Shown: positions 1 through 64,000 of the stretch, in pieces
How positions within the stretch are numbered: the first letter of the stretch is position 1
How the letters are laid out: each line of letters opens with the position of its first letter
Origin: Hymenobacter sp. YIM 151858-1
GTDB taxonomy: Bacteria > Bacteroidota > Bacteroidia > Cytophagales > Hymenobacteraceae
Direction: 5' to 3'
Assembly (NCBI RefSeq): GCF_025979705.1
Contig: NZ_CP110136.1
Location: 1,240,001 to 1,304,000 of the forward strand
DNA: 64,000 bases
Program-made: the position numbers and the translations under genes
Notes under the pieces: generated by a model
What the model saw: the letters and a program-made list of their open reading frames with translations, nothing else
Told to the model about the DNA's origin: nothing
Database searches by the model: none

Positions 1-342
1 GCCGCTCTTTCGGCCTCGCAAGTGCTGTTCGGCGGCGGCGAGCTGACAAGCCTCGACGAAGCCACCCTGCTCGACGTGTTTGCCGGCGTGCCCCACGTGG
101 AGGTTCCGCGCACCACGCTGTCGGAACAGGGCGTTATCGGCCTGCTCAGCGAAGCTACTGGTGGCACCATTTTCCCCTCCAAGGGCGAAGCGCGCAAAAT
201 GATCCAAGGCGGTGGTGTGAGCCTCAACCGCGAAAAGGCTACCATCGAACAGCAAGCTTCTGAAGTGACCCTACTGCTCAACAAGTACATCGTAGCGCAG
301 AAAGGCAAGAAGAACTACTACCTGCTGAAGGTTACCGGCTAA
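1..342 (+). CDS. tyrS: Tyrosyl-tRNA synthetase, C-terminal part (5' truncated by window edge)
   Basis: The reading frame is open from base 1, so the gene begins upstream of the window. The visible 113 residues are the end of the anticodon-binding region and an S4-like RNA-binding domain, recognised by the stretch FPSKGEARKMIQGGGVSLN followed by a short basic tail ending KKNYYLLKVTG. In this family the S4 domain grips the anticodon arm of tRNA-Tyr, while the catalytic Rossmann domain (HIGH/KMSKS motifs) would lie outside the window. The TAA stop is followed by a diverged hairpin repeat and then a strong terminator shared with the convergent histone-like gene. Identification rests on the tail only but is typical of TyrS. 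Confidence 0.9.
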   Translation, partial: AALSASQVLFGGGELTSLDEATLLDVFAGVPHVEVPRTTLSEQGVIGLLSEATGGTIFPSKGEARKMIQGGGVSLNREKATIEQQASEVTLLLNKYIVAQKGKKNYYLLKVTG

Positions 343-348
343 CCCATC

Positions 349-447
349 TGTCATCCTGACGAAGGAAGGACCTCATCAAGTCATAAACGGCTTTCACTAG
401 GTCGCGCTGGCGTGAGCAGGTCCTACGGCTCGCGCCTCTGGATGACA
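349..447. repeat. REP-like intergenic hairpin (nested inverted repeat)
   Basis: TGTCATCC at 349-356 pairs with GGATGACA at 440-447, and inside these AGGACCT at 367-373 pairs with AGGTCCT at 418-424. The arrangement is a 99-base nested, partly decayed stem-loop just after the tyrS stop. It looks like a worn copy of a dispersed palindromic element; no second copy of this exact sequence is seen in the window. Confidence 0.6.
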
Positions 448-463
448 AACGAGAACCAAAAAC

Positions 464-496
464 AAAAAGGCCCCGCCGAACGGCGGGGCCTTTTTG
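464..496. terminator. Bidirectional intrinsic terminator (tyrS / H1-like gene)
   Basis: A 10-bp GC-rich stem (GGCCCCGCCG / CGGCGGGGCC) with a two-base loop is flanked by A5 on the left and T5 on the right, so it can serve tyrS on the plus strand and the convergent H1-like gene on the minus strand. Confidence 0.9.
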
Positions 497-553
497 TTTG
501 ACCTAGGGCCGGTAAAGCGAACCTTACCTTCCTATGTCAGAAATAATCCGTGA

Positions 554-832
554 TTACTTCTTCTTGGCAGGAGCAGCCTTCTTGGCAGCACCACCGGCAG
601 CAGCGCCGGTAGCTTTCTTAGCTGCACCGCCGGCGTTGGAAGCGCCTTCGGCACCGCCCGAGTTCTTCATGTTCTGAACTTCCGAACGGATTTCCTGAGC
701 CATGTTCTTCAGCTCCTGCATGCCTTTGCGCACACGCGTGCCAGCAGCAGAGTTGTTCTTGTCGTAGAACTTCTCGAAGTCAGCTTCCAGCGACATAACG
801 AGGTCACGCAGTTTGCCAAAATTATTAGCCAT
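554..832 (-). CDS. Histone H1-like (Hc1-type) DNA-binding protein
   Basis: A 92-residue protein with an N-terminal helical half (about 1-55, charged, coiled-coil-like, starting MANNFGKLRDLV) and a low-complexity C-terminal tail of Ala, Gly and Lys with AAKKA repeats ending PAKKK. This is the layout of bacterial histone H1-like proteins, which bind DNA non-specifically through the lysine tail and compact the nucleoid. The ATG at 832 is the only sensible start. The gene is monocistronic, converges on tyrS and shares its terminator. The tail is shorter than in eukaryotic H1. Other Bacteroidota carry similar short proteins annotated Hc1; the role here is inferred from composition. Confidence 0.8.
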   Translation of the reverse strand: MANNFGKLRDLVMSLEADFEKFYDKNNSAAGTRVRKGMQELKNMAQEIRSEVQNMKNSGGAEGASNAGGAAKKATGAAAGGAAKKAAPAKKK

Positions 833-1016
833 GGGAAAAAGAGGGGTTAGTGGTGTGAAACAAGAGTTTGACCGGGCCTAATATACGGGCATTTCAAATC
901 AAAGCTAATTTTCGAAAAAATTTTTCAAAGCCGATTGCAGCGCGTAGGCCTACATTTCGCTACCCAAAATCTGCATTTCAGGTTTTACCCTAACCCCCGA
1001 ACCTCTCTAATAAGTA

Positions 1017-1055
1017 CAAAAAACAAAGCCGCCCGCTGCGTTAGCAACGGGCGGC
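1017..1055 (-). terminator. Intrinsic terminator of the alpha-oxoamine synthase gene
   Basis: GCCGCCCG at 1028-1035 pairs with CGGGCGGC at 1048-1055; on the minus strand the stem is followed by a run rich in T (TTTGTTTTTTG). It lies 25 bases past the stop of the minus-strand gene. Confidence 0.8.
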
Positions 1056-1079
1056 TGAGCGTTTGGGCCAAAACGGCGA

Positions 1080-2363
1080 TTAGGCCGTTGCAGGCTGTTT
1101 CGAGTACAGGCCTTTGTCGAGTTTAGCAGCAATGGCTTCAAACGCGGCAATGGTCTGGTTTACGTCGTCGAGCGTGTGCACGGCCGTCGGGATGAGGCGC
1201 AGCATAATCACGCCTTTCGGCACTACCGGGTACACCACGATTGAGCAGAAAATGCCGTAATTCTCTCGCAGATCGAAGGTTAGCTGCGTTGCATCGGGGA
1301 TTTCACCGTTCAGCAGCACCGGCGTAACCGGCGTGGTGGTGGTACCGATGTTGAAGCCCTTTTCGCGCAAGCCGCTTTGCAGCGCCCGCACAATCGTCCA
1401 AAGGTTTTCCTTCAGCTCGGGCTTGGTGCGCAGCAGCTCCAAACGCTTCAGGGCGCCTACTACAAGCGGCATGGGCAGCGATTTGGCGAAGATTTGGCTA
1501 CGCATGTTGTAGCGCAAATATTCAATTACCGGCTCGGGGCCGCCTACGAAGGCGCCGATGCTGGCCATGGACTTCGCGAACGTCGAAAAATATAGGTCGA
1601 TGCCGTCCTGCACGCCTTGTTCTTCGCCCGTACCGGCGCCCGTAGCGCCCATTGTGCCGAAGCCGTGGGCGTCATCAACGAACAAGCGGAAGTTGAATTT
1701 CTCCTTCAGCGCCACCACGCCGCGCAGGTTGCCCTGGTTACCCGACATGCCAAACGCACCTTCGGTAATTACCAGAATGCCGCCGCCGGTTTCCTGCACC
1801 AGCTTGGTAGCACGCTCCAGCTGCTTCTCGAGGCCGGCCATGTCGTTGTGCGGAAACACGAAGCGCTTGCCTTGGTGCAGGCGCACACCGTCGATGATGC
1901 AAGCGTGCGACTCGGCGTCGTACACAATCACATCGTGGCGCGATACCAGCGCGTCGATGATCGACACCACGCCCTGGTAGCCGAAGTTCAGCAGCAGCAC
2001 GTCTTCCTTCTTGATGAAGTCGGCCAGCTCCGATTCCAGCTGCTCGTGGTAGTTGGAGTTGCCGCTCATAATGCGGGCACCCATGGGCAGCGCCATGCCA
2101 AATTCGGCAGCAGCGTCGGCATCGGCCTTACGCACCTCGGGGTGGTTGGCCAGGCCTAGGTAGTTATTCAGGCTCCAGGTCAGAACCTCTTTGCCTCGGA
2201 AAATCATGCGCGGCTTGATTTCGCCCTCCAGCTTCGGGAAGGTGAAATAACCGTGCGCGTAGTGTGAGTGGCTGCCGAGCGGGCCGCGGTTGGCGGCAAT
2301 TCTCTCAAAAATGTCCACGCGGGGATGCTTTGGGGTGAGGGTACCGAAAAAAGACTGGTCCAT
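1080..2363 (-). CDS. PLP-dependent alpha-oxoamine synthase (serine palmitoyltransferase / cysteate acyltransferase-like)
   Basis: A 427-residue fold-type I PLP enzyme. It shows the family hallmarks NNYLGLANHPEV near residue 70, VDDAHGFGTMG (PLP-contacting Asp and His) and the Schiff-base lysine in FSTFAKSMAS near residue 263. Alpha-oxoamine synthases condense an acyl-CoA or acyl-ACP thioester with an amino acid. In Bacteroidota the relevant members are serine palmitoyltransferase (sphingolipids) and cysteate fatty acyltransferase (sulfonolipids/capnines); sequence alone does not separate these here, and KBL or BioF are less likely. I start at the ATG at 2363 (MDQSFFGTLTPKH); a longer frame to 2417 adds 18 hydrophobic residues not expected in the family. 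Single gene with its own terminator. Confidence 0.82.
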   Translation of the reverse strand: MDQSFFGTLTPKHPRVDIFERIAANRGPLGSHSHYAHGYFTFPKLEGEIKPRMIFRGKEVLTWSLNNYLGLANHPEVRKADADAAAEFGMALPMGARIMSGNSNYHEQLESELADFIKKEDVLLLNFGYQGVVSIIDALVSRHDVIVYDAESHACIIDGVRLHQGKRFVFPHNDMAGLEKQLERATKLVQETGGGILVITEGAFGMSGNQGNLRGVVALKEKFNFRLFVDDAHGFGTMGATGAGTGEEQGVQDGIDLYFSTFAKSMASIGAFVGGPEPVIEYLRYNMRSQIFAKSLPMPLVVGALKRLELLRTKPELKENLWTIVRALQSGLREKGFNIGTTTTPVTPVLLNGEIPDATQLTFDLRENYGIFCSIVVYPVVPKGVIMLRLIPTAVHTLDDVNQTIAAFEAIAAKLDKGLYSKQPATA

Positions 2364-2456
2364 TCCAAGTAGGAATACGGCCAATGCGGCGCAAGTTACG
2401 AAACCGCGTTCAGCCAACGCTAGTTAGCTTAGCTGATATTCGGCATAGCGAATAGA

Positions 2457-2473
2457 AGTAATAGGCAACGCAG
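2457..2473. repeat. Outer inverted repeat, left arm, of the GIY-YIG cassette
   Basis: AGTAATAGGCAACGCAG at 2457-2473 matches the reverse complement of 2923-2939 at 14 of 17 positions. It lies immediately outside the inner 40-base repeat. Confidence 0.55.
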
Positions 2474-2474
2474 G

Positions 2475-2514
2475 CCGTCATGTCGAGCTTGTCGAGACAT
2501 CTCGCATGCTGACG
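2475..2514. repeat. Inner inverted repeat, left arm, of the GIY-YIG cassette
   Basis: A 40-base arm beginning CCGTCATGTCGAGC is identical at 39 of 40 positions to the reverse complement of 2866-2905; the only mismatch is at 2506. The arm itself contains an imperfect palindrome (ATGTCGA..TCGAGACAT), as REP elements do. Confidence 0.9.
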
Positions 2515-2529
2515 CCGGATAGTAAATAT

Positions 2530-2826
2530 CTAGCCATTCCAGGTAAGCGGATCGATAGGCGCCCAACTAGGATTGAGGGTATTGATTAACCAATCCTTTT
2601 TTGACCGGCTCCATTTTTTCAACTGCTTTTCTCGCATGATGGCCTGTGTGGCATCGGGCACGATTTCGAAGTATACTAACTGGTTACATTGATACCGACC
2701 AGTAAACTTTCCGGCGTCGCCTAACCCTTCACCGTGTTCGTAGAGCCGGCGTTCCAAGTTATTGGTTACGCCGATGTAGAGAACTGTGCGGGCAGGGTTC
2801 GTGAGAATGTATACACAGAAGCTCAT
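2530..2826 (-). CDS. Small GIY-YIG nuclease-family protein
   Basis: A 98-residue single-domain protein. Motif VYIL near the start and YIG about 11 residues later form the GIY-YIG core, followed by the family arginine in RRLYEH and a glutamate in the REKQLKKW helix; all catalytic positions of the fold look present. Proteins of this size are widespread in Bacteroidota but their cellular function is not established. I choose ATG at 2826 (MSFCVYIL), because the longer frame to 2874 starts inside the inverted repeat and adds 16 residues before the domain. The gene sits exactly between the arms of a near-perfect 40-base inverted repeat, leaving 15 bases on the stop side and 39 on the start side. 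It separates two unrelated housekeeping genes. Confidence 0.88.
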   Translation of the reverse strand: MSFCVYILTNPARTVLYIGVTNNLERRLYEHGEGLGDAGKFTGRYQCNQLVYFEIVPDATQAIMREKQLKKWSRSKKDWLINTLNPSWAPIDPLTWNG

Positions 2827-2865
2827 GCGGTAGATATTTTTAAACGCAGCCAATTTGCCATCTAA

Positions 2866-2905
2866 CGTCAGCACGCGAGATGTCTCGACAAGCTCGACAT
2901 GACGG
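2866..2905. repeat. Inner inverted repeat, right arm, of the GIY-YIG cassette
   Basis: Reverse complement of 2475-2514 with one mismatch. The innermost 31 bases (2875-2905) are perfect. The next gene, accC, starts only 77 bases further on. Confidence 0.9.
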
Positions 2906-2922
2906 TCGGCACTACCTCATTA

Positions 2923-2939
2923 CTGTATTACCTATTACT
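2923..2939. repeat. Outer inverted repeat, right arm, of the GIY-YIG cassette
   Basis: Pairs with 2457-2473 (14 of 17). Read on the minus strand it continues as AGTAATA GGTAATA CAGTAAT, a roughly 7-base periodic series similar in style to the intergenic arrays elsewhere in the window. Confidence 0.5.
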
Positions 2940-2981
2940 TTCGGCCTTCCAACCTTGCTCCCTCCCCTTGCCCCTTCTGGC

Positions 2982-4496
<1,515 letters not shown>

Positions 4497-4512
4497 GCCT
4501 TGTAGAAAGGCC

Positions 4513-4558
4513 AAAACAGCAAACGCCCAGCTGCTTTCAGCTGGGCGTTTGCTGTTTT
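4513..4558 (+). terminator. Intrinsic terminator of accC
   Basis: A perfect 20-bp stem (AAAACAGCAAACGCCCAGCT and its complement) with a 6-base loop ends in TTTT. It starts 17 bases after the accC stop. Confidence 0.92.
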
Positions 4559-4708
4559 ATTCCGAAGCCACTTGGTAACCTTCGTCAATAAGGCTTAACC
4601 TTATAAGAATTTCTGGACTGCACCATTCAGTCTATTTACCTGATAGATTTTAGTCTCTGCTCGGGGATACTAAGCACATCCAATACCACTCTACCCACAC
4701 CCCTACAA

Positions 4709-5311
4709 ATGAATCATTGTGCTGCGGCGTCCAAAGGCTTGTCATGGCTTCTCTTTATTATGCTTAGCAGCTTACCCTACGCCTCCCAGGGACAAAACAA
4801 GCCAACCGGGCCTAGTTATGGCAAGAAGCATAGATTTGCCTACACAGCTGTGGTGCCGATTGCTGGTACCAGCCAAGCAGAATTGGTTCTCCGCGCCCGC
4901 GCATGGGCTCAGCATGTAACGCCATCCGGCCAGCCGCCGGTAATTACCTCTGGGCTAGACAGTACGATAGTGCAAACGACGGGATTTTGCACTTTTGCCT
5001 ACGAGCGGGAGGATATGCCCGGGGAAACCAACCTCAGCACACTACGCTACACGGCCACCATTTCATTGCGCGAGGGCCGTTATAGGTACAAAGTGACGGA
5101 TTTCGTCCTCCTGTTTCCGAGCACGGGGAAGATTCCAATCCATGAAATTCCGGCCGAGAGCTACTTCAACGGTAATGTCAAGCCACTCCATGCAAGTGCG
5201 GTGCGCGGTATCAACACCATTCGCACATGCGTCCAAGAAGTTTCCAGCGAGGTTTTAGCCCACTTAGAAGCGGACATGGGAAAGCAAACCAGCCCAAACG
5301 GTAGCAAGTAA
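4709..5311 (+). CDS. Secreted DUF4468 domain protein
   Basis: A 200-residue protein with a Sec signal peptide (hydrophobic core LSWLLFIMLSSLPYASQ, likely cleaved near residue 29). The rest matches the pattern of DUF4468, a TBP-like fold common in Bacteroidota exported proteins: YTAVVPIAGTSQAELVLRARAW (first strand and helix), a central sheet, then the diagnostic LREGRYRYKVTDFVLLF. Function is unknown; the family is predicted periplasmic. It stands alone on the plus strand, converging with bshB1. Upstream DNA contains a short palindrome (ATAAGG-CTTAA-CCTTAT, 4588-4604) of unknown role. Confidence 0.8.
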   Translation: MNHCAAASKGLSWLLFIMLSSLPYASQGQNKPTGPSYGKKHRFAYTAVVPIAGTSQAELVLRARAWAQHVTPSGQPPVITSGLDSTIVQTTGFCTFAYEREDMPGETNLSTLRYTATISLREGRYRYKVTDFVLLFPSTGKIPIHEIPAESYFNGNVKPLHASAVRGINTIRTCVQEVSSEVLAHLEADMGKQTSPNGSK

Positions 5312-5394
5312 GTGGTGAGAGTAGCCGAGCAACAAGGCACAAGCAGCTCGCTCTTTCTACTGTTTAACTCACCTGATAAGCACAGGATGCAGCC

Positions 5395-6114
5395 TCACGA
5401 CAGATTACCTAAATCCCGCACACCTAGGGCGCGCTCGGCGGTAAATCCTTCCCCAAACTCTACCCCGATGATGTGCCCCATTTCGCGGGCGCGGGCTTCG
5501 AGGAAGTGCCAGAACTCGGGTGAGGAAATATAGGTGTGCGGCTGGCCGTCGTTGCCTACGTTGAACTGCGAGGCGAAGGCGGCAATTGCTTCGCGTTTCT
5601 GATCCCAGTGCGGCGTGATGTCGACCACGAAATCGGGCTTGATGTAACGGTCCTGGATGTAGTGGTACACCTGCTTGGGCCGCCATGCCTGCTGCGGCTG
5701 GCCATCTTCACCTAGGGTTTCGATCATCTTCAGGCCAGCCAGGAAGCAAGCATCCGACTCGAGTTGCGAGCCGCGACCGTGGTCGGGGTGCCGGTCGTGC
5801 ACGGCGTTGAGCAGCACGATATCGGGCTGGTAGCGGCGCACGGCCGCGATGATGGGCAGCTGGTGCTCCCGCTCGTTGCGGAAAAAGCCATCGGGCAGCC
5901 CTAGGTTTTCGCGGGCGTGCAGGCCCAGCACCCGGGCGGCAGCCGCGGCCTCCTGCGCCCGGATTGCGGGCGTACCACGCGAGCCCAGCTCGCCGCGCGT
6001 CAGATCAACAATGCCCACCTTTTTGCCCTGTGCAATGGCGGCCAGCAGCGTGCCCGAGCAGCCCAGCTCGGCGTCGTCGGGATGCGCCGAGAGTACCAGT
6101 ATATCCAGTTTCAT
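5395..6114 (-). CDS. bshB1: Bacillithiol biosynthesis deacetylase BshB1
   Basis: A 239-residue PIG-L/LmbE-type zinc deacetylase that removes the acetyl group from N-acetylglucosaminyl-malate, the second step of bacillithiol synthesis. Seen: AHPDDAELG near residue 11 (His, Asp, Asp metal and catalytic residues), the BshB1 signature TRGELGSRGTPAIRAQEA, and the metal-binding His in DRHPDHGRGS. The conserved C-terminal GVEFGEGFTAER also fits BshB1 rather than other PIG-L enzymes. Start ATG at 6114 gives the family N-terminus MKLDILVLSAHPDD; the frame stays open to 6186, but that part is repeat array. bshA and bshC are not in the window. The presence of this gene and trxB nearby points to a bacillithiol/thioredoxin redox system. 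Confidence 0.92.
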   Translation of the reverse strand: MKLDILVLSAHPDDAELGCSGTLLAAIAQGKKVGIVDLTRGELGSRGTPAIRAQEAAAAARVLGLHARENLGLPDGFFRNEREHQLPIIAAVRRYQPDIVLLNAVHDRHPDHGRGSQLESDACFLAGLKMIETLGEDGQPQQAWRPKQVYHYIQDRYIKPDFVVDITPHWDQKREAIAAFASQFNVGNDGQPHTYISSPEFWHFLEARAREMGHIIGVEFGEGFTAERALGVRDLGNLS

Positions 6115-6198
6115 GTAGTTGTCAGTTACGAGTTGTCCGTTGCCGGAAGCAGACATCAGCACGAACTGACGACCTGCAACCAACAACGGACAACTATC
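6115..6198. repeat. Inverted 7-base-periodic intergenic array (site A)
   Basis: The whole gap between bshB1 and the M23 peptidase gene is this element. GTT recurs at 6118, 6125, 6132 and 6139, exactly every 7 bases. On the other side AAC (once GAC) recurs at 6164, 6171, 6178, 6185 and 6192, again every 7. The inner core AGTTGTCCGTTG (6131-6142) has its exact complement at 6184-6195. The arms are therefore inverted copies around a centre of about 22 bases. Confidence 0.8.
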
Positions 6199-7311
6199 TT
6201 ACTTAATCCGCAGCGTACGGCCGGGGCGCAAGGTGGTTTTGCCGGTAATGCCGTTCAGCTTCCGGATCTGGGCCTGCGACACGCCGTATTTGTCGGCAAT
6301 TTCGGAAAGCGTATCGCCGGAGCGGATGCGGTGCGACACGGTGCGGCGCGCGGCGGTGGGCTGGTGCTGGGCGGCCCGGGCACGGGCGGCGGCTTTCATG
6401 CGGGCCGCCTGGCCGGCGTAGTTGAACAGCGCCGCCGTAATACGCAAGTTGTCTTCGCGCAGCTGGTAATCCGGAAAGTCGTACACCTGCTCCGGGTCGA
6501 TGGGGTTGCCCTCGTAGCGCACCTCGTAGTGCAGGTGCGAGCCGGTGCTACGGCCGGTGTTGCCGCCTTTGGCAATCAGCTGGCCGGCTTTTACGAAGGT
6601 GCCGGGCTTCACCAATTGCTTGCTCAGGTGGCCGTAGAGGGTTTCGAGGCCGTTGTAGTGGCGCACCACCAGGTAGTAGCCGTAGCCGCCGCCGTCGTAG
6701 TTGGCCACGCGCACTACGCCGTCGAAAGCCGCTTTCACCGAGTCGCCGGTGTCCAGGTCCAGGTCGACGCCGTAGTGCCAGCGGTAGCCGCGCCAGCCGA
6801 AATCCGACGTGAGCGGCGTGGTATTGAGCGGCATGCGGGCGTAGCGCTGGCGGGGCTCGTCGGTAAGGCGCAGGGTAAGCGTATCGCGCAGGCGGCTGGG
6901 GTCGCGGCGGTACGGGTTGATGGAGCGCGTATCCCAGATGGAATAATAGCCGGCCACCTTGATCCACGACGAATCAATCAGCACCTCCTCCGACACCTCC
7001 ACGATGCTTTGCTGCCCTAGGTTCAGGGTGCTGGTATCTTCGCTAACGATGCTCAGCGGCTTGGCCGGCCGGAATATGGATTTGGCGGCCTCGGAGTTAT
7101 CGTCGGGTAGCTCCTCTGTTTCGATCAGCACCGTGGTGTCGGGGCGTACATAGCGGATTTTAGGAGCCTTTACGCGGAAGAAATCCTTTGGCGTACCCGC
7201 TTTGGCTTTGGGCTTTGCGGAGCGACGGCGCTGGGCCATGCTCGTATCGGGTGCCAGGCACAGCAGCATGGCCAGCAGTGCAAGCAACCAGAGTTTGAAC
7301 GTGTTTGACAA
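6199..7311 (-). CDS. Secreted M23 peptidase with C-terminal LysM domain
   Basis: A 370-residue exported protein. A signal peptide ends near residue 26 (MLLCLAPDTSMAQ). A middle linker of about 130 residues precedes the M23 zinc endopeptidase domain, with HYGVDLD near 177 and HLHYE near 258 as metal ligands and catalytic His. A single LysM (HRIRSGDTLSEIADKYGVS, about 325-370) binds peptidoglycan. M23 enzymes cut peptide cross-links in the cell wall. The frame begins with TTG at 7311; no ATG lies upstream, and the first internal ATG would remove part of the signal peptide. It lies upstream of bshB1 on the same strand with array A between them. Confidence 0.9.
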   Translation of the reverse strand: MSNTFKLWLLALLAMLLCLAPDTSMAQRRRSAKPKAKAGTPKDFFRVKAPKIRYVRPDTTVLIETEELPDDNSEAAKSIFRPAKPLSIVSEDTSTLNLGQQSIVEVSEEVLIDSSWIKVAGYYSIWDTRSINPYRRDPSRLRDTLTLRLTDEPRQRYARMPLNTTPLTSDFGWRGYRWHYGVDLDLDTGDSVKAAFDGVVRVANYDGGGYGYYLVVRHYNGLETLYGHLSKQLVKPGTFVKAGQLIAKGGNTGRSTGSHLHYEVRYEGNPIDPEQVYDFPDYQLREDNLRITAALFNYAGQAARMKAAARARAAQHQPTAARRTVSHRIRSGDTLSEIADKYGVSQAQIRKLNGITGKTTLRPGRTLRIK

Positions 7312-7373
7312 GTGTAAAGTGAACTGGGTGGAGCCCCAGGGGCCACGCCTGGCGGCGCAGCCCTAAGGGTTTG

Positions 7374-7381
7374 CAAAGGTA
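7374..7381 (-). promoter_or_regulatory. Possible -7 box for the M23 peptidase gene
   Basis: TACCTTTG on the minus strand matches the Bacteroidota -7 consensus TAnnTTTG and lies 63 bases before the TTG start. No TTG is found 19 bases upstream, so the match is partial. Confidence 0.35.
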
Positions 7382-7398
7382 CACAAGCCTCAACAAAA

Positions 7399-7428
7399 GG
7401 GCCGCCCTGCCGGCAGGCAAGGCGGCCC
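7399..7428 (-). terminator. Intrinsic terminator of trxB
   Basis: GGGCCGCC / GGCGGCCC stem with an inner GC-rich extension, followed on the minus strand by TTTTG; 24 bases past the trxB stop. Confidence 0.85.
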
Positions 7429-7451
7429 GAACAAACGGCCGAAATACAATT

Positions 7452-8405
7452 TTAGTGTACGCCCAAGGCAGCGAGGTACCGCTCGGCATCGAGGGCAGCC
7501 ATGCAGCCGGTGCCGGCCGCCGTTACCGCCTGGCGATAAACAAAGTCCTGCACGTCGCCGCAGGCAAACACGCCGTCGACGTTGGTTTTGCTTGTGCCGG
7601 GGATGGTTTTCAGGTAGCCCTGCTCGTCGTGGTGCAGGTATTCGCGGAAAATGGAGGAGTTGGGCTCGTGGCCAATGGCCACGAAGAAGCCCTCAATTGG
7701 CAACTCGCGGGTTTCGTGAGTCAGCACGTTTTTTACACGTACGCCCTCAACGGCGTGCTGCCCCAAAATCTCGTCGGTGGCGGTATTGAAAAGCACCTCA
7801 ATTTTGGGGTTCTCCAGCACGCGCTTCTGCATGATTTTCGAGGCGCGCATCTCCCCTTTCCGCACCAGCATGTACACCTTGTTGCACAGGTTGGCGAGGT
7901 AGGTGGCTTCTTCGGCAGCGGTGTCGCCGGCGCCTACAATGGCCACGTCCTTGCCGCGGTAGAAGAACCCGTCGCACACGGCGCAGGCCGATACGCCCGA
8001 GCCGTTCAGGCGCGCTTCCGACTCCAGCCCCAACCACTTAGCCGAAGCCCCCGTGGCAATAATGACAGCATCGGCCGTGAGGTTGTGCTTCTCGTCGATG
8101 GTAACGCGGTGTGGGTGGCCCGAAAAGTCAACGGCGGTGGCAATGCCGTAACGAATATCGGTGCCGAAACGCTCCGCCTGCTTCTTGAGGTCTTCCATCA
8201 TCTGTGGGCCCATCACCCCATCGGGGTAGCCTGGGAAGTTCTCCACGTCGTTGGTAATCGTTAGCTGACCACCAGGCTGCAGCCCTTGGTACATCACGGG
8301 GCTCAGGTTGGCGCGGGCCGCGTAAATGGCCGCTGTGTAGCCAGCCGGGCCCGAGCCAATAATCAACAGCTTAACGTGCTCAATTTGGGTATTATCCTCG
8401 CTCAT
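7452..8405 (-). CDS. trxB: Thioredoxin-disulfide reductase
   Basis: A 317-residue low-molecular-weight flavoenzyme that passes electrons from NADPH through FAD to thioredoxin. Seen: FAD-binding GSGPAG near the N-terminus, the redox-active pair in SACAVCDG, the NADPH motif GAGDTA, and the C-terminal FAD motif GVFACGDVQD. Length and order are those of canonical TrxB. I use ATG at 8405 (MSEDNTQIEH); the frame continues to a TTG at 8420, adding five residues. Thioredoxin itself is not in the window. A TACTTTTG box at 8434-8441 on the minus strand could be the promoter -7 element. Confidence 0.96.
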   Translation of the reverse strand: MSEDNTQIEHVKLLIIGSGPAGYTAAIYAARANLSPVMYQGLQPGGQLTITNDVENFPGYPDGVMGPQMMEDLKKQAERFGTDIRYGIATAVDFSGHPHRVTIDEKHNLTADAVIIATGASAKWLGLESEARLNGSGVSACAVCDGFFYRGKDVAIVGAGDTAAEEATYLANLCNKVYMLVRKGEMRASKIMQKRVLENPKIEVLFNTATDEILGQHAVEGVRVKNVLTHETRELPIEGFFVAIGHEPNSSIFREYLHHDEQGYLKTIPGTSKTNVDGVFACGDVQDFVYRQAVTAAGTGCMAALDAERYLAALGVH

Positions 8406-8445
8406 TTCGAGTGGTTCCAATTGTATCAGGAGGCAAAAGTAGTGT

Positions 8446-8785
8446 TATATGCCGACAGAAGCTCGTCGCACTCATCGGGAGCCCAGGTCGGGCGTGGTAG
8501 CGGGCAACCAAGGCAGGCCGGGCGTCCGCACCACAGTTCGGTCGTTGCCCGCATACCCAACAGTTTCGCGCCTCGCTTTGTGCCCGCTAAGTAGTGCCAT
8601 TCGCTAAACCAAAGTGCCGGGGTGGCCGTGCTGCCGACCGCAGGGCACCTAGGGCTCGCAGGGTGCCTACGCGCCGTACGTGGCCTACGCAGCCATCCAA
8701 CGGTTTGCCCTTGGCTCCACTGTGCCCCATCCGACCTAAGACCGCGCCCAAAACAAAAACCCCGACCGCAGGGCCGGGGTTTTCA
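8446..8785. other. Structured non-coding stretch between trxB and rpoD
   Basis: About 400 bases without a credible gene. Two stems stand out: GCGGGCAAC at 8500-8508 with GTTGCCCGC at 8544-8552, and GCACC/GGTGC around 8645-8666. The stretch ends in the rpoD terminator, which could also stop a plus-strand transcript. A structured RNA is possible, but I recognise no known family, and no clear promoter is seen. Confidence 0.25.
8757..8783 (-). terminator. Intrinsic terminator of rpoD
   Basis: AACCCCG / CGGGGTT stem with a 9-10 base loop followed on the minus strand by TTTTTGTTTTG, 26 bases after the rpoD stop. Confidence 0.85.
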
Positions 8786-8808
8786 AAAGGTTGCTGTGCA
8801 CCTAAGGC

Positions 8809-9672
8809 TTAGCCCAGGTAAGGCTTCAGGGCTTTCGAACGCGAGGTGTGACGCAGGCGGCGAATAGCTTTTTCTTTGATCTGACGCACCCGCTCGCGGG
8901 TGAGGTTAAACTTCTCGCCGATTTCCTCGAGGGTTAGCGAGTGTTCACCGTTCAGGCCAAAATACAGCGTAATAACATCGGCTTCGCGCTTGGTGAGCGT
9001 GCTCAGGGCGCGCTGCACTTCCTTGCGCAGCGAGTCCGTCATCAGGCCGCTGTCGGGCGTTTCCTCGTCCTCGTTCTCCAGCACGTCGAGCAGGCGGTTT
9101 TCCTCGCCCTGCACGAACGGAGCATCTACCGACACGTGACGACCCGAAATCTTGAGCGTGTCGACCACCTCGGAGGTAGTCAGCTCCAGTACTTCGGCAA
9201 TTTCTTCGGGCGAAGGCTCACGCTCGAACTTCTGCTCCAGTTCCGAGAACGACTTGCTGATTTTGTTTAGCGAGCCAACGCGGTTGAGGGGCAAACGCAC
9301 GATACGCGACTGTTCGGCCAGTGCCTGCAGAATCGACTGGCGAATCCACCAAACAGCGTACGAAATGAATTTAAAACCGCGGGTTTCGTCGAAGCGCTTG
9401 GCAGCCTTAATCAGGCCGAGGTTGCCTTCGTTGATCAGGTCGCCCAGCGAGAGGCCCTGGTTCTGGTATTGCTTGGCCACCGATACCACGAAACGGAGGT
9501 TGGCCTTGGTGAGCTTTTCCAGCGCCTGCTGGTCGCCTTCCTTGATGCGCTGTGCCAGCGTAACCTCCTCGTCGGGAGTCAGCAGATCTACCTTACCAAT
9601 CTCCTGGAGGTACTTGTCCAGCGACTGGCTTTCGCGGTTGGTAATCTGCTTGCTGATTTTTAACTGTCTCAT
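8809..9672 (-). CDS. rpoD: Primary sigma factor (Bacteroidota RpoD)
   Basis: A 287-residue sigma-70 lacking the long acidic region 1.1 and the non-conserved insert, as is normal for the Bacteroidota housekeeping sigma. Seen in order: region 1.2 ([20 protein letters not shown]), region 2 with [20 protein letters not shown] and [10 protein letters not shown] for core binding and -7 recognition, region 3, and region 4.2 helix-turn-helix [21 protein letters not shown] near 245-265. It directs RNA polymerase to promoters of the TTG/TAnnTTTG type found in this window. The N-terminus [19 protein letters not shown] is the family start, ATG at 9672. Monocistronic by its own terminator. Confidence 0.96.
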
Positions 9673-9811
9673 TGGGGACGGGCGCGGAAGTGGGTAAAAA
9701 GGTGCAGGTTGGTTACTAAAGGGTTAACCGACGGAACTGCGGTCAGATGGGGCTAACGCGCCCATCCGACCGAAAGTTCGTCTGCGTAAGATACTGACGC
9801 AGTTTGTGGTA

Positions 9812-12064
9812 TTAACGGTTGCCCTGAGGACGCTCCGACCGCTCACCACGCTCCGGACGCGGCCCCCGGTCGGGGCGCGGTCCACGATCGGGGCGCTCCG
9901 AGCGCTCCGGCCGTTCGCTGGGTTCTACGTAGCCTTCGGGCTTCGGTAGCAGGCTCTTCATCGACAAACGGAACTTGCCCGTCTTCTTGTCAACCTCCAC
10001 CAGCTGCACTTTCACTTCCTGGCCCACCTGCAGCACGCCGTCGAGCGAGGGCAGGCGGTCGTAGCTTACTTCCGAAATGTGGAGCAAGCCGTCTTTCCCG
10101 GGCATGAATTCCACAAAGGCGCCGTAAGCCTGAATCGAGCGCACCGTGCCGTCGTACGTTTCGCCAACCTCGGGCGTAGCGGCAATGCCGCGGATGCGGC
10201 TTACCGCAGCGGCCATGTCGTTGGCATTCGAGGTGTAGATGTACACGTGGCCCTTCTCGTCCTTCTCCTCAATGGTGATGGTGGCGTTGGTATCCTTCTG
10301 GATCTGCTGCACCACTTTGCCACCCGGGCCGATGATGGCGCCGATGTACTCCTTGTCAACCAGAATTTTGGTCGAGCGGGGCGTATGCGGCTTCATGTCT
10401 TCGGCCGGAGCGCTGATGGTCTTAGCCATTTCGCCCAGGATGTGCAGGCGGCCTTCGCGGGCTTGGTGCAGCGCCTTGGTCAGGATTTCGTTCGACAAGC
10501 CCTGGATTTTGATGTCCATCTGGCAAGCCACGATGCCCTTCTCCGTGCCGGTCACTTTGAAGTCCATGTCGCCGAGGTGGTCTTCGTCGCCCAGGATGTC
10601 CGACAGTACAGCGTACTCGCCGGTTTCTTTGTCCTGTACGAGACCCATGGCAATACCCGATACGGCAGCCTTCAGCTTAATACCGGCGTCCATCAGGGCC
10701 ATCGACGAAGCGCAAACCGTAGCCATCGATGAAGAGCCGTTCGACTCCAGGATGTCCGATACTACGCGGATCGTGTAGGGGTTCTCCTCCTCCGAAGGCA
10801 ACACCTTCTTGATCGAGCGCATGGCCAGGTTGCCGTGGCCAACCTCGCGGCGGCCGGGGCCGCGGTTGGGCTTCACCTCGCCGGTCGAGAAGGCCGGGAA
10901 GTTGTAGTGCAGCATAAACTTGTTGTAGCCCGACACCATGGCCGAGTCCACAATCTGCTCGTCGAGCTTGGTACCTAGGGCCACCGAAGTGAGCGACTGG
11001 GTTTCGCCGCGCGTGAACAGGGCTGAGCCGTGCGCACCGGGCAGGTAATTTACCTCACTCCAGATCGGGCGAATCTCCGTCAGCTGACGACCATCGAGGC
11101 GCGTGCGCTCCTTGATCATCATGTCGCGGATGGCCTTCTTCTCGGCCGAGCCGTAGTAGCGGCCGAACATCTTCAGGTCCAGCTCGGGGTTTTCGGCCAG
11201 CAGCTGCTCCAGCAGCGGCTTCTTAATGGCTGAGAACGACTCCTTGCGGCCGGCCTTGCTGGTGTTGCCCGATTTGGCAACCTCGTAGGCCTGCTGGTAC
11301 ACCGCGTCGTACACGCGCTGCTTCAGCTCCTCGTTTTCGTCGTACTTGGGGTACTCGCGCTTCACGTGGGATTTCTCCACGGCGGCGCCCAGCTCCTGCT
11401 GCACCCGAATCTGTTCTTTGATGGCTTCGTGGGCGAAAGCAATGGCCTCAACCATTTCTTCCTCGCTCACTTCGTTCATCTCGCCTTCCACCATGGCCAC
11501 CGAATCGATGGTAGCCCCCACAATGAGGTCGATGTCGGCACGCTCGATGTCCGAAGTCTTGGGGTTGATCTGCAGCTGGCCGTCGATGCGGGCTACGCGA
11601 ACCTCCGAGATGGGGCCGGCAAAAGGAATGTCCGAAACCGACAGCGCAGCCGAGGCAGCCAGCGCGGCCAGCGCGTCAGGCTGAACGTCTTTGTCGGCCG
11701 AAATCAGCGAAATCATCACCTGCACCTCGTAGTGATAGTCCTTGGGGAACATCGGGCGCAGGATGCGGTCAACGAGGCGCGATACCAGCACTTCGTAATC
11801 CGACAGGCGGCCTTCGCGGCGCTGGAACGAACCGGGGATCTTGCCGGCACCGCCGAATTTCTCCTGGTAATCCACCGATAGCGGCAGGAAGTCGACGCCT
11901 TCGCGCTGCGAGGGCTGCGAAACCACCGTGGCCAGCAGCATGGCGTCGCCGAGGCGAACTACTACTGCACCGTCGGCAAACTTGGCCAGTTTACCTGTTT
12001 CGATGGAAATCTGCCGACCGTCCGGCAGGGTGATGTTTTTGGTAACCGCGTTGTAAGGAGACAT
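9812..12064 (-). CDS. pnp: Polyribonucleotide nucleotidyltransferase (PNPase)
   Basis: A 750-residue 3'-5' phosphorolytic exoribonuclease. Two RNase PH domains with an intervening helical domain fill residues 1-540, a KH domain (KEYIGAIIGPGGKVVQQIQ) lies near 560-615, and an S1 domain (GTVRSIQAYGAFVEFMPGK) near 630-700. It works as a trimer in mRNA decay. The C-terminus is an unusual Arg/Pro/Glu/Gly-rich tail of about 35 residues built from repeats such as RPDRGPRP, probably disordered. Start ATG at 12064 (MSPYNAVTKN); the frame stays open to 12121 but those residues are not family-like. It follows rpsO in the conserved rpsO-pnp order, with the rpsO terminator between. Confidence 0.96.
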   Translation of the reverse strand: MSPYNAVTKNITLPDGRQISIETGKLAKFADGAVVVRLGDAMLLATVVSQPSQREGVDFLPLSVDYQEKFGGAGKIPGSFQRREGRLSDYEVLVSRLVDRILRPMFPKDYHYEVQVMISLISADKDVQPDALAALAASAALSVSDIPFAGPISEVRVARIDGQLQINPKTSDIERADIDLIVGATIDSVAMVEGEMNEVSEEEMVEAIAFAHEAIKEQIRVQQELGAAVEKSHVKREYPKYDENEELKQRVYDAVYQQAYEVAKSGNTSKAGRKESFSAIKKPLLEQLLAENPELDLKMFGRYYGSAEKKAIRDMMIKERTRLDGRQLTEIRPIWSEVNYLPGAHGSALFTRGETQSLTSVALGTKLDEQIVDSAMVSGYNKFMLHYNFPAFSTGEVKPNRGPGRREVGHGNLAMRSIKKVLPSEEENPYTIRVVSDILESNGSSSMATVCASSMALMDAGIKLKAAVSGIAMGLVQDKETGEYAVLSDILGDEDHLGDMDFKVTGTEKGIVACQMDIKIQGLSNEILTKALHQAREGRLHILGEMAKTISAPAEDMKPHTPRSTKILVDKEYIGAIIGPGGKVVQQIQKDTNATITIEEKDEKGHVYIYTSNANDMAAAVSRIRGIAATPEVGETYDGTVRSIQAYGAFVEFMPGKDGLLHISEVSYDRLPSLDGVLQVGQEVKVQLVEVDKKTGKFRLSMKSLLPKPEGYVEPSERPERSERPDRGPRPDRGPRPERGERSERPQGNR

Positions 12065-12193
12065 TCCTTCAGGGTAGCTTTTGATGATGGACAGCTTGGG
12101 GCAGCGAAACCACACCTGCATTCAGGTATGGGAATTCCGGCTCTGTTGTAAAAGAACGCGCCCGGCCAACAAGGTGTGCCGGGCAGCGCAAAA

Positions 12194-12228
12194 AAAGTAG
12201 GGAACCCGGCCGGCGGGCTCCCTACTTT
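12194..12228 (-). terminator. Terminator/attenuator between rpsO and pnp
   Basis: AAAGTAGGGA and TCCCTACTTT form the base of a long GC-rich stem, followed by T7 on the minus strand, 12 bases after the rpsO stop. As pnp lies downstream on the same strand, it may act as a partial terminator. Confidence 0.88.
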
Positions 12229-12239
12229 CCTGGAGTGGG

Positions 12240-12515
12240 TTACTTGCGGATGCCCAACTCCTTGATAATCGCACGGTAGCGGTTGATTTCGCGGTTCTGC
12301 AGGTAATTCAGCAGACGGCGACGCTTACCTACCAGCTTGAGCAGGCCCAGACGGGTCGAGAAGTCTTTTTTGTTGACTTTCAGGTGCTCCGTCAGGTGAT
12401 TGATGCGAGTGGTGAACAGGGCAATTTGCGATTCGGCCGAACCAGTGTCGGTTTTGGTTTTGGCAACGCCGTGCTGTTCGAAGATAGCCTGCTTGGCTTC
12501 GGTAGTGAGTTTCAT
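12240..12515 (-). CDS. rpsO: 30S ribosomal protein S15
   Basis: A 91-residue protein of the usual S15 length. Diagnostic segments are [23 protein letters not shown] and [19 protein letters not shown]15 binds the central domain of 16S rRNA early in 30S assembly and in E. coli represses its own translation. ATG at 12515. The gene is followed by pnp, the conserved neighbour order in many bacteria. A good promoter (TTG-N20-TACCTTTG) lies about 80 bases upstream, overlapping the terminator of the preceding gene. Confidence 0.97.
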
Positions 12516-12596
12516 CTGCAGATAGGGAGAAAGCCCCGTCTTGGATTAAGATGTTGGGAAAAACAAAAACGCGGGCTACACAGCCTAGCGTGGCCG

Positions 12597-12627
12597 CAAA
12601 GGTAAATAAAAAACCGAAGCGGCCCAA
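12597..12627 (-). promoter_or_regulatory. Promoter of rpsO (Bacteroidota type)
   Basis: On the minus strand TTG (12627-12625) is followed after 20 bases by TACCTTTG (12604-12597). The -33 element lies within the terminator stem of the upstream lptF/G-type gene. Confidence 0.65.
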
Positions 12628-12661
12628 CCCGGTGGCAGAAACCTGCCGGGTTGGGCCGCTT
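12617..12661 (-). terminator. Intrinsic terminator of the LptF/LptG gene
   Basis: A perfect 16-bp stem (AAGCGGCCCAACCCGG and its complement) with a 13-base loop, followed on the minus strand by TTTTTTATTT. Confidence 0.9.
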
Positions 12662-12679
12662 GCTTGGGCCAGTGGCACA

Positions 12680-14119
12680 TTAGCCGGCTACCGGCTCGGC
12701 GCGTTTGCTAAACCACCGGGGCAAGCGGCGCGACAACCGGTACCAGAAATCCACCTCAAACAAACTGGAGTCGCGGCGGGCTTGGTACAAAAAGAACAGG
12801 CCAGCGGGCAGCAGCAGGCAGTTTGCCATCCACATGCCCAAGCCAATGGGCATTACCGACTCGCGCCCGTACTTCTCACCGATGATCGACACCACGTAGA
12901 ACACGATGAAAAAGAGAATCGACACGAGCACGGGCACCCCCAGCCCGCCCTTTTTGATGATGGCACCTAGGGGGGCTCCGATCAGGAACATCACCAGGAT
13001 AGCCACCGATTGGGTGTACTTGCGAAACACCTCGATGCGGTAGTTACCAGCCTCGCGCGCGGTGCCGCTGATGCGCTCGGCGTAGCTGCTCACGAACGCC
13101 CGCATGTTGCGGGCCCGGTTGGCGGCGTTCTGGGCCATGTTGGCGGTAAGCGGCGGAATGGACTTATCGGACAGCTGCAGGTTAGCCATTCGCTTATCCA
13201 GCGCCTGGCCGGTGGTATCAAACCGCTGATACAAAAAGTACGGATTGACTTGCCCGGCTACCTGGTACCGCTCGCGCTGCAGCTGCCGGTGCAACGAGTC
13301 GACAAAGCCCTGCAGCTGGGGTATGGTAAGCATGATCTTGTTCTCCTTAAACAAGTCCTCCTTGGTGCGGTCGAGGCTGAAGGACGCCAGAGAAAAGATG
13401 ATATCGGTCCGGTCGAAGCTCTGCTGCAGGAAACCGGCCCCGGTACGGTCGCGGGCGGTAGGCTGCTCCACGTACTTGCGTCCGTGAAAAAGCTCCAGCC
13501 CTAGGTACTGCCCGTTGAAGCGCGTGGCCATGCGCCCGGAGTCGGCGAGCATCATGGCCACATTACCCGTGTTGCCGCTATGGTCGTAAATCATCACGCC
13601 GTAGAGCTTCTCCCCGTTTTCGCCGCCTTTTCGGTTGACTTTGATTGTATAGCCCGGTATGCCGTTGTAGAATACGCCCTCACGGATGTCCAGCGCTAGC
13701 TTCTGCTGGCGCACGTCCCACAGCAGGCTATAAGCCTTGAGATTGGCCTTAGGCACAATGGTGTTGTTGAACCAGAACGCAAAGCCAGCCAGCAAGGCGC
13801 TAAAAAGCATCACCGGCCGCAGAATGCGCACCAGCGACACCCCCGAGGTTTTGATGGCCGTGAGCTCGTGGTGCTCCCCTAGGTTGCCATACGTCATCAA
13901 CGACGAGAGCAGCACGGCCAGGGGCAACGAAATCGGCACGATGAGCACGCTGAAATACATCAGCAGCTGCAGAATCACGCCCGTGCCCAAGTCCTTCCCG
14001 ACGAGGTCGTCGAGGTACTTCATCATGGTTTGGGTAAGGAAGACAAACTCCACCACCGCAAACGTGAGCAGGAATGGACCAATAAAGGCCCGCAAAATCA
14101 GCTTATCGAGTTTTTTCAT
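12680..14119 (-). CDS. LptF/LptG family permease (YjgP/YjgQ)
   Basis: A 479-residue inner-membrane protein. Three N-terminal membrane segments (about 10-35, 50-80, 100-122) precede a large soluble periplasmic domain with a jellyroll-like composition, and three more segments (about 370-450) end the protein. This is the LptF/LptG plan; together with LptB2 they power extraction of lipopolysaccharide from the inner membrane. The motif GEHHELTAIKTSGVSLVRIL after segment 2 is the coupling-helix region that contacts LptB. Which of the two it is cannot be told from the sequence. The soluble domain is longer than in E. coli, as is usual for Bacteroidota. A TACCTTTG box lies at 14161-14168. Confidence 0.9.
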   Translation of the reverse strand: MKKLDKLILRAFIGPFLLTFAVVEFVFLTQTMMKYLDDLVGKDLGTGVILQLLMYFSVLIVPISLPLAVLLSSLMTYGNLGEHHELTAIKTSGVSLVRILRPVMLFSALLAGFAFWFNNTIVPKANLKAYSLLWDVRQQKLALDIREGVFYNGIPGYTIKVNRKGGENGEKLYGVMIYDHSGNTGNVAMMLADSGRMATRFNGQYLGLELFHGRKYVEQPTARDRTGAGFLQQSFDRTDIIFSLASFSLDRTKEDLFKENKIMLTIPQLQGFVDSLHRQLQRERYQVAGQVNPYFLYQRFDTTGQALDKRMANLQLSDKSIPPLTANMAQNAANRARNMRAFVSSYAERISGTAREAGNYRIEVFRKYTQSVAILVMFLIGAPLGAIIKKGGLGVPVLVSILFFIVFYVVSIIGEKYGRESVMPIGLGMWMANCLLLPAGLFFLYQARRDSSLFEVDFWYRLSRRLPRWFSKRAEPVAG

Positions 14120-14160
14120 GCCAGAGTAGGCCGTTTAGGCACCCAACGCCCAAGCGGCGG

Positions 14161-14187
14161 CAAAGGTATGCCACGCCGGCTCCGCAA
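14161..14187 (-). promoter_or_regulatory. Possible promoter of the LptF/LptG gene
   Basis: TACCTTTG (minus strand, 14168-14161) with a TTG 16 bases upstream (14187-14185); the spacing is shorter than the usual 19. Confidence 0.4.
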
Positions 14188-14200
14188 CCTTCGGGCCAGC

Positions 14201-14248
14201 AAAAAAGGAGCGGCTACCACCCTTTTTGGGGGTGGCTCCTCTCCTTTT
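14201..14248 (-). terminator. Intrinsic terminator of the START-like gene
   Basis: An imperfect stem (AAAGGAG..ACCACCC pairing with GGGTGG..CTCCTTT) followed by a T-run on the minus strand; 28 bases past the stop. Confidence 0.75.
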
Positions 14249-14275
14249 AGCCAACAATCGCAAAGTAGTTTTAGC

Positions 14276-14689
14276 TCATCCGCCCACCAATTCGCGCAGG
14301 TTTTGCAAGAGGTTATCCCACATTTCCTGCAGTTCGATATCATCGGTTTCCTCTGAGTAGTCGACGATGCGCAGGTAAATCTCCTGCGTCAGCTCCGACG
14401 ACTCAATCATGAAGTCCAGGTAATTCGCATCGGGCATGTGACCGCGCTCCGGCGACAGGAACACGTAACGCACCGAGCGGTTCGTACGCTGCGACGTCAT
14501 CTCGGCCAGGTGGTGCTGGTTGTCCCACACGAAATCAAACGTGTGTTGATCGAGCATGATTACATCCTGGCAGAACCACTGCCGCAGCCCAGAGGCCGAG
14601 GCCAGGTAAGGATAAAGGATTTTAGGGGATGCATTAATCGCGTACTCTTGTACGAAGCGGTGTTTAGAGCGGATGGCGGAGAGAGGCAT
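14276..14689 (-). CDS. START-like domain protein
   Basis: A 137-residue soluble protein with the helix-grip pattern of the Bacteroidota START-like family: FVQEYAINASPKILYPYLAS at the N-terminus, GLRQWFCQDV, VWDNQHHLAEM, and an acidic C-terminal helix IELQEMWDNLLQNLRELVGG. Related AHSA1/START folds bind hydrophobic ligands, but no ligand or role is known for this group. ATG at 14689 (MPLSAIRSKHRF) gives the typical start; the longer frame to 14740 overlaps the promoter. It is divergent from the tRNA-Met gene, with facing promoters in the 140-base gap. Confidence 0.82.
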   Translation of the reverse strand: MPLSAIRSKHRFVQEYAINASPKILYPYLASASGLRQWFCQDVIMLDQHTFDFVWDNQHHLAEMTSQRTNRSVRYVFLSPERGHMPDANYLDFMIESSELTQEIYLRIVDYSEETDDIELQEMWDNLLQNLRELVGG

Positions 14690-14753
14690 AGGCAATTGCA
14701 GAAACCAACAAAAATTATCGCCGCTGGCTTTCAGCCACATTGACGGCCAGCGG

Positions 14754-14782
14754 CAAGATACACGTAGTTTTTTTCCGTCAAA
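14754..14782 (-). promoter_or_regulatory. Promoter of the START-like gene
   Basis: Minus strand TTTG (14782-14779), 18-base spacer, TATCTTG (14760-14754), one base short of the TAnnTTTG consensus; 65 bases upstream of the ATG. Confidence 0.45.
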
Positions 14783-14784
14783 GG

Positions 14785-14816
14785 TTGCACCGCGTTAAAT
14801 CTTCCCTTTACCTTTG
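14785..14816 (+). promoter_or_regulatory. Promoter of tRNA-Met
   Basis: TTG at 14785-14787, 21-base spacer, TACCTTTG at 14809-14816. The -7 box ends 14 bases before the mature tRNA 5' end, a fitting distance. Confidence 0.6.
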
Positions 14817-14830
14817 CGCCACTAAACCAC

Positions 14831-14904
14831 GGCGGGGTAGCTCAGTTGGTTAGAGCACAGGATTCATAACCCTGAGGCCACGAGTTCAAATCTCGTCCCC
14901 GCTA
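14831..14904 (+). tRNA. tRNA-Met (anticodon CAT)
   Basis: A 74-base cloverleaf: acceptor GGCGGGG / CCCCGCT, D arm GCTC..GAGC, anticodon loop TTCATAA with CAT, variable loop, T arm ACGAG-TTCAAAT-CTCGT, discriminator A. No CCA is encoded. The anticodon stem has an A-C opposition next to the loop. It looks like elongator methionine tRNA; a CAT-anticodon isoleucine tRNA modified to lysidine cannot be excluded, and the initiator type is unlikely because the stem lacks three consecutive G-C pairs. Confidence 0.93.
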
Positions 14905-14910
14905 CAGCGA

Positions 14911-14942
14911 AAAACCGCCCTTCGGAAACGAGGGGCGGTTTT
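14911..14942 (+). terminator. Terminator of tRNA-Met
   Basis: AAAACCGCCC pairs with GGGCGGTTTT around a 12-base loop; starts seven bases after the tRNA. Confidence 0.88.
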
Positions 14943-15127
14943 GTCGTTTATAACCATTTCGCCTCTGGCCAGTAAGCTGCACGCAACGGCTTGGGAATGG
15001 TTTGGCAATAGGTGTGACCAGCCGGGCCTTATACGCGGGCTGCACATGCTTTAATAAAGCTGCGAGCAGGAGCCTAGTACCCTACCCTTGCCCAAGGGCT
15101 ATACCCGCTGCACAGGGCTAAAAACAA

Positions 15128-15156
15128 CAACGCCCAGCTGAATGAGCTGGGCGTTG
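15128..15156 (-). terminator. Terminator of the thrS-infC-rpmI-rplT operon
   Basis: CAACGCCCAGCT / AGCTGGGCGTTG, a perfect 12-bp stem with 5-base loop, 23 bases after rplT, followed on the minus strand by TTGTTTTTAG. Confidence 0.9.
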
Positions 15157-15179
15157 CATCTAGGCAGGGAAAGCGAAGC

Positions 15180-15527
15180 TTACGCTTTTACTTTCTCGAT
15201 GATGGATTTGAAAGCCTCGGGGTGGTTCAGGGCGAGGTCGGCCAGAACTTTGCGGTTCAGGTCGATGCCAGCCTTTTTCAGGCCGCCCATAAACTGCGAA
15301 TACGACAGGCCGTACTGACGGGCACCGGCGTTGATACGCTGGATCCACAGGGCACGGAACTCGCGCTTCTTAACCTTACGGTCGCGGTAGGCATACAGCA
15401 GACCTTTCTCAACGGCATTTTTAGCTACCGTCCATACATTTTTGCGACGGCCGAAGTAACCTTTGGCCAGGCGCATTACCTTTTTGCGACGGTGGCGCGA
15501 GGCCACGTTATTGACGCTTCTTGGCAT
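15180..15527 (-). CDS. rplT: 50S ribosomal protein L20
   Basis: A 115-residue, very basic protein with the L20 signature [21 protein letters not shown] and [21 protein letters not shown]20 binds 23S rRNA domain II early in 50S assembly and in E. coli controls translation of rpmI-rplT by binding the mRNA. ATG at 15527. It is the last gene of the thrS-infC-rpmI-rplT cluster; the 106-base gap after rpmI could hold such a leader, but no clear structure was identified. Confidence 0.97.
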
Positions 15528-15633
15528 AACCTACTTGTTTTTGGCGGCCGGTGCCTGCTTACTGGTTAAGCGGCTTGGCTGATGACCGGACGCCGGGTTT
15601 GAAAATAATTACAGCGGGAGACGAATCCGCCGC

Positions 15634-15828
15634 TTAGAGAACCAGCATGTCCTTTACGCGCGGCATATCGGCCGAGCTTACCAGGGTCACGTGGGTCAGG
15701 TTGCGCTTGCGCTTGGTGCTCTTCTTGGTAAGAATGTGCGACTTGTACGCGTGCTTGCGCTTTACTTTGCCCGTGCCGGTCAGCGAGAAACGCTTTTTGG
15801 CGCCGGACTTAGTCTTCATCTTCGGCAT
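15634..15828 (-). CDS. rpmI: 50S ribosomal protein L35
   Basis: A 64-residue basic protein matching L35: [20 protein letters not shown] at the start and [11 protein letters not shown] in the middle. The ATG at 15828 is the family start; the frame runs open to 15897 but the extra residues are unrelated. Positioned between infC and rplT in the conserved order. Confidence 0.96.
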
Positions 15829-15923
15829 TTTGAAACAGTTAAGAAGTAAAACAACAACGGCGGCCGGCTGCCTAGGGCCGGCTCGCCTGAAAGTCATAGC
15901 GGCTCACGCCGCGGAGTAGCTGG

Positions 15924-16568
15924 TTATTCGGCGGCCTCGTTGGTTGCGGGGGCTTTAGCCTCTTTCCCGCCTTCCTTCGGAGCAGCGGCCGTAGCAGCTG
16001 GCTTAGGCGCAGCAGGCTTGGCCACCACAGCCTTCGGAGCAAGGTACAAGAACATGCGCTTGCCTTCCAGCTTCGGTAGCTGCTCTACTTTCGCTAAGTC
16101 CTCGAGAGCCTGAGCAAACTTGAGCAACAGAATTTCGCCACGCTCTTTGAAGACAATAGAGCGACCCACGAAGTGTACGTACGCCTTAATCTTGGCACCC
16201 TCGCGCAGGAATTCCTGGGCGTGCTTCAGCTTAAAGGCAAAATCGTGGTCGTCGGTGTTGGGTCCGAAACGAATCTCCTTCACCACCACCTTCGTCTGCT
16301 TGGCCTTCATCTCGCGCGTGCGCTTCTTCTGCTCGTATTTAAACTTCGAGTAGTCGATAACGCGGCACACAGGCGGAACGGCCGTGGGAGAAATCTCCAC
16401 GAGGTCCAGACCTTGCTGCTCGGCCATGCGGCGGGCTTGGTCAGTGGGATAAATGCCCTGCTCCACGTTTTCGCCGACGAGGCGTACTTCGCGGGCCGTA
16501 ATCTTGCTATTGATTTTGAACGGCTCCTCCACTTGGCGCGGAGGGAGGCGGCGGTTGGGGGTTCTGAT
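15924..16568 (-). CDS. infC: Translation initiation factor IF-3, probable AUC start
   Basis: IF-3 prevents premature joining of ribosomal subunits and proofreads the start codon. Seen: N-domain [28 protein letters not shown], linker [18 protein letters not shown]-domain [22 protein letters not shown] roughly 40-residue Ala/Pro/Lys tail extends past the usual end. No ATG lies before the N-domain. The first standard start is GTG at 16532, which truncates the basic leader. Twelve codons upstream an in-frame ATC (16566-16568) follows a TAA four codons earlier and yields the family-like basic leader [11 protein letters not shown], for 214 residues. IF-3 genes are known for AUU or AUC starts that allow autoregulation, so I favour ATC. 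Second gene of the thrS operon. Confidence 0.93.
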
Positions 16569-16685
16569 ATGCTTATCTGTTTAGGTGAAACGAGATCGGG
16601 CAAACAGCTGGAATGCGGCCGAAGGCAACGCAATCAACTATTTGAGCGGGCGAATATCCGGCAATTTTCCCGAACGACAAAATTC

Positions 16686-16716
16686 AGCCCGCCGGAAACA
16701 GCGTTTCCGGCGGGCT
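16686..16716 (-). terminator. Hairpin between thrS and infC
   Basis: A perfect 14-bp stem AGCCCGCCGGAAAC / GTTTCCGGCGGGCT with a 3-base loop. On the minus strand it is followed only by GAATTTTG, so it may be a partial terminator that lowers read-through from thrS into infC-rpmI-rplT. Confidence 0.75.
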
Positions 16717-16750
16717 GCGCAGGTTTGCTGACCTGCAAGTTGTAAAACGG

Positions 16751-18712
16751 CTACTGGGCTACTACGGTTCCGCGGCCGCTCATCAATTCCTCAACCTGCT
16801 CCTGGAAGTTGCGGATGAACGCTTCGATAGGCATCGAGCCTAGGTCGCCTTCGCCGTGGCGGCGCACCGAGACGATGCCGTTATCGGCTTCCTTCTCGCC
16901 TACTACCAGCAGATACGGTACCTTCTGCATCTCAGCATCGCGGATTTTGCGGCCGATTCGCTCGTCGCGCTCGTCTACGGTGCCGCGCAAGTCGGCCTGC
17001 TGCAGCTGCTCCTGCACCCGGCGGGCGTACTCGTGGTACTTATCTGAAATCGGGAGCACGATAAACTGCTCCGGGGCCAGCCACAGCGGGAAGTTGCCAG
17101 CGCAGTGCTCAATCAGTACGGCCACAAAGCGCTCCAGCGAACCAAACGGCGCGCGGTGGATCATTACGGGACGCTGACGCGAGTTGTCGGGGGCTACGTA
17201 CTCCAGCTCAAAGCGCTCGGGCAGGTTGTAGTCTACCTGAATGGTGCCCAGCTGCCACTTACGACCTAGGGCGTCGCGCACCATGAAATCAAGCTTCGGA
17301 CCGTAGAAGGCTGCTTCGCCCAGCTCGGTTACCGTGCGGAGGCCACGCTCCTGCGCAGCTTCCTGAATGGCCGATTCGGCAGCAGCCCAGTTCTCATCGG
17401 TGCCGATGTACTTCTGCTTGTTTTCAGGGTCGCGCAGCGAAATCTGAGCCGTGTAGTCCTCGAAACCAAGCGCACGGAACACGTAGAGAACGAGGTCGAT
17501 AACCTTGATGAACTCTTCCTTTACTTGATCCTGGCGGCAGAAGATGTGGGCGTCGTCCTGTGTAAAGCCACGCACCCGCGTCAGGCCGTGCAGCTCGCCC
17601 GATTGCTCGTAGCGGTACACCGTGCCGAACTCGGCCAAACGCAAGGGCAAGTCGCGGTACGAGCGGGGCTTGGTCTTGTAAATCTCGCAGTGGTGCGGGC
17701 AGTTCATCGGCTTCAGGAAGAACTCCTCGCCCGGGTTCGGCGTCTTGATGGGCTGGAACGAATCGGCCCCGTACTTCTCGTAGTGGCCCGAGGTTACGTA
17801 CAGCTCCTTGGCACCGATGTGCGGGGTTACTACCGGCAAGTAGCCTGCTTTCACCTGCGCCCGGCGCATGAACTGCTCCAGCCGCTCGCGCAGGGCCGTG
17901 CCTTTGGGCAGCCACAGCGGCAGGCCGGCGCCTACGCGCTCCGAGAAAGCAAACAGCTCCAACTCCTTGCCCAGCTTGCGGTGGTCGCGCTTGCGCGCTT
18001 CTTCCAGCTTGTGCAGGTACTCCTTCAGTTCCTTATCCTTCGGGAACGTGATGGCGTAGATGCGGGTCAGCTGCTTGTTCTTCTCGTCGCCGCGCCAATA
18101 GGCGCCGGCCACGTTCAGCACTTTGGCTGCCTTGATGTTGCCGGTATCGGGCAAATGCGGGCCGCGGCAAAGGTCGGTGAAGTTGCCTTGCCGGTAGAAA
18201 GTAATGCTGCCGTCCTCCAGGCCTTCGAGCAGGTCGAGCTTGTACGGGTCGCCTTTCTCCTGGAAATAGGCAATAGCATCGGCTTTGCTTACCTCGCGGC
18301 GCTCGTAGCGGCTCTTATTTTTGGCAAGTTCAAGCATTTTCTGCTCGATCTTGGCATAATCATCGGGGGTGATGCTGCGGCCTTCGCCTAGGTCGACATC
18401 GTAATAAAAGCCGTTTTCGATGGGCGGGCCAATACCAAACTTTACGCCCGGGTACAGGGCTTCCAGCGCTTCGGCCAGCAAGTGAGCCGAGGAGTGCCAG
18501 AATGTATTCTTCCCCGCTTCGTCGTTCCACGTGAGTATCTCAACCGTGGCAGAGTCGTTGATGGGGCGGTGCAGGTCACGGACTTCGCCGTTGACACGCA
18601 CGGCCAAGGCGTTGCGGGCCAGACCTTCGCTGATGCTGGCGGCTACGTCGTAGCCGCTCGCACCGGCCTCAAGCTGGCGCACGGAACCGTCGGGGAGCGT
18701 GATGTTCATCAT
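16751..18712 (-). CDS. thrS: Threonyl-tRNA synthetase
   Basis: A 653-residue class II synthetase with the full bacterial layout. An N-terminal TGS domain (1-60) is followed by the editing domain with [11 protein letters not shown] near 72 and the zinc/editing [10 protein letters not shown]. The catalytic core has [11 protein letters not shown] near 335 (zinc Cys), the motif 2 loop [14 protein letters not shown] and motif 3 [15 protein letters not shown]-terminal anticodon-binding domain ends the protein. The ATG at 18712 is followed by a second ATG codon; both are plausible. First gene of the thrS-infC-rpmI-rplT order also seen in E. coli. Confidence 0.97.
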
Positions 18713-18808
18713 AAACTAGCAAAAACAGCAGTAGCCCGCAAGTTAGCAGCTTCGCGGGCAGAAAACACTTTTGCGGCCAAAATGCGCTACGGAATGGCGG
18801 GGCGTAAG

Positions 18809-19975
18809 CTAGCGGGGCGTGAGCAAAGCCGGGGCGCGCGAAGGCAAACTGTCGAAGGCGATGGGTGCCGTTTCGGGGGCGCGCCGCGGCAAGGGAGGCG
18901 CGCCGTACACGAGCTTCAACGAATCGAGGATGGGTTGAGGCAGGCGCTGCCCCACCTTCCAGACTTTGAAGGTGTAGTGCTTGTCGCCGGGGAATTGCTT
19001 TACCAGCTGGCGGTAGGCCACCCAGGCTTGCTGCGTCTGGCCCGTCCATTCGTAGCTCTCGGCCAGCATCTCCCCTATGTTGGGCAGGTACTGGCTGCGG
19101 CGGCGGGCGCGCCGCAGTAGCGGTATGGCTTTGGCGTGCTGCTTCGCCTTGAAGTAGTACAGACCTAGGCGGTAATCGGCGCGGTACAGGGTGGTATCGA
19201 GCCGCACGGCCCGGGCGTACTGGCGCACGGCGCTGTCGGGCTGGGCCATTAGGTCGAACACCCGGCCGCGGTCATACCACAGCGGCGCGTACGTTTTGTC
19301 GACATGCAAGCCCTTTTCCACCAACGGAGCCGCCTCGGCCGGCTGGCGGTAGGCATTCAGCAAATAGGCCAGCTGATGCAGTACTTCGGGCTGCCTAGGT
19401 GTGCGGGCGGCGCTGGCGCGCAAGTAGTCGAGGGCCTGCACGGTATCGCGCAAAGCCGAGTATACCAAGCCTTTGTAAAACAAGGCCGAAGCGTTATCGG
19501 GTTGCTCGCGCAATACCCGATCCAGATAATCGAGCGAGGTGTCGTAGCGCCGGGCTGCCAGATTGGCTTCGGCCAGCAGCAGGTGCAGCTCGGGTGGGTT
19601 GTAGCCGCGCTTCTGGGCATCGGCGGCGGCGCCCATGGCGGCTTGCAGCTGGCCTTGGGTGCGCAGCGCGCGGGCTTTGGTCAGGTAAAACTCGCCGGGC
19701 GCATCGTCGAGCTCAATTGCGTAGTTAATGTCCTGAACGGCCGCCTCTGTTTTGCCGGCTGCCAAATGAAAGCTGGCGCGGCGGGCGTAGAGAACGGCGT
19801 TGCGGGGCTGTTTGGCAATAGCGCCGTTTAGCTCGGCAGCCTGCACATCGGGGCCGCTCCGAACGGTGCGCAGGTTTACCATGCGCTCGGTTTGGGCACG
19901 TGGTGTACCGTCGCCGCACGCCATCAGCAACCAACCCAACGCCCAAGGTAACAGCAAACGGGAAACGCGCAGCAC
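18809..19975 (-). CDS. TPR-repeat lipoprotein
   Basis: A 388-residue protein that starts with GTG at 19975 (an in-frame TGA lies three codons before). The N-terminus is a lipoprotein signal, ALGWLLMACGDG, with Cys near residue 20, so it is probably anchored to a membrane. The remainder is at least eight tetratricopeptide repeats (for example LYARRASFHLAAGKTEAAVQ, ALFYKGLVYSALRDTVQALD), a scaffold for protein contacts. The C-terminal 40 residues are Pro/Ala-rich. The function is unknown. It lies downstream of the L,D-transpeptidase gene on the same strand, 99 bases away. A TACCTTTG box at 19998-20005 may give it its own promoter. Confidence 0.82.
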   Translation of the reverse strand: MLRVSRLLLPWALGWLLMACGDGTPRAQTERMVNLRTVRSGPDVQAAELNGAIAKQPRNAVLYARRASFHLAAGKTEAAVQDINYAIELDDAPGEFYLTKARALRTQGQLQAAMGAAADAQKRGYNPPELHLLLAEANLAARRYDTSLDYLDRVLREQPDNASALFYKGLVYSALRDTVQALDYLRASAARTPRQPEVLHQLAYLLNAYRQPAEAAPLVEKGLHVDKTYAPLWYDRGRVFDLMAQPDSAVRQYARAVRLDTTLYRADYRLGLYYFKAKQHAKAIPLLRRARRRSQYLPNIGEMLAESYEWTGQTQQAWVAYRQLVKQFPGDKHYTFKVWKVGQRLPQPILDSLKLVYGAPPLPRRAPETAPIAFDSLPSRAPALLTPR

Positions 19976-20074
19976 TAGAATTCAAGTGGAAGAAGCCCAA
20001 AGGTACGGCGTGCGGCGCTTACGCGCCAGGCACCCAGGAACTGCGGCTGCCAGCCGAAAAGGCAGGTGGCCTAA

Positions 20075-21511
20075 CTACCGGGCCGCCGCGGCGGTGCTTT
20101 CCTGGCTGGCTTGCTGCAGGGCTTGCAACACCGGGGCATCGCGCTGGTAAACATCGGGCAGGGTTTGGAGCGTGGGTCCGTTGTCGGCGTGGCAGGTGAG
20201 GTAGCGTATGTAGATGGGCATGGGGTTGCGCAGCGGAAAATACTTGCTATAGCCTCCGTACACACTATCCCACATACGCTCTATGTGGCGCGGTGCCTGC
20301 TCGCCGTAGTCGCGCCGAAGCAGGAACGCGGCTAGCTGAAAAGGTTTTTCCAGCCGAATACAGCCGTGGCTCAGGGCCCGCCTAGGTGCGCTGAACAACT
20401 TGCGCGCGGGGGTATCGTGCACAAAAATGTCGTGGGCATTGGGAAAGCGGAAGACCACGTTACCTAGGGCATTGTCGCAGCACGCGGCTTGGCGGATACT
20501 GTACCGAAAGGTTTCGGGGGTGATTTGTTTCCAATTGACTTTGTGGGGGCTGATCTGCTGGCCCTGCTGGTTGTAGAGCACGTAATTGTTGGCCGCCAAA
20601 AAGGCGGGGTTCCGGCGCAAACGAGGCAAAATCTCGTTCAGGGCAATGCTGCGGGGCACTTTCCACTCGGGCGAGGTCTGAAAAAACCGCACGTGGCTGT
20701 ATACCTCCGGCGTTGGCGTTGGCACGCCGCCCACTATCACCCGGAAGCTGCGCACCACGGCGGGCCCGCGCACTATTTGCAAGGTGTAAGCGGGGATGTT
20801 TACCAGCAGATAGGCCGAATCGCCCCGCGGCTCCCAACGCAAACGCTCCAGATTGACTGCAACCGGCCCGCTCAGCTTGCGCGCGGCCGCGGTATCGGTG
20901 CGCACCAGTTTCTGCCAGGCCCATTGCAGCCGTACGTAGCTGCGGGTGGTGGGCTGCAGGCGCAACAGCTGCTGCCCGAGTTGCGCCGAACGCCGTGCCC
21001 GCAGCAGCCAGTCGGCGCCATCGAAAACGCTGTCGGGCTCGCACGTGGCCGGCTGCAAGGTAGCTGGCTGCAAGCGCCCCCGGCGCAGGTGCGAGGCCAG
21101 TTTCAGCAAAGCCGAGGTTAGGTGCAACTCGGCAGCAACCCGGCGTTGCAAGCGCGCTTCGGGGCTCCCGGCCACAGCCAAGGAGTCGAGGTTAGCTGCG
21201 AGGTCCTGTACCTTGTAGTCGGCGGGGTTCAGGCCAAACTCTGCAGCCCGGTGCAGAAGCTTTACACCGTCGGCCGCTGCAGGCAACAGCCCCTTTTCCG
21301 ACGTCCAACTGGGAGCAAATCCTACGCCGGTGTAAAACCGCAGGACCTCGCCGTGTAGCGCAGCAGGCATGCCCGAAGCGTTTGAGGCCAAGGTTTGGCG
21401 GAGCATTTCAGCGGTTTCTGCCTCCGTTTGGCCCAGCGCCGACGTTGCGGCAAAGGCCACCACTGCAACACTGGCGCACCGAAGCCAAGAAGCAAGTACC
21501 CATTGGCTCAT
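20075..21511 (-). CDS. L,D-transpeptidase of the YcbB/LdtD type
   Basis: A 478-residue exported enzyme. Signal peptide 1-27 (ending SALGQ) is followed by a peptidoglycan-binding-like scaffold to about 240. The YkuD catalytic domain then shows NIPAYTLQIVRGP, the family loop NALGNVVFRFPN, the capping segment, HDTP and SHGCIR with the nucleophile Cys near residue 383. Such enzymes form 3-3 cross-links between meso-diaminopimelate residues and make the wall insensitive to many beta-lactams. The loop normally reading RQxPGxxNALG has RQAACCDNALG here, with two cysteines before the Asn. ATG at 21511. A second, smaller L,D-transpeptidase is encoded at 48.6 kb. Confidence 0.9.
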   Translation of the reverse strand: MSQWVLASWLRCASVAVVAFAATSALGQTEAETAEMLRQTLASNASGMPAALHGEVLRFYTGVGFAPSWTSEKGLLPAAADGVKLLHRAAEFGLNPADYKVQDLAANLDSLAVAGSPEARLQRRVAAELHLTSALLKLASHLRRGRLQPATLQPATCEPDSVFDGADWLLRARRSAQLGQQLLRLQPTTRSYVRLQWAWQKLVRTDTAAARKLSGPVAVNLERLRWEPRGDSAYLLVNIPAYTLQIVRGPAVVRSFRVIVGGVPTPTPEVYSHVRFFQTSPEWKVPRSIALNEILPRLRRNPAFLAANNYVLYNQQGQQISPHKVNWKQITPETFRYSIRQAACCDNALGNVVFRFPNAHDIFVHDTPARKLFSAPRRALSHGCIRLEKPFQLAAFLLRRDYGEQAPRHIERMWDSVYGGYSKYFPLRNPMPIYIRYLTCHADNGPTLQTLPDVYQRDAPVLQALQQASQESTAAAAR

Positions 21512-21575
21512 AGAGGCAGGGCAGCGGGAAAATCACCCCAACCTGCCCGTTCTAAAATAACCGAAAACGCAACCC

Positions 21576-21597
21576 AATTCTTGGTTTAACCAAGATT
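21576..21597. other. Short palindrome upstream of the L,D-transpeptidase gene
   Basis: AATTCTTGG / CCAAGATT around TTTAA. It lies 65 bases before the L,D-transpeptidase ATG and about 43 bases after the stop of the upstream TPR gene. It could be a weak terminator stem or an operator; the AT-rich centre argues against a strong terminator. Confidence 0.35.
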
Positions 21598-21639
21598 AAT
21601 TTAGACCTGATCAGTTCGGGCTGCCTCCGTTAAAAGCCA

Positions 21640-22470
21640 TCAGCCCTTTTCCAGCTCATCGAGCAGGCGCCGGCAGCGGCGGCTCATCTCCAGTTCTTCG
21701 CTCGTCATGGGCAGCAGCGATGCGGCCTCCTGCAGCACCTGCATAGCCGGCTCGCGCAAGCCTTGGTTGGAGTACACGCGTGCCAGATCGTAGCAGTACT
21801 GAATGCGGCACGGATCGAGCGCCCGGGCTTTGCGGAGGGCATCCATGGCCTTGGTGTTGGAAGCACCCGCAGGCGAGCCACCCAGAAACACCCGGTAATA
21901 AGCCCGTTCAACCAAATTGAGGTGCGCCACGCGGTAGTGCCAGCGCCCGAGCACCTGCCAGGCCTCCGACAGCTCGGGGTTGTACTCCACGGCGCGGTAC
22001 GCGTAGGGCTTCATGCTCTTGTAGAGGCTCAAGCGGTACCGCGCGCTCTGAATGGTGGCCTGCTGTGCCAGCGACAAAGCCACGGCGTAGTTGGCCTCGC
22101 CACCTTTGGGGTTCACGGCGTAAGCACGGTCGGCGAACTGGCGGGCAGAGGTATAATAGGCGCCCCGCCGGCTTTCGTCGGTATAGCGGCTGCCGATACG
22201 GGCACTCAGCACGGCGGCCTGCCACAACGCCTCGTAGTTGCGCGGAAAAGCGTTCAGTATTTGCTCGTAGCGCGTGAGGGCGGCCGATTCGCGGTATTGC
22301 TGCTGCAGCGTGCGGGCCTCCGAGAGCAGCGCCGGCACATCGAGCGTGGAGGGCGGCTCCGTTTTGGTTGGGTCGCCGGCCCTTACGGACAGAGTCGCGC
22401 ACAGGTAAGCCCCTCCGATTAGCAGGAGGTGCGGCAGTGCGGCGAAGCGGCAGGTGTACTTCCGGGGCAT
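21640..22470 (-). CDS. Secreted TPR protein (RMD-like helical repeats)
   Basis: A 276-residue protein with a signal peptide (FAALPHLLLIGGAYLCATLSVRA) and alpha-helical repeats covering 45-270: SARTLQQQYRESAALTRYEQ-like units, ARIGSRYTDESRRGAYYTSARQFADRAYAVNP and YDLARVYSNQGLREPAMQVL. The spacing resembles TPR proteins of the regulator-of-microtubule-dynamics type, which in bacteria have no known function. ATG at 22470 is chosen over TTG at 22476. It lies between parC and the L,D-transpeptidase gene on the same strand; a periplasmic scaffold role is only an inference. Confidence 0.78.
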   Translation of the reverse strand: MPRKYTCRFAALPHLLLIGGAYLCATLSVRAGDPTKTEPPSTLDVPALLSEARTLQQQYRESAALTRYEQILNAFPRNYEALWQAAVLSARIGSRYTDESRRGAYYTSARQFADRAYAVNPKGGEANYAVALSLAQQATIQSARYRLSLYKSMKPYAYRAVEYNPELSEAWQVLGRWHYRVAHLNLVERAYYRVFLGGSPAGASNTKAMDALRKARALDPCRIQYCYDLARVYSNQGLREPAMQVLQEAASLLPMTSEELEMSRRCRRLLDELEKG

Positions 22471-22532
22471 GAGCAACTCGGTGCTTGGGAGCGAGAGTTA
22501 GGTAAGATACGCAAACCCCGCCGAAAAGCTAC

Positions 22533-22590
22533 AAAAAGCCCGACCCGGCTAAGCTGCCCTAGGTTCAGGAGGGCAGCCGCCGGGCCGGGA
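22533..22590 (-). terminator. Intrinsic terminator of parC
   Basis: A long GC-rich stem with core CTGCCCT / AGGGCAG and outer CCCGGC..GCCGGG pairs, followed on the minus strand by CTTTTTG. Confidence 0.8.
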
Positions 22591-22606
22591 CTCAGGGCAA
22601 AAAAGC

Positions 22607-25603
22607 TTAGCTGTTAAACAACGTCATCTGCGACTTGGGCTTGCGCTGCAGCAAAGCTTGTGCACGCTCCACTTCCTCAACCGAAATTTCAACTGGCCCT
22701 AGGTCTTCGGGAAGCGGCTCGTCCTCGGCACCCGCGGCCGAGGGGCCGCCGGGCCGCGGAATGGTGGCCGGGCCTTTCTTCTTGGCCTGCTGCTTGCGCT
22801 CGGGCTCGGGGCCTTCGTCGGTCAGCAGCTCCACCGACAGCACCTTGAAGTAGTTGAGCTTGTTGCCCATGGCTTTCCAGCCCTTCACGTCGATGAACTC
22901 GTGCAGGTGCAGGCGCTCGGTCAGCTTCTCCCCTTTCTTCTCCTTCTGCACCTTCAGCTCGATTTCGGGTACCACGCCGCAGGTGGCGCACACCAGTTGC
23001 GTGCCTTTGGTTTCCGGAATAAACAGGAAGCGCTTGCCCACGGTGCTGGTTTCGATGCGGAAGCGCTTGATGTAGTGCAGCTTGGATTCGCCTTCGATGT
23101 ACACGGCGTTGATGACCGTATCGGGCTCGAACTTGCGCAGCAGCACCATGTTGCGCAGGTCGAAGTGGATGGCCGGGTCGGGCAAGGTCAGCTCGTACGA
23201 GCCGTCCTTATACACCGCCAGCACGGTTTCGTCGGTATCGAAAGTGCCCAGGAAGCGGCCGTGCCCGCCGGTGTTCAGGCGGCCCACCACCTCGTCGAAA
23301 AACACCTCGCGGCCACCTAGGGTCGAATCGCCTTTCGACTTCTGCGTAATCTTCTTCACGGGCTGCTTCGTCACGATGTTGCCCATCGAGCCTTTGCCTT
23401 TGATGGCCAGCTCGGCAAAATCAAAGTCGAACTGCTTCACGCGGGCCGGGGCTTTGTCGGAGAGCTGCACCGAAACGATTTCCGACTCGGAGTTGGGGTT
23501 GGCCGTGAGGTAAAGCACCTTCGAGCCCTTGCCGCCTTTGGTCAGGTCGTAGGCCTTGTCGCGCGTGATGCCCGTTACCAAGAAGCGCTTGGCGTAACTG
23601 ATGCCCGACGGACCGTCCTGGTAAATCATGTTGTACACCAGGCGGTCGTCGTTTTTGTTGTAGATGCCCACGTGCAAGATGTCCTTCCCAACAAAGGTCT
23701 TCTCCGCAATTTTGGTCACCACAAACGTGCCGTCGCGCTTGATGGCAATGATGTCGTCGAGGTCGGAGCAGTCGCACACCAGCTCCACGGCCTCGTCTTT
23801 CTTGAGGCCGTGGCCCACGAAGCCGTCCTGGCGGTTCACGTACAGCTTTTGGTTAGCCACGGCCACTTTCTGGGCCGTTACCACGTCGAAGGTGCGCAGC
23901 TCGGTTTTCCGCTCGCGGCCGTCGCCGTACTTCTTCAGCAAGCCTTCGAAGTAGCGAATGGCGTAGCGCGTGAGGTTGGCCAGGTTGTCGGCCACTTCAG
24001 CCAGCTCGGTTTCCAGGCGCTGGATGTACTCGTCGGCCTTAAAGCCATCGAACTTCGAAATGCGCTTGATGCGGATTTCGGTCAGGCGCGTCAGATCATC
24101 CTCCGTGATGGGGCGGCGCAGCACAATGCGCGTGTCGTTGGCTTTTTCCTTTTCGCCTTCGATGCGCACGTACTTCTTCAGGCCCGTATCAATGGTCTGC
24201 AGAATGTCTTCCCAGGTTTCGCACTCCTCGATTTTGCGGTAAATGCGGTTCTCGATGAAGATTTTCTCGAGCGAGGCCGCGTGCCATTTTTCCTGCAGCT
24301 CGTCCTGTCGGATTTCCAGCTCGCGCTCCAGCAACCGCACCGTTTTCTGGGTGCTCAGGCGCAGCATGTCCTCCACCGACACGAAGCGGGGCTTCTCGTC
24401 GATGATGACGCAGGTGTTCGGGGAAATGGAAATTTCGCAGTCGGTGAAGGCGTATAGCGCGTCCATGGTCAGGTCGGGCGACACGCCCGTGGGCAAGTGC
24501 ACCTGAATTTCCACGTTGGCCGCCGTGTTGTCGACCACCTTCTTGATCTTGATCTTGTTCGCTTCCGAAGCTTTTACGATGCTCTCCATCACGCCCGTGG
24601 TGGTGGTACCGTAGGGCACGTCGCGGATGATGAGCATGGTCTTATCGACCTTCTCGATGGTGGCGCGCAGGCGCAGCTTGGCGCCGCGCAGGCCGCCGTT
24701 ATAGTTCGTGATGTCGCAGAGGCCGCCCGTCGGGAAATCGGGGTACAGCACAATGTCGCGGCCCTTCAGCACGTCGATCGAGGCCTTGCACAACTCCCGA
24801 AAGTTGTGGGGCATGATCTTGGTGCTCAGGCCTACGGCAATGCCCTCAATACCTTGCGCCAGCAGCAGCGGAAACTTTACGGGCAGCGTTACGGGCTCGC
24901 GCTTGCGGCCGTCGTAGCTGGCTTGCCACTCGGTGGTATCGGGGTTGAAGACTACATCGAGGGCAAACTTGCTGAGGCGGGCCTCGATGTAGCGCGGCGC
25001 CGCGGCACCGTCGCCGGTGCGCACGTCGCCCCAGTTGCCCTGGGTTTCAATCAGCAGGTCCTTTTGCCCTAGGTTCACGATGGCGTCGCCGATGGAGGCA
25101 TCACCGTGCGGGTGGTACTGCATGGTTTGGCCGATAACGTTGGCCACTTTGTTGAAGCGGCCATCGTCCATCTCCTTCATGGCGTGCATGATGCGGCGCT
25201 GCACGGGCTTCAGCCCGTCTTCAATGGCTGGCACAGCACGCTCCAGAATCACATAGGAGGCATAATCCAGAAACCAGGTCTGGTACATGCCGCCGATGCT
25301 GCTGATGTCGTGCACGGTTTCGCCGGGCCGGAACTCGGGCTCGTCGGGCTGGGCGGCGTCCACCAAATCGTCGCCGTTTTCGGCGTCCTCGGCCGGGTCC
25401 AGCTCGTCGCCGGTCAGCTCGTCGGTATCAGTCAGCAGTTCACCGTCTACAGCTTCCTGGCTGCTCAAGTCAGGGTCGGCGGCGCTGGCTGTGGCGCTGC
25501 TGGCGTTCAAATCGATGGTGTCGCCGGCGCCAAACAACTCGGCGGAGGACTGGCCGTTCTGGTTCAGGTCGTCGGCGGCGGGGATGTGGTTGTCGTTAGA
25601 CAC
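22607..25603 (-). CDS. parC: DNA topoisomerase IV subunit A
   Basis: A 998-residue GyrA/ParC family subunit that cuts and rejoins DNA during decatenation. An acidic, low-complexity extension (about 1-95) precedes the winged-helix/tower core: GGMYQTWFLDYASYVILERAVP, quinolone-pocket region HPHGDASIGDAIV and the catalytic Tyr in APRYIEARL near 206. A beta-pinwheel-like C-domain lacks the GyrA box QRRGGxG, which favours ParC. The C-terminus ends SQMTLFNS, a good match to the QLxLF sliding-clamp binding motif. The start is GTG at 25603. ParE is encoded 3 kb upstream on the same strand, with a photoreceptor and a kinase gene in between. A consensus promoter about 250 bases upstream gives a long leader. 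Confidence 0.93.
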   Translation of the reverse strand: MSNDNHIPAADDLNQNGQSSAELFGAGDTIDLNASSATASAADPDLSSQEAVDGELLTDTDELTGDELDPAEDAENGDDLVDAAQPDEPEFRPGETVHDISSIGGMYQTWFLDYASYVILERAVPAIEDGLKPVQRRIMHAMKEMDDGRFNKVANVIGQTMQYHPHGDASIGDAIVNLGQKDLLIETQGNWGDVRTGDGAAAPRYIEARLSKFALDVVFNPDTTEWQASYDGRKREPVTLPVKFPLLLAQGIEGIAVGLSTKIMPHNFRELCKASIDVLKGRDIVLYPDFPTGGLCDITNYNGGLRGAKLRLRATIEKVDKTMLIIRDVPYGTTTTGVMESIVKASEANKIKIKKVVDNTAANVEIQVHLPTGVSPDLTMDALYAFTDCEISISPNTCVIIDEKPRFVSVEDMLRLSTQKTVRLLERELEIRQDELQEKWHAASLEKIFIENRIYRKIEECETWEDILQTIDTGLKKYVRIEGEKEKANDTRIVLRRPITEDDLTRLTEIRIKRISKFDGFKADEYIQRLETELAEVADNLANLTRYAIRYFEGLLKKYGDGRERKTELRTFDVVTAQKVAVANQKLYVNRQDGFVGHGLKKDEAVELVCDCSDLDDIIAIKRDGTFVVTKIAEKTFVGKDILHVGIYNKNDDRLVYNMIYQDGPSGISYAKRFLVTGITRDKAYDLTKGGKGSKVLYLTANPNSESEIVSVQLSDKAPARVKQFDFDFAELAIKGKGSMGNIVTKQPVKKITQKSKGDSTLGGREVFFDEVVGRLNTGGHGRFLGTFDTDETVLAVYKDGSYELTLPDPAIHFDLRNMVLLRKFEPDTVINAVYIEGESKLHYIKRFRIETSTVGKRFLFIPETKGTQLVCATCGVVPEIELKVQKEKKGEKLTERLHLHEFIDVKGWKAMGNKLNYFKVLSVELLTDEGPEPERKQQAKKKGPATIPRPGGPSAAGAEDEPLPEDLGPVEISVEEVERAQALLQRKPKSQMTLFNS

Positions 25604-25650
25604 TCGCGGGGTGTGGTTTAGGCCACGTTATGTTCTTGTACCTCTCCTCA

Positions 25651-25704
25651 GTGGCAAACCCGCCACCGAAGGCTCCTTAAAACAATGCCTCGGCGGGTTT
25701 GGTG
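25651..25704 (-). promoter_or_regulatory. Hairpin in the parC 5' leader
   Basis: CAAACCCGCC (25655-25664) pairs with GGCGGGTTTG (25692-25701), extended inside by CCGAAGGC / GCCTCGG. It lies 50 bases upstream of the parC GTG and downstream of the predicted promoter, so it would form in the mRNA leader. No T-run follows. Confidence 0.55.
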
Positions 25705-26128
25705 CGGAGGCGGGAAGCGTAAAAACTAGCGCATCGGCGAAAGCAAAAAGCTACGAATAAAACAGAAAGGCGCCGCAAGCCCGGCCAGCTGAAACCTGCA
25801 CCAGACGGGCGCTACCGGGGAGTTGCCTGGCCGTATTTGAGGACATCAAAATTACCGGTTGCCGCGCATAGCACAACAATGTGCAAGGCTTTGCCGACGA
25901 ATAAAGTTCCTAATTTCTTTAGTAATTCGGAACTGATAATGCGCATTTATTTGGCTTGCAAGCCTGCTTGAGGTTGAGAATGCATGCGCATGCGCCTAAC
26001 TAATTTAGCATAGCAGCCGCACAATACTTAATTTCCCCGCTGCAATACCTCGTGGTTCCGAGAAATTTACCTGGCAGCGGTTGCACATGGCAAGCTGGTT
26101 ACCGCAAAAGTGCAACTACGCCCCTCGC
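25705..26128. other. Non-coding region upstream of parC
   Basis: No gene is visible. The part 25880-26060 is markedly AT-richer than its surroundings and contains AGTTCC..GGAACT inverted segments near 25906-25934 and a GCATGCGCATGCGC run near 25984. It carries the parC promoter (25857-25886); no clear terminator for the upstream histidine kinase gene was found. Confidence 0.5.
25857..25886 (-). promoter_or_regulatory. Promoter of parC (Bacteroidota consensus)
   Basis: On the minus strand TTG (25886-25884), exactly 19 bases, then TAATTTTG (25864-25857). Transcription would start near 25850, leaving a leader of about 245 bases before the GTG. Confidence 0.65.
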
Positions 26129-28033
26129 CTACTCGAACCAGTAAACCGTGAAGCGGGTGCATTGGGTGGGGGTGCTCTTTACCTCGATGTGGCCACCCCG
26201 CGAGTGCACGATTCGCTGCAACAGGTACAACCCAACTCCGGCCCCGGCAATGTGGGGGTGCTGCCGATCGAATACCTGAAACACACCGTCGTCGGAATGC
26301 TTGGGGCTCATGCCTAACCCGTTGTCCTCAACGCGCAAATACGGAGTACCAGCTTCCGAAACGCCGCTGGTGATCCTTATTACCGGCGCACGGTCGGCGT
26401 TGGTAAACTTAAGCGCGTTGCTGAGGAGGTTGTGCAGCACGCTGCGCAAATTGGCCCGCCCGTAGAGCAACGAAGGTGCCGCGGTGAAATCAAGCCCGAT
26501 GTCGGCGTTGGTTTCGAGCACCTGCGGGCGCAGGCCCAGCAATACCTCCTCGGTTACGCTGTGCAGATCGAGTAGTTCGGCCGGGGCGGCCAGCTGCCGC
26601 TGCTCCTGCACGGTGGCGGCCAGGTCCTGCAGGGTTACTTCCAGCTGCCCCAGGGCTTCGTCGAGCATGCCGAGCATCAGGGCCGCCTCATCATCCTGAA
26701 ACGTAGCCGTGCGGCGAAGCTCTTCGAAGAGCCCGCGCAAATTGTGCAAAGGCTGCTTCAGGTCGTGCGAGGCCGTGTACACGAAGGTGTCCAGGTCGCG
26801 GTTGGTGCGGGCCAGCTCGTCGTATTGGGCTTGCAGCACTTCGCGCAGGCGGTGCTGGTCGTCCACATCGGTGCAAGTGCCAAACCACCGGGGGCCGCGC
26901 TCGTCGGAAAGCTGCCGCGCCCGGATGATGTGCCAGCGGTACTGCCCGTCGTGGCGGCGCATCCGATACAGGCCCTCGTAATCGTCGCCGGAGGCCACGC
27001 AGTGCACCCAGCGGCGGGCCGCGGAGGCTTGCTCGCTCGGCTCAAGCAGCGACACCCACGCCGTGGGCCCTAGGTCGGCGGTGGAAAGGCCGGTGTACTC
27101 GGCCGTGTGGCGGTTGTAGTAATCCGTAAAGCCGTTGGCATCGGCCGTCCAGATCAGCTGCGGAATGCTATCAGCCAGAAAACGCAGCTCCGCTTCGCCA
27201 CGGCGAAGCACATCGGCCAGCTCGCGTTGGTCGTGCACTTCCGTAACGGCCCCGTGCCAGAACACCGGCTTATCGGGCGCATGCAGCTCGGGCAGGGCGC
27301 GGCTCAGCACCCAGCGGTATTGCCCATCGTGGCGGCGCAGGCGGTATTCGTAGCTCCAGCCTGTCCCGGCTTTGCGGGCGGCATCGGCCTGGTACATCAC
27401 GCGCAGCCGGTCGTCGGGATGGATGAGCAGTGGCCAAACGATGTTCAGATCGGCCGTGGAAGGCTGCCCCGTGAAGTAGTACCACTGCGGGCTGACGTAC
27501 TCGTAGGCACCGGCCGCGTCGACCGTGAAGATGATTTGCGGAGCGGTTTCGGTGAGTACCCGCAGGCGGGCGTCGAGGCGGCGCGTTTCGCGGGCCAGCT
27601 CGTGGGCGCGTTGCTGGGCGGCGGCCTGCTCGGTTACTTCCGTGGCAAAAATCAGCAGCCCCTGCACGCCCGCGTGGTCGTCGTTCAGGGGCTCCAGCGC
27701 AATGTCGAAGTAGCGCATGTTGGCCGCTTCGCTTTCCGAAGCGGCCAGTTGCAGCCCGTGGGACTTGGCAATGTAGGGCTGACCTGTGGCGTACACTTGC
27801 TGCATCACCTGCACCAGGTCCGGTGTCAGTACGCCGGTTTGTTCCGCCAGAGGTGTATTGGCCCGGACGCCGCCCAACAACGCCTGCATGGCCTCGTTCA
27901 CGAACCCAAACTTGAGTTCGGGGCCCAGCAGCGTGGCAATGCCCGCGGGCACGTGTTTGAGGATATGCTGAAGTTGCTGCTCGTGCATGGCGCGCAGAAG
28001 CGGTTTTGGCTGATGATTGTACTGCTGCCGCAT
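26129..28033 (-). CDS. Cytosolic multi-PAS sensor histidine kinase
   Basis: A 634-residue kinase without membrane segments. Three PAS-type sensor domains lie at about 15-135, 150-270 (YEYVSPQWYYFTGQP, HPDDRLRVM) and 275-395 (WTADANGFTDYYN, RRHDGQYRWH). The dimerisation helix has the phosphoacceptor His in YTASHDLKQPLHNLRGL near 423. A HATPase domain follows with N-box HNLLSNALKFT, G1 VEDNGLGM and G2 GAGVGLYL. It should autophosphorylate and pass phosphate to a response regulator not encoded in the window. It lies 57 bases downstream of the BLUF gene on the same strand, so blue light sensed by that protein may be the input. ATG at 28033; ATG at 27988 is an alternative. Confidence 0.9.
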   Translation of the reverse strand: MRQQYNHQPKPLLRAMHEQQLQHILKHVPAGIATLLGPELKFGFVNEAMQALLGGVRANTPLAEQTGVLTPDLVQVMQQVYATGQPYIAKSHGLQLAASESEAANMRYFDIALEPLNDDHAGVQGLLIFATEVTEQAAAQQRAHELARETRRLDARLRVLTETAPQIIFTVDAAGAYEYVSPQWYYFTGQPSTADLNIVWPLLIHPDDRLRVMYQADAARKAGTGWSYEYRLRRHDGQYRWVLSRALPELHAPDKPVFWHGAVTEVHDQRELADVLRRGEAELRFLADSIPQLIWTADANGFTDYYNRHTAEYTGLSTADLGPTAWVSLLEPSEQASAARRWVHCVASGDDYEGLYRMRRHDGQYRWHIIRARQLSDERGPRWFGTCTDVDDQHRLREVLQAQYDELARTNRDLDTFVYTASHDLKQPLHNLRGLFEELRRTATFQDDEAALMLGMLDEALGQLEVTLQDLAATVQEQRQLAAPAELLDLHSVTEEVLLGLRPQVLETNADIGLDFTAAPSLLYGRANLRSVLHNLLSNALKFTNADRAPVIRITSGVSEAGTPYLRVEDNGLGMSPKHSDDGVFQVFDRQHPHIAGAGVGLYLLQRIVHSRGGHIEVKSTPTQCTRFTVYWFE

Positions 28034-28090
28034 GGCAACACCCGGCTGCCGGGCTCATGCGCGGGCGGGCTTACCTAGGGCTGGTGCCGG

Positions 28091-28558
28091 CTAAACGGGG
28101 CGGCTGCGGTAGGAGCCGTCGAGGCCCTCGGTGAAAACAGCGCTTTTGCCGAACACGGCCTGGCGTACCAAATCCAGAATCAGGGCGTCGGCGATGGATA
28201 AGCTTTGCGGCGATTCGGGCAACGCGTCGGGCAACAGGTATTCGGTTAGCTCCTGAAAACCCTGGGGCTCAAGCGGATGAAACGCCATCGACCAGCCCAC
28301 GAAGCTGCGCTCCGTTATGGCTTTGTCGGCCAGCTTTTGCACGTGGGAGTGCCTGCCGTCGCGCGAAATGCGCTCGAAAAGCGGATTCAGTTGCTCGGAG
28401 TCGCCTTCAATCAGCTGAGCTATGTTGCCGTGGCTATAAAACAGGATTCCGGTGACGTTGAGGCGAGCGTTGTCGCGGCGACATTGCTCAAGCAGCACGT
28501 GCAGGTCCTGGTCCGACAGCGGGCGGACGGCACGGCTCATGTAAATAATGTGGTTCAT
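28091..28558 (-). CDS. BLUF-domain blue-light photoreceptor
   Basis: A 155-residue protein: a BLUF domain (1-93) and a C-terminal helical part of about 60 residues. BLUF domains bind FAD and shift hydrogen bonds on blue light. All key positions align by spacing with AppA: Tyr6, Asn30, Gln48, Trp89 and Met91 (AppA Tyr21, Asn45, Gln63, Trp104, Met106, identical intervals), so it should be photoactive. ATG at 28558 (MNHIIYMSRA); the frame is open to 28669 without family similarity. There is no output domain, so it must signal through a partner. The adjacent multi-PAS kinase is the obvious candidate. Located between parE and parC. Confidence 0.92.
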   Translation of the reverse strand: MNHIIYMSRAVRPLSDQDLHVLLEQCRRDNARLNVTGILFYSHGNIAQLIEGDSEQLNPLFERISRDGRHSHVQKLADKAITERSFVGWSMAFHPLEPQGFQELTEYLLPDALPESPQSLSIADALILDLVRQAVFGKSAVFTEGLDGSYRSRPV

Positions 28559-28706
28559 GCGGCAAGGGGTGCCGCTCGGCCCTAGGTGAAACAGGCCAAG
28601 CAGCAAAACGGGCGGCAACCCAAGTTGGTGTGGTGTACCTGCAAGATACACCCATCCGCCGTTAAGCACCGGTAAGCCCCCGCCCCGCCCTAGGTGCCGG
28701 GCACAA

Positions 28707-28738
28707 AAAAGCCCCCGGCACCTGGCACGGGGGCTTTT
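28707..28738 (-). terminator. Intrinsic terminator of parE
   Basis: AAAAGCCCCCG / CGGGGGCTTTT stem with a short loop, 21 bases past the parE stop, followed by TTTTTTG on the minus strand. It separates parE from the BLUF-kinase pair. Confidence 0.9.
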
Positions 28739-28758
28739 GCATAACGCCGAGGTTTTGC

Positions 28759-30690
28759 TTACGCCACCTCGGCTTCCAGCACGGTTTCCTCGGTTAGCGG
28801 CGCATCGCCAGCCACCAGGTCCTTCTCCATGCGCAGGTTGTCGATGATGAAGTTCTGGCGGTCGGGCGTGTTTTTGCCCATGTAGTACGTCAGCAGCTTC
28901 TGAATCGAGCGGTCCGACTGCAGAATCACGGGCTCCAGGCGGATGTTGTCGCCGATGAACTTGCCGAACTCGTCGGGCGAAATTTCACCCAGGCCCTTGA
29001 AGCGCGTGATTTCGGGGTTGCGGCCCAGCTTGCGGATGGCGGCCTGCTTTTCGCGCTCGTCGTAGCAGTAAATCGTCTGCTTTTTGTTGCGCACCCGGAA
29101 CAGCGGCGTCTCCAGAATGTAAACGTGGCCGTTGCGCACCAGATCAGGGAAAAACTGCAGGAAGAACGTGAGCAGCAACAAGCGGATGTGCATGCCGTCG
29201 ACGTCGGCGTCGGTGGCAATTACCACGCGGTTGTAGCGCAAGCCTTCCAGGCCTTCCTCAATGTTGAGGGCGTGCTGCAGCAGGTTGAGCTCCTCGTTTT
29301 CGTAAACGATTTTCTTCTTCATGCCGAAGCAGTTCAGCGGCTTGCCGCGCAGGCTGAACACGGCCTCCAGCTCCACGTTGCGGCTCTTGGTAATAGAGCC
29401 CGAAGCGGAGTCGCCCTCGGTGATGAACAAGGTCGTGAGGGCCTCTTTGTCAACGTCCTTGCCTTCGCCGAAGTGGAAGCGGCAGTCGCGCAGCTTGCGG
29501 TTGTGCAGGCTGGCTTTTTTGGCGCGCTGGTTGGCCAGCTTTTTCACGCCCGCCATGTCCTTCCGCTCCCGCTCGCTCTGCTCGATGCGCTTTTTCAGCG
29601 CCTCGGCCGTTTCGGGGTTTTTGTGCAGGTAGTTGTCGAGGTGCTCCTTCACGAAGTCGACCACGAAGTTGCGCACCGTAACCGAGCCCTCCGGCTCCAT
29701 CACGATGGAGCCCAGCTTGGTTTTGGTTTGCGATTCGAACACCGGCTCCTGCACCCGAATGGCAATGGCACCAACAATCGAGGCGCGGATGTCGGTAGCG
29801 TCGTACTCCTTCTTGTAGAACTCGCGCAGCGTCTTCACGATGCCCTCGCGGAACGCCGCCAGGTGCGTGCCGCCCTGGGTGGTGTACTGCCCGTTCACGA
29901 ACGAATAATACTCCTCGCCGTAATCGTTGCCGTGCGTCAGGGCCATTTCGATATCGGTACCCTTCAGGTGAATGACGGGGTAGCGAATCGTATCGGGGTC
30001 GGTTTTGCGCTCCAGCAGGTCGCGCAAGCCGTTTTCCGAGTGGTACTTCTGGCCGTTGAAGTTAATGGTCAGGCCCGCGTTCAGGTAGGCGTAGTTCCAG
30101 AACTGGCTTTCCAGAAAGTCCGGAATGAAGCGGTAGTTGCGGAAGATGGTGGGGTCGGGCTCAAACGACATCAAAGTGCCGTTGCGCTGCGAGGTTTTGA
30201 TGGGCTTCGGGTCGCTGATGAGCTTGCCGCCCTGAAACTCCGCCGACTTCATCTGGCCGTCGCGCACGCTTTGCACCACAAAATTGGTGCTGAGCGCGTT
30301 TACGGCTTTGGTGCCCACGCCATTCAAACCCACCGACTTCTGAAACACCTTGGAATCGTACTTGCCGCCGGTGTTGATCTTGCTCACCACATCGACGACT
30401 TTGCCCAGCGGAATGCCGCGGCCGTAGTCGCGCACGGTTACGCGCTGGTCGGTAATCTTCACGTCGATGGTGCGCCCGTAACCCATCATGTGCTCGTCGA
30501 TGGAGTTGTCAATCACCTCTTTCACGAGGATGTAGATGCCATCGTCGGGCGAAGAGCCGTCGCCCAGCTTGCCGATGTACATACCCGGGCGCAGGCGGAT
30601 GTGCTCGCGCCAATCCAGCGAGCGAATCGAATCCTCGTGGTAGCCGTGGTCGGGTGCCGCAGCGGCAAGGGGTAGTTGTTCGTCAGCCAT
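28759..30690 (-). CDS. parE: DNA topoisomerase IV subunit B
   Basis: A 643-residue GHKL ATPase subunit. Seen: [11 protein letters not shown] and [15 protein letters not shown] (ATP and Mg binding Asn/Glu), [23 protein letters not shown] (ATP lid). The transducer domain is followed by the TOPRIM domain [11 protein letters not shown] near 420 with [10 protein letters not shown], and the C-terminal [18 protein letters not shown]. It hydrolyses ATP to drive strand passage with ParC. ATG at 30690 (MADEQLP) is preferred over TTG at 30705. Normally parC follows parE directly in this phylum; here BLUF and histidine kinase genes lie between and parE has its own terminator. GyrB is excluded by the missing GyrB insert and the context. 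Confidence 0.93.
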
Positions 30691-30884
30691 TCTTAAATCC
30701 TTCAACCCATTTTTGGTGTAAAATAACGCAGAAACGCAATGTTTACCGCGTTAGCAGGGCAGCCGCGCCAAACTATTCATTTTGGCATAACTGCATTGCA
30801 CCTAACCCTGCACGCAGGCCTTAGGTTCACCCAAAAATGCGAAAATAAGCTCAGATTTTCAAGAAATAACGCCGCTCTTCTCTC

Positions 30885-30897
30885 CTAATTAAATTAG
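30885..30897. other. Palindrome in front of the AI-2E transporter gene
   Basis: CTAATTAAATTAG, a 13-base palindrome ending three bases before the ATG at 30901; its position could occlude ribosome loading if bound by a protein. No function known. Confidence 0.3.
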
Positions 30898-30900
30898 CAA

Positions 30901-32094
30901 ATGCCTCAAACTACCCACAACTTTCCTGGGCACCCGACACCGGTTAAGCCCCCCGAAATAAAATGGCCTCCGGCGGTGCTCTACAGCATGATTCTGCTTG
31001 GGCTGGTGCTGCTTGTGTACTCGTTGCGGGTGCTCGACGGCGTTTTGCTGCCGATTTTGTTTTCGGGCCTGCTTTCGCTGCTGCTGTTGCCCCTTTGCCG
31101 CCGGCTCGAGGGCTGGGGCATGCCGCGTTTGCTGGCTATTATCCTGTGCATACTCCTGATCTTCGTGTTTGTGGCCGGGTTGGTTTACCTGTTCGGCTCG
31201 CAGATTGTGCAGTTTCGGGAGGAGCTGCCCAAGCTGCAGGTTAAGCTGGCCGAGTACTTCGATCAGGTGCAGCAGTTTCTGAGCCGCAAGTTTGGCATGC
31301 AGCCCGTCAGCAAAGACCAGCTCATCGATCAGTCCATCGACTCGGTTAAGAAAAAGGCCGGCGGCTACCTGGGTACCACCATCAACACCACCACCGGGGT
31401 GCTAAGCGTGTTGGCTTTGGTGCCGATTTATATTTTCTGTTTTCTGTACTACCGCGACCACCTGCGGCAGTTTCTGTTCCGGTTTGTATCGCCCGATAAG
31501 CGCAAGGAAGCCCTGAACACCCTCGACGGCGTGCAAACCGTGGTGCAGGCTTACATCACCGGCCTGCTGACGGTAATTGTAATTGTGGCCGTGCTCAACG
31601 CCATCGGGCTGCTGGTGCTGGGCGTTAAGTATGCCATTTTCTTCGCGGTATTCGCCTCGGTGCTGGCCGTCATTCCTTACATCGGCATTGCCATCGGGGC
31701 CACGTTGCCGGCGCTTATCACCTTGGTTGAAACCGGCTCGGTGCCCCGGGCCCTTGCTGTGGTGGGTGTGTTTCTGGTGGTGCAGTTTCTTGAAGGCAAC
31801 TTTATTACGCCCACCATCACGGGTTCCAAAGTGAGCATCAACCCCATGGCGGCCATCATCGCGCTTATTCTGGGTGGCGAGCTGTGGGGCACTCCGGGCA
31901 TGATTCTTTCGATTCCGCTGATAGCGGTGCTGAAGGTGTTTATGGATGCTTACAAGCCCCTCGAGCCGTTTGGGTTTCTGCTAGGTGATGTTGCCAACGG
32001 CCAGGACAACCAAACCCAAGGCGCGCTGGAGGGCGACCCAGGCAAGCCCAAAGGCTTCCGCGGCTTCTTCAACAAGCTCGTGGGCAAAAGTTAA
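30901..32094 (+). CDS. AI-2E (PerM/YhhQ-type) family membrane transporter
   Basis: A 397-residue inner-membrane protein with about eight hydrophobic segments: two close together at 25-70, one at 78-100, then a soluble helical section (105-160, QFREELPKLQVKLAEYFDQ), and five more to residue 350. The conserved family core is LVPIYIFCFLYYRD, IPYIGIAIGATLP and LEGNFITPTITGSKVSINP. Members include TqsA (AI-2 export) and Na+/H+ antiporter-like proteins; the substrate cannot be told. The C-terminal 50 residues are hydrophilic. ATG at 30901. It is divergent from parE with 210 bases between; the downstream gene is 150 bases away on the same strand. Confidence 0.88.
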   Translation: MPQTTHNFPGHPTPVKPPEIKWPPAVLYSMILLGLVLLVYSLRVLDGVLLPILFSGLLSLLLLPLCRRLEGWGMPRLLAIILCILLIFVFVAGLVYLFGSQIVQFREELPKLQVKLAEYFDQVQQFLSRKFGMQPVSKDQLIDQSIDSVKKKAGGYLGTTINTTTGVLSVLALVPIYIFCFLYYRDHLRQFLFRFVSPDKRKEALNTLDGVQTVVQAYITGLLTVIVIVAVLNAIGLLVLGVKYAIFFAVFASVLAVIPYIGIAIGATLPALITLVETGSVPRALAVVGVFLVVQFLEGNFITPTITGSKVSINPMAAIIALILGGELWGTPGMILSIPLIAVLKVFMDAYKPLEPFGFLLGDVANGQDNQTQGALEGDPGKPKGFRGFFNKLVGKS

Positions 32095-32243
32095 CCTGCA
32101 CAAGGCCAGCTTGCTGCAGAAAATGTGCAACACGAGCCGTAACCCTAAGCCCGACCTGAAAGTATAAGCCCCCTGTAAGCGCTGCTGCTCCGGCGGCGGC
32201 GCTGCAAACCGCACCGTACCAACACCTAAACACCAAGACCGTC

Positions 32244-32717
32244 ATGGCCGCTATTAATTCTGATGCCGCCCGGGCCTTCAACGACCTGGTTGAAATCAAT
32301 AAAACCGGCGCTAAAGGCTACCAAGAGGCTGCCGAAGGCGTATCGAACCCGCAACTGAAATCGGAGCTGAGCCGCCTGAGCCAGCAACGCGCCCAGTTTG
32401 CTTCGGAACTCGAGCAACAAGCCCGCCAAATGGGCGTTGATGTAACCGATACCAACACCGTAGAAGGTGTAGTGGCCGATGCCGCCGCTGCCGTTCACCG
32501 CGGTTGGATCAACCTGAAATCGGCCATTACCGGCCAAAACGACGCCGCCATTCTGGGCGAGTGCGAAACCGGCGACTCCGTAGCCCTGCAGGCTTACGAA
32601 ACCGCGCTGAAGTCGCAAAGCCTATCGGGCCAGGTGTCGTCGATCATTCAAAAACAACACGGCGAAATTCTGGCTGCCAAAAACCAGATTACGCAGTGGA
32701 AAGGCGCCAACCGCTAG
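32244..32717 (+). CDS. PA2169-family four-helix-bundle protein (DUF2383)
   Basis: A 157-residue all-helical soluble protein. The order FNDLVEINKTGAKGYQEAAEG, LSRLSQQRAQFASELEQQ, HRGWINLKSAITG and ILGECETGDSVALQAYETAL matches the PA2169/DUF2383 pattern of a ferritin-like four-helix bundle. Members are often stress-induced, but no activity is established and obvious di-iron ligand pairs are not fully evident. ATG at 32244 after a 150-base gap from the transporter gene; it has a terminator at its end. Confidence 0.82.
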   Translation: MAAINSDAARAFNDLVEINKTGAKGYQEAAEGVSNPQLKSELSRLSQQRAQFASELEQQARQMGVDVTDTNTVEGVVADAAAAVHRGWINLKSAITGQNDAAILGECETGDSVALQAYETALKSQSLSGQVSSIIQKQHGEILAAKNQITQWKGANR

Positions 32718-32742
32718 GGTTAACCTGGCTGTTGAGAGAAGG

Positions 32743-32775
32743 GACGGTCTGCTGAGAAGCAGGCCGTTCTTTTTT
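32743..32775 (+). terminator. Terminator of the PA2169-family gene
   Basis: ACGGTCTGCT-GAGA-AGCAGGCCGT hairpin followed by TCTTTTTTG. Confidence 0.85.
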
Positions 32776-32874
32776 GTTTGCGGCCTCCCCTGCGCAGCCA
32801 AATACCCAAGCCGGGACCTTTCGGCTGCTAAATTTGTTATCACCAGCTACCGCACCTCTTTAGCTGCTGCTGAT

Positions 32875-34350
32875 TTGTACGCCATCATCGACCTAGAAAC
32901 CACCGGGGGCCAGCCCACGCAGGACCGCATCACCGAAATAGCCATTTTCATTCACGATGGCGAGAAGGTGGTCGATTCCTACACCACCCTGCTCAACCCC
33001 GGCCGTCCGATCCCCTTCTACATCCAACAGCTCACGGGCATCACCGACGAGATGGTGCGCGATGCCCCGCAGTTTCATGAGGTAGCCAAGAAGGTGGTGC
33101 AAATGACGGAGGGCTGCGTGTTCGTGGCCCACAACGTGCGCTTCGATTACTCTTTTCTGAAAAAGGAGTTTGCCGACCTAGGGTACACCTACTCGCGCAA
33201 AACGCTGTGCACGGTGCGCCTCAGCCGCTCGCTGATACCCGGCCAGCCCAGCTACAGCCTGGGCAAGCTGTGCGCCAACATCGGTATTGAGCTGAACAAC
33301 CGGCACCGCGCCTTCGGCGATGCCGAGGCCACCGCCATTTTGTTCGACCGCCTGCTGAAGATCAGCCAGGTGGCCGAAGCGCCCGGTTACGAGGCTGCCG
33401 CGCCGGCCGATAAGCTGGCCGCCGTGGATGCCGCCGCCCCGAGCGGCCGCCCGCAAAAGCAGCCCGCCCCGCGCAAGGTGGCGGCCGTGCAGCAGGCCAT
33501 CCGAACGGCGTTGCTGCCGCCGCTTATCACCCCCGAAAAAGTTGCCTCGCTGCCGCAGGAGGCCGGCGTGTACTACTTCCACGACGAGCACGGCGAGGTG
33601 ATTTACGTGGGCAAAAGCATCAACATCTACAAGCGCATTCAGCAGCACTTCGCCGTCGATTACAAGTCGCGCAAATCGTTGGAGTTTAAGAACTCCATTG
33701 CCGACATCACCTGGGAGCTGACGGGCTCGGAGCTGGTGGCTTTGCTGCACGAGTCGGCGGAGATTAAGCGCCTGAAACCGCAGTACAACCGGGCCCAGCG
33801 CCGCTCGGTGTTTCCGGCGGGCATTTACCTGCGCGTGGACGAGAACGGCTACAAGCGCCTGTACTACGGCCGCGCCGACGCCCGCAACAGCGAAATTCCC
33901 ATTATTGCCCTAGGCAACCAGTTTAAGGCCAAGGGTTTCTTGTACCACAAGGTGGCCAAGTACAACCTGTGCCAGAAGATGTGCGACCTGTACAAAACCA
34001 CCAGCTCGTGCTTCGACTTTCAGGTGCACCGCTGCAAAGGCGCGTGCGTGGGCCTGGAGCCGCCCGAAGAGTATAACGCCCGCGTGGATGAGGCCATCGA
34101 GAGCATCACCTACGAGCACCAGACTTTCGTGATTATCGGGCAGGGGCGGCGCGCCGGCGAGCGGTCGGTGGTGGTCATCGAGCACGGCCGCTACCTAGGG
34201 TTCGGCTACATCGACGAGACGTTTACCGCCCGGCGCTTCGAGGCGTTCAAGGATGTGATCAAGTCGCAGGTGGACAACAAAGACGTGCAGCAGATCATCA
34301 GGCAATACATGCGCTCCAAGCACAAGGATAAGGTGAAGGTGTTTGCCTAG
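32875..34350 (+). CDS. DnaQ-like exonuclease fused to a GIY-YIG (UvrC/Cho-like) endonuclease domain
   Basis: A 491-residue two-nuclease protein. Residues 1-165 form a DEDDh exonuclease: IIDLETTGG (metal Asp/Glu), HNVRFDYSF and HRAFGDAEAT. A Pro/Ala linker (about 180-210) leads to a GIY-YIG domain (AGVYYFHDEHGEVIYVGKS near 235) and a UvrC-like region with a possible Cys cluster (CQKMC, CFDF, CKGACVG). The arrangement is found in several bacteria beside or instead of Cho. It probably makes and trims incisions in DNA repair, but this is inference. The start is TTG at 32875, since no ATG lies upstream; MYAIIDLETTG is the expected N-terminus. TAAATTTG at 32829-32836 may be its -7 box. Confidence 0.88.
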   Translation: MYAIIDLETTGGQPTQDRITEIAIFIHDGEKVVDSYTTLLNPGRPIPFYIQQLTGITDEMVRDAPQFHEVAKKVVQMTEGCVFVAHNVRFDYSFLKKEFADLGYTYSRKTLCTVRLSRSLIPGQPSYSLGKLCANIGIELNNRHRAFGDAEATAILFDRLLKISQVAEAPGYEAAAPADKLAAVDAAAPSGRPQKQPAPRKVAAVQQAIRTALLPPLITPEKVASLPQEAGVYYFHDEHGEVIYVGKSINIYKRIQQHFAVDYKSRKSLEFKNSIADITWELTGSELVALLHESAEIKRLKPQYNRAQRRSVFPAGIYLRVDENGYKRLYYGRADARNSEIPIIALGNQFKAKGFLYHKVAKYNLCQKMCDLYKTTSSCFDFQVHRCKGACVGLEPPEEYNARVDEAIESITYEHQTFVIIGQGRRAGERSVVVIEHGRYLGFGYIDETFTARRFEAFKDVIKSQVDNKDVQQIIRQYMRSKHKDKVKVFA

Positions 34351-34377
34351 GTGCGCTCGTGCGTTGTGGCCGAATGC

Positions 34378-34413
34378 AACAGGCCCGGACAGAAATTCTG
34401 GCCGGGCCTGTTG
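34378..34413 (+). terminator. Hairpin after the exonuclease/GIY-YIG gene
   Basis: CAACAGGCCCGG / CCGGGCCTGTTG, perfect 12-bp stem with a 12-base loop, 28 bases past the stop. No T-run follows, so termination strength is uncertain. Confidence 0.65.
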
Positions 34414-34494
34414 GCGTTAGTGCCTAGGTCGAGCGGGCACAAAGAGTGGCATGGCTCGTCAGCACACCAATTCCCCATTTGGCCATTTCGCCAC

Positions 34495-36090
34495 CTAGTA
34501 AAGCCTATGCCGAAGCAGCCAGCCGGCGCCGTCGTACTCGTTGGCTTTGGGCTGATACGCCTCCACCTGCATCAGGCGTTTATCTACCTGAATAACGTTG
34601 CCGTCGCCGGAGTCGAGCAGCGTAACGCGCATGCGCTGGCCGGCGGGGCCGGGGTTGGTGTGCCGGATGATGTCCTGCCCCTGCCCGTCGTAAAGGTAAA
34701 TGCGCAGGCGGTGGTCGGGCTGGCCGATTACCTCGAACTCGTCGTTGCCACCTAGGCCGTAGAGGCGGATGTCGGCGGTTTGGCGGGCGTCGTAAAGGCG
34801 CTGGCCGATGAGGTTGCCGCGCCCCGCGGCGCTGCGGGTGTACACGCGCACCCAGGCCTTCCAGGGTCCGGCAGCTTCCACCACAAACCGCTCGGGCTGG
34901 TCGGTGCCCGGAATGTCGACGTGGCGGGCCAGCTGGCGGTAAAACTCCTCGGCCACCACGGGCAATTGCTCGCGGCGGCTGCGCAGCTTATCAGCAAACT
35001 CCTCGCCCGACAAGGCATAAATCTGGCGCGGCCACACCTGCAGGGCTTCGGCAATAACCGGGTCGGGCAGGGCGCGGCGCAAAGAATCGGCCACCTCCCG
35101 AAAGTCTTGCTCGGTGAGGTACACCAGCAGCGACTTATCCATGGGCCGCGCGGCGCGGTTCAGGCCTTCCACGTCGTGCAGGTGAATGGTGCGCGTGAAG
35201 GTTTGGTAATTGGTTTTCACGAAGCTCACAACATGGGTAAGCACGCCGTCGTCGAACTTGAAAAACGCGTGGTCCCGGTCGCGCGGAATGGGCCGGTACA
35301 CCGTGCTGCTATCGGGCTGCCGAAACGCGGCCCAGCGCCACTGGTCTTCGCGCCGGCTCCAGTCGCCCAGCCACATATCAAACAAGCGGCTGCGCAGGTA
35401 CTGGCGCGCATCCACGCGGTACTCAGGCGAGGCCAGCAGCTGCCCGAACGCGTGCCGCGAGCTTACTACTTGGTCGGATTTTCCAAAACTGGCCTCGGTG
35501 CTGAGGTTGCCTTCGGGCCGCTCCTCAAACAAGTACAAGGCGTGCCGGAACGCTTGCTGAAAGCCGCCCAGGCCAGGGTCGTCGGCAACGTACACCAGGC
35601 GCGGATTGGTGTGGTACACGCCCGCGGCCCGCGCCAGCCGGGGCACTATGTAGGCCCCGTACGGGTGAATCACGCTGGTCTGGTCCTTCATCAGGCGGCC
35701 GATCAGGCCATCGCGCAGGTTTTCGGGCAGGGCGGCGGTGGCGTCCTTATCCACGGAGCGCAGCACGTACTGCCGCCCGTCGCGGGCGAGCAGGCGCAGG
35801 TTTTGGGTTTGAAAGCTGCCCCCTTCTTTCACCGGAATCAGGCCGCCGGGCACGGCGGTGCGCATGTTGAACACCGGCGCCTCAACGGGCGTAGCCCACT
35901 CCTTGCGGTAATGAAAACCCCAGAATAGCTGGTGCAGCCAGCCGCGGTTGTATTGCGCCCCCGCGGCCACCTGCACTACCGAATCGGGCCCGATTACCGG
36001 GCGAGCAGACTGGGCCGCCACCGGCCGGGCCGAAGCGGGCAGCCCTAGGGCCAGCAGAAGTAAGCGGAAGGTAGGTAACAACGTCAGCAA
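34495..36090 (-). CDS. Secreted protein of the GDW-x-R-x3-QW family (copy 1, altered motif)
   Basis: A 531-residue exported protein (signal peptide LLLLALGLPASARPVAAQ). It is a paralog of the divergent gene at 36257: both share NMRTAVPGGLIP..GGSFQT-like, LRSVDKD, HPYGAYIVP and LARAAGVYHT. Both also have a core motif WLGDW-SRREDQW near 242 and RPIPRDRDHAFFKFDDG. In the paralog the motif reads GDWDRHEGQW; here Asp-Arg-His is replaced by Ser-Arg-Arg. The pattern resembles DRH..N/D loops of atypical kinases (HipA, Fam20, CotH), which is my inference. In Bacteroidota similar regions occur fused to metallophosphoesterases. A TTG at 36090 is the only start before the signal peptide. Function unknown. 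Confidence 0.7.
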   Translation of the reverse strand: MLTLLPTFRLLLLALGLPASARPVAAQSARPVIGPDSVVQVAAGAQYNRGWLHQLFWGFHYRKEWATPVEAPVFNMRTAVPGGLIPVKEGGSFQTQNLRLLARDGRQYVLRSVDKDATAALPENLRDGLIGRLMKDQTSVIHPYGAYIVPRLARAAGVYHTNPRLVYVADDPGLGGFQQAFRHALYLFEERPEGNLSTEASFGKSDQVVSSRHAFGQLLASPEYRVDARQYLRSRLFDMWLGDWSRREDQWRWAAFRQPDSSTVYRPIPRDRDHAFFKFDDGVLTHVVSFVKTNYQTFTRTIHLHDVEGLNRAARPMDKSLLVYLTEQDFREVADSLRRALPDPVIAEALQVWPRQIYALSGEEFADKLRSRREQLPVVAEEFYRQLARHVDIPGTDQPERFVVEAAGPWKAWVRVYTRSAAGRGNLIGQRLYDARQTADIRLYGLGGNDEFEVIGQPDHRLRIYLYDGQGQDIIRHTNPGPAGQRMRVTLLDSGDGNVIQVDKRLMQVEAYQPKANEYDGAGWLLRHRLY

Positions 36091-36256
36091 GGCTCTGGGG
36101 TAACAGGAAAACCAAGCACCTGGAGGGGTAGCGGCACCTCTTATACCCCGGGCGCCGGGCGGCGGTTGTGCCCGAAAAATGAAAATTGCAGCCGTTTACT
36201 GCCCAGTTGCGTTGAAGGAAGCAGCATTAATACCACACCTCTGCCTTATTTGCCCC

Positions 36257-37864
36257 ATGACGAGCCGACTCTCCGGTTCAGCGCTGCTGCTGCTTGGCCT
36301 GCTTACGGCCGGTTGCGCCCGGCAGCGCTTTTTTCAGCCCGATGCCCGCGTGCCCGGCGGGCAAGTGAGCACCGCCTCGCCCGATAGTGCCCGCGTTACG
36401 GCCGGGCGCCACTACCGCCGCGGGCCGCTGCACCGCGCTCTGTTTGGCCAGCACTACCGCCCGGTGTGGTACCAGCCCGTTACGCTGCCCGTGCTCGACC
36501 TGGCCCGCGCCGTGCCGGGCGGCCTTACGCCGGGCAAAATGGGCGGCGGGTTTCAAACCACCAGCATGACGCTGAACAGCCCCAACGGCCGCTCCTACGC
36601 CCTGCGCAGCATCGACAAAGACCCCTATAAAACGCTGCCCAAGGTACTGCGCCACACGTTTTTCCTGAACGTGGTGCGCGATGCTACCTCGGCCGGCAAC
36701 CCCTACGGCGCGTTTGTGGTGCCGCCCCTGGCCCAGGCCGCCGGGGTGCTGCACACCACCCCGCGGCCGTTTTACGTGCGCGCCGACGAAACGCAGCTTG
36801 GCGAAGCCTCGGAGCGTTTTCGGGGCAAGGTGGTGCTGCTCGAGCAGAAGTTCGAGAGCAAAGATGACCTAGGGCGCATGCTCGGGCGCGGCGCCGTTGA
36901 TCTGGAGGAAAGCGACGACGTGCTGTCGGAAGTATACGCCGACTCTAAGCACCGGCTCGATCAGCAGGCGTTTTTGCGGGCCCGGTTGCTCGATTTGTGG
37001 CTCGGCGACTGGGACCGGCACGAAGGCCAATGGGACTGGGTGGCCTACGAGCAGCCGCAAGGCCGCACCCTGTACCGCCCCGTGCCCATCGACCGCGACC
37101 AGGTGTTTTTCCGGTTTTCCGATGGCCTCATCTCTTGGCTGGTGAGCCGCCCTTGGGCCGTGGCTAAGTTTCGCACGTTTAAGCCCCGGTACGAAAGCAT
37201 CGAAGGGTACGCCCGCAACGCCCGTTTTATCGATGCCCGTGCCCTGAATGAGCTGCCTAGGTCGCAGTACCAAGCTACGGCCAAGGCCCTGCAACAAGCC
37301 CTGACGGATGAAGTAATCAGCCAGGCGGCGCACCGCCTGCCGCCCGAGGTGTACGGGCTCGAAGGTGCCCGGCTCGAAAACGCCCTGAAAGCGCGCCGGG
37401 CTAACCTGCCCCAAGCCGCCCAGGAGTTTTACCGCCTGCAGGCGCGCGAGGTACTGGTACCCGGCACCGACGAGAAGGAGCGGTTCGTGGTGAATCGGCA
37501 GAGCGACACGCTAACGGTGGTGTCGGTTTACAGCCTTTCCGACGACAAGGAAAAGCCCGAAACGCTTTTGTATCAGCGGGGTTTTCGGCCCCAGGAAACC
37601 AAGCGTTTGGTACTCCATGGCCTAGGTGGCGAAGACGTGTTTGAGCTGCGGGGCAAGGTGCGCCGCTCGCCCCTGGTCGAGATTTACGGTGGCCCGCACG
37701 AGGACAAGGTGCAGGACGAATCGCGCGTGGCCGGCCTGCGCCGCAAAACGCGCTACTTCGATACCAAGCGCAACAACGAGGTTGAACCCGCCCCCGAACT
37801 CAATATCAAAACCACCCGCGGCGTAGCCTCCCACGCCTTCGACCGCGACGGCTCGGGCAGGTAG
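36257..37864 (+). CDS. Lipoprotein of the GDW-x-R-x3-QW family (copy 2, intact motif)
   Basis: A 535-residue paralog of the divergent neighbour. It has a lipoprotein signal LLLLGLLTAGCARQ (Cys near residue 20) and is therefore membrane-anchored. Shared segments are VPGGLTPGKMGGGFQT, YALRSIDKDPYK, NPYGAFVVPPLAQAAGVLHT, LDLWLGDWDRHEGQW near 251 and YRPVPIDRDQVFFRFSDG. The latter two look like the catalytic loop and metal-binding segment of atypical kinases; no activity is demonstrated. The C-terminal 100 residues are a charged beta-rich section that seems to continue toward a barrel in larger family members but stops here. ATG at 36257 gives the lipobox a proper position; the frame is open to 36179. 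Confidence 0.7.
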   Translation: MTSRLSGSALLLLGLLTAGCARQRFFQPDARVPGGQVSTASPDSARVTAGRHYRRGPLHRALFGQHYRPVWYQPVTLPVLDLARAVPGGLTPGKMGGGFQTTSMTLNSPNGRSYALRSIDKDPYKTLPKVLRHTFFLNVVRDATSAGNPYGAFVVPPLAQAAGVLHTTPRPFYVRADETQLGEASERFRGKVVLLEQKFESKDDLGRMLGRGAVDLEESDDVLSEVYADSKHRLDQQAFLRARLLDLWLGDWDRHEGQWDWVAYEQPQGRTLYRPVPIDRDQVFFRFSDGLISWLVSRPWAVAKFRTFKPRYESIEGYARNARFIDARALNELPRSQYQATAKALQQALTDEVISQAAHRLPPEVYGLEGARLENALKARRANLPQAAQEFYRLQAREVLVPGTDEKERFVVNRQSDTLTVVSVYSLSDDKEKPETLLYQRGFRPQETKRLVLHGLGGEDVFELRGKVRRSPLVEIYGGPHEDKVQDESRVAGLRRKTRYFDTKRNNEVEPAPELNIKTTRGVASHAFDRDGSGR

Positions 37865-38032
37865 GTTCGGTTTAAGAGTTGGTGAGTTGTTGAGTTAGCG
37901 GGTTTAAAAGTTTATGAGGGTTTGAGTTGAGGCCAAAGAGTTGGGCAGGGCATTAGGATTCTGCCCTGCCCAACTCTTTGGCCTCTGCACTCCGAAACTC
38001 TCAAACGCAAAATCTCACTTACTCTTAAACTT
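37865..38032. repeat. Inverted 8-base-periodic array around a 22-bp perfect hairpin (site E)
   Basis: Between convergent genes, GAGTT or near variants recur at 37876, 37884, 37892, 37900, 37908, 37916 and 37924, every 8 bases. On the other side AACTC variants recur at 37988, 37996, 38004, 38012, 38020 and 38028, again every 8, the last inside the topoisomerase stop region. In the centre lies a perfect 22-bp hairpin (37931-37983). Confidence 0.8.
37931..37983. terminator. 22-bp perfect hairpin between convergent genes
   Basis: Arms 37931-37952 (starting GGCCAAAGAGTTGGG) and 37962-37983 are exact complements with a 9-base loop. There is no T-run on either strand. It probably blocks transcription from both sides but may equally be part of the surrounding array element. 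Confidence 0.65.
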
Positions 38033-39140
38033 CCGAGAGCATGTCCATCACCAGGTGCTCGGTGGGCGAAAGCAAGTCGTTTTCGGCGGGGTCGGCGTCG
38101 TGGCGGCGCAGGTAGTTGATGAGCTTATCCGAGCTGAACAGCTCCACCACCTGCGGATGGATGTAGTACTTGGAGCACACCGTGGGCGTGTTGCCGAGGT
38201 TTTTGGCCACGTCTTTCACGGCTTTCTTCAGCACCTTGTCCTTGGGCAGGTCGGGCTCCTGGTGCAGCACGCTTTCGAGGCACTCCACCATTTTCACCGT
38301 GCCGCCCCAGGTGCGGAAATCCTTGGCCGACAGGGCCAGGCCGGTGGCCTCGCGCAGGTACTCATTCACGTCGCCCGATTCCAGCTCCTGCCGGTGGCCG
38401 TCGGCGTCGTAGTACTGAAACAAGTGCTGGCCGGGAATCTCCTTGCACTTCTGCACCAGGCGCGCCAGCTTCCGGTCGTGCAGGGTTACATCGTGCGCCA
38501 CGCCCTTCTTGCCCACAAAGCTGAAACGGATATCGGCTCCCTCTACCCGCACGTGCTTATCGCGCAGCGTGGTGAGGCCGTAGCTCTTGTTTTTCTTGGC
38601 GTACTCGCGGTTGCCAACCCTGATGAACGACTGATCCATCAGCATGAGCACTACGGCTACCACCTTTTGCTTATCCAGCTTCGGCCGACCTAGGTCTTTG
38701 CGGATGCGCTGGCGCAGCTCGGGCAGCTTTTCGCCGAAGGCCCGCAGGCGGCTGAACTTGGTGAGGCTGCGGGCCTGGTCCCAGAGCTGGTGGTAGATGT
38801 ACTGCTTGCGGCCTTTGGTATCGCGGCCGGTGGCCTGCAGGTGCGCGTTGGCCGTGGGCGCAATCCACACCTCCGTCCAGGCCGGCGGTATCACCATGCT
38901 GTTGATGCGGGCCATGGTTTTCTCATCGGCCACGGGCTGGCCTTTGGCATCGAGGTAGGTGAACGCGCCCTCGCGGCCGGGCTGGCGCGTAATGCCGGGC
39001 TTGTTGTCGGCCACGTAGCGCAGGCCGGCCAGCTCGGCTTGCATGGCGGGGTCTTTGTAAAGCGCGTGCACGTCGGTTTCGACGGGTGCCAGCTTTTTCT
39101 TTTTGACTTTGGGACGCAGGGTGGTGTGGGCGGTGGCCAT
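38025..39140 (-). CDS. DNA topoisomerase IB (poxvirus-like)
   Basis: A 371-residue type IB enzyme, which relaxes supercoils through a 3'-phosphotyrosine. Seen: N-domain LRYVADNKPGITR and IPPAWTEVWIAPTANAHLQATGRD; catalytic domain RVGNREYAKKNKSYGLTTLRDKHV with the catalytic Arg, then Lys and His, KDFRTWGGT, and the Tyr segment VCSKYYIHP near 324. There are two adjacent Tyr; the second aligns with SYIHP of bacterial relatives. Such genes are scattered in bacteria and not essential. ATG at 39140 (MATAHTTLRP) is preferred; the frame extends to 39206. A basic N-terminal 30 residues is present. Convergent with the GDWDRH gene. Confidence 0.92.
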   Translation of the reverse strand: MATAHTTLRPKVKKKKLAPVETDVHALYKDPAMQAELAGLRYVADNKPGITRQPGREGAFTYLDAKGQPVADEKTMARINSMVIPPAWTEVWIAPTANAHLQATGRDTKGRKQYIYHQLWDQARSLTKFSRLRAFGEKLPELRQRIRKDLGRPKLDKQKVVAVVLMLMDQSFIRVGNREYAKKNKSYGLTTLRDKHVRVEGADIRFSFVGKKGVAHDVTLHDRKLARLVQKCKEIPGQHLFQYYDADGHRQELESGDVNEYLREATGLALSAKDFRTWGGTVKMVECLESVLHQEPDLPKDKVLKKAVKDVAKNLGNTPTVCSKYYIHPQVVELFSSDKLINYLRRHDADPAENDLLSPTEHLVMDMLSEV

Positions 39141-39220
39141 AGCAGGAATGCGGTAAAAACGGCGAAGGCCCGCGGGTGTGGCGCGGGCCTTCGTGCATAC
39201 GTGCAAACGGCGGGCAGTAG

Positions 39221-40027
39221 TTATTTCCGGGCCCTAGGTAGTTGCTGCTGAAAGAGCCATTGGGGCAAGGCGGGGTCGTCGTAGGCGGCCGTCCAGGAGT
39301 CGTGGCCGGCCTCGGGGTACTCGGTGTACTGCACGGTGCCGCCCGCAGCCTGCAAGGCCGCCACCAGCTGCCGGGTTTCGGTTACGGGCACCACCGGATC
39401 GAGGGCGCCGTGGAAGGCCCACACCGGCGCCGTGCGGCCAATGGCTTGGGCCAGCTGCCCGTACAGCGCGGGGTTGGGCGCATCGTTGGCCTTGAGCACA
39501 GCGGGCAGCACGGCCCCGCCGCAAATGGGTACCACGGCCGCAAACTTGCCGGGGTAGGTGGCGGCTATTTTCCAGGCGCCGTACCCGCCCATCGAAAGGC
39601 CCGTGAGGTAGAGGCGCTGCGCATCGCCGCGAAACTCGCGCACGGTTTTATCGAGGGTGGCCAGGGCCATCTGGTACATGGCGGGCATCGTCCAGTACTG
39701 CTCGGCGGGGCACTGCGGCACCACCACCACGGCGGGCCAGCGCTCCAGGTGCTTGCGGATGCTGGCCGGCAGCCCCACCTGGGTTTGTTGCAGGCCATCG
39801 GTGCCACGCTCGCCGGCGCCGTGCAGAAACAGCACCACCGGCCACTTGCCTTTGCGCCGGTAAAAATCGGCGGGCACGTACACCTGGTAGCGGTACATAA
39901 CGCCGTTGTGCTGCAGCGCGCGGTTCAGGAAGCCGGTTTCGCGTGGGCGGGCCGCAACCGCCTGTGCCAGTAGCAACAAGCCGCACAGCGTGGCCAGCAC
40001 GGCGGCATTTCGGGGCGTGGTTCCCAT
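39221..40027 (-). CDS. Secreted alpha/beta-hydrolase (carboxylesterase/phospholipase-like)
   Basis: A 268-residue exported hydrolase with a signal peptide (LATLCGLLLLAQAVAA). The fold shows the oxyanion segment VVLFLHGAGERGTDG, the nucleophile elbow GLSMGGYG (Ser near 147), the Asp in HGALDPVVP and the His in YPEAGHDSW. The sequence style is that of the Bacteroidota dienelactone-hydrolase/prolyl-oligopeptidase-like esterases often attached to carbohydrate utilisation; substrate unknown. ATG at 40027. Lies 80 bases upstream of the topoisomerase IB gene on the same strand, so the two may be co-transcribed. Confidence 0.85.
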   Translation of the reverse strand: MGTTPRNAAVLATLCGLLLLAQAVAARPRETGFLNRALQHNGVMYRYQVYVPADFYRRKGKWPVVLFLHGAGERGTDGLQQTQVGLPASIRKHLERWPAVVVVPQCPAEQYWTMPAMYQMALATLDKTVREFRGDAQRLYLTGLSMGGYGAWKIAATYPGKFAAVVPICGGAVLPAVLKANDAPNPALYGQLAQAIGRTAPVWAFHGALDPVVPVTETRQLVAALQAAGGTVQYTEYPEAGHDSWTAAYDDPALPQWLFQQQLPRARK

Positions 40028-40200
40028 TTTCGCGGATTGGTTTCAACCCGAAAACTACGTAAAAAAGTACCGCAGCCGGGGTTTTGTGCAACGCCCGGCC
40101 CGGGCTGCGCGTACCGGAGCCACGAGCATTTTGGCACCGTTTTTTCTTTCGGCGTCCGCAGCCGCCGGTTTCTTACCCTTTACCTTTCTACTCACCACCT

Positions 40201-41022
40201 ATGTTCCGACGCTCTTTTTTCCGCCTATACCTGCTCGGTGCCCTGGCTTTTTCCCTAGGTGCCGCTACCTCTTCCTGCACCGATGAGAACGGCAACCCGG
40301 TGCTGTTCAGCGTCGACGACGACAAAGCCCTGGGCGAACAGGTTGCCCGCCAAACCGACTCGACGTACCGCGCCAAAGGCCAGCTGCTCGAGCGCACCAA
40401 CCCGCGCAACGCCCGCGCCTACCAGCTGCTCGATGGCGTAGTAAACCGGGTGCTGAACTCGGGCCAGCTGCAGTACCGCAACGAGTTTCCGTGGGATGTC
40501 AAGATTATCAAAGACGACCAGATTCAGAACGCCTTTGCCACGCCCGGCGGCCACATTTACGTGTTTACGGGCCTGATTAAGTACCTCGACAACGAAAGCC
40601 AGCTGGCCGGCGTGCTGGGCCACGAAATTGCCCACGCCGACCGCCGCCACACCTCCCGCCAGCTCCAGAACCAGTACGGCATCAACCTGCTGCTGAGCGT
40701 GGTGCTGGGCGAAAACCCCAGCCAGGTAGCGCAAATTGCCGCCGGCCTCGGCCAGCTGAAATTCAGCCGCGATTTTGAGCGCGAAGCCGACGAGTTTTCG
40801 GTGGTGTACCTCAACGGCACCGGCCACTACAACTGCAACGGCACGGCGGGCTTCTTCGAGAAAGCGCAGGCCGAAGGCCAGGCCAGCGGCCCCGAGTTCC
40901 TGAGCACCCACCCCGACCCGGGCTCCCGCGTGCAGGCCATCAACGCCAAAGCCACGGAGCTGAACTGCACCAACCGCAACGTCAACAACAACAGCTTTCA
41001 GGAGTTGAAAAGCATACTGTAA
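40201..41022 (+). CDS. M48 family metalloprotease, probable lipoprotein
   Basis: A 273-residue zinc protease with signal segment LYLLGALAFSLGAATSSC, where Cys near 22 could be lipidated. The zinc motif is HEIAHADRRH (near 143), with the third ligand in EREADEFSV. The C-terminal STHPDPGSRV is typical of BepA/LoiP-like M48 proteins that assist outer-membrane quality control in proteobacteria. The N-terminal region includes GGHIYVFTGLIKYLDNESQLAGVLG. ATG at 40201 gives the proper signal peptide; the frame runs open to 40084. A second M48 gene lies at 47.3 kb with a slightly different catalytic segment. Confidence 0.9.
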   Translation: MFRRSFFRLYLLGALAFSLGAATSSCTDENGNPVLFSVDDDKALGEQVARQTDSTYRAKGQLLERTNPRNARAYQLLDGVVNRVLNSGQLQYRNEFPWDVKIIKDDQIQNAFATPGGHIYVFTGLIKYLDNESQLAGVLGHEIAHADRRHTSRQLQNQYGINLLLSVVLGENPSQVAQIAAGLGQLKFSRDFEREADEFSVVYLNGTGHYNCNGTAGFFEKAQAEGQASGPEFLSTHPDPGSRVQAINAKATELNCTNRNVNNNSFQELKSIL

Positions 41023-41052
41023 GCATCAGGCGGATACAGCCCCTGCATATCC

Positions 41053-41081
41053 AAGGCCAGCCGCGCTCCGTGGCTGGCCTT
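41053..41081. terminator. Bidirectional terminator (M48 gene / lipoprotein gene)
   Basis: AAGGCCAGCC / GGCTGGCCTT stem with a 9-base loop between convergent genes; it touches the stop codon of the minus-strand lipoprotein gene. Confidence 0.75.
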
Positions 41082-41607
41082 ATTGTTTGCGGTACACCCG
41101 TACCAGGCTGCTACTGGCCGCAGGGCGCTGGTTGGCTTCGGGCCGAAACTCCACCCAAAACCGGTAGGCGCCCAGGGTGCGGTTGTTGTAGCGCAGGCAC
41201 TGGCGCAGGGTATCGGCCACGGCCCGCGGCAGCACCCGGTTAAAGTCGACCTGAAAGTGGGTGGTGAGCTGCTGCCCGGGCCGCAGCACCACGTAGCGCC
41301 TAGGTGCCGGCGCGGGCGGGCAGCGCTGGCAAATGGCCGCCGTATCGGTATTGGGCGTGAGGGCCCGCAGCACCAGGGCCGCCGGCGGCGCGCAGGCCGT
41401 TTCCACGGTGTCGGGCAGTTGCAGCAGGCGGATGGGTTGGGTGCCGCCATTGCGGATGGTGGCGCGCAGCCACGCAATGTTGTAGGCCGACTCGGTTTGG
41501 GCCTGCAGCTGTACCTCCACTTGATCGGCACCGGGCACCTGCCTGCCCAAGCGGCCCGCGCATGCGGTCAGCCCCAACATTCCGGCACTTAAAACGACTC
41601 TGAGCAT
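41080..41607 (-). CDS. Hypothetical lipoprotein
   Basis: A 175-residue protein with a clean lipoprotein signal (LSAGMLGLTACAG). The mature part reads like a single beta-sandwich: QVEVQLQAQTESAYNIAWLRATIRN, LQLPDTVETACAPPAALVLRAL, RYVVLRPGQQLTTHFQVDF and YRFWVEFRPEANQ, reminiscent of small immunoglobulin-like export proteins. A CxxC lies at QRCPPAP/ICQRC. I recognise no family. ATG at 41607 is chosen; ATG at 41625 adds six residues. Divergent from the APP1 gene and convergent with the M48 gene. Confidence 0.65.
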   Translation of the reverse strand: MLRVVLSAGMLGLTACAGRLGRQVPGADQVEVQLQAQTESAYNIAWLRATIRNGGTQPIRLLQLPDTVETACAPPAALVLRALTPNTDTAAICQRCPPAPAPRRYVVLRPGQQLTTHFQVDFNRVLPRAVADTLRQCLRYNNRTLGAYRFWVEFRPEANQRPAASSSLVRVYRKQ

Positions 41608-41705
41608 GAGCTGACAACGAAGCATGGGCAACAACGACCTAGGAAATTCCTCAACGGTAAGGCGCTTTGCTCCGTTGTGTAGCTTACCGCCATTTCTACA
41701 CACCC

Positions 41706-42854
41706 ATGTCGTTACTGAACCACCTGAGCAACCTGGCCGAAAACGCCGACGATCTGTTTCGGCGGGCCCGCACGCGGCTGGGCTTGCTGCACCCCGTGCA
41801 GGTATTGCCCTACCGCAGCTACGGCACCGCCAACCGCCTCTATGTGAAGGGCCGCGTGCTCACCAACAAAGGCATTACCGAGCCCGACCCGGCCGACTCG
41901 TACCTGCACAACCTGCTGAATATGTACCGCCGCTTCGACTCGCAGGAAATACCCGGCGCGCAGCTGTGCATCCGGCCCGGCGACGGCACGGAGCACTCCG
42001 TAGTAGCCGACGAGGAAGGCTACTTCACCCTGAACATCGAGCCGCAGCGCCTGCATGCTCCCGTCGATTACCTCTGGCACCCCATCGAGGTGGAGCTGCT
42101 GCAGGTGCCGGCGCCCATGCCCGAGCTGCGCCTGAGCACGGCCCCGGTGCTGGTGCCCCCGGCCGATGCCGAGTACGGCATCATCTCCGACCTCGACGAC
42201 ACCGTTATTCAAACCTCCGCTACCGACATCATGCGCATGGCCCGCACGGTGCTGCTGCGCAATGCCCGCTCGCGCATGCCCTTCAAAGGCGTGGCCGAGT
42301 TTTACCGGCAGCTGCAGCTAGGGCGCAACGGCAAGCGCAACAACCCTTTTTTCTACGTTAGCTCGTCGCCCTGGAATCTTTACGATCTGCTCGAGGATTT
42401 CCTGGCCCTGAACGAGATACCGCCCGGCCCTTTGCTGCTGCGCGACATGGCCCTGAAACGCAAGCAGCAGGGCGACGCCTCCGAACACCACGGCCACAAG
42501 CTCCGCGAAATCGATAACCTGCTCCTCACCTACCCGCAGTTGCCCTTCGTGCTCATCGGCGACTCGGGCCAGGAAGACGCCAACATTTACCGCGAAGTGG
42601 TGCGCCGCCACCCCGGCCGCATTCTGGCCATTTACATCCGCGACGTGAACCTGCCCGAGCGCTCGGCCATGGTGGAGCGCGTATCGCAGGAGCTCCGCAC
42701 CGACAAAGTTGAAATGCTGCTGGTGAAGGATACCGTGAATGCCGCCGAACACGCCGCCGCCACGGGCCTCGTGTTCCAGGAAAGCGTGCAGGCCGTGCAA
42801 GCCGAAAAAGAAAAAGACGAAGCCACACCCGAAGACCCAGGCGAGGTGAAGTGA
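41706..42854 (+). CDS. APP1-domain phosphatase (DUF2183)
   Basis: A 382-residue protein. The first 150 residues are a beta-rich domain (YVKGRVLTNKGITEPDPADS). The catalytic HAD-like domain starts with ISDLDDTVIQTSAT near 160 (DxDxT nucleophile motif) and continues with FFYVSSSPWNLYDLLEDFL and FVLIGDSGQEDANIY. This matches the APP1 domain of yeast phosphatidate phosphatase App1 and bacterial homologs, which act on phospholipid-derived phosphates; the substrate in bacteria is not known. ATG at 41706 (MSLLNHLSNLAE). The stop codon overlaps the start of a perfect 7-base tandem repeat. Confidence 0.88.
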   Translation: MSLLNHLSNLAENADDLFRRARTRLGLLHPVQVLPYRSYGTANRLYVKGRVLTNKGITEPDPADSYLHNLLNMYRRFDSQEIPGAQLCIRPGDGTEHSVVADEEGYFTLNIEPQRLHAPVDYLWHPIEVELLQVPAPMPELRLSTAPVLVPPADAEYGIISDLDDTVIQTSATDIMRMARTVLLRNARSRMPFKGVAEFYRQLQLGRNGKRNNPFFYVSSSPWNLYDLLEDFLALNEIPPGPLLLRDMALKRKQQGDASEHHGHKLREIDNLLLTYPQLPFVLIGDSGQEDANIYREVVRRHPGRILAIYIRDVNLPERSAMVERVSQELRTDKVEMLLVKDTVNAAEHAAATGLVFQESVQAVQAEKEKDEATPEDPGEVK

Positions 42855-43003
42855 GTTGTCAGTTGTCAGTTGTCAGTTGTCAGGGCTTACTTCCGTACTT
42901 CTGGCCTTGTTACAGCAAAGCGCCCGTTGCCAATTGGCAACGGGCGCTTCGTTTTCACTGATAACCCTCAGCTCACGCTAAGCAAACTGGCAACCAGCAA
43001 CCC
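42854..43003. repeat. Inverted 7-base-periodic array around a terminator (site B)
   Basis: AGTTGTC is repeated four times without change at 42854-42881, beginning in the APP1 stop codon. The opposite side carries AAC at 42985, 42992 and 42999, 7 bases apart, and ends at the stop of the next gene. Between them lies a 28-base perfect palindrome. The left arm is young (identical units), the right arm decayed. Confidence 0.75.
42920..42947. terminator. Bidirectional terminator (APP1 / NTF2-like gene)
   Basis: GCGCCCGTTGCC-AATT-GGCAACGGGCGC, a perfect palindrome with AAA before and TTCGTTTT after, between convergent genes. Confidence 0.85.
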
Positions 43004-43005
43004 CA

Positions 43006-43473
43006 CTAGCTCGAATGATCGGCCACGATTACCCACTTGCCATCGAGCTTGCGGAAAAGCAAGGTGAACCAGCCGCCGACGTCGCCGGCGGCGGGCCGGG
43101 CCAGCTGCCAGCGGCCTACCACATGGGCCGCATCGGGGCTGATGGGCTGCACCCGCAGCTGCGAAAACGTTAGCTGGCCCATTGCGGCAGCATCGGGGTA
43201 GCTGCGGCGGTAGTTATCGAGGGTGCGCTGCCAGCCCCGCGTGGGGCCGTTTTTGCCGATGAACAGCAACGAATCGTTTTGCCAGTAGCCTTGCATAAAC
43301 GCCGTTAGGTCGCCGCGGTTCCAGGCGGCGCTTTGGGTGGTCAGCAAGGTCTTGATCTGCTCCGCTTCGGGGGCGAAGCGCTGGGCTGTGGGCGTGCCGG
43401 GGCCTGCCACCGAGCAGGCCTGCAGCCACGCGGCGCACACGGCACCCAGGGCCAACTTCGTGAGGGTACGCAT
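43006..43473 (-). CDS. NTF2-like (SnoaL/DUF4440-type) lipoprotein
   Basis: A 155-residue protein with lipoprotein signal LGAVCAAWLQACSVA (Cys near 20). The mature domain has the cone-shaped NTF2 pattern: IKTLLTTQSAAWNRGDLTAFMQGYW at the start, then RGWQRTLDNYRRSYPD and three strands ending FTLLFRKLDGKWVIVADHSS. This closely follows the DUF4440/SnoaL-like group, where the aspartate and His near the end often line a ligand pocket. Substrate unknown. It lies six bases before the mtgA stop region on the same strand, with mtgA downstream of none; the two may share a transcript with mtgA first. Confidence 0.82.
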   Translation of the reverse strand: MRTLTKLALGAVCAAWLQACSVAGPGTPTAQRFAPEAEQIKTLLTTQSAAWNRGDLTAFMQGYWQNDSLLFIGKNGPTRGWQRTLDNYRRSYPDAAAMGQLTFSQLRVQPISPDAAHVVGRWQLARPAAGDVGGWFTLLFRKLDGKWVIVADHSS

Positions 43474-43479
43474 GGGTAG

Positions 43480-44229
43480 TTAGTTCTTCAGAATGTTGGC
43501 AATAAATCGCGTGCCGCCCAGCCGGCGCATGTTGCGCAGCACGCGGCGCTGCTTGGCGCGGGCTTGCGGCCCGGGGTTATCGGCCCGAAACTTAAGCGGG
43601 TTGGGCAGCACCGCCGCCAGCATGGCCGCCTGCGAGGGCGTGAGGTTTTTGGCTGCGCGCCCGAAGTGCTTTTGCGCGGCGGCCTCGGCCCCGAACACGC
43701 AGTCGCCCATTTCGGCAATGTTCAGGTACACTTCCAAAATGCGGCGCTTGCTCCAGAGCAGCTCAATCAGCACCGTAAAGTAGGCCTCGGCGGCTTTGCG
43801 TACGTAGCTGCGGCCCTGCCACAAAAACACGTTTTTGGCTACTTGCTGCGAGATGGTGCTGCCGCCCCGAATGCCCCCGCCCTTTTCGCCGAAGTTGTGT
43901 TTGGCGGCTTTGATAATGGCATCGGCATCGAAGCCGTGGTGCATCAGAAAGCGCTGATCCTCGGCCGCTACCAGCGCCAGCGGCAGTTGCGGCGACACTT
44001 CGTCGAGCGTCACGAACCGGTAGTGGATTTTGCGCGAGGCGCCTTCGGGCAGCAGGCCGCCGTAGGTGGCCACGGGGCGGTGGCTGCGGCGTTCCAGCAT
44101 CAGCCAGGTAGCCGGCGGCGAAATCCAGCGGTACAACAGCACCCACACCACCGATACCAAAAACATGGAGGCCAGCACTTGCAATGCCACCCGCCGCGCC
44201 AGCCGTAGCTGCTCCGCAAACTCTGCCAT
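43480..44229 (-). CDS. mtgA: Monofunctional biosynthetic peptidoglycan transglycosylase
   Basis: A 249-residue glycosyltransferase family 51 protein. One membrane anchor (VLASMFLVSVVWVLLYRWI) is followed by the catalytic domain: LVAAEDQRFLMHHGFD with the catalytic Glu near 90, GGSTISQQVAKNVFLW, the second Glu in KRRILEVYLNIAEMG, and FGAEAAAQKHFGR. It polymerises lipid II into glycan strands without a transpeptidase domain. ATG at 44229 (MAEFAEQLR); the frame is open to 44316. Stop is six bases from the next gene's start on the same strand, so mtgA and the NTF2-like gene are likely co-transcribed. Confidence 0.94.
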   Translation of the reverse strand: MAEFAEQLRLARRVALQVLASMFLVSVVWVLLYRWISPPATWLMLERRSHRPVATYGGLLPEGASRKIHYRFVTLDEVSPQLPLALVAAEDQRFLMHHGFDADAIIKAAKHNFGEKGGGIRGGSTISQQVAKNVFLWQGRSYVRKAAEAYFTVLIELLWSKRRILEVYLNIAEMGDCVFGAEAAAQKHFGRAAKNLTPSQAAMLAAVLPNPLKFRADNPGPQARAKQRRVLRNMRRLGGTRFIANILKN

Positions 44230-44349
44230 AGGCCTGTTGGTTTGTTTGGCCCGACAACAAGCCGGCCACATGGCGGCGAAATTAACACCGAACCCATCCA
44301 ACCCAAGCCTGGGCATTGTACCTTATGCCTAGCGAAAGCCACACCTGCT

Positions 44350-44988
44350 ATGTCACTCCGTTTGCTGCCCATTTTCCCGCTCAACCTGGTGGTGTACCCC
44401 GGCGAAAAGCTGAACCTGCACATCTTCGAGCCGCGCTACCGGCAGCTGGTGGCCGACTGCGTAGCCCAAAACATCACCTTCGGCATCCCGCCCTTCCTCG
44501 ACGACAGCCTGCAAATCATCGGCACCGAAATGCGGCTCGTGAAGCTGGAGCGCAGCTACCCCTCGGGCGAGTCGGATATCCGAACCCTGGGCACCGGGCG
44601 CTTTCGGGTGCAGGAGGTGCTGAAGCAGGCGCCCGGCAAGCTGTATGCCGCCGCGTACGTGGAGGAGCTGCGCGATGAGCCCACGGCCGACCCGGTGCTC
44701 CGGCAGCGCATCACGGGGCTTATCGAGCAGCTTTACAACATTTTGGGGCTGCAGAAGCTGTTCATCGACCTCGACCCGGCCTACACCACCTTTGATGTGG
44801 CCCACCACCTAGGGCTGAACACCGAGCAGGAGTACCAGCTGCTGGCCTCGCTAAGCGAAACCGAACGCCAGGAAATCGTGCTGGAGCACCTCGAACGCGT
44901 GTTGCCGGTGCTGCAGGAGTCGGAAAAGCTGAAGGAGCGCGTGCGCCAAAACGGGCATTTCAAGCACCTGATGCCGCCGAAATTTTAG
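44350..44988 (+). CDS. Stand-alone LON substrate-binding domain protein
   Basis: A 212-residue protein homologous to the N-terminal domain of Lon protease but without ATPase or protease parts. Seen: LRLLPIFPLNLVVYPGEKLNLHIFEPRYRQLVADC at the start, then a beta-barrel section with TLGTGRFRVQEV, and a C-terminal helical bundle (TDPVLRQRI..., ETERQEIVLEHLERVLPVLQ). Such LonN proteins are common and of unknown role, perhaps adaptor or substrate binding. ATG at 44350 (MSLRLLPIFPLN) is the family start. Divergent from mtgA with 120 bases between. Confidence 0.9.
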   Translation: MSLRLLPIFPLNLVVYPGEKLNLHIFEPRYRQLVADCVAQNITFGIPPFLDDSLQIIGTEMRLVKLERSYPSGESDIRTLGTGRFRVQEVLKQAPGKLYAAAYVEELRDEPTADPVLRQRITGLIEQLYNILGLQKLFIDLDPAYTTFDVAHHLGLNTEQEYQLLASLSETERQEIVLEHLERVLPVLQESEKLKERVRQNGHFKHLMPPKF

Positions 44989-45080
44989 CGCACCCCGTGG
45001 CACCGTACCGCCTGCCATGCGCCAATGGCCGGCCCCGCACCTAGGGAGCACAAAGGCCTGTTGCCGCCGCCAAGCCGTAT

Positions 45081-46364
45081 TTGCCGTATACCGACGCGTT
45101 TACGCTTCGCACCTTGCCACACCTTTTCTCGCCCTACTTCTTTGCGTTGCTGGCCGTGGGCCTGCTTGGCCTTTGGCTGCTCTACCGGTTCTGGCAGGAG
45201 CGCCGGCACCGGCGGCGCCCGTACGTAGCGCCGGCTGCCCGCACCTGGGCGGCCCAAGCCCCCCCGGCCGCGGCTCCTGCCCACCGCCTGTGCCTGGTAG
45301 GCGACCTAGGCGCCGTAAGCACCGATGGCCGCGACCCGGTGCTGAATCTGCTGAAACGTTGGCTGCAGGAGGCTGGCCCCACTGGCACGGTAGTACTCCT
45401 CGGCGACAACGTGTACCCCACGGGCATTCCGCCGATGGGCAACCCGCGCCGGGCCGCTGCCGAGCATCGCCTCAACGTGCAGCTCGATCTGCTTCGGGAA
45501 TTCCCAAGCCAGGTGGTGTTCCTCAGCGGCAACCACGACTGGAACAAAGGCCGCCCCGATGGCTACGCCTACCTGCTCGAACAAGAAAAGTACGTGCAGC
45601 AACACCTGCCTTCGGCCTACTACCTGCCGGCCAACGGCTGCCCCGGGCCGGTGGCCTTGCCCTTAGCCGAGGGCCTGGTGCTGATAGTACTGAATACCCA
45701 GTGGTGGGTGCAAACCGGCCCGCGCCCGTTGGGCCAGGGCCAGGGCTGCAGCGCCTCCGATGCCCGCCAGCCCTTTGTGCAGCTGCGCGCCTTGCTCGAG
45801 CAGTACCGCGGCTGGCGCGTGGTGGTGGCGGGCCACCATCCTTTGTATTCCAACGCCATGCACGGCGGCAAATTCACGGTTAAGCAGCACGTATTTCCGC
45901 TTACGGCCGCCCACAAAAAGGCCTATGTACCGCTGCCGGTGGTGGGCTCGTTGTTCCCGGCTTACCGGCGCGTGCTGGGCGCCGCCGAGGATATGGCCCA
46001 CCCCCGCTACCGCCGTATGCGGCGGCGCCTGCTGCAGGTACTGCGGCAGTACCCGGGGGTGGTGTACGTAGCCGGCCACGACCACAACCTGCAGTATTTT
46101 CTGCGGCGCGGCGTGCATTACCTCGTCAGTGGCTCGGGCAGCAAAACGGCCTACGTGGAGGCGGGCGGCAAAGCCACCTTCGTGCACGAGCACAAAGGCT
46201 TTTTCTCGCTCGATTACTACGCCGACGGCCAACTGTGGCTCGATACCTGGGAGCCCACCGATGCCGAGGGCACCCCGGCTCCTACCGTTTTCCGCTGGGC
46301 GTTTGCCAGCGGCTTTACGCAGCAGCAGGCGGCGGAACCAGCACCTGCAGGCTCCGCGGCTTAA
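45081..46364 (+). CDS. Membrane-anchored calcineurin-like metallophosphoesterase
   Basis: A 427-residue protein: one N-terminal membrane segment (YFFALLAVGLLGLWLLYRF) and a metallophosphatase domain with the ordered metal motifs VGDLGA, LLGDNVYPTG, LSGNHDWNKG, VVAGHHPLYSN and VAGHDHNLQY. Similar domains in this phylum form the first module of large secreted proteins whose later part resembles the GDWDRH genes at 34-38 kb; here it stands alone. The start is uncertain: TTG at 45081, or TTG at 45114 just before the membrane helix; no ATG precedes the domain. The last 50 bases overlap the convergent lipid kinase gene. Confidence 0.85.
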   Translation: MPYTDAFTLRTLPHLFSPYFFALLAVGLLGLWLLYRFWQERRHRRRPYVAPAARTWAAQAPPAAAPAHRLCLVGDLGAVSTDGRDPVLNLLKRWLQEAGPTGTVVLLGDNVYPTGIPPMGNPRRAAAEHRLNVQLDLLREFPSQVVFLSGNHDWNKGRPDGYAYLLEQEKYVQQHLPSAYYLPANGCPGPVALPLAEGLVLIVLNTQWWVQTGPRPLGQGQGCSASDARQPFVQLRALLEQYRGWRVVVAGHHPLYSNAMHGGKFTVKQHVFPLTAAHKKAYVPLPVVGSLFPAYRRVLGAAEDMAHPRYRRMRRRLLQVLRQYPGVVYVAGHDHNLQYFLRRGVHYLVSGSGSKTAYVEAGGKATFVHEHKGFFSLDYYADGQLWLDTWEPTDAEGTPAPTVFRWAFASGFTQQQAAEPAPAGSAA

Positions 46365-47229
46365 TCTCGATACGAATGGGCAGGGGCAACTGCAGCGGCT
46401 CGCCATCAATCTGCACCAGGGCCTGGGCCTGCCCCGGCACCTCAATGCTGGCGTGGCGGCAGCGCAGGCGGCGCGTGTACTCCGAGTCGTCGAAATCGTT
46501 GGTGTAAAGGCGGTACAAAATGCCGGGCGCGGCTGTGGCCGGAAACGGCTCGATTACGCACAGCTCAAAGCGCCCATCGTCCATGCGGCTATCGGGGTTG
46601 ATGACCACGTTGCTGCCGAAGGTGCGGGCATTGGCAATGGTGAGCATAAAGGCTTTGCCCTCCCAGGTTTCCTGATCGGTTACGATGCGGTAATGCTCGG
46701 GGGCGTAGCCAATGTACTCCTGCAACGCCACCCGCACGTAAGCGCCGGGCCCTCGCGTATCGCCCGCCGAAAAACGCTCCACAATCAGGGCGTTAAACCC
46801 TAGGTCGGCGAGGTGCGTGCTGAATTGGCCACCCACCTCCAGCGTGTCGAGGGGTTTCACGTGGTGCTCCCAAATCAGCTGCAAAGCCTGCTCGGGGTCT
46901 TGCGGAATGCCTAGGTCTTTGGAAAGCCCGTTGCCCGAGCCAAGCGGCAGAATGCCCATCGGGATGTCGTTGGCCACCATGGCCTGGGCCACCAGGTTCA
47001 CGGTGCCGTCGCCGCCGGCGGCAAACACCGCATCGTAGTTTTGGCTGGCTATCAGTTCCCGCAGCTTTTCGAGGTCGTTTTCGCCGGTGGTGTTGAACAG
47101 CTCGGCGGTGCGGCCCCGGCTGGCGCATACCTCGTGAATCAAATCGGTTAGCTCGGCCTTGTCGATGTCGCCCGAAATCGGGTTCATCACAAACAAAAGC
47201 CGCCGCAATGCGGGCGTGGATGGGTTCAT
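46315..47229 (-). CDS. Diacylglycerol kinase family lipid kinase (YegS/DgkB-like)
   Basis: A 304-residue soluble kinase. The N-domain has FVMNPISGDIDK, the nucleotide loop AAGGDGTVNLVAQAM and LPLGSGNGLSKDLGIP; the C-domain is a beta-sandwich with LTIANARTFGSNVVINPDSRMDDGRFEL. These are the motifs of the DAGK catalytic family that phosphorylates diacylglycerol, sphingoid bases or related lipids. A sphinganine-like substrate is conceivable given the alpha-oxoamine synthase in the window, but this is inference. ATG at 47229. Its 3' end overlaps the metallophosphoesterase gene by 50 bases tail to tail, leaving no room for a terminator between them. Confidence 0.9.
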   Translation of the reverse strand: MNPSTPALRRLLFVMNPISGDIDKAELTDLIHEVCASRGRTAELFNTTGENDLEKLRELIASQNYDAVFAAGGDGTVNLVAQAMVANDIPMGILPLGSGNGLSKDLGIPQDPEQALQLIWEHHVKPLDTLEVGGQFSTHLADLGFNALIVERFSAGDTRGPGAYVRVALQEYIGYAPEHYRIVTDQETWEGKAFMLTIANARTFGSNVVINPDSRMDDGRFELCVIEPFPATAAPGILYRLYTNDFDDSEYTRRLRCRHASIEVPGQAQALVQIDGEPLQLPLPIRIEIKPRSLQVLVPPPAAA

Positions 47230-47279
47230 GGGGAGGAGAATAGAAGCGGCAGTAAACGTAAAACGTGTTTGCCCAAAAA

Positions 47280-47305
47280 AAGGCCGAAGCTTACGCCCCG
47301 GCCTT
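47280..47305 (-). terminator. Terminator of the second M48 gene
   Basis: AAGGCCG / CGGCCTT stem, followed on the minus strand by TTTTTTTGGGC; 27 bases past the stop. Confidence 0.7.
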
Positions 47306-47331
47306 CTTCATGCTACAATTACAAACAGCAC

Positions 47332-48144
47332 CTAGGGTTTGAGCCCTGCCGGTATGCCGCTCGGAAACTGCTCAGCAATTTCGCGCTCCAGCACGCCCAC
47401 GCGGTTGCCGGGGTTGGGGTGCGTGCTCAAAAACTCGGGCCCGCGGCCGCCCCCGCCCGCCTGCTCCAGCACCTGCATCACCTGAATCATGGCGCGGGGG
47501 TCGTAGCCGGCCTCGGCCGTGTACTTCACCGCCAGCCGATCCGATTCCAGCTCGTCTTCGCGGCCAAAACGCAACGACACCACTTTGGCAATGGCCGCGG
47601 CCACCGCAGCGTTGGCAATGGAGCTGCCCGGCCGGTCGGGGTCGTAGGCGGCAATGCCAGCGGCCCCGGCCAGGCCCTGCGTGAGCTGCTGCTTGGCCAG
47701 TTGCTCGGCCGAGTGCCGGCCAATTACGTGGCCTACCTCGTGGGCCAGCACGCCGGCCACCTGCCCTTCCGATTTCAGGTTGCGCAGCAACCCAGCCGTA
47801 AGGAAAATTTGCCCGCCCGGCAGCGCAAACGCGTTGATGGTGTTTTCGTCGGCCAGCAAGTGAAAGTTGAACTTGTAGGGCGACTGCGCCGCCCCCGACG
47901 CCTGCACCAGCGCGGCCCCGATGCGGTCGATGGCGGCTTGGGCCTGCTCGTCGGGGTGCAGGCCGCCATATTGCTGCGCCATTTGCGGCGCCGCCTGCAG
48001 CCCTAGGGCAATTTCCTGCTCCGTGGTCATGTTCACGTGCTGCACCTCGCCCGTTACGGGGTTGGTTTGCCGCTTGCAGTAATAGGTGATAAACGAAAAA
48101 CCTGCGACAAGCAGGGCTATTATGTATCGGAGTCCGCCTCTCAT
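47332..48144 (-). CDS. M48 family metalloprotease
   Basis: A 270-residue protease with an N-terminal hydrophobic segment (YIIALLVAGFSFITYYC) whose Cys could be lipidated. The zinc motif is HEVGHVIGRH (near 125), third ligand in EDELESDRLAVKY, C-terminal FLSTHPNPGNRV. It resembles the gene at 40.2 kb but has a longer Ala-rich insert (AGAAGIAAYDPDRPGSSIANAA). ATG at 48144; the frame is open to 48192. Role in envelope protein quality control is inferred from BepA/LoiP relatives. Confidence 0.9.
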   Translation of the reverse strand: MRGGLRYIIALLVAGFSFITYYCKRQTNPVTGEVQHVNMTTEQEIALGLQAAPQMAQQYGGLHPDEQAQAAIDRIGAALVQASGAAQSPYKFNFHLLADENTINAFALPGGQIFLTAGLLRNLKSEGQVAGVLAHEVGHVIGRHSAEQLAKQQLTQGLAGAAGIAAYDPDRPGSSIANAAVAAAIAKVVSLRFGREDELESDRLAVKYTAEAGYDPRAMIQVMQVLEQAGGGGRGPEFLSTHPNPGNRVGVLEREIAEQFPSGIPAGLKP

Positions 48145-48317
48145 GGTGTGGGTTCGTGGAAGTAAAACAACGGCGCGGAAACTTCGCCGCACATTCTAAC
48201 GAACGCCGCCCAACAGGGTTATGCAGCGGCAACGCAGCCAAAACCGCAGTGCTTGCGTATCAGGCTGAAACGCGCTGGCCGCCGGCCGGCGCTGGTAAGC
48301 ACTAACTCCCCCGAACC

Positions 48318-48509
48318 ATGAATCAGAAACGAACCTTTGGCTCTTTGCTGACGCTGCTCGGCATCGCGGCCATCATTTACGGTGCCCTGGGCCTGCTGGG
48401 CATGGTAGCCCTTAGCAAAATCAATTCGCTGGTGCCGCTGGGCGTCGGCCTCATTTTCTTCTTTTCCGGCATTAGCCTGGTACGCGCCACCGGCGACCGA
48501 CCGGCCTAA
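48318..48509 (+). CDS. Small two-helix membrane protein
   Basis: A 63-residue protein with two hydrophobic helices (LLTLLGIAAIIYGALGLLGMVAL and PLGVGLIFFFSGISLV) separated by a short KINS turn, and a short charged tail. I recognise no family beyond a general likeness to small Bacteroidota membrane proteins. The ATG at 48318, start spacing and a strong terminator 27 bases after the stop support a real gene. Divergent from the second M48 gene. Confidence 0.7.
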   Translation: MNQKRTFGSLLTLLGIAAIIYGALGLLGMVALSKINSLVPLGVGLIFFFSGISLVRATGDRPA

Positions 48510-48535
48510 CCGCCTCGGGCAAATAGCCTAATGCA

Positions 48536-48571
48536 AAGCGCCCTGCCTCCTTCCGGAAGCAGGGCGCTTTT
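48536..48571. terminator. Bidirectional terminator (small membrane protein / L,D-transpeptidase)
   Basis: AAGCGCCCTGC / GCAGGGCGCTTTT, 11-bp stem with 12-base loop, between convergent genes. Confidence 0.88.
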
Positions 48572-48588
48572 GGTTGTTGGCGGCGAAG

Positions 48589-49374
48589 CTACTGCCCGGC
48601 CTGGCCCACCATCGGCGAAATGCCTTGGGTGCGGGCAAAAGCCGGTAGCGCATCGGCCATGTTCAGCCAGTTGGAGGCGTACGGCACCGAGGCCGGCCCC
48701 TGCACGTACAGCACCGAGCCGTTTTTAATGGTCTTGATAATGTCGCCGCTTAGCTGGGGTGGCAGGGCCGGGCAACCCTGGCTCCGACCTAGGCGCCCGT
48801 GCTGCCGGATAAACTCCGGGCGTACGTAATCGGCGCCGTGCACCACCACGGCCCGCTCGGCGGCGTTGGAGTTGTATTTCGGGTCGAGGCCACGGAGCTT
48901 GAGCGAAAGGCCGTGCTTGCCGTAGTAGGTTTCGCCGGTAAGGTAAAAGCCGAGGCTGCTCATCTCCGAGCCGGGGCGGTTCGAGAAGGTGCGGGCCACG
49001 TCGGCACCGGTGTTTTTGCCGTGCGCCACCAGCGTGTGGTACAGCAGGCGGGTGCGCTGCAAATCGATTACCCACAGGCGGTTTTGGCGGCTCGAGCGGC
49101 TGAAGTCGATAACCGTGAGCACGCCCCGCTTGGCCAGGCCGCGGTTTTTCAGGCTGTAATAGCCAATCATGGCGTTGCGCAGCACCTGCACGTTCAGGCC
49201 CGTTTGGGCCAGCCTGGCACCGGCGTACGTCCGGACGAGGTGCTGTTCGAAGGCGGCCATGTAGGCAGCCTGCGTGGTACCATGCGGCCGGGCAGGCGGC
49301 GCAGCCTTAACCCGAAGCGGCAAGCTGCTCAGGGCGCACAGCAGCCCCAGGGCGGCGTAGCGGGTAAACTTCAT
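48589..49374 (-). CDS. Secreted murein L,D-transpeptidase catalytic-domain protein (YkuD_2 type)
   Basis: A 261-residue exported protein with signal peptide (YAALGLLCALSSLPLRVKA). The catalytic region shows VIDFSRSSRQNRLWVIDLQ, a central loop GSEMSSLGFYLTGETYYGKHG, VVHGADYV and RSQGCPAL with the presumed nucleophile Cys near 200. This is the YkuD_2 (DUF-type) variant of L,D-transpeptidase, different from the YcbB-like protein at 20 kb. ATG at 49374 (MKFTRYAALG); frame open to 49446. Divergent promoters with the lipoprotein gene lie in 49420-49436: TATTTTTG on the minus strand and TAGTTTTG on the plus strand. Confidence 0.87.
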   Translation of the reverse strand: MKFTRYAALGLLCALSSLPLRVKAAPPARPHGTTQAAYMAAFEQHLVRTYAGARLAQTGLNVQVLRNAMIGYYSLKNRGLAKRGVLTVIDFSRSSRQNRLWVIDLQRTRLLYHTLVAHGKNTGADVARTFSNRPGSEMSSLGFYLTGETYYGKHGLSLKLRGLDPKYNSNAAERAVVVHGADYVRPEFIRQHGRLGRSQGCPALPPQLSGDIIKTIKNGSVLYVQGPASVPYASNWLNMADALPAFARTQGISPMVGQAGQ

Positions 49375-49419
49375 AAGGCGGAGAGAAACGACGAAAGAAG
49401 GTGGCTGACGCGTTGAAAG

Positions 49420-49436
49420 CAAAAATACTAGTTTTG
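49420..49436. promoter_or_regulatory. Divergent -7 boxes (L,D-transpeptidase / BamE-like lipoprotein)
   Basis: Minus-strand TATTTTTG at 49427-49420 and plus-strand TAGTTTTG at 49429-49436 both match TAnnTTTG. The TTG partners are at non-ideal spacing (16 and 13 bases). Confidence 0.4.
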
Positions 49437-49481
49437 TCCTAAGCAATGCCTCTCAACTAGTGATACGGCAAGCTGGTTCCC

Positions 49482-49880
49482 ATGAAGTTACAACGTCTGC
49501 TCCTATCCGTTTCGTGTGCGCTGCTGCTGGCTGGCTGCGGGCAATCAGCCCCTGCCCTGTCGGGCTTCGATGCCGCGGCCTGGCAACAGGATGCCCGCGG
49601 GTGCAAAGGCCAGCGCCGGGCGCTTTTCAAAACCTTGTATGAGCAGCGCGATGCCCTGTACGGCAAGCACATCGGGGCCGTATCGGAGTTGCTGGGTCGC
49701 CCCGACGAAGAAGAACTGCAGGAGCAGGTTCAGCGCGTGTACTACTATTATCTCGAGCCCGGCGGGCAGTGCGCACCCGGCAGCACAGCCCCCAAAAGCC
49801 GCCGCCTGGTGGTGCGTTTTGGCTCGTTGGGTACCGTAATCGAGGTGCTGCCCAGCGCCCCGGCCCCGATGGTGCCGTAG
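49482..49880 (+). CDS. Small lipoprotein with BamE/SmpA-like fold pattern
   Basis: A 132-residue protein with a perfect lipobox LLLAGCGQ (Cys near 19). The mature part has helices (GFDAAAWQQDARGCKGQRRALFK), the turn GAVSELLGRPDEEELQ and strands RVYYYYLEPGG and RLVVRFGSLGTVIEV. The order helix-helix-strand-strand-strand with GxPD recalls SmpA/OmlA/BamE-type lipoproteins, but similarity is only in pattern. ATG at 49482. Ends in a very strong terminator. Confidence 0.72.
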   Translation: MKLQRLLLSVSCALLLAGCGQSAPALSGFDAAAWQQDARGCKGQRRALFKTLYEQRDALYGKHIGAVSELLGRPDEEELQEQVQRVYYYYLEPGGQCAPGSTAPKSRRLVVRFGSLGTVIEVLPSAPAPMVP

Positions 49881-49904
49881 CAACACATCTTATGGTTGCC
49901 TATT

Positions 49905-49944
49905 AAAAAAAGCGGACCGCCTAATTGGGCGGTCCGCTTTTTTT
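49905..49944. terminator. Strong bidirectional terminator
   Basis: A6-AGCGGACCGCC-TAATT-GGGCGGTCCGCT-T6, 17-bp near-perfect stem between convergent genes. Confidence 0.95.
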
Positions 49945-49963
49945 GGTCGACGTTATTTCCAGT

Positions 49964-50365
49964 TTAGCCTAGGCCGTTTTCAGTGGGCAAAGCATCGGCA
50001 GGCAACGCATCGCGTTGCTGCTGCTCTTCGCGCATCAGGCTGATTTGCGACGGAGTCAGAATGCGCTGGCATTCTTGCTCGTATTGCGCTTCCAGCTCAA
50101 GCAGCTTGGCTTTGCGGGCATTCACATCGTTGTGGTACTGCCACTGTATCTCGTCGATACGGGCCATTTTAATCTGGTTGATGCCGCGAAGCTTTACCAC
50201 CTGGGCCTCGGTCAGGCGCAGGCGTTCCGACATATGCCGCGTAAGGTTATCCGCCTCAACCAACACCGGGTTGTGGCTAGGCGCCTCGGGCTGCGGGTCG
50301 CGCATCTGCGCATGGGCCACGGTGGCGCACACGCACAGCAGTGCAATGAGGTAGATTGTTTTCAT
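49964..50365 (-). CDS. Small exported Spy-like helical protein
   Basis: A 133-residue protein with signal peptide (IYLIALLCVCATVAHAQ). The mature part is mostly charged helix: LTRHMSERLRLTEAQVVKLRGINQ, then MARIDEIQWQYHNDVNARKAKLLELEAQYEQ and ILTPSQISLMREEQQQ. The LTEAQ and LTPSQ segments match LTxxQ motifs of Spy/CpxP-like periplasmic chaperone families. Real similarity is modest. Preceded by an exceptionally good promoter at 50435-50464. Confidence 0.75.
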   Translation of the reverse strand: MKTIYLIALLCVCATVAHAQMRDPQPEAPSHNPVLVEADNLTRHMSERLRLTEAQVVKLRGINQIKMARIDEIQWQYHNDVNARKAKLLELEAQYEQECQRILTPSQISLMREEQQQRDALPADALPTENGLG

Positions 50366-50419
50366 GGTGGAGGAGCAACAGGAGGTATTTGGCCTTCAAA
50401 CGTAGCAGCCATTCAGAAG

Positions 50420-50464
50420 TTGCTATGTTTAATCCAAATATATATTTGTTAAGTTTTAAACCAA
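50420..50464. promoter_or_regulatory. Overlapping divergent promoter with a palindromic -7 box
   Basis: Minus strand: TTG (50464-50462), exactly 19 bases, TATATTTG (50442-50435), driving the Spy-like gene. The plus strand carries TTG (50420-50422), 18 bases, TATATTTG (50441-50448). The -7 boxes share a perfect palindrome CAAATATATATTTG at 50435-50448. No gene follows on the plus strand before the convergent DUF4199 gene. Confidence 0.65.
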
Positions 50465-50550
50465 CTCTCCTCAATAACATTTTTTCTAGAATTCATTGTT
50501 CCTGAAAAAGTAGAAAAATGACGAGCTGGATTGCCTCCCTGGTGGCAAGC

Positions 50551-50580
50551 AAAAAGCCCGGCTGGCAGGCCGGGCTTTTA
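50551..50580 (-). terminator. Terminator of the DUF4199 gene
   Basis: AAAAGCCCGGC / GCCGGGCTTTT stem, 11 bp, 6-base loop; on the minus strand it ends TTTTTGC. Confidence 0.92.
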
Positions 50581-50604
50581 GTGTCATGAAGGGTTAGTTA
50601 TCAG

Positions 50605-51075
50605 CTATTCTACGTGCTGAAGGGGCTTGTGGTCGGGGCTTTTGAAGTATTGCATGGCAATCAACGAGATAATCATGCCTCCCCAGGAGCCTTGCAGCAC
50701 AATGGCCAGGAATGCAATGGTTACCGACAAATCGAAGCCGAAGAGCTGTTCCTCGCGCAATTGCTCCATCAGATTCGGAAACACCGCCACGTAGATAACG
50801 AAGAACAAAGCAAACAGCACCGAGCCCACGATACCCGTCATGATGCCGGTGCCGAAACCCTGCAGGTAGGGCATGCGGTCGTGGCGCGCGCGCTTGAAAT
50901 GAGCAATCGACATGCAAATGCCGACTACCAGCACCAGCTGGTTGAGCCAGCTGTAACTCATGTTGGAGGCAAAGCCAAATAGCGAAGCAATTACCAGATA
51001 CAGGCTCATACCAATGGCCGAAAAGATGCCATAGCGGATTGCGTTGCGTTCGGGAGAGAGAAGGGCGTCAGCCAT
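50605..51075 (-). CDS. DUF4199 membrane protein
   Basis: A 156-residue protein with four membrane helices: GIFSAIGMSLYLVIASLFGF, LNQLVLVVGICMSIAHF, FGTGIMTGIVGSVLFALFFVIYV and SVTIAFLAIVLQGSWGGMIISLIAM, and a conserved basic loop KRARHDRMPYLQGFG between helix 2 and 3. This is the DUF4199 layout, a Bacteroidota family without known function. ATG at 51075. Single gene with its own terminator. Confidence 0.85.
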   Translation of the reverse strand: MADALLSPERNAIRYGIFSAIGMSLYLVIASLFGFASNMSYSWLNQLVLVVGICMSIAHFKRARHDRMPYLQGFGTGIMTGIVGSVLFALFFVIYVAVFPNLMEQLREEQLFGFDLSVTIAFLAIVLQGSWGGMIISLIAMQYFKSPDHKPLQHVE

Positions 51076-51384
51076 AAGGCAGGTAGTTTTGGTTGTTGGA
51101 AACGGGAAACTTTCCCTAGCGGAGTGGTACTCACCGCACTAGGTTCCGTTAAGTGCTTTGCTTCATAATACTGCTAATGCCAGCCCGCGGTTATGGTACT
51201 GTCGACTTTTTCAACTGATTTTTTCGTGCAAATGGCTGATTATGAAGTTTTCTGTTTGGGGATTTTTTAGCCAGCCCTAGGTGTTTAGTATCAGCCCGAA
51301 CCAGCAGAAGCGGCTAATTTTTAGCTACCTTTGCGCGATTTTTAGGCGCCGGTTCGCCCCTCCCAACTCTGCTAACCCATCAGC
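51076..51384. other. Intergenic region between divergent DUF4199 and ABC-F genes
   Basis: About 310 bases, AT-richer than average, no gene visible. TACCTTTG at 51326-51333, 52 bases before the ABC-F ATG, is a candidate -7 element, but no TTG stands 19 bases upstream. Confidence 0.45.
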
Positions 51385-53010
51385 ATGATCAGTACTACCA
51401 ACGTCAGCCTGCGCTATGGTAAGCGCGTGTTATTCGAAGACGTCACCATCAAGTTCATGCCCGGCAACGTGTATGGCCTTATTGGGGCCAACGGGGCGGG
51501 CAAGTCAACCTTTCTGAAGATATTATCGGGCGAGATTGAGCCGAACACCGGCTCGGTGGACATGCCCAACGGCGCCCGCCTGTCGGTACTGAAGCAGGAC
51601 CAGTTTGCCTACGACCAGCACGCCGTGCTGCAGACGGTTATTATGGGCCACCAGCGCCTCTGGAAGGTGATGGAAGAAAAAGACGCCCTGTACGCCAAGG
51701 CCGATTTCTCCGACGCCGACGGCGAGCGGGCCGCGCAGCTGGAGGGCGAGTTTGCCGACCTGGAGGGCTGGAATGCCGAATACGAGGCAGCCGAACTGCT
51801 CTCGGGCCTGGGCATTGGCGAAGACAAGCACTACACCCTGATGGGCGACCTAGGGACCTCCGATAAGGTGCGTGTGCTGCTGGCGCAAGCGCTGTTCGGC
51901 AACCCCGATGTGCTGCTGCTCGACGAACCGACCAACGGCCTCGACGCCGAAACGGTACTGTGGCTTGAGAACTTCCTCGACGGTTTCCAGAACACAGTAA
52001 TCGTAGTAAGCCACGACCGCCACTTCCTGGATGCGGTGTGTAACTACATGGCCGACCTCGACTTCTCGAAGATTACCATGTACCCCGGCAACTACTCGTT
52101 CTGGTACGAGTCGTCGCAGCTGGCTTTGCGCCAGCGCCAGGAGGTAAACAAGAAAACCGAGGACAAGCGCAAGGAACTGGAAGAGTTCGTGCGCCGCTTC
52201 TCGGCCAACGCTTCCAAATCCAAGCAGGCTACCTCGCGCCAGAAGCTGCTGCAAAAGCTCACGCTGGAGGAAATCAAGCCCTCGTCGCGCAAGTACCCGT
52301 ACATCGCTTTCAAATCGGAGCGCGAGGCCGGCAACCAGCTGCTCTCGGTTGAGAACCTGAGCGCCTCGGTTGACGGGCAGGTTATTTTCCGCGACGTGTC
52401 GTTCACGCTCGACAAGAAGGACAAGGTGGCCATCGTAGGTCGCGACGACCGCGCCGCCTCGCTCCTGTTCGACATCCTGTTTGAGCAGGTGAAGGCCGGC
52501 AGCGGTACCTTCAAGTGGGGCACCACCATCACGCCCTCGTACTTCCCGAAGGAAAACACGGAGTTCTTCAACACCGACCTGAACCTCGTGGACTGGCTGC
52601 GCCAGTACTCCACCGAGAAAGACGAGTCGTTTATCCGGGGCTTCCTGGGCCGCATGCTGTTTTCGGGCGAAGAGTCGCAGAAGAAGTCGAACGTGCTGAG
52701 CGGCGGTGAGAAGGTGCGCTGCATGCTTTCCAAGATGATGATGGAAAGCGGCAACGTGCTGGTGCTCGACGACCCCACGAACCACCTCGACCTCGAAAGC
52801 ATTACGGCCCTGAACAACTCGCTGCGCGACTTTGCGGGCTCTATGCTCTTCGCCTCGCACGACTTGCAGTTCATTGACACCATTGCTAACCGCATCATCG
52901 AATTGACACCCGATGGAATCATTGACAAGCGGATGTCGTACGAGGAATACCTGGCCGATGAGAACATCAAGGCCCAACGCCAACGCATGTACCAAACGGT
53001 AGGCGCCTAA
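51385..53010 (+). CDS. ABC-F family ATPase (YbiT-like)
   Basis: A 541-residue soluble protein with two ATP-binding cassettes joined by a charged linker (about 235-305); ABC-F proteins act on the ribosome E site. NBD1: Walker A GANGAGKST near 34, signature region LGTSDKVRVLLAQAL in place of LSGGQ, Walker B VLLLDEPTNGLD. NBD2: Walker A position reads GRDDRAASL (no GKS/T), while signature LSGGEKVRC and Walker B VLVLDDPTNHLD are intact. Loss of the second P-loop lysine is, to my knowledge, shared by Bacteroidota YbiT-type proteins and does not mark a pseudogene. ATG at 51385. Confidence 0.9.
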   Translation: MISTTNVSLRYGKRVLFEDVTIKFMPGNVYGLIGANGAGKSTFLKILSGEIEPNTGSVDMPNGARLSVLKQDQFAYDQHAVLQTVIMGHQRLWKVMEEKDALYAKADFSDADGERAAQLEGEFADLEGWNAEYEAAELLSGLGIGEDKHYTLMGDLGTSDKVRVLLAQALFGNPDVLLLDEPTNGLDAETVLWLENFLDGFQNTVIVVSHDRHFLDAVCNYMADLDFSKITMYPGNYSFWYESSQLALRQRQEVNKKTEDKRKELEEFVRRFSANASKSKQATSRQKLLQKLTLEEIKPSSRKYPYIAFKSEREAGNQLLSVENLSASVDGQVIFRDVSFTLDKKDKVAIVGRDDRAASLLFDILFEQVKAGSGTFKWGTTITPSYFPKENTEFFNTDLNLVDWLRQYSTEKDESFIRGFLGRMLFSGEESQKKSNVLSGGEKVRCMLSKMMMESGNVLVLDDPTNHLDLESITALNNSLRDFAGSMLFASHDLQFIDTIANRIIELTPDGIIDKRMSYEEYLADENIKAQRQRMYQTVGA

Positions 53011-53018
53011 CGTTTGCG

Positions 53019-53053
53019 AAGGCCGCGGATGCAACGATCCGCGGCCTTTTTGT
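53019..53053 (+). terminator. Terminator of the ABC-F gene
   Basis: AAGGCCGCGGAT / ATCCGCGGCCTT stem followed by TTTTGTTTC. Confidence 0.92.
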
Positions 53054-53090
53054 TTCTTCACGCAATTAGTTCTTCCACTACTCTTCTCCT

Positions 53091-54065
53091 ATGAAGCGTT
53101 TTCTGCTGGCGGCGGCCCTAGGTGCCGCCGGGCTGTTGGCCCCCCGGACCGAGGCCCTTGCCCAACGCACCGATAGCACCTACGTGAAGCCGCAGTTGCC
53201 CACCGGGCCACCCATGGCCCCGCCCCGCCCGCAGCAGCCCGCGCGTACCACGCAGCCTGCGCCCATGCCGCAGCAGCCCCAACAGCCGGCTACCCCAGCG
53301 AAGCGCTCCAACACCATCGACGACGACAACCGGCCCGCACAGCCATTGCCCGGCAGCCCCGCGCAGCCCACTAACCCGCGCAGCGGTACCGTCGACGACG
53401 ACGGCCGCCCTGCCCAGCCGCTGCCTGGTACTCCGGCGCCACAGCCTGCGCCGGTATCGCCGCGCGTTGGCATCGACGACGATGGCCGCCCTGCCCAAAC
53501 GCTGCCTACCGATGGCGTGGCCCCCGGCGCTACGCTCGAGCAGAAGCGTGAGCCGAGCAAGTACTTCCTGTACACCAACTTCAGCCTGGGCCTGAACTCC
53601 AACTCCTTGGGTGGCACTGTCTTCAACATCGGGGCCTCGCCGGCCATCGGCTACCGCATTACGCCGCGCATCGCCATCGGGCCGGGCATCGTGTACTCGT
53701 TCAACAACTACTCTATTCCGCGGCAGTTTGCCACTCCTGGCAGCCCACGCAACATTTCGGGCCACAACATCGGCGGCAAAATCTTCGGTCAGATCATCGT
53801 GTACAAGCAGTTTTTTGTGCACGCCGAGTACGAGGTTACCCGTGCCGAGCTGATCGGCGACTACGTGGTGGGCAATACGGTGTATGTAGATAAGGTAGAA
53901 ACCACCGTGAAAACGCCCCTGGCCGGCGTTGGCTACCGCCAACAGTTCGGCGACCGGGCCGCCGGCGACATTGCGGTGCTCTACAACTTCAACGATGGGC
54001 TGAACGCGAACATCTACGGCCAGCCCGTTATCCGCTTCAGCTTCCTTTTCGACCTGGGCAAGTAA
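53091..54065 (+). CDS. Outer-membrane beta-barrel protein with Pro-rich repeat linker
   Basis: A 324-residue exported protein (signal peptide to about residue 24). Residues 25-150 are Pro/Gln-rich and contain three repeats, IDDDNRPAQPLPG, VDDDGRPAQPLPG and IDDDGRPAQTLPT, starting near 75, 101 and 127. From about 155 a barrel of roughly eight strands follows: YFLYTNFSLGLNSNSLGG, GASPAIGYRITPRIAIGPG, HAEYEVTRAELIG and a last strand IRFSFLFDLGK, whose aromatic end suits BAM recognition. Likely a small OmpA/PorT-like barrel; function unknown. ATG at 53091. Confidence 0.78.
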   Translation: MKRFLLAAALGAAGLLAPRTEALAQRTDSTYVKPQLPTGPPMAPPRPQQPARTTQPAPMPQQPQQPATPAKRSNTIDDDNRPAQPLPGSPAQPTNPRSGTVDDDGRPAQPLPGTPAPQPAPVSPRVGIDDDGRPAQTLPTDGVAPGATLEQKREPSKYFLYTNFSLGLNSNSLGGTVFNIGASPAIGYRITPRIAIGPGIVYSFNNYSIPRQFATPGSPRNISGHNIGGKIFGQIIVYKQFFVHAEYEVTRAELIGDYVVGNTVYVDKVETTVKTPLAGVGYRQQFGDRAAGDIAVLYNFNDGLNANIYGQPVIRFSFLFDLGK

Positions 54066-54088
54066 AACGGCCCTAGGTGCCGCGCACA

Positions 54089-54124
54089 AAAAAAGGCTGC
54101 TCCCAAACGGGAGCAGCCTTTTCG
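54089..54124. terminator. Terminator after the beta-barrel gene
   Basis: AAAGGCTGCTCCC / GGGAGCAGCCTTTTC stem with AAAC loop between convergent genes. Confidence 0.92.
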
Positions 54125-54154
54125 GTTTTTCAGACTCAGGTAGTGCGGCGGAGG

Positions 54155-54319
54155 TTATACAACCCGCCCGCCGCGTATGAGGCGCAGGATGATGGCGATG
54201 ATGGCAATTACCAGCAGAATGTGGATGATGTTGCCCAGACCGAAGCTGTCGAAACCGAGAAAACCAAGGGCCCAGATAATGATCAGGACCACAGCGATGA
54301 TATACAGTAGGTTACCCAT
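54155..54319 (-). CDS. Lmo0937-family small membrane protein
   Basis: A 54-residue protein with two hydrophobic helices (LLYIIAVVLIIIWALGFLGF and IIHILLVIAIIAIILRLI) and a basic end RGGRVV. The central WALGF and the tail match the Lmo0937 family of stress-associated small membrane proteins of unknown role. ATG at 54319; the longer frame to 54484 adds residues unlike the family. Confidence 0.85.
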   Translation of the reverse strand: MGNLLYIIAVVLIIIWALGFLGFDSFGLGNIIHILLVIAIIAIILRLIRGGRVV

Positions 54320-54664
54320 GGTGGGGGAAGTTTTGGTGAATGGTGTGGAAGAGAACGAAGGGTCGCCGCCCCGGTTACAGCCTGTTTGATGCGTGGCCGG
54401 CGAGGCGTTCTGGGGGTTTTTACGCGGCCTCATGCAAAAGGATATAAGCACAAGCAAAAAATAATAAAAAATATAGCCATACACCTATGTATATAATTGA
54501 TAACGTGCACGAAAACTTTCCGGCCCGCCTGCTGTTGGCGGCTGTTATCGGGCAGCAAACGCACCAAAGGCAACTTTGGCAGCCCAATGGTTTAGGTTAG
54601 CTTTGCCCGTGCGCAGCGGCTGTGCCGCGTTTTCTCACGCTCATTTTTCCCCACCTCCCACCAC
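54320..54664. other. Intergenic region upstream of hbd
   Basis: 345 bases between divergent genes. The part 54430-54510 is strongly AT-rich (runs such as AAAAAATAATAAAAAATATA) and is the likely promoter area of the Lmo0937-type gene. The hbd promoter is at 54576-54605. No further gene is seen. Confidence 0.5.
54576..54605 (+). promoter_or_regulatory. Promoter of hbd (Bacteroidota consensus)
   Basis: TTG at 54576-54578 (as TTTG), exactly 19 bases, TAGCTTTG at 54598-54605; 60 bases before the ATG. Confidence 0.75.
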
Positions 54665-55555
54665 ATGCTGAACGTTGCCGTAATTGGCTCGGGCACCATG
54701 GGCAATGGCATTGCCCACGTATTTGCCCAGTATGGTTTTCCGGTTACCCTGATCGATATCAACCAGGCCGCCCTCGATAAGGCCGTGCTCACCATCACCA
54801 AAAACCTCGACCGCCAGGTGACCAAAGGCTCGCTGACGGAAGACGACAAAACGGCTACCCTAGGTCGGCTGCGGCCCAGCACCTCGCTGGCCGAAGGCGT
54901 GCGCGAGGCGGGCCTAGTGGTTGAAGCCGCTACCGAGAACGTGACCATTAAGCTGGACCTGTTCCGCCAGCTCGATGAGCTGACCCCCGCCGACTGCATT
55001 CTGGCCTCGAACACCAGCTCCATCAGCATCACCAAAATTGCCGCTGCTACCAAGCGCCCCGACAAGGTGATTGGCATGCACTTCATGAACCCGGTGCCGG
55101 TAATGAAGCTCGTCGAGGTTATTCGCGGCTATGCCACCTCCGACGCCGTGACCGAGCAAATCATGGAGCTTTCGCGCCAGCTGCAGAAAGTGCCCACCGA
55201 GGTAAACGACTACCCTGGTTTTGTGGCCAACCGCATTCTGATGCCCATGATCAACGAGGCCATCTACTCGCTGTTTGAGGGCGTGGCCGGGGTGGAGGAA
55301 ATCGACACCGTGATGAAGCTGGGCATGGCGCACCCCATGGGCCCGCTGCAGCTCGCCGACTTTATCGGGCTAGATGTGTGCCTGGCCATTCTGCGGGTGC
55401 TGCACGAAGGCCTGGGCAACCCCAAGTACGCTCCCTGCCCGCTGCTGGTGAACATGGTAATGGCCGGCCGTCTGGGTGTGAAGTCGGGCGAAGGCTTTTA
55501 TACCTACACCGCGGGCTCCAAGGAGCTGGTGGTGGCCCCGCGCTTCGCCAAGTAA
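54665..55555 (+). CDS. hbd: 3-hydroxybutyryl-CoA dehydrogenase
   Basis: A 296-residue short-form 3-hydroxyacyl-CoA dehydrogenase that oxidises 3-hydroxybutyryl-CoA with NAD or the reverse. Seen: N-terminal Rossmann GSGTMGNGIAHVFA, the acyl-binding and catalytic HFMNPVPVMKLVEVI with His, NRILMPMINEAI and the C-terminal domain signature GMAHPMGPLQLADFIGLD. The single-domain-pair length shows it is not the fused FadB type. It probably functions in fatty acid or butyrate-type degradation. ATG at 54665 with a consensus promoter in front and a terminator behind, hence monocistronic. Confidence 0.95.
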   Translation: MLNVAVIGSGTMGNGIAHVFAQYGFPVTLIDINQAALDKAVLTITKNLDRQVTKGSLTEDDKTATLGRLRPSTSLAEGVREAGLVVEAATENVTIKLDLFRQLDELTPADCILASNTSSISITKIAAATKRPDKVIGMHFMNPVPVMKLVEVIRGYATSDAVTEQIMELSRQLQKVPTEVNDYPGFVANRILMPMINEAIYSLFEGVAGVEEIDTVMKLGMAHPMGPLQLADFIGLDVCLAILRVLHEGLGNPKYAPCPLLVNMVMAGRLGVKSGEGFYTYTAGSKELVVAPRFAK

Positions 55556-55591
55556 CGGCCGGGCGGTACTCATATATATGTGCTGCTTGTG

Positions 55592-55626
55592 GCGGACCAG
55601 GGCTTCGGCTTTGGTCCGCTTTTTTT
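55592..55626 (+). terminator. Terminator of hbd
   Basis: GCGGACCA / TGGTCCGC stem with 12-base loop followed by T7. Confidence 0.92.
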
Positions 55627-55729
55627 GTGCGGAGCTAAAGCCGGGCACCCGCGCACACCGTAGGTAGGCCGAATGATAACCCATCCGATGCGCATTAAAC
55701 TTTCGGGCCGAATTTCGGCTTATGTACGT

Positions 55730-56365
55730 ATGCAACGCTACCTGCTTGTGCTGCCCCTGCTGCTTGGCCTGGCCCTAAGCGCATTTGGGCAAGCAAAACC
55801 TACTTCAAAATCAGCGAAACGAATGGAACTCGCAACGTTTGGCGCCGGCTGCTTCTGGTGCGTCGAAGCCGTATTTCAGGATCTGGATGGTGTCGAAAAA
55901 GTGGTGTCGGGCTACGCCGGCGGCCGCATAGCCAACCCTACTTACAAGGAGGTGTGCTCGGGCCTCACCGGCCACGCCGAGGTGGTGCAGCTTACCTTCG
56001 ACCCCAGCAAAATCACCTACGACGAGCTGCTCGAAATCTTCTGGAAGACGCACGACCCCACCACCCTCAACCGCCAGGGCAACGATGTGGGTACCCAGTA
56101 CCGCTCGGTAGTTTTTTACCACAACGACGAGCAGAAGCGCCTGGCCGAAGGCTACAAGAAGAAGCTGAACGACGCCAACGCTTTCGGCAAGCCCGCCGTG
56201 ACGGAAATTTCGGCCGCGCCTACCTTCTACGCTGCCGAAAACTACCACCAGGACTACTATAACCAGAACATGCAGCAGCCTTACTGCCAGTTTGTGGTGA
56301 AGCCCAAGGTGGATAAAGTACGTCAGGTGTTTGGCGATAAGCTCAAGGCCGAAGCCAAACGCTAG
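55730..56365 (+). CDS. msrA: Exported peptide-methionine (S)-S-oxide reductase
   Basis: A 211-residue MsrA that repairs S-methionine sulfoxide. Signal peptide MQRYLLVLPLLLGLALSAFGQ places it outside the cytoplasm. The catalytic motif is GAGCFWCVEAVF with Cys near 40, and YAGG, GHAEVVQLTFDP, FWKTHDPTTLNRQGNDVGTQYRS and YHQDYY are all present. A resolving Cys pair at the C-terminus is not obvious (one Cys in QPYCQFVV). ATG at 55730 is the start that yields a normal signal peptide; the frame is open to 55673. Followed by a terminator. Confidence 0.93.
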   Translation: MQRYLLVLPLLLGLALSAFGQAKPTSKSAKRMELATFGAGCFWCVEAVFQDLDGVEKVVSGYAGGRIANPTYKEVCSGLTGHAEVVQLTFDPSKITYDELLEIFWKTHDPTTLNRQGNDVGTQYRSVVFYHNDEQKRLAEGYKKKLNDANAFGKPAVTEISAAPTFYAAENYHQDYYNQNMQQPYCQFVVKPKVDKVRQVFGDKLKAEAKR

Positions 56366-56384
56366 GCTTCTCAACAGTATTACC

Positions 56385-56412
56385 AAGCCCGGCCCGGTGC
56401 CGGGCTTTTTTT
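56385..56412 (+). terminator. Terminator of msrA
   Basis: AAGCCCGGC / GCCGGGCTT stem followed by T7. Confidence 0.92.
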
Positions 56413-56541
56413 ATGCCCTTGCCGCTACCCCGGTGCCCTAGGTGGTACTGGGCCCTAACCCTGCCCACGGCCTTCCGTAACAACCGTGGCCGCATTGCAC
56501 CCACACCGCTACTCACTAAAACCCTTTAATATTTACCGAGC

Positions 56542-57477
56542 ATGGGCAAATGCGTGCTTATTATCCATGGCGGGGCCGTAAACACCGATCCGGCTACCAT
56601 CCCGCCCGAAAAAGAAGAGCAGCTGAAGAAAGGCCTGAAAGCAGCGCTGATGGCTGGGTATGAGATTCTGGAACGCGGCGGGCACGCGCTCGATGCCGTT
56701 GAGGCAGCCGTAAAGAGCATGGAGGATAACCGCCTCTTCAATGCGGGCCGCGGCGGCATGTTCAACATCAACGGGGAGGTTGAAACCGAAGCCTCGATTA
56801 TGGATGGAGCCACCCTACGTGGCGGGGCCGTAAGTGGCCTGAAGCTGGTGCGGAACCCCATAAGCCTGGCCCGCACCGTGATGGAGAAGTGCAAGCACTC
56901 GTTTCTGACCGCCGAAGGCGCCCAGGAATTTGCTTTGTCGCAGGGCCTTACGTTGCAGGACCCCAACTACTTTAAGACCGACGAGCAACGGCAAGAGTGG
57001 ATGGATACTCTGCAGGAGGCCGATGTAGAGCACGCGAACAAAAAAGACACCGTGGGGGCCGTAGCCCTCGACATGCACGGCAACCTGGCCACGGCCACCT
57101 CTACCGGCGGCATCGAGGGCAAGCTGCGCGGCCGCGTGGGCGACAGCTGCATCTTTGGCGGAGGCGCTTACGCCAACAACGAGGTGTGCGCGGTTTCCTC
57201 AACCGGCGACGGCGAAATCATTATGCTGGCGGGCGTGGCGCACGAGGTGTACGCGCTGCGCAAGTACAAGAAGATGACCATTACCAAAGCCGCGCAGGCG
57301 GCCGTGGAAATGTACGCCGACAAGCTCATCGGCGACCGGGGCATCATCGCCCTCGACCCCGAGGGCAACATTGCTATCGAATCGAACACCAACGTGTTTC
57401 GGTGCGCCTACCAAGCCGACGACAAAGACCCCTTTATTGCCATCTGGAAGGAGGAACTGGAAAACCACTTCAAGTAA
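56542..57477 (+). CDS. iaaA: Isoaspartyl peptidase / L-asparaginase (Ntn-hydrolase)
   Basis: A 311-residue plant-type asparaginase that matures by autocleavage. The alpha part has IIHGGAVNTDP, GGHALDAVEAAV, NAGRGGMFNINGEVETEASIMDG. The nucleophile is the Thr in KKDTVGAVALD near residue 170, exposed when the chain is cut. The beta part has TSTGGIEGKLRGRVGDSCIFGGGAYA with the substrate-binding Arg and Gly. No signal peptide, so it is cytosolic, unlike some Bacteroidota homologs (glycosylasparaginases). ATG at 56542. Confidence 0.94.
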   Translation: MGKCVLIIHGGAVNTDPATIPPEKEEQLKKGLKAALMAGYEILERGGHALDAVEAAVKSMEDNRLFNAGRGGMFNINGEVETEASIMDGATLRGGAVSGLKLVRNPISLARTVMEKCKHSFLTAEGAQEFALSQGLTLQDPNYFKTDEQRQEWMDTLQEADVEHANKKDTVGAVALDMHGNLATATSTGGIEGKLRGRVGDSCIFGGGAYANNEVCAVSSTGDGEIIMLAGVAHEVYALRKYKKMTITKAAQAAVEMYADKLIGDRGIIALDPEGNIAIESNTNVFRCAYQADDKDPFIAIWKEELENHFK

Positions 57478-57493
57478 CCCCCTCCTTAGCCAA

Positions 57494-57527
57494 CAAAAAA
57501 GCCCGGCCACTTAGGCCGGGCTTTTTG
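57494..57527. terminator. Bidirectional terminator (iaaA / dapD)
   Basis: AAAAAAGCCCGGCC / GGCCGGGCTTTTT stem with 5-base loop between convergent genes. Confidence 0.93.
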
Positions 57528-57544
57528 CATCTGGGCTGCTTTCG

Positions 57545-58363
57545 TTACACCGCTACGTTGTGCTCGCGCAGGGCGTCGTTGAGCGAGGTTTTGAGGTCGG
57601 TGCTGGGCTTGCGCTGGCCGATGATGAGGGCGCAAGGCACCTGGAACTCGCCGGCCGGGAACTGCTTCGGCAACGAGCCCGGAATCACTACCGAGCGCGG
57701 CGGCACGTAGCCGCGGTACTCCTTGCCCTCGGGCGTGCTTACATCGATAATGCGGGTGCTGCCCGTGATGGTAACGCCGGCGCCGATTACGGCTTCTTTG
57801 CCGATGTGGCAGCCTTCGACCAGAATGCAGCGCGAACCGATGAAAGCACCGTCTTCAACAATTACCGGGGCAGCCTGCACCGGCTCGAGCACGCCGCCCA
57901 GGCCCACCCCGCCCGACAGGTGCACGTGCTTGCCCACTTGCGCGCACGAGCCCACGGTAGCCCAGGTATCCACCATGGTGCCTTCGCCCACGTAGGCGCC
58001 GATGTTCACGTACGAGGGCATCATGATGACGCCGGGCGCCAGGAACGCCCCGTAGCGGGCCACGGCCGGCGGCACCACGCGCACTTGCTGCTGGGCGTAG
58101 TTGGTCTTGAGCTTCATCTTGTCGTGAAACTCGAAAATGCCTACTTCCTCGGTTTTCATTTGCTGCAGCGGGAAGTACAGGATAACGGCCTTTTTCACCC
58201 AGTCGTTTACCTGCCAGGTGCCGTCTTCTTTGGGCTCGGCTACGCGCAGCAGGCCGCGGTCGAGGTGGTCGATTACGTTGCGGATGGCCTCTTGCGTGGC
58301 GCTGTCCTGCAGGCGGGCGCGGTCGGTCCAGGCCGCTTCGATGAGAGCTTGAATGTCGGTCAT
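57545..58363 (-). CDS. dapD: 2,3,4,5-tetrahydropyridine-2,6-dicarboxylate N-succinyltransferase
   Basis: A 272-residue left-handed beta-helix acyltransferase of the lysine/meso-diaminopimelate pathway, supplying the cross-linking residue of the cell wall. Seen: an N-terminal helical domain, then hexapeptide repeats (VIVEDGAFIGSRCILVEG, IGKEAVIGAGVTI), the conserved MMPSYVNIGAYVGEGTMVDTWATVGSCAQ, and PPRSVVIPGSLPKQ near the end. ATG at 58363. Convergent with iaaA; divergent from the glycosyltransferase gene with only a 40-base gap. Confidence 0.95.
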   Translation of the reverse strand: MTDIQALIEAAWTDRARLQDSATQEAIRNVIDHLDRGLLRVAEPKEDGTWQVNDWVKKAVILYFPLQQMKTEEVGIFEFHDKMKLKTNYAQQQVRVVPPAVARYGAFLAPGVIMMPSYVNIGAYVGEGTMVDTWATVGSCAQVGKHVHLSGGVGLGGVLEPVQAAPVIVEDGAFIGSRCILVEGCHIGKEAVIGAGVTITGSTRIIDVSTPEGKEYRGYVPPRSVVIPGSLPKQFPAGEFQVPCALIIGQRKPSTDLKTSLNDALREHNVAV

Positions 58364-58385
58364 GATGAGTCCGAAGGAGAGTTAA

Positions 58386-58410
58386 GCGGCCGCAGGTTTT
58401 ATGCGGCCGC
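58386..58410. other. Paired GCGGCCGC palindromes between dapD and the glycosyltransferase gene
   Basis: GCGGCCGC at 58386-58393 and again at 58403-58410, 17 bases apart. The two 8-base palindromes can also pair with each other as a hairpin. They lie in the short divergent promoter region; an operator is possible but not shown. Confidence 0.4.
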
Positions 58411-59645
58411 GCGAAAGTAGTAGGTTTGACCTTGTGCATCCCCCTTCGCGCCCCACTCCTGTCGTATTATTGGCCTCGGTGCTCAAGCCCGTGGACGATA
58501 CGCGCATGTGCGAGAAGTTCGGGCGCACCCTGGCCGCGGCGGGGTACGAGGTGCACATTGCGGGCCGCGCCGGCAACTCGGTAACGGCACAGCAGGGCAT
58601 TGGCCTCCACCCTGTTTTCAGCGGCCACCGCCTTTCCCTAGGTCGGCTCGCAGCTCAGTGGCGCTACTGGCAGCTGCTGCGGCACCTGCGCCCGGGCCTG
58701 GTAATAGTGCACGCCCCCGAGGTGCTACCGGCCACCTTGCTTTGGCAACTGCTGGGCTCGGGGCGCAGGTTTATGTACGACGTGCGCGAGAATTACGCGC
58801 TCAACATCAGCACGCAGCAGGTATACCGCGGGTGGCTGAAACGCCTGCTGGCCGCGGGCGTCACCTTCATCGAAAAAGCCGCTGCCCGCCGTGCCGCCGG
58901 GGTGTTGCTAGCCGAGCGCAGCTACGCCGCGGAGCTTGGCTACTTGCCCCCGCAGCGCACCGTAGTGCTCGAAAACAAGTACATAGCTCCGCCCAGCAGC
59001 GTTCGGCCAGGCCCCAGGGCGTGGCCCGTATGTTTGCCACCTAGGGAGCAGCCGTTACGTCTGCTGTTTTCGGGCACGCTCTCCACGCTTACCGGCGTTT
59101 TCGATGCCATCCGGTTTGCCGAGCAGCTCCGCGGTGTTTGGCCCAAGCTGCAGCTCACCGTAATTGGTTACTGCCAGCAACCCCACGAATTGCAGCGGCT
59201 GCAGCAGCTGGCCTCCGACAACAGCCCCTGGCTTACGCTGATCGGCGGCGCCGAACCGGTACCGCACGAGGCCGTTGTGGCCGCCATTGGCCGGCACCAC
59301 CTAGGGCTGCTGCCCTACCGGCCGCACCCCAGCTCGTGGCGCTGCATCCCCACCAAGCTCTACGAGTACATGGCCAACTGCCTGCCCGTACTGATACCGC
59401 CCAACCCGCTGTGGACCATCGAAATCGGGCGGTATTCGGCGGGGCACGTGGTGGATTTTGGTGAGACGCTGCCCGCCGCACAACTCGAGCAGCTGGCCAA
59501 CAAGCTGATCGATAAAAAATACTACCCCGCCGGCCCCGTTGCCGATGCCCTGTGGCAAACCGAGGCCCCGCGCCTGCTTGCCGCCGTAGCTGCCGCTCTG
59601 CCACCTCCGCGGGCGGCAACTAGCCACCTAGGCGCTGCGTTGTAA
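58401..59645 (+). CDS. GT4-like family glycosyltransferase
   Basis: A 414-residue GT-B type enzyme. The N-domain shows VVLLASVLKPVDDTRMCEKFGRTLAAAGYEVHIAG and a donor-side signature in the C-domain: LRLLFSGTLSTLTGVFDAI, LTVIGYC, AIGRHHLGLLPYRPHP and TKLYEYMANCLPVLIP, in which the Glu contacts the nucleotide sugar. Sugar and acceptor cannot be told; surface polysaccharide or glycolipid assembly is likely. The start is ATG at 58401; a GTG at 58434 is possible, because TAGGTTTG at 58421-58428 would place transcription start near it. fabH follows 77 bases later with its own promoter. Confidence 0.87.
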   Translation: MRPRESSRFDLVHPPSRPTPVVLLASVLKPVDDTRMCEKFGRTLAAAGYEVHIAGRAGNSVTAQQGIGLHPVFSGHRLSLGRLAAQWRYWQLLRHLRPGLVIVHAPEVLPATLLWQLLGSGRRFMYDVRENYALNISTQQVYRGWLKRLLAAGVTFIEKAAARRAAGVLLAERSYAAELGYLPPQRTVVLENKYIAPPSSVRPGPRAWPVCLPPREQPLRLLFSGTLSTLTGVFDAIRFAEQLRGVWPKLQLTVIGYCQQPHELQRLQQLASDNSPWLTLIGGAEPVPHEAVVAAIGRHHLGLLPYRPHPSSWRCIPTKLYEYMANCLPVLIPPNPLWTIEIGRYSAGHVVDFGETLPAAQLEQLANKLIDKKYYPAGPVADALWQTEAPRLLAAVAAALPPPRAATSHLGAAL

Positions 59646-59669
59646 GCGCAACACTAGTTGTTATCTTTG
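59640..59669 (+). promoter_or_regulatory. Promoter of fabH (Bacteroidota consensus)
   Basis: TTG at 59640-59642 (the last sense codon of the glycosyltransferase gene), exactly 19 bases, TATCTTTG at 59662-59669; 53 bases before the ATG. Confidence 0.78.
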
Positions 59670-59722
59670 ACGCCTTTTTTGCCCGTTTTTCCCGCCCCGA
59701 CCTCATACCACACCCCATCATC

Positions 59723-60733
59723 ATGCCCCAACTCCGTAGCTCTGAAATTGCCGGCGTAGGCCACTACGTGCCCTCCCGCGTGGTCACCAACGCCGACCTC
59801 GAACAAATGATGGAAACCACCGACGCGTGGATTCAGGAACGCACCGGAATCCAACAGCGCCGCTGGTTTAACGAAGGCGAAGACACCACCGCCAACATGG
59901 GTGCCAATGCCTCGCGTATGGCCCTGGAGCAAGCCGGCCTCTCGCCCGAAGACGTGCAGCTGATTGTATTCGCCACGCTCTCGCCCGATTACGTGTTTCC
60001 CGGCTCGGGTGTGCTGCTGCAGCGCGAGCTCGGCATCAAGGAAAACATTCCGGCCATCGACGTGCGCAACCAGTGCTCGGGCTTTATCTACGCCCTGTCG
60101 GTTGCCGATCAGTTCATCAAAACCGGCATGTACGATACGGTGCTGGTAGTCGGCTCCGAAATCCACTCCTCGGGCCTCGACAAGAGCACCCGCGGCCGCG
60201 GCGTATCGGTTATTTTCGGCGATGGTGCCGGCGCGGCCGTGCTGCGCCCCAGCACCCGCGAGGGCCACGGCATCCTGAGCACGCACCTGCACGCGCAGGG
60301 CGAGTTTGCCGAGGAGCTGATTACCGTGGAGCCCGGCTCGAATAAGGATAACCGCGTGCAAGTGGTGCTCGACAACCCCGAAACCATGTACCCCTACATG
60401 AACGGCAACACCGTGTTCAAGCACGCTGTTACCCGTTTCCCGGAGGTTATCATGGAGGCGCTGAACGCCAACGGCTACCAGCCGTCGGATATCGACCAGC
60501 TGATTCCGCACCAGGCCAACCTGCGCATTACGCAGTACGTGGGCCAGAAAATGGGCCTCGGCGAAGACAAGGTGTACAGCAACATTCAGCGTTATGGCAA
60601 CACCACCGCCGCCTCGGTACCGCTGGCCCTGAGCGAAGCCCTGCAAGCCGGCCGCATCAAGCGCGGCGACCTGGTGTGCCTGGCCGCCTTCGGCTCGGGC
60701 TTCACCTGGGCTTCGGCGCTCATCAAGTGGTAG
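59723..60733 (+). CDS. fabH: Beta-ketoacyl-ACP synthase III-like enzyme
   Basis: A 336-residue thiolase-fold enzyme that condenses acyl-CoA with malonyl-ACP to start fatty acid synthesis. The catalytic triad is visible: Cys in RNQCSGF near 116, His in IPHQANLRI near 261, Asn in YGNTTAAS near 292. The N-terminus SEIAGVGHYVPSRVVTN and FGDGAGAAVL also fit. It is slightly longer than E. coli FabH (317) and has the 205-230 loop typical of Bacteroidota; these genomes often carry several FabH paralogs, so a dedicated role (branched primers, other lipids) is possible. ATG at 59723. Followed by an unusual inverted array and terminator. Confidence 0.9.
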   Translation: MPQLRSSEIAGVGHYVPSRVVTNADLEQMMETTDAWIQERTGIQQRRWFNEGEDTTANMGANASRMALEQAGLSPEDVQLIVFATLSPDYVFPGSGVLLQRELGIKENIPAIDVRNQCSGFIYALSVADQFIKTGMYDTVLVVGSEIHSSGLDKSTRGRGVSVIFGDGAGAAVLRPSTREGHGILSTHLHAQGEFAEELITVEPGSNKDNRVQVVLDNPETMYPYMNGNTVFKHAVTRFPEVIMEALNANGYQPSDIDQLIPHQANLRITQYVGQKMGLGEDKVYSNIQRYGNTTAASVPLALSEALQAGRIKRGDLVCLAAFGSGFTWASALIKW

Positions 60734-60900
60734 TCTAGAAATTCTGAATGCTGAATTAAGAATTCTGAATTCTCCATCGGGTGACTTCTCCGAGCGAGGC
60801 TGGCGTGATTCGCCAGCCTCGCTTTTTTTTGGGACCTTTGCACCCGAGTTCAGCCAGCTCCCATTCAGAATTCATAATTCAGCATTCAGAATTCCCACCG
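60734..60900. repeat. Inverted 7-base-periodic array around a terminator (site C)
   Basis: GAAT recurs at 60746, 60753, 60760 and 60767, every 7 bases; on the other side ATTC recurs at 60863, 60870, 60877, 60884 and 60891, every 7. The left arm AATTCTGAATGCTGAATTA and its continuation match the complement of the right arm over about 30 bases with one mismatch. A terminator (60794-60830) lies between. The element fills the whole fabH to DtxR-type gene gap. Confidence 0.85.
60794..60830 (+). terminator. Terminator of fabH inside array C
   Basis: GCGAGGCTGGCG / CGCCAGCCTCGC, perfect 12-bp stem, 5-base loop, followed by T8. Confidence 0.93.
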
Positions 60901-60902
60901 CC

Positions 60903-61562
60903 TTGCCTAGTCACACCGAGGAAAACTACCTGAAGGCCATCTACAAGCTTTCCGAAGCCGAGCCCGGTGCCGAAGTCAGCACCAACCGCATTGCCGAAGT
61001 GCTGCATACCCGCCCGGCCTCGGTTACCGATATGCTGCGCCGCCTAGGTGAGAAAGGCTTGCTGAGCTACCAGCGCTACCGCGGGGTACTGCTCACGCCC
61101 GAGGGCCGGCGGCTGGCTTTGCTCACCATTCGTAAGCACCGATTGTGGGAGGTATTTTTGGTACAGAAGCTGGGTTTTGCCTGGGACGAAGTGCACGAGG
61201 TAGCCGAAGAAATGGAGCACATCAGCTCGCCGCTGCTGGTGCGCCGCCTCGATCAGTTTCTGGGCTTTCCGCAGGTTGACCCGCACGGCGACCCCATTCC
61301 GCGCGAAGACGGCGAGATGCACCGCCCCGAGCACTTGCTGCTCTCGGAGCTGCAGCCAGGCCAGCGGGGGTTGCTGGTAGCCGTGAAAAACACCACTCAG
61401 CCCTTCCTGCAATACCTCAACAAAGTGGGCCTAGGGCTGGGGTGCGATATTCAAGTGATGGATAAAATATCATTCGACAACTCACTAGAAATAAGCATTA
61501 ACCAAGCTCCAAAAACTCAGATTTCGGCCGAGGTAAGCCGCAACCTGTTCGTCACGTTCTGA
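60903..61562 (+). CDS. DtxR/MntR-family metal-dependent transcriptional regulator
   Basis: A 219-residue repressor of metal homeostasis genes. The N-terminal winged helix has TEENYLKAIYKLSEAE and NRIAEVLHTRPASVTDMLRRLGEKGLL. The dimerisation/metal domain has LTIRKHRLWEVFLVQKLGF and HEVAEEMEHISSPLLVRRLDQFLG with His, Glu and Cys-position ligands typical of DtxR-like proteins. A C-terminal SH3-like FeoA domain (about 145-219) is present. Metal (Mn or Fe) cannot be decided. It begins at TTG 60903, directly after array C; no ATG exists upstream. Array D follows its stop. Confidence 0.9.
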   Translation: MPSHTEENYLKAIYKLSEAEPGAEVSTNRIAEVLHTRPASVTDMLRRLGEKGLLSYQRYRGVLLTPEGRRLALLTIRKHRLWEVFLVQKLGFAWDEVHEVAEEMEHISSPLLVRRLDQFLGFPQVDPHGDPIPREDGEMHRPEHLLLSELQPGQRGLLVAVKNTTQPFLQYLNKVGLGLGCDIQVMDKISFDNSLEISINQAPKTQISAEVSRNLFVTF

Positions 61563-61674
61563 TGGGTGACGGGTAACAGGTGACACGTGACAGGTCGATT
61601 GATCTGCACGGTTTCCTGTAACCGCATTCCTTAAACCTGTCGCGTGTTACGTATCACCTTTTACCTCATTCCCC
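61563..61674. repeat. Inverted 7-base-periodic array (site D)
   Basis: GTGAC or near variants recur at 61566, 61573, 61580, 61587 and 61594, every 7 bases. On the other side the complementary C of GTTAC/ATCAC-type words recurs at 61636, 61643, 61650, 61657 and 61664, every 7. The element fills the gap between the regulator stop and the mnmE ATG; a GGTTTCCTGTAACC palindrome-like core lies in the middle. Confidence 0.75.
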
Positions 61675-63057
61675 ATGCTGCCACCTGCCCTTTCCGACAC
61701 CATTGTTGCGCTATCCACGCCTCCCGGTGCTGGCGCAATTGCCGTAATTCGCCTCTCCGGCCCCGCTGCCATCGGCATCACCGACGAGGTTTTTCGGGGC
61801 AAGCGGCTCACCGAGCAGCCGGGGCACACGCTGCACTACGGTACCATTCGGGATGCCGAACGGCTGCTCGATGAGGTGGTGGTGAGCCTGTTCCGGGGGC
61901 CGCACTCCTACACCCGCGAAGACGTAATCGAAATCAGCACCCACGGCTCCGACTACATCGTGCGCGAGCTGCTGGCCTTGCTGGTGCGCCGCGGGGCCCG
62001 CCTGGCCGAGCCGGGCGAGTTTACCAAGCGGGCCTTTCTGCACGGCGCCCTCGACCTGGCCCAGGCCGAAGCCGTAGCCGACCTGATTGCGGCCGACTCG
62101 GCCTTGCAGCACCGCGTAGCCCTCAACCAAATGCGCGGTGGCTTTTCGCGCGAGCTGAAGGATTTGCGCCAGCGCCTCATCGATTTTGCTGCCTTGCTGG
62201 AGCTGGAGCTGGATTTCGGCGAAGAAGACGTGGAGTTTGCCGACCGCACCGGCCTGCAGCGCCTGCTGACGGAGGTGCAAACCCTGGTGCAGCGACTGCT
62301 GCGCTCGTTTGAGCTGGGCAACGTGATTAAAAACGGCGTAACCACGGTAATTGCCGGCCGGCCGAATGCCGGTAAAAGCACGCTGCTCAACGCTTTGCTA
62401 AACGAGGAACGCGCCATTGTATCGGCCATACCCGGCACCACGCGCGACTTTATCGAGGACGAAGTAAGCCTCGAAGGCATCAAGTTTCGGTTTGTGGATA
62501 CGGCCGGCCTACGCGAAACCACCGACACCGTGGAGGCCATGGGCGTGGAGCGCACCCGCCAGCGCGTGCAGCAAGCCGCCGTGGTGCTTTACCTGTTCGA
62601 TTTGGCCACTGCCACTCCGGCCGAGGTAGCCGCCGACGTGGCTGCTTTGCCCTTGCCCGCCGGCGCGCACCTGCTGCTTGTGGGCAACAAGCTCGACGAA
62701 GCACCCGCCACCGCCGTAGCTGCCATGCAAGCGGCCTACCCCGAAATGCTGCTCCTGTCGGCGGCCAGCCACCACGGCCTCGAGGCGCTCCGCCAGCGCC
62801 TGCTGGCTACCGTGCGCCGCGAAGGCCTCGATGCCGGAGCCGCTACCATTGTTACCAATTTGCGCCACGCCCGCTCCCTCGAAGTTGCGTTGGAGGCCCT
62901 AGGTGCCGTGCAGTCGGGTTTGCAGCATGGGCTGGGTACCGAGCTGGTGGCCTCCGACCTGCGCCGCGCCCTAGGTGCCCTGGGCGAAATTACCGGCGAC
63001 ATCAGCACCGACGATCTGCTGGGCAGCATCTTCACGCGCTTCTGCATCGGCAAATAA
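61675..63057 (+). CDS. mnmE: tRNA modification GTPase MnmE
   Basis: A 460-residue GTPase that with MnmG makes cmnm5U34 in tRNAs. N-terminal folate-binding domain (IVALSTPPGAGAIAVIRLSGP), a helical domain, an inserted Ras-like G domain with GRPNAGKST near 227, DTAGLR and NKLD, and the C-terminal CIGK with the conserved Cys. The length matches E. coli MnmE. ATG at 61675 directly after array D. mnmG is not in the window. Confidence 0.97.
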   Translation: MLPPALSDTIVALSTPPGAGAIAVIRLSGPAAIGITDEVFRGKRLTEQPGHTLHYGTIRDAERLLDEVVVSLFRGPHSYTREDVIEISTHGSDYIVRELLALLVRRGARLAEPGEFTKRAFLHGALDLAQAEAVADLIAADSALQHRVALNQMRGGFSRELKDLRQRLIDFAALLELELDFGEEDVEFADRTGLQRLLTEVQTLVQRLLRSFELGNVIKNGVTTVIAGRPNAGKSTLLNALLNEERAIVSAIPGTTRDFIEDEVSLEGIKFRFVDTAGLRETTDTVEAMGVERTRQRVQQAAVVLYLFDLATATPAEVAADVAALPLPAGAHLLLVGNKLDEAPATAVAAMQAAYPEMLLLSAASHHGLEALRQRLLATVRREGLDAGAATIVTNLRHARSLEVALEALGAVQSGLQHGLGTELVASDLRRALGALGEITGDISTDDLLGSIFTRFCIGK

Positions 63058-63076
63058 CCAGTGGCGCTGGGTTTGG

Positions 63077-63973
63077 CTAGCGGTGCTGCTCGTAGGGCAG
63101 CGCGGGCACGGCTTGGCGCAGGGTTTCCAGCTCCTCAGCCGTAAGCGCCGGGGCCTGGCTGGCCGCCAGGGCCTCGCGCAGGTGCGCCGCGGTACGGATG
63201 CCGATTACCGCCGACGCAACGGCTGGCGGATGCAGCACAAAGCGCGCGGCCACACCGGCGGCAGTGTTTCGGGTGCCCGCCACGTTTCGTACTGCCCCGG
63301 CGGCCCGGGCCACCTGCTCGGCCGAATGCCCTAGGTACGATTTAGCTGCTTTGCCTAACAACAGGCCCTGAGCATAGCTGCCGCGCGCCAGCACGCTTAT
63401 TTGGTGTTGCTCCAGTAGTGGCAGGCACGTTTCCTCGGGGCGGCGGTCGAGCAGGCTGTACTGCATCATCACGCTCACGGCCTGGGAGCGCGCGGCGTAA
63501 GCGCGGATTACGTTGGGCCGGATGGAAGAAATGCCGTAGTACCTGATTTTGCCCTGCTGCTGCAGCAGCTCAAACGCTTCGATAACCTCGTCAATCGGGT
63601 CATCGAGGGTGCCGCCGTGTAGTTGGTAGAGGTCGAGGTAATCGGTTTGGAGGCGGCGCAGGCTTTGCTCGGCGGCTTCTAGGATATAGGCTTTGCGCGG
63701 GTTCCAGTCCCAGCCGCTGCCATCGGGCCGCCATTGGTTACCCACTTTGGAGGCAATTACCACCTGCTGCCGCACGCCTCGCAGGCCCCTGCCAACAGCG
63801 GTTTCGTTTTGGCCGCGGTCGTACAAATCGGCCGTGTCGAAATAGTTGATGCCCTGCTCGAAAGCAAGCCGCAGCAACCGGCCGCTTTCGGCCATATCCG
63901 GCCCGAGCGACATGCACCCAAAGCCAATTTCGCTTACCTCCAGCTTAGATTTTCCTAGGTGGTTGTATTTCAT
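63077..63973 (-). CDS. Aldo/keto reductase
   Basis: A 298-residue (beta/alpha)8 NADPH oxidoreductase. The catalytic tetrad is visible as FDTADLYD (Asp, Tyr), IASKVG (Lys) and YQLHG (His). C-terminal NADPH-binding residues lie in AVIGIRTAAHLREAL. It belongs to the large AKR superfamily of the YajO/YeaE style; substrate unknown. ATG at 63973 (MKYNHLGKSKLEV) is the family start, so the gene is complete within the window although the frame extends to its edge. Convergent with mnmE, with only 19 bases between stops. Confidence 0.9.
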   Translation of the reverse strand: MKYNHLGKSKLEVSEIGFGCMSLGPDMAESGRLLRLAFEQGINYFDTADLYDRGQNETAVGRGLRGVRQQVVIASKVGNQWRPDGSGWDWNPRKAYILEAAEQSLRRLQTDYLDLYQLHGGTLDDPIDEVIEAFELLQQQGKIRYYGISSIRPNVIRAYAARSQAVSVMMQYSLLDRRPEETCLPLLEQHQISVLARGSYAQGLLLGKAAKSYLGHSAEQVARAAGAVRNVAGTRNTAAGVAARFVLHPPAVASAVIGIRTAAHLREALAASQAPALTAEELETLRQAVPALPYEQHR

Positions 63974-64000
63974 GTGCGTGCTACTGATCGGATAATGCAA

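Follow-up and report, generated by a model that had tools for sequence, protein, structure and literature searches.

In RAYT/REP-REPIN systems a small gene lies between inverted REPs, further REPs are dispersed through the genome and form inverted doublets, and the type of REP is tied to the lineage of the protein. The Ssn proteins of Neisseria, reportedly described in 2025, are said to be site-specific single-strand GIY-YIG nucleases whose cognate repeat occurs in hundreds of copies; they are reported to have many homologues, each with its own specificity, and are portrayed as ssDNA nucleases acting in transformation. One class of REPs, tagged CGTC, was reported to have no transposase of its own (Di Nocera, De Gregorio, Rocco 2013, PMC3733652). 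According to that paper these REPs have a CGTC (or TGTC, CCTC) tag, a stem of 8-9 bp starting A-T, T-A, a loop of 4-5 nt and a CCA tail, frequently form dimers and comprise four named families; as hosts it lists A. lipoferum, S. meliloti, N. aromaticivorans and Neisseria, the repeat names dRS3 / CGTC-1 are given for Neisseria, and the word GIY-YIG does not occur in it. A literature search, with most subscription papers and all preprints outside its scope, returned no paper linking bacterial GIY-YIG nucleases to REPs, REPINs or RAYTs: in the available text of PMC9465073 GIY-YIG and REP-type words co-occur in unrelated places only, and that of the RepRanger paper (PMC12306157) mentions neither nuclease nor GIY. 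We describe here a locus of Hymenobacter sp. YIM 151858-1 that we interpret, with a probability of about three in four, as a REP-nuclease cassette, in which a small GIY-YIG endonuclease and a CGTC-like REP with clade-specific stems form a matched pair that would work in a manner like RAYT and REPIN.

The window, a stretch of 64,000 nucleotides of this 4.6 Mb genome, carries the gene between a kbl-like gene and accC, both named from reading their translations, with the following features:

2530..2826, minus strand: stand-alone GIY-YIG nuclease gene of 98 codons, ATG at 2826 to stop at 2530 (open reading frame list, PF01541, invariant residues; GTG 2874 is a longer alternative start)
2477..2514, plus strand: left REP arm, tag outward, CGTC from 2476 (55 further genomic sites)
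2866..2903, minus strand: right REP arm, tag outward (37/38 against the left arm)
2515..2527, plus strand: left-arm tail CCGGATAGTAAAT, which resembles arm tails of REP doublets elsewhere
2456..2473, no strand: left outer arm, judged to be insertion site, outside the cassette (G005 site comparison)
2923..2940, no strand: right outer arm, judged to be insertion site (G005 site comparison)

In a profile search the product matched PF01541 with 64.3 bits (E 1.3e-17; curated cut-off 22.6 bits), and this was its only Pfam match at E 0.001, the Y1/HUH tyrosine transposase domain being absent at that threshold. Its closest named relatives are from Hymenobacter. Residues invariant in 49 relatives include Y7, Y18, G20, R28, H32, E67 and N86 (numbering of window 2533-2829), and we take Y7, Y18, R28, H32, E67 and N86 to be the catalytic-type residues of the GIY-YIG superfamily. 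A role in intron homing was rejected, the group I intron endonuclease profile TIGR01453 scoring 19.3 bits, far under its cut-off of 56.05, and a defence-system identity was likewise rejected after PADLOC returned no match.

A first reading made from the sequence alone had placed the 98-residue gene between 40-base arms complementary at 39 of 40 positions, and had seen in the arrangement a possible REP-associated nuclease cassette. The arms were confirmed at 2475-2514 and 2866-2905; without the two leading bases they form an inverted pair of 38 bases, 2477-2514 (+) and 2866-2903 (-), with an identity of 37/38 and the sequence GTCATGTCGAGCTTGTCGAGACATCTCGC[A/G]TGCTGACG. Fifteen bases separate the stop codon from one arm and 39 separate the other arm from the ATG. 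With the tag outward, the layout of an arm is CGTC-AT-GTC-GA-loop-GA-GAC-AT-CTCGC. The likeness to RAYT loci, apparent in the inverted, genome-dispersed REPs on either side of the gene, extends to inverted doublets of the gene's own REP type and to the tie between REP type and protein lineage, both described below. However, the window enzyme is a GIY-YIG protein (PF01541) whereas RAYTs are Y1/HUH tyrosine transposases, and the tag at window-type REPs is [C/T]GTC instead of GTAG; because enzyme and tag both differ, the gene is not a member of the RAYTs.

Each arm had also been described as an imperfect palindrome, which is weakly true: a stem of 5 bp (ATGTC/GACAT) surrounds GA...GA, but the fold of a single arm is no better than that of its shuffles (z -0.22). 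The strand of the whole cassette folds with z -8.95 against shuffles. The single Hymenobacter arm is thus a weak hairpin, unlike two alphaproteobacterial and the Neisseria-type repeats folded alongside, and folding gave stems of 8-9 bp for the Neisseria- and Shinella-type repeats. The recurring GA...GA within the stem may pair in a non-Watson-Crick manner, to which the energy model gives no weight. Compared with the CGTC REPs described in PMC3733652, the arm, CGTCAT...ATCT, shares the CGTC/TGTC tag, the A-T, T-A start of the stem and the frequency of inverted dimers (32/55 sites, 16 tag-outward pairs; see below), and differs by its 5-bp stem and CTC tail as opposed to 8-9 bp and CCA; it is CGTC-like and outside the four families named there. 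Since the arms are intergenic, an alternative is that they are common bidirectional terminators, or hairpins with a regulatory role, between which a small gene lies by chance. We consider this extremely improbable: the poor fold of the single arm, together with the lack of any Rfam match at E 1, ruled out a stable hairpin or terminator, and such elements would not account for a stem type that tracks the clade of the protein and is identical on both sides of 85/99 genes, as reported below.

The arm is dispersed throughout the genome. BLAST of the 521-base region against its own genome gave 107 matches, and the 104 rows outside the window's own region merged into 55 further sites of the arm; a strict GTC pattern found 58 copies and its reversed form none. 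A neighbour lay less than 300 bp away at 32 of the 55 sites, and all 16 neighbouring pairs in this genome are tag-outward, the random expectation being about 0.2 pairs (computed for 56 sites). These doublets fall into length classes of 92-99 bp (4), 176-177 bp (3), 201-216 bp (8) and 272 bp (1). Four of about 200 bp have a common interior, 78.9 to 86% identical in the longer aligned pieces, which holds a nested repeat of another type, and the doublets of this size look like miniature units bounded by arms; the ends of these four were read and showed no target-site duplication. Tails akin to the left-arm tail were found as TCGGATAGTA in G004 and as CCGGATAGC and similar sequences in the window's own genome. 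A scan of 464 kb of this genome with a generic REP motif was too noisy, with 32 matches against 17 for the reversed control.

PF01541 matched eight genes of the genome. Five of them, the window gene (L008) included, are small, and all five lie between inverted repeats of three stem types (GTC, GTC, TGC, TGC and CCT), so that other GIY-YIG genes with like flanks are indeed present. Two of the small genes, L009 and L013, are frame-broken or affected by assembly errors. The three larger GIY-YIG frames (617, 579 and 257 codons) lack the window-family arm save for one 14-base match. The 579-codon open frame (L014) lies in the window itself, its GIY-YIG domain at 33562-33789 being the second of the window, and has no window-family arm nearby.

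We then compared the site among eight genomes of the genus. The adjacency of kbl and accC is kept in seven; in G006 the region upstream of accC did not show it. Only the window's own genome carries the GIY-YIG gene there. The intergenic region of G007 (whose KBL is 99% identical), G003 and G001, read by eye, contains no REP, and that of G005, G004 and G002 contains REP doublets of three different types without the gene, so that sites empty of the gene do exist upstream of accC. Together, the arm copies, the similarly flanked GIY-YIG genes and these gene-less sites support the cassette as first proposed. The same comparison bears on a pair of 17-base outer arms (14/17) that the sequence-only reading had nested around the inner ones. 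The pair is real, being 83% complementary at 2456-2473 and 2923-2940 and taken in by an 83-base inverted repeat (77%), but we judge it part of the site and not of the unit, because G005, in which the gene is missing, has comparable outer arms (32 nt, 88%) flanking a different REP doublet; a nested cassette was thereby ruled out. The kbl-accC intergenic regions of L154 and L160 contain strings of short repeats of the GGTAACAGGTGACACGT kind around the site, and such strings may explain the outer arms of the window.

The generality of this arrangement was assessed in a flank survey built from 80 named loci and 118 relatives (83 with a match), stretches being taken for many matches. From 234 rows we kept 207 non-redundant genes, 182 of them strong (E up to 1e-20), and scored 180 after dropping two with short flanks. 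A motif REP of the GTCAT type was located within 350 bp of 143/180 genes, as against 100/847 control stretches; an outward-facing REP pair was found at 83/180 genes and 2/847 controls, and an inverted repeat (IR) score of at least 18 at 117/180 genes and 2/847 controls. Among the 37 genes without a motif REP, 27 had an IR of at least 18, for the most part repeats beginning GTC[A/C]T, which left 10/180 genes with neither. A second control of 25 weak, distant GIY-YIG matches gave one outward pair, six with any REP and seven with an IR, and in the group of distant weak matches L257-L268 neither REP nor IR was seen in 12/12. A stop interrupted the translated match in 9/80, in some solely near the C-terminus. 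At L200 (G008:C18) a near-perfect inverted repeat of about 160 bp, unusually long, flanks the GIY-YIG gene on both sides.

Boxing like that of the window recurs in loci of Pseudomonadota and Cyanobacteriota and in one of Chloroflexota (L091, the only one), which has outward REPs on both sides. In five Clostridia loci REPs are present upstream only (three), downstream only (one) or on both sides (one). A plasmid collection yielded 32 matching records, of which 16 were chosen for organism spread and examined: 14/16 loci are boxed, 12 by an IR of at least 18 and those of Planktothrix and Spirosoma by the motif on both sides, with an IR of at least 18 in 3/80 overlapping stretches of these loci taken as controls; of the two unboxed loci, Rhizobium tumorigenes shows no repeats and Photobacterium has motifs on one side only. 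On the Azospirillum lipoferum plasmid AZO_p3 (L297, 1498-1791) the boxed GIY-YIG gene is situated between sufB and sufC of Fe-S assembly, and on the Planktothrix agardhii plasmid p1 (L301, 1492-1776) the gene is situated between an annotated type IIL restriction-modification enzyme MmeI and DISARM drmA.

The REP stem follows the protein, other GIY-YIG genes with flanks of this kind each having a REP type of their own. A stem triplet was readable on both flanks of 99/182 genes and was identical on the two sides in 85 of these 99. Mapped onto a tree of 130 proteins, stem type changes 28 times, compared with a mean of 83.1 for shuffled labels and with 0/200 shuffles as low, in a test that related sequences inflate. 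Four genes of the window's own genome occupy four separate places on this tree, with stems GTC, GTC, TGC and CCT, and each stands beside same-stem genes of other species. Genus genomes with a GTC-type gene contain 58 (G000), 56 (G001), 68 (G002), 150 (G004) and 83 (G006) GTC REPs, as against 6 (G003), 33 (G005) and 6 (G007) in those without; the types of G001, G002, G004 and one G007 gene were taken from named loci whose contig coordinates match. In G083, 135 GCT REPs stand without any GIY-YIG match. REP copies thus persist without the gene, as the lack of a matching gene in G083 (135 GCT) and G005 (33 GTC) indicates.

The same genomes allowed us to weigh whether a transposase of the RAYT/IS200 type mobilises the REPs, the GIY-YIG gene being a passenger caught between two of them. 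Such enzymes are at hand, Y1_Tnp giving 13 matches in 6/8 genus genomes with four in the window's own, but none of the 12 Y1_Tnp genes with a locus has a motif REP within 350 bp; over whole loci of about 3.2 kb, 11/12 are free of the motif, the exception being L320 with a single weak match about 1.4 kb away. Moreover, G002 and G006 have no Y1_Tnp match, yet keep 68 and 83 REPs, and a passenger would leave unexplained why the REP stem tracks the GIY-YIG tree. We therefore regard this explanation as very improbable. The Y1_Tnp genes at L319, L313, L318, L321 and L323 are flanked by unrelated inverted repeats of their own, for example GCGGACTTTGTAGTCCGC near L319, and two REP systems may coexist in the genus.

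Within the window's clade the cassette occurs as an arm-bounded unit at different sites. In seven comparisons of cassettes from this clade the BLAST stretches measured 355-418 bp and ended within the arms or a few bases past them; between the window and L018 and between the window and L016 the second arm matched as a separate piece. Six loci of the clade represent five different sites. At L016 and L018 (3938-4353) the flanking genes are alike and the cassette has the opposite orientation, as if it had been inverted in place between its arms. In the GCT/GTT sister clade, by contrast, 24 loci have common flanking genes in two neighbouring positions, a synteny that is due to inheritance and not to movement. 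Movement is thus supported for the window's clade only, the sister clade being largely syntenic, and, given the flanking genes common to these 24 loci, vertical maintenance over long periods plays a part as well. The near-perfect arms had initially been taken as a sign of recent movement or of maintained function. They turned out to reflect the family consensus and are no proof of recent movement. Neither a transposition event nor a donor-recipient pair was found among the loci compared. Ratios of dN/dS were 0.03-0.19 in the 16/36 pairs with dS under 4, and none of the eight pairs involving the window gene gave a defined dS; judged from these sequence comparisons, the relatives of the window gene appear to be under purifying selection.

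Inverted-repeat-boxed GIY-YIG genes were found in A. lipoferum, S. meliloti, N. aromaticivorans and Neisseria, the boxing repeats of S. meliloti and N. aromaticivorans being without the GTCAT form. The N. gonorrhoeae homologue, a putative Ssn with 43.5% identity to the protein of L010, is boxed by CGTCATTCCC repeats that we take to be dRS3 / CGTC-1, and a small GIY-YIG gene associated with its repeat is what the window locus and Ssn have in common. The Ssn precedent would lower the novelty of our observation and make cleavage of the cognate repeat more plausible. A rival reading is an Ssn-like nuclease directed at a target repeat and devoid of any role in mobility: a single-strand cutter of incoming DNA at REPs that modulates natural transformation, with REPs spreading by other means and the gene kept near its target. 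The boxed N. gonorrhoeae homologue favours such a function, and the GCT/GTT synteny and the purifying selection fit a host role. On its own, however, it leaves unexplained the outward tags on two sides, the unit boundaries at different sites and the length classes of the doublets, and we hold it to be rather unlikely. The REP-nuclease cassette is nonetheless compatible with an Ssn-like effect on incoming single-stranded DNA.

For the cassette itself we observed outward-tagged flanking REPs, dispersal often as inverted doublets, recurrence in other phyla and a stem that tracks the protein tree; from these we infer that the nuclease mobilises the REPs. In the proposed mechanism the nuclease would bind its cognate REP, exposed as single-stranded or cruciform DNA, and nick it near the tag; repair or template switching at the nick could then copy or move REP doublets and occasionally the whole cassette. 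The system would work like RAYT-REPIN, except that a GIY-YIG enzyme replaces the tyrosine transposase. For a large class of bacterial repeats, the GIY-YIG family looks to be the partner that had been missing. A wider proposition, which we put at somewhat below even odds, is that stand-alone GIY-YIG nucleases are dedicated, REPIN-like mobilisers of the CGTC-type REP superfamily across phyla and that a few positions, candidates being 36, 41, 47 and 72, read the stem triplet. With a GIY-YIG partner that diversifies together with the REP stem, the question raised by Di Nocera et al. becomes directly testable. Such a partner would be a second class of enzyme that can sustain REP/REPIN populations, and the matched nuclease-repeat pairs offer a natural series for how a 98-residue GIY-YIG protein reads DNA.

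As regards this protein-REP code, weighted mutual information singled out columns 36, 41, 47, 72 and 73 among others. In tree-independent pairs, K72 against T at stem position 2 (5.1 to 0, 13 pairs) and R36 against T at stem position 3 (3.8 to 0, 9 pairs) each came first in the list. For stem position 1, K41 and Q47 fell outside the top eight, T41 with C gave 4.6 to 0.7 in 15 pairs, and other columns did equally well or better (V26, 4.0 to 0 in 5; K68, 4.7 to 0.2 in 15). Restriction to well-supported branches left one pair. Columns 36, 41, 47 and 72 of the window protein are accordingly offered as a lead only, as candidate readers of the stem triplet drawn from alignment statistics.

An AlphaFold2 model of the window protein (pLDDT 91) is closest to the UPF0213 protein 1zg2, its sole structural match at E 0.001 or better, followed with weak E-values by domains of Slx1, UvrC and I-TevI; a sequence search against structures returned UPF0213 1zg2 and 1ywl only. 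The likeness of the window protein to the UPF0213, Slx1 and UvrC GIY-YIG domains is one of fold. As far as the titles of the structural matches tell, Slx1 processes branched DNA, and the resemblance of the predicted structure to Slx1 would be in keeping with a structured target.
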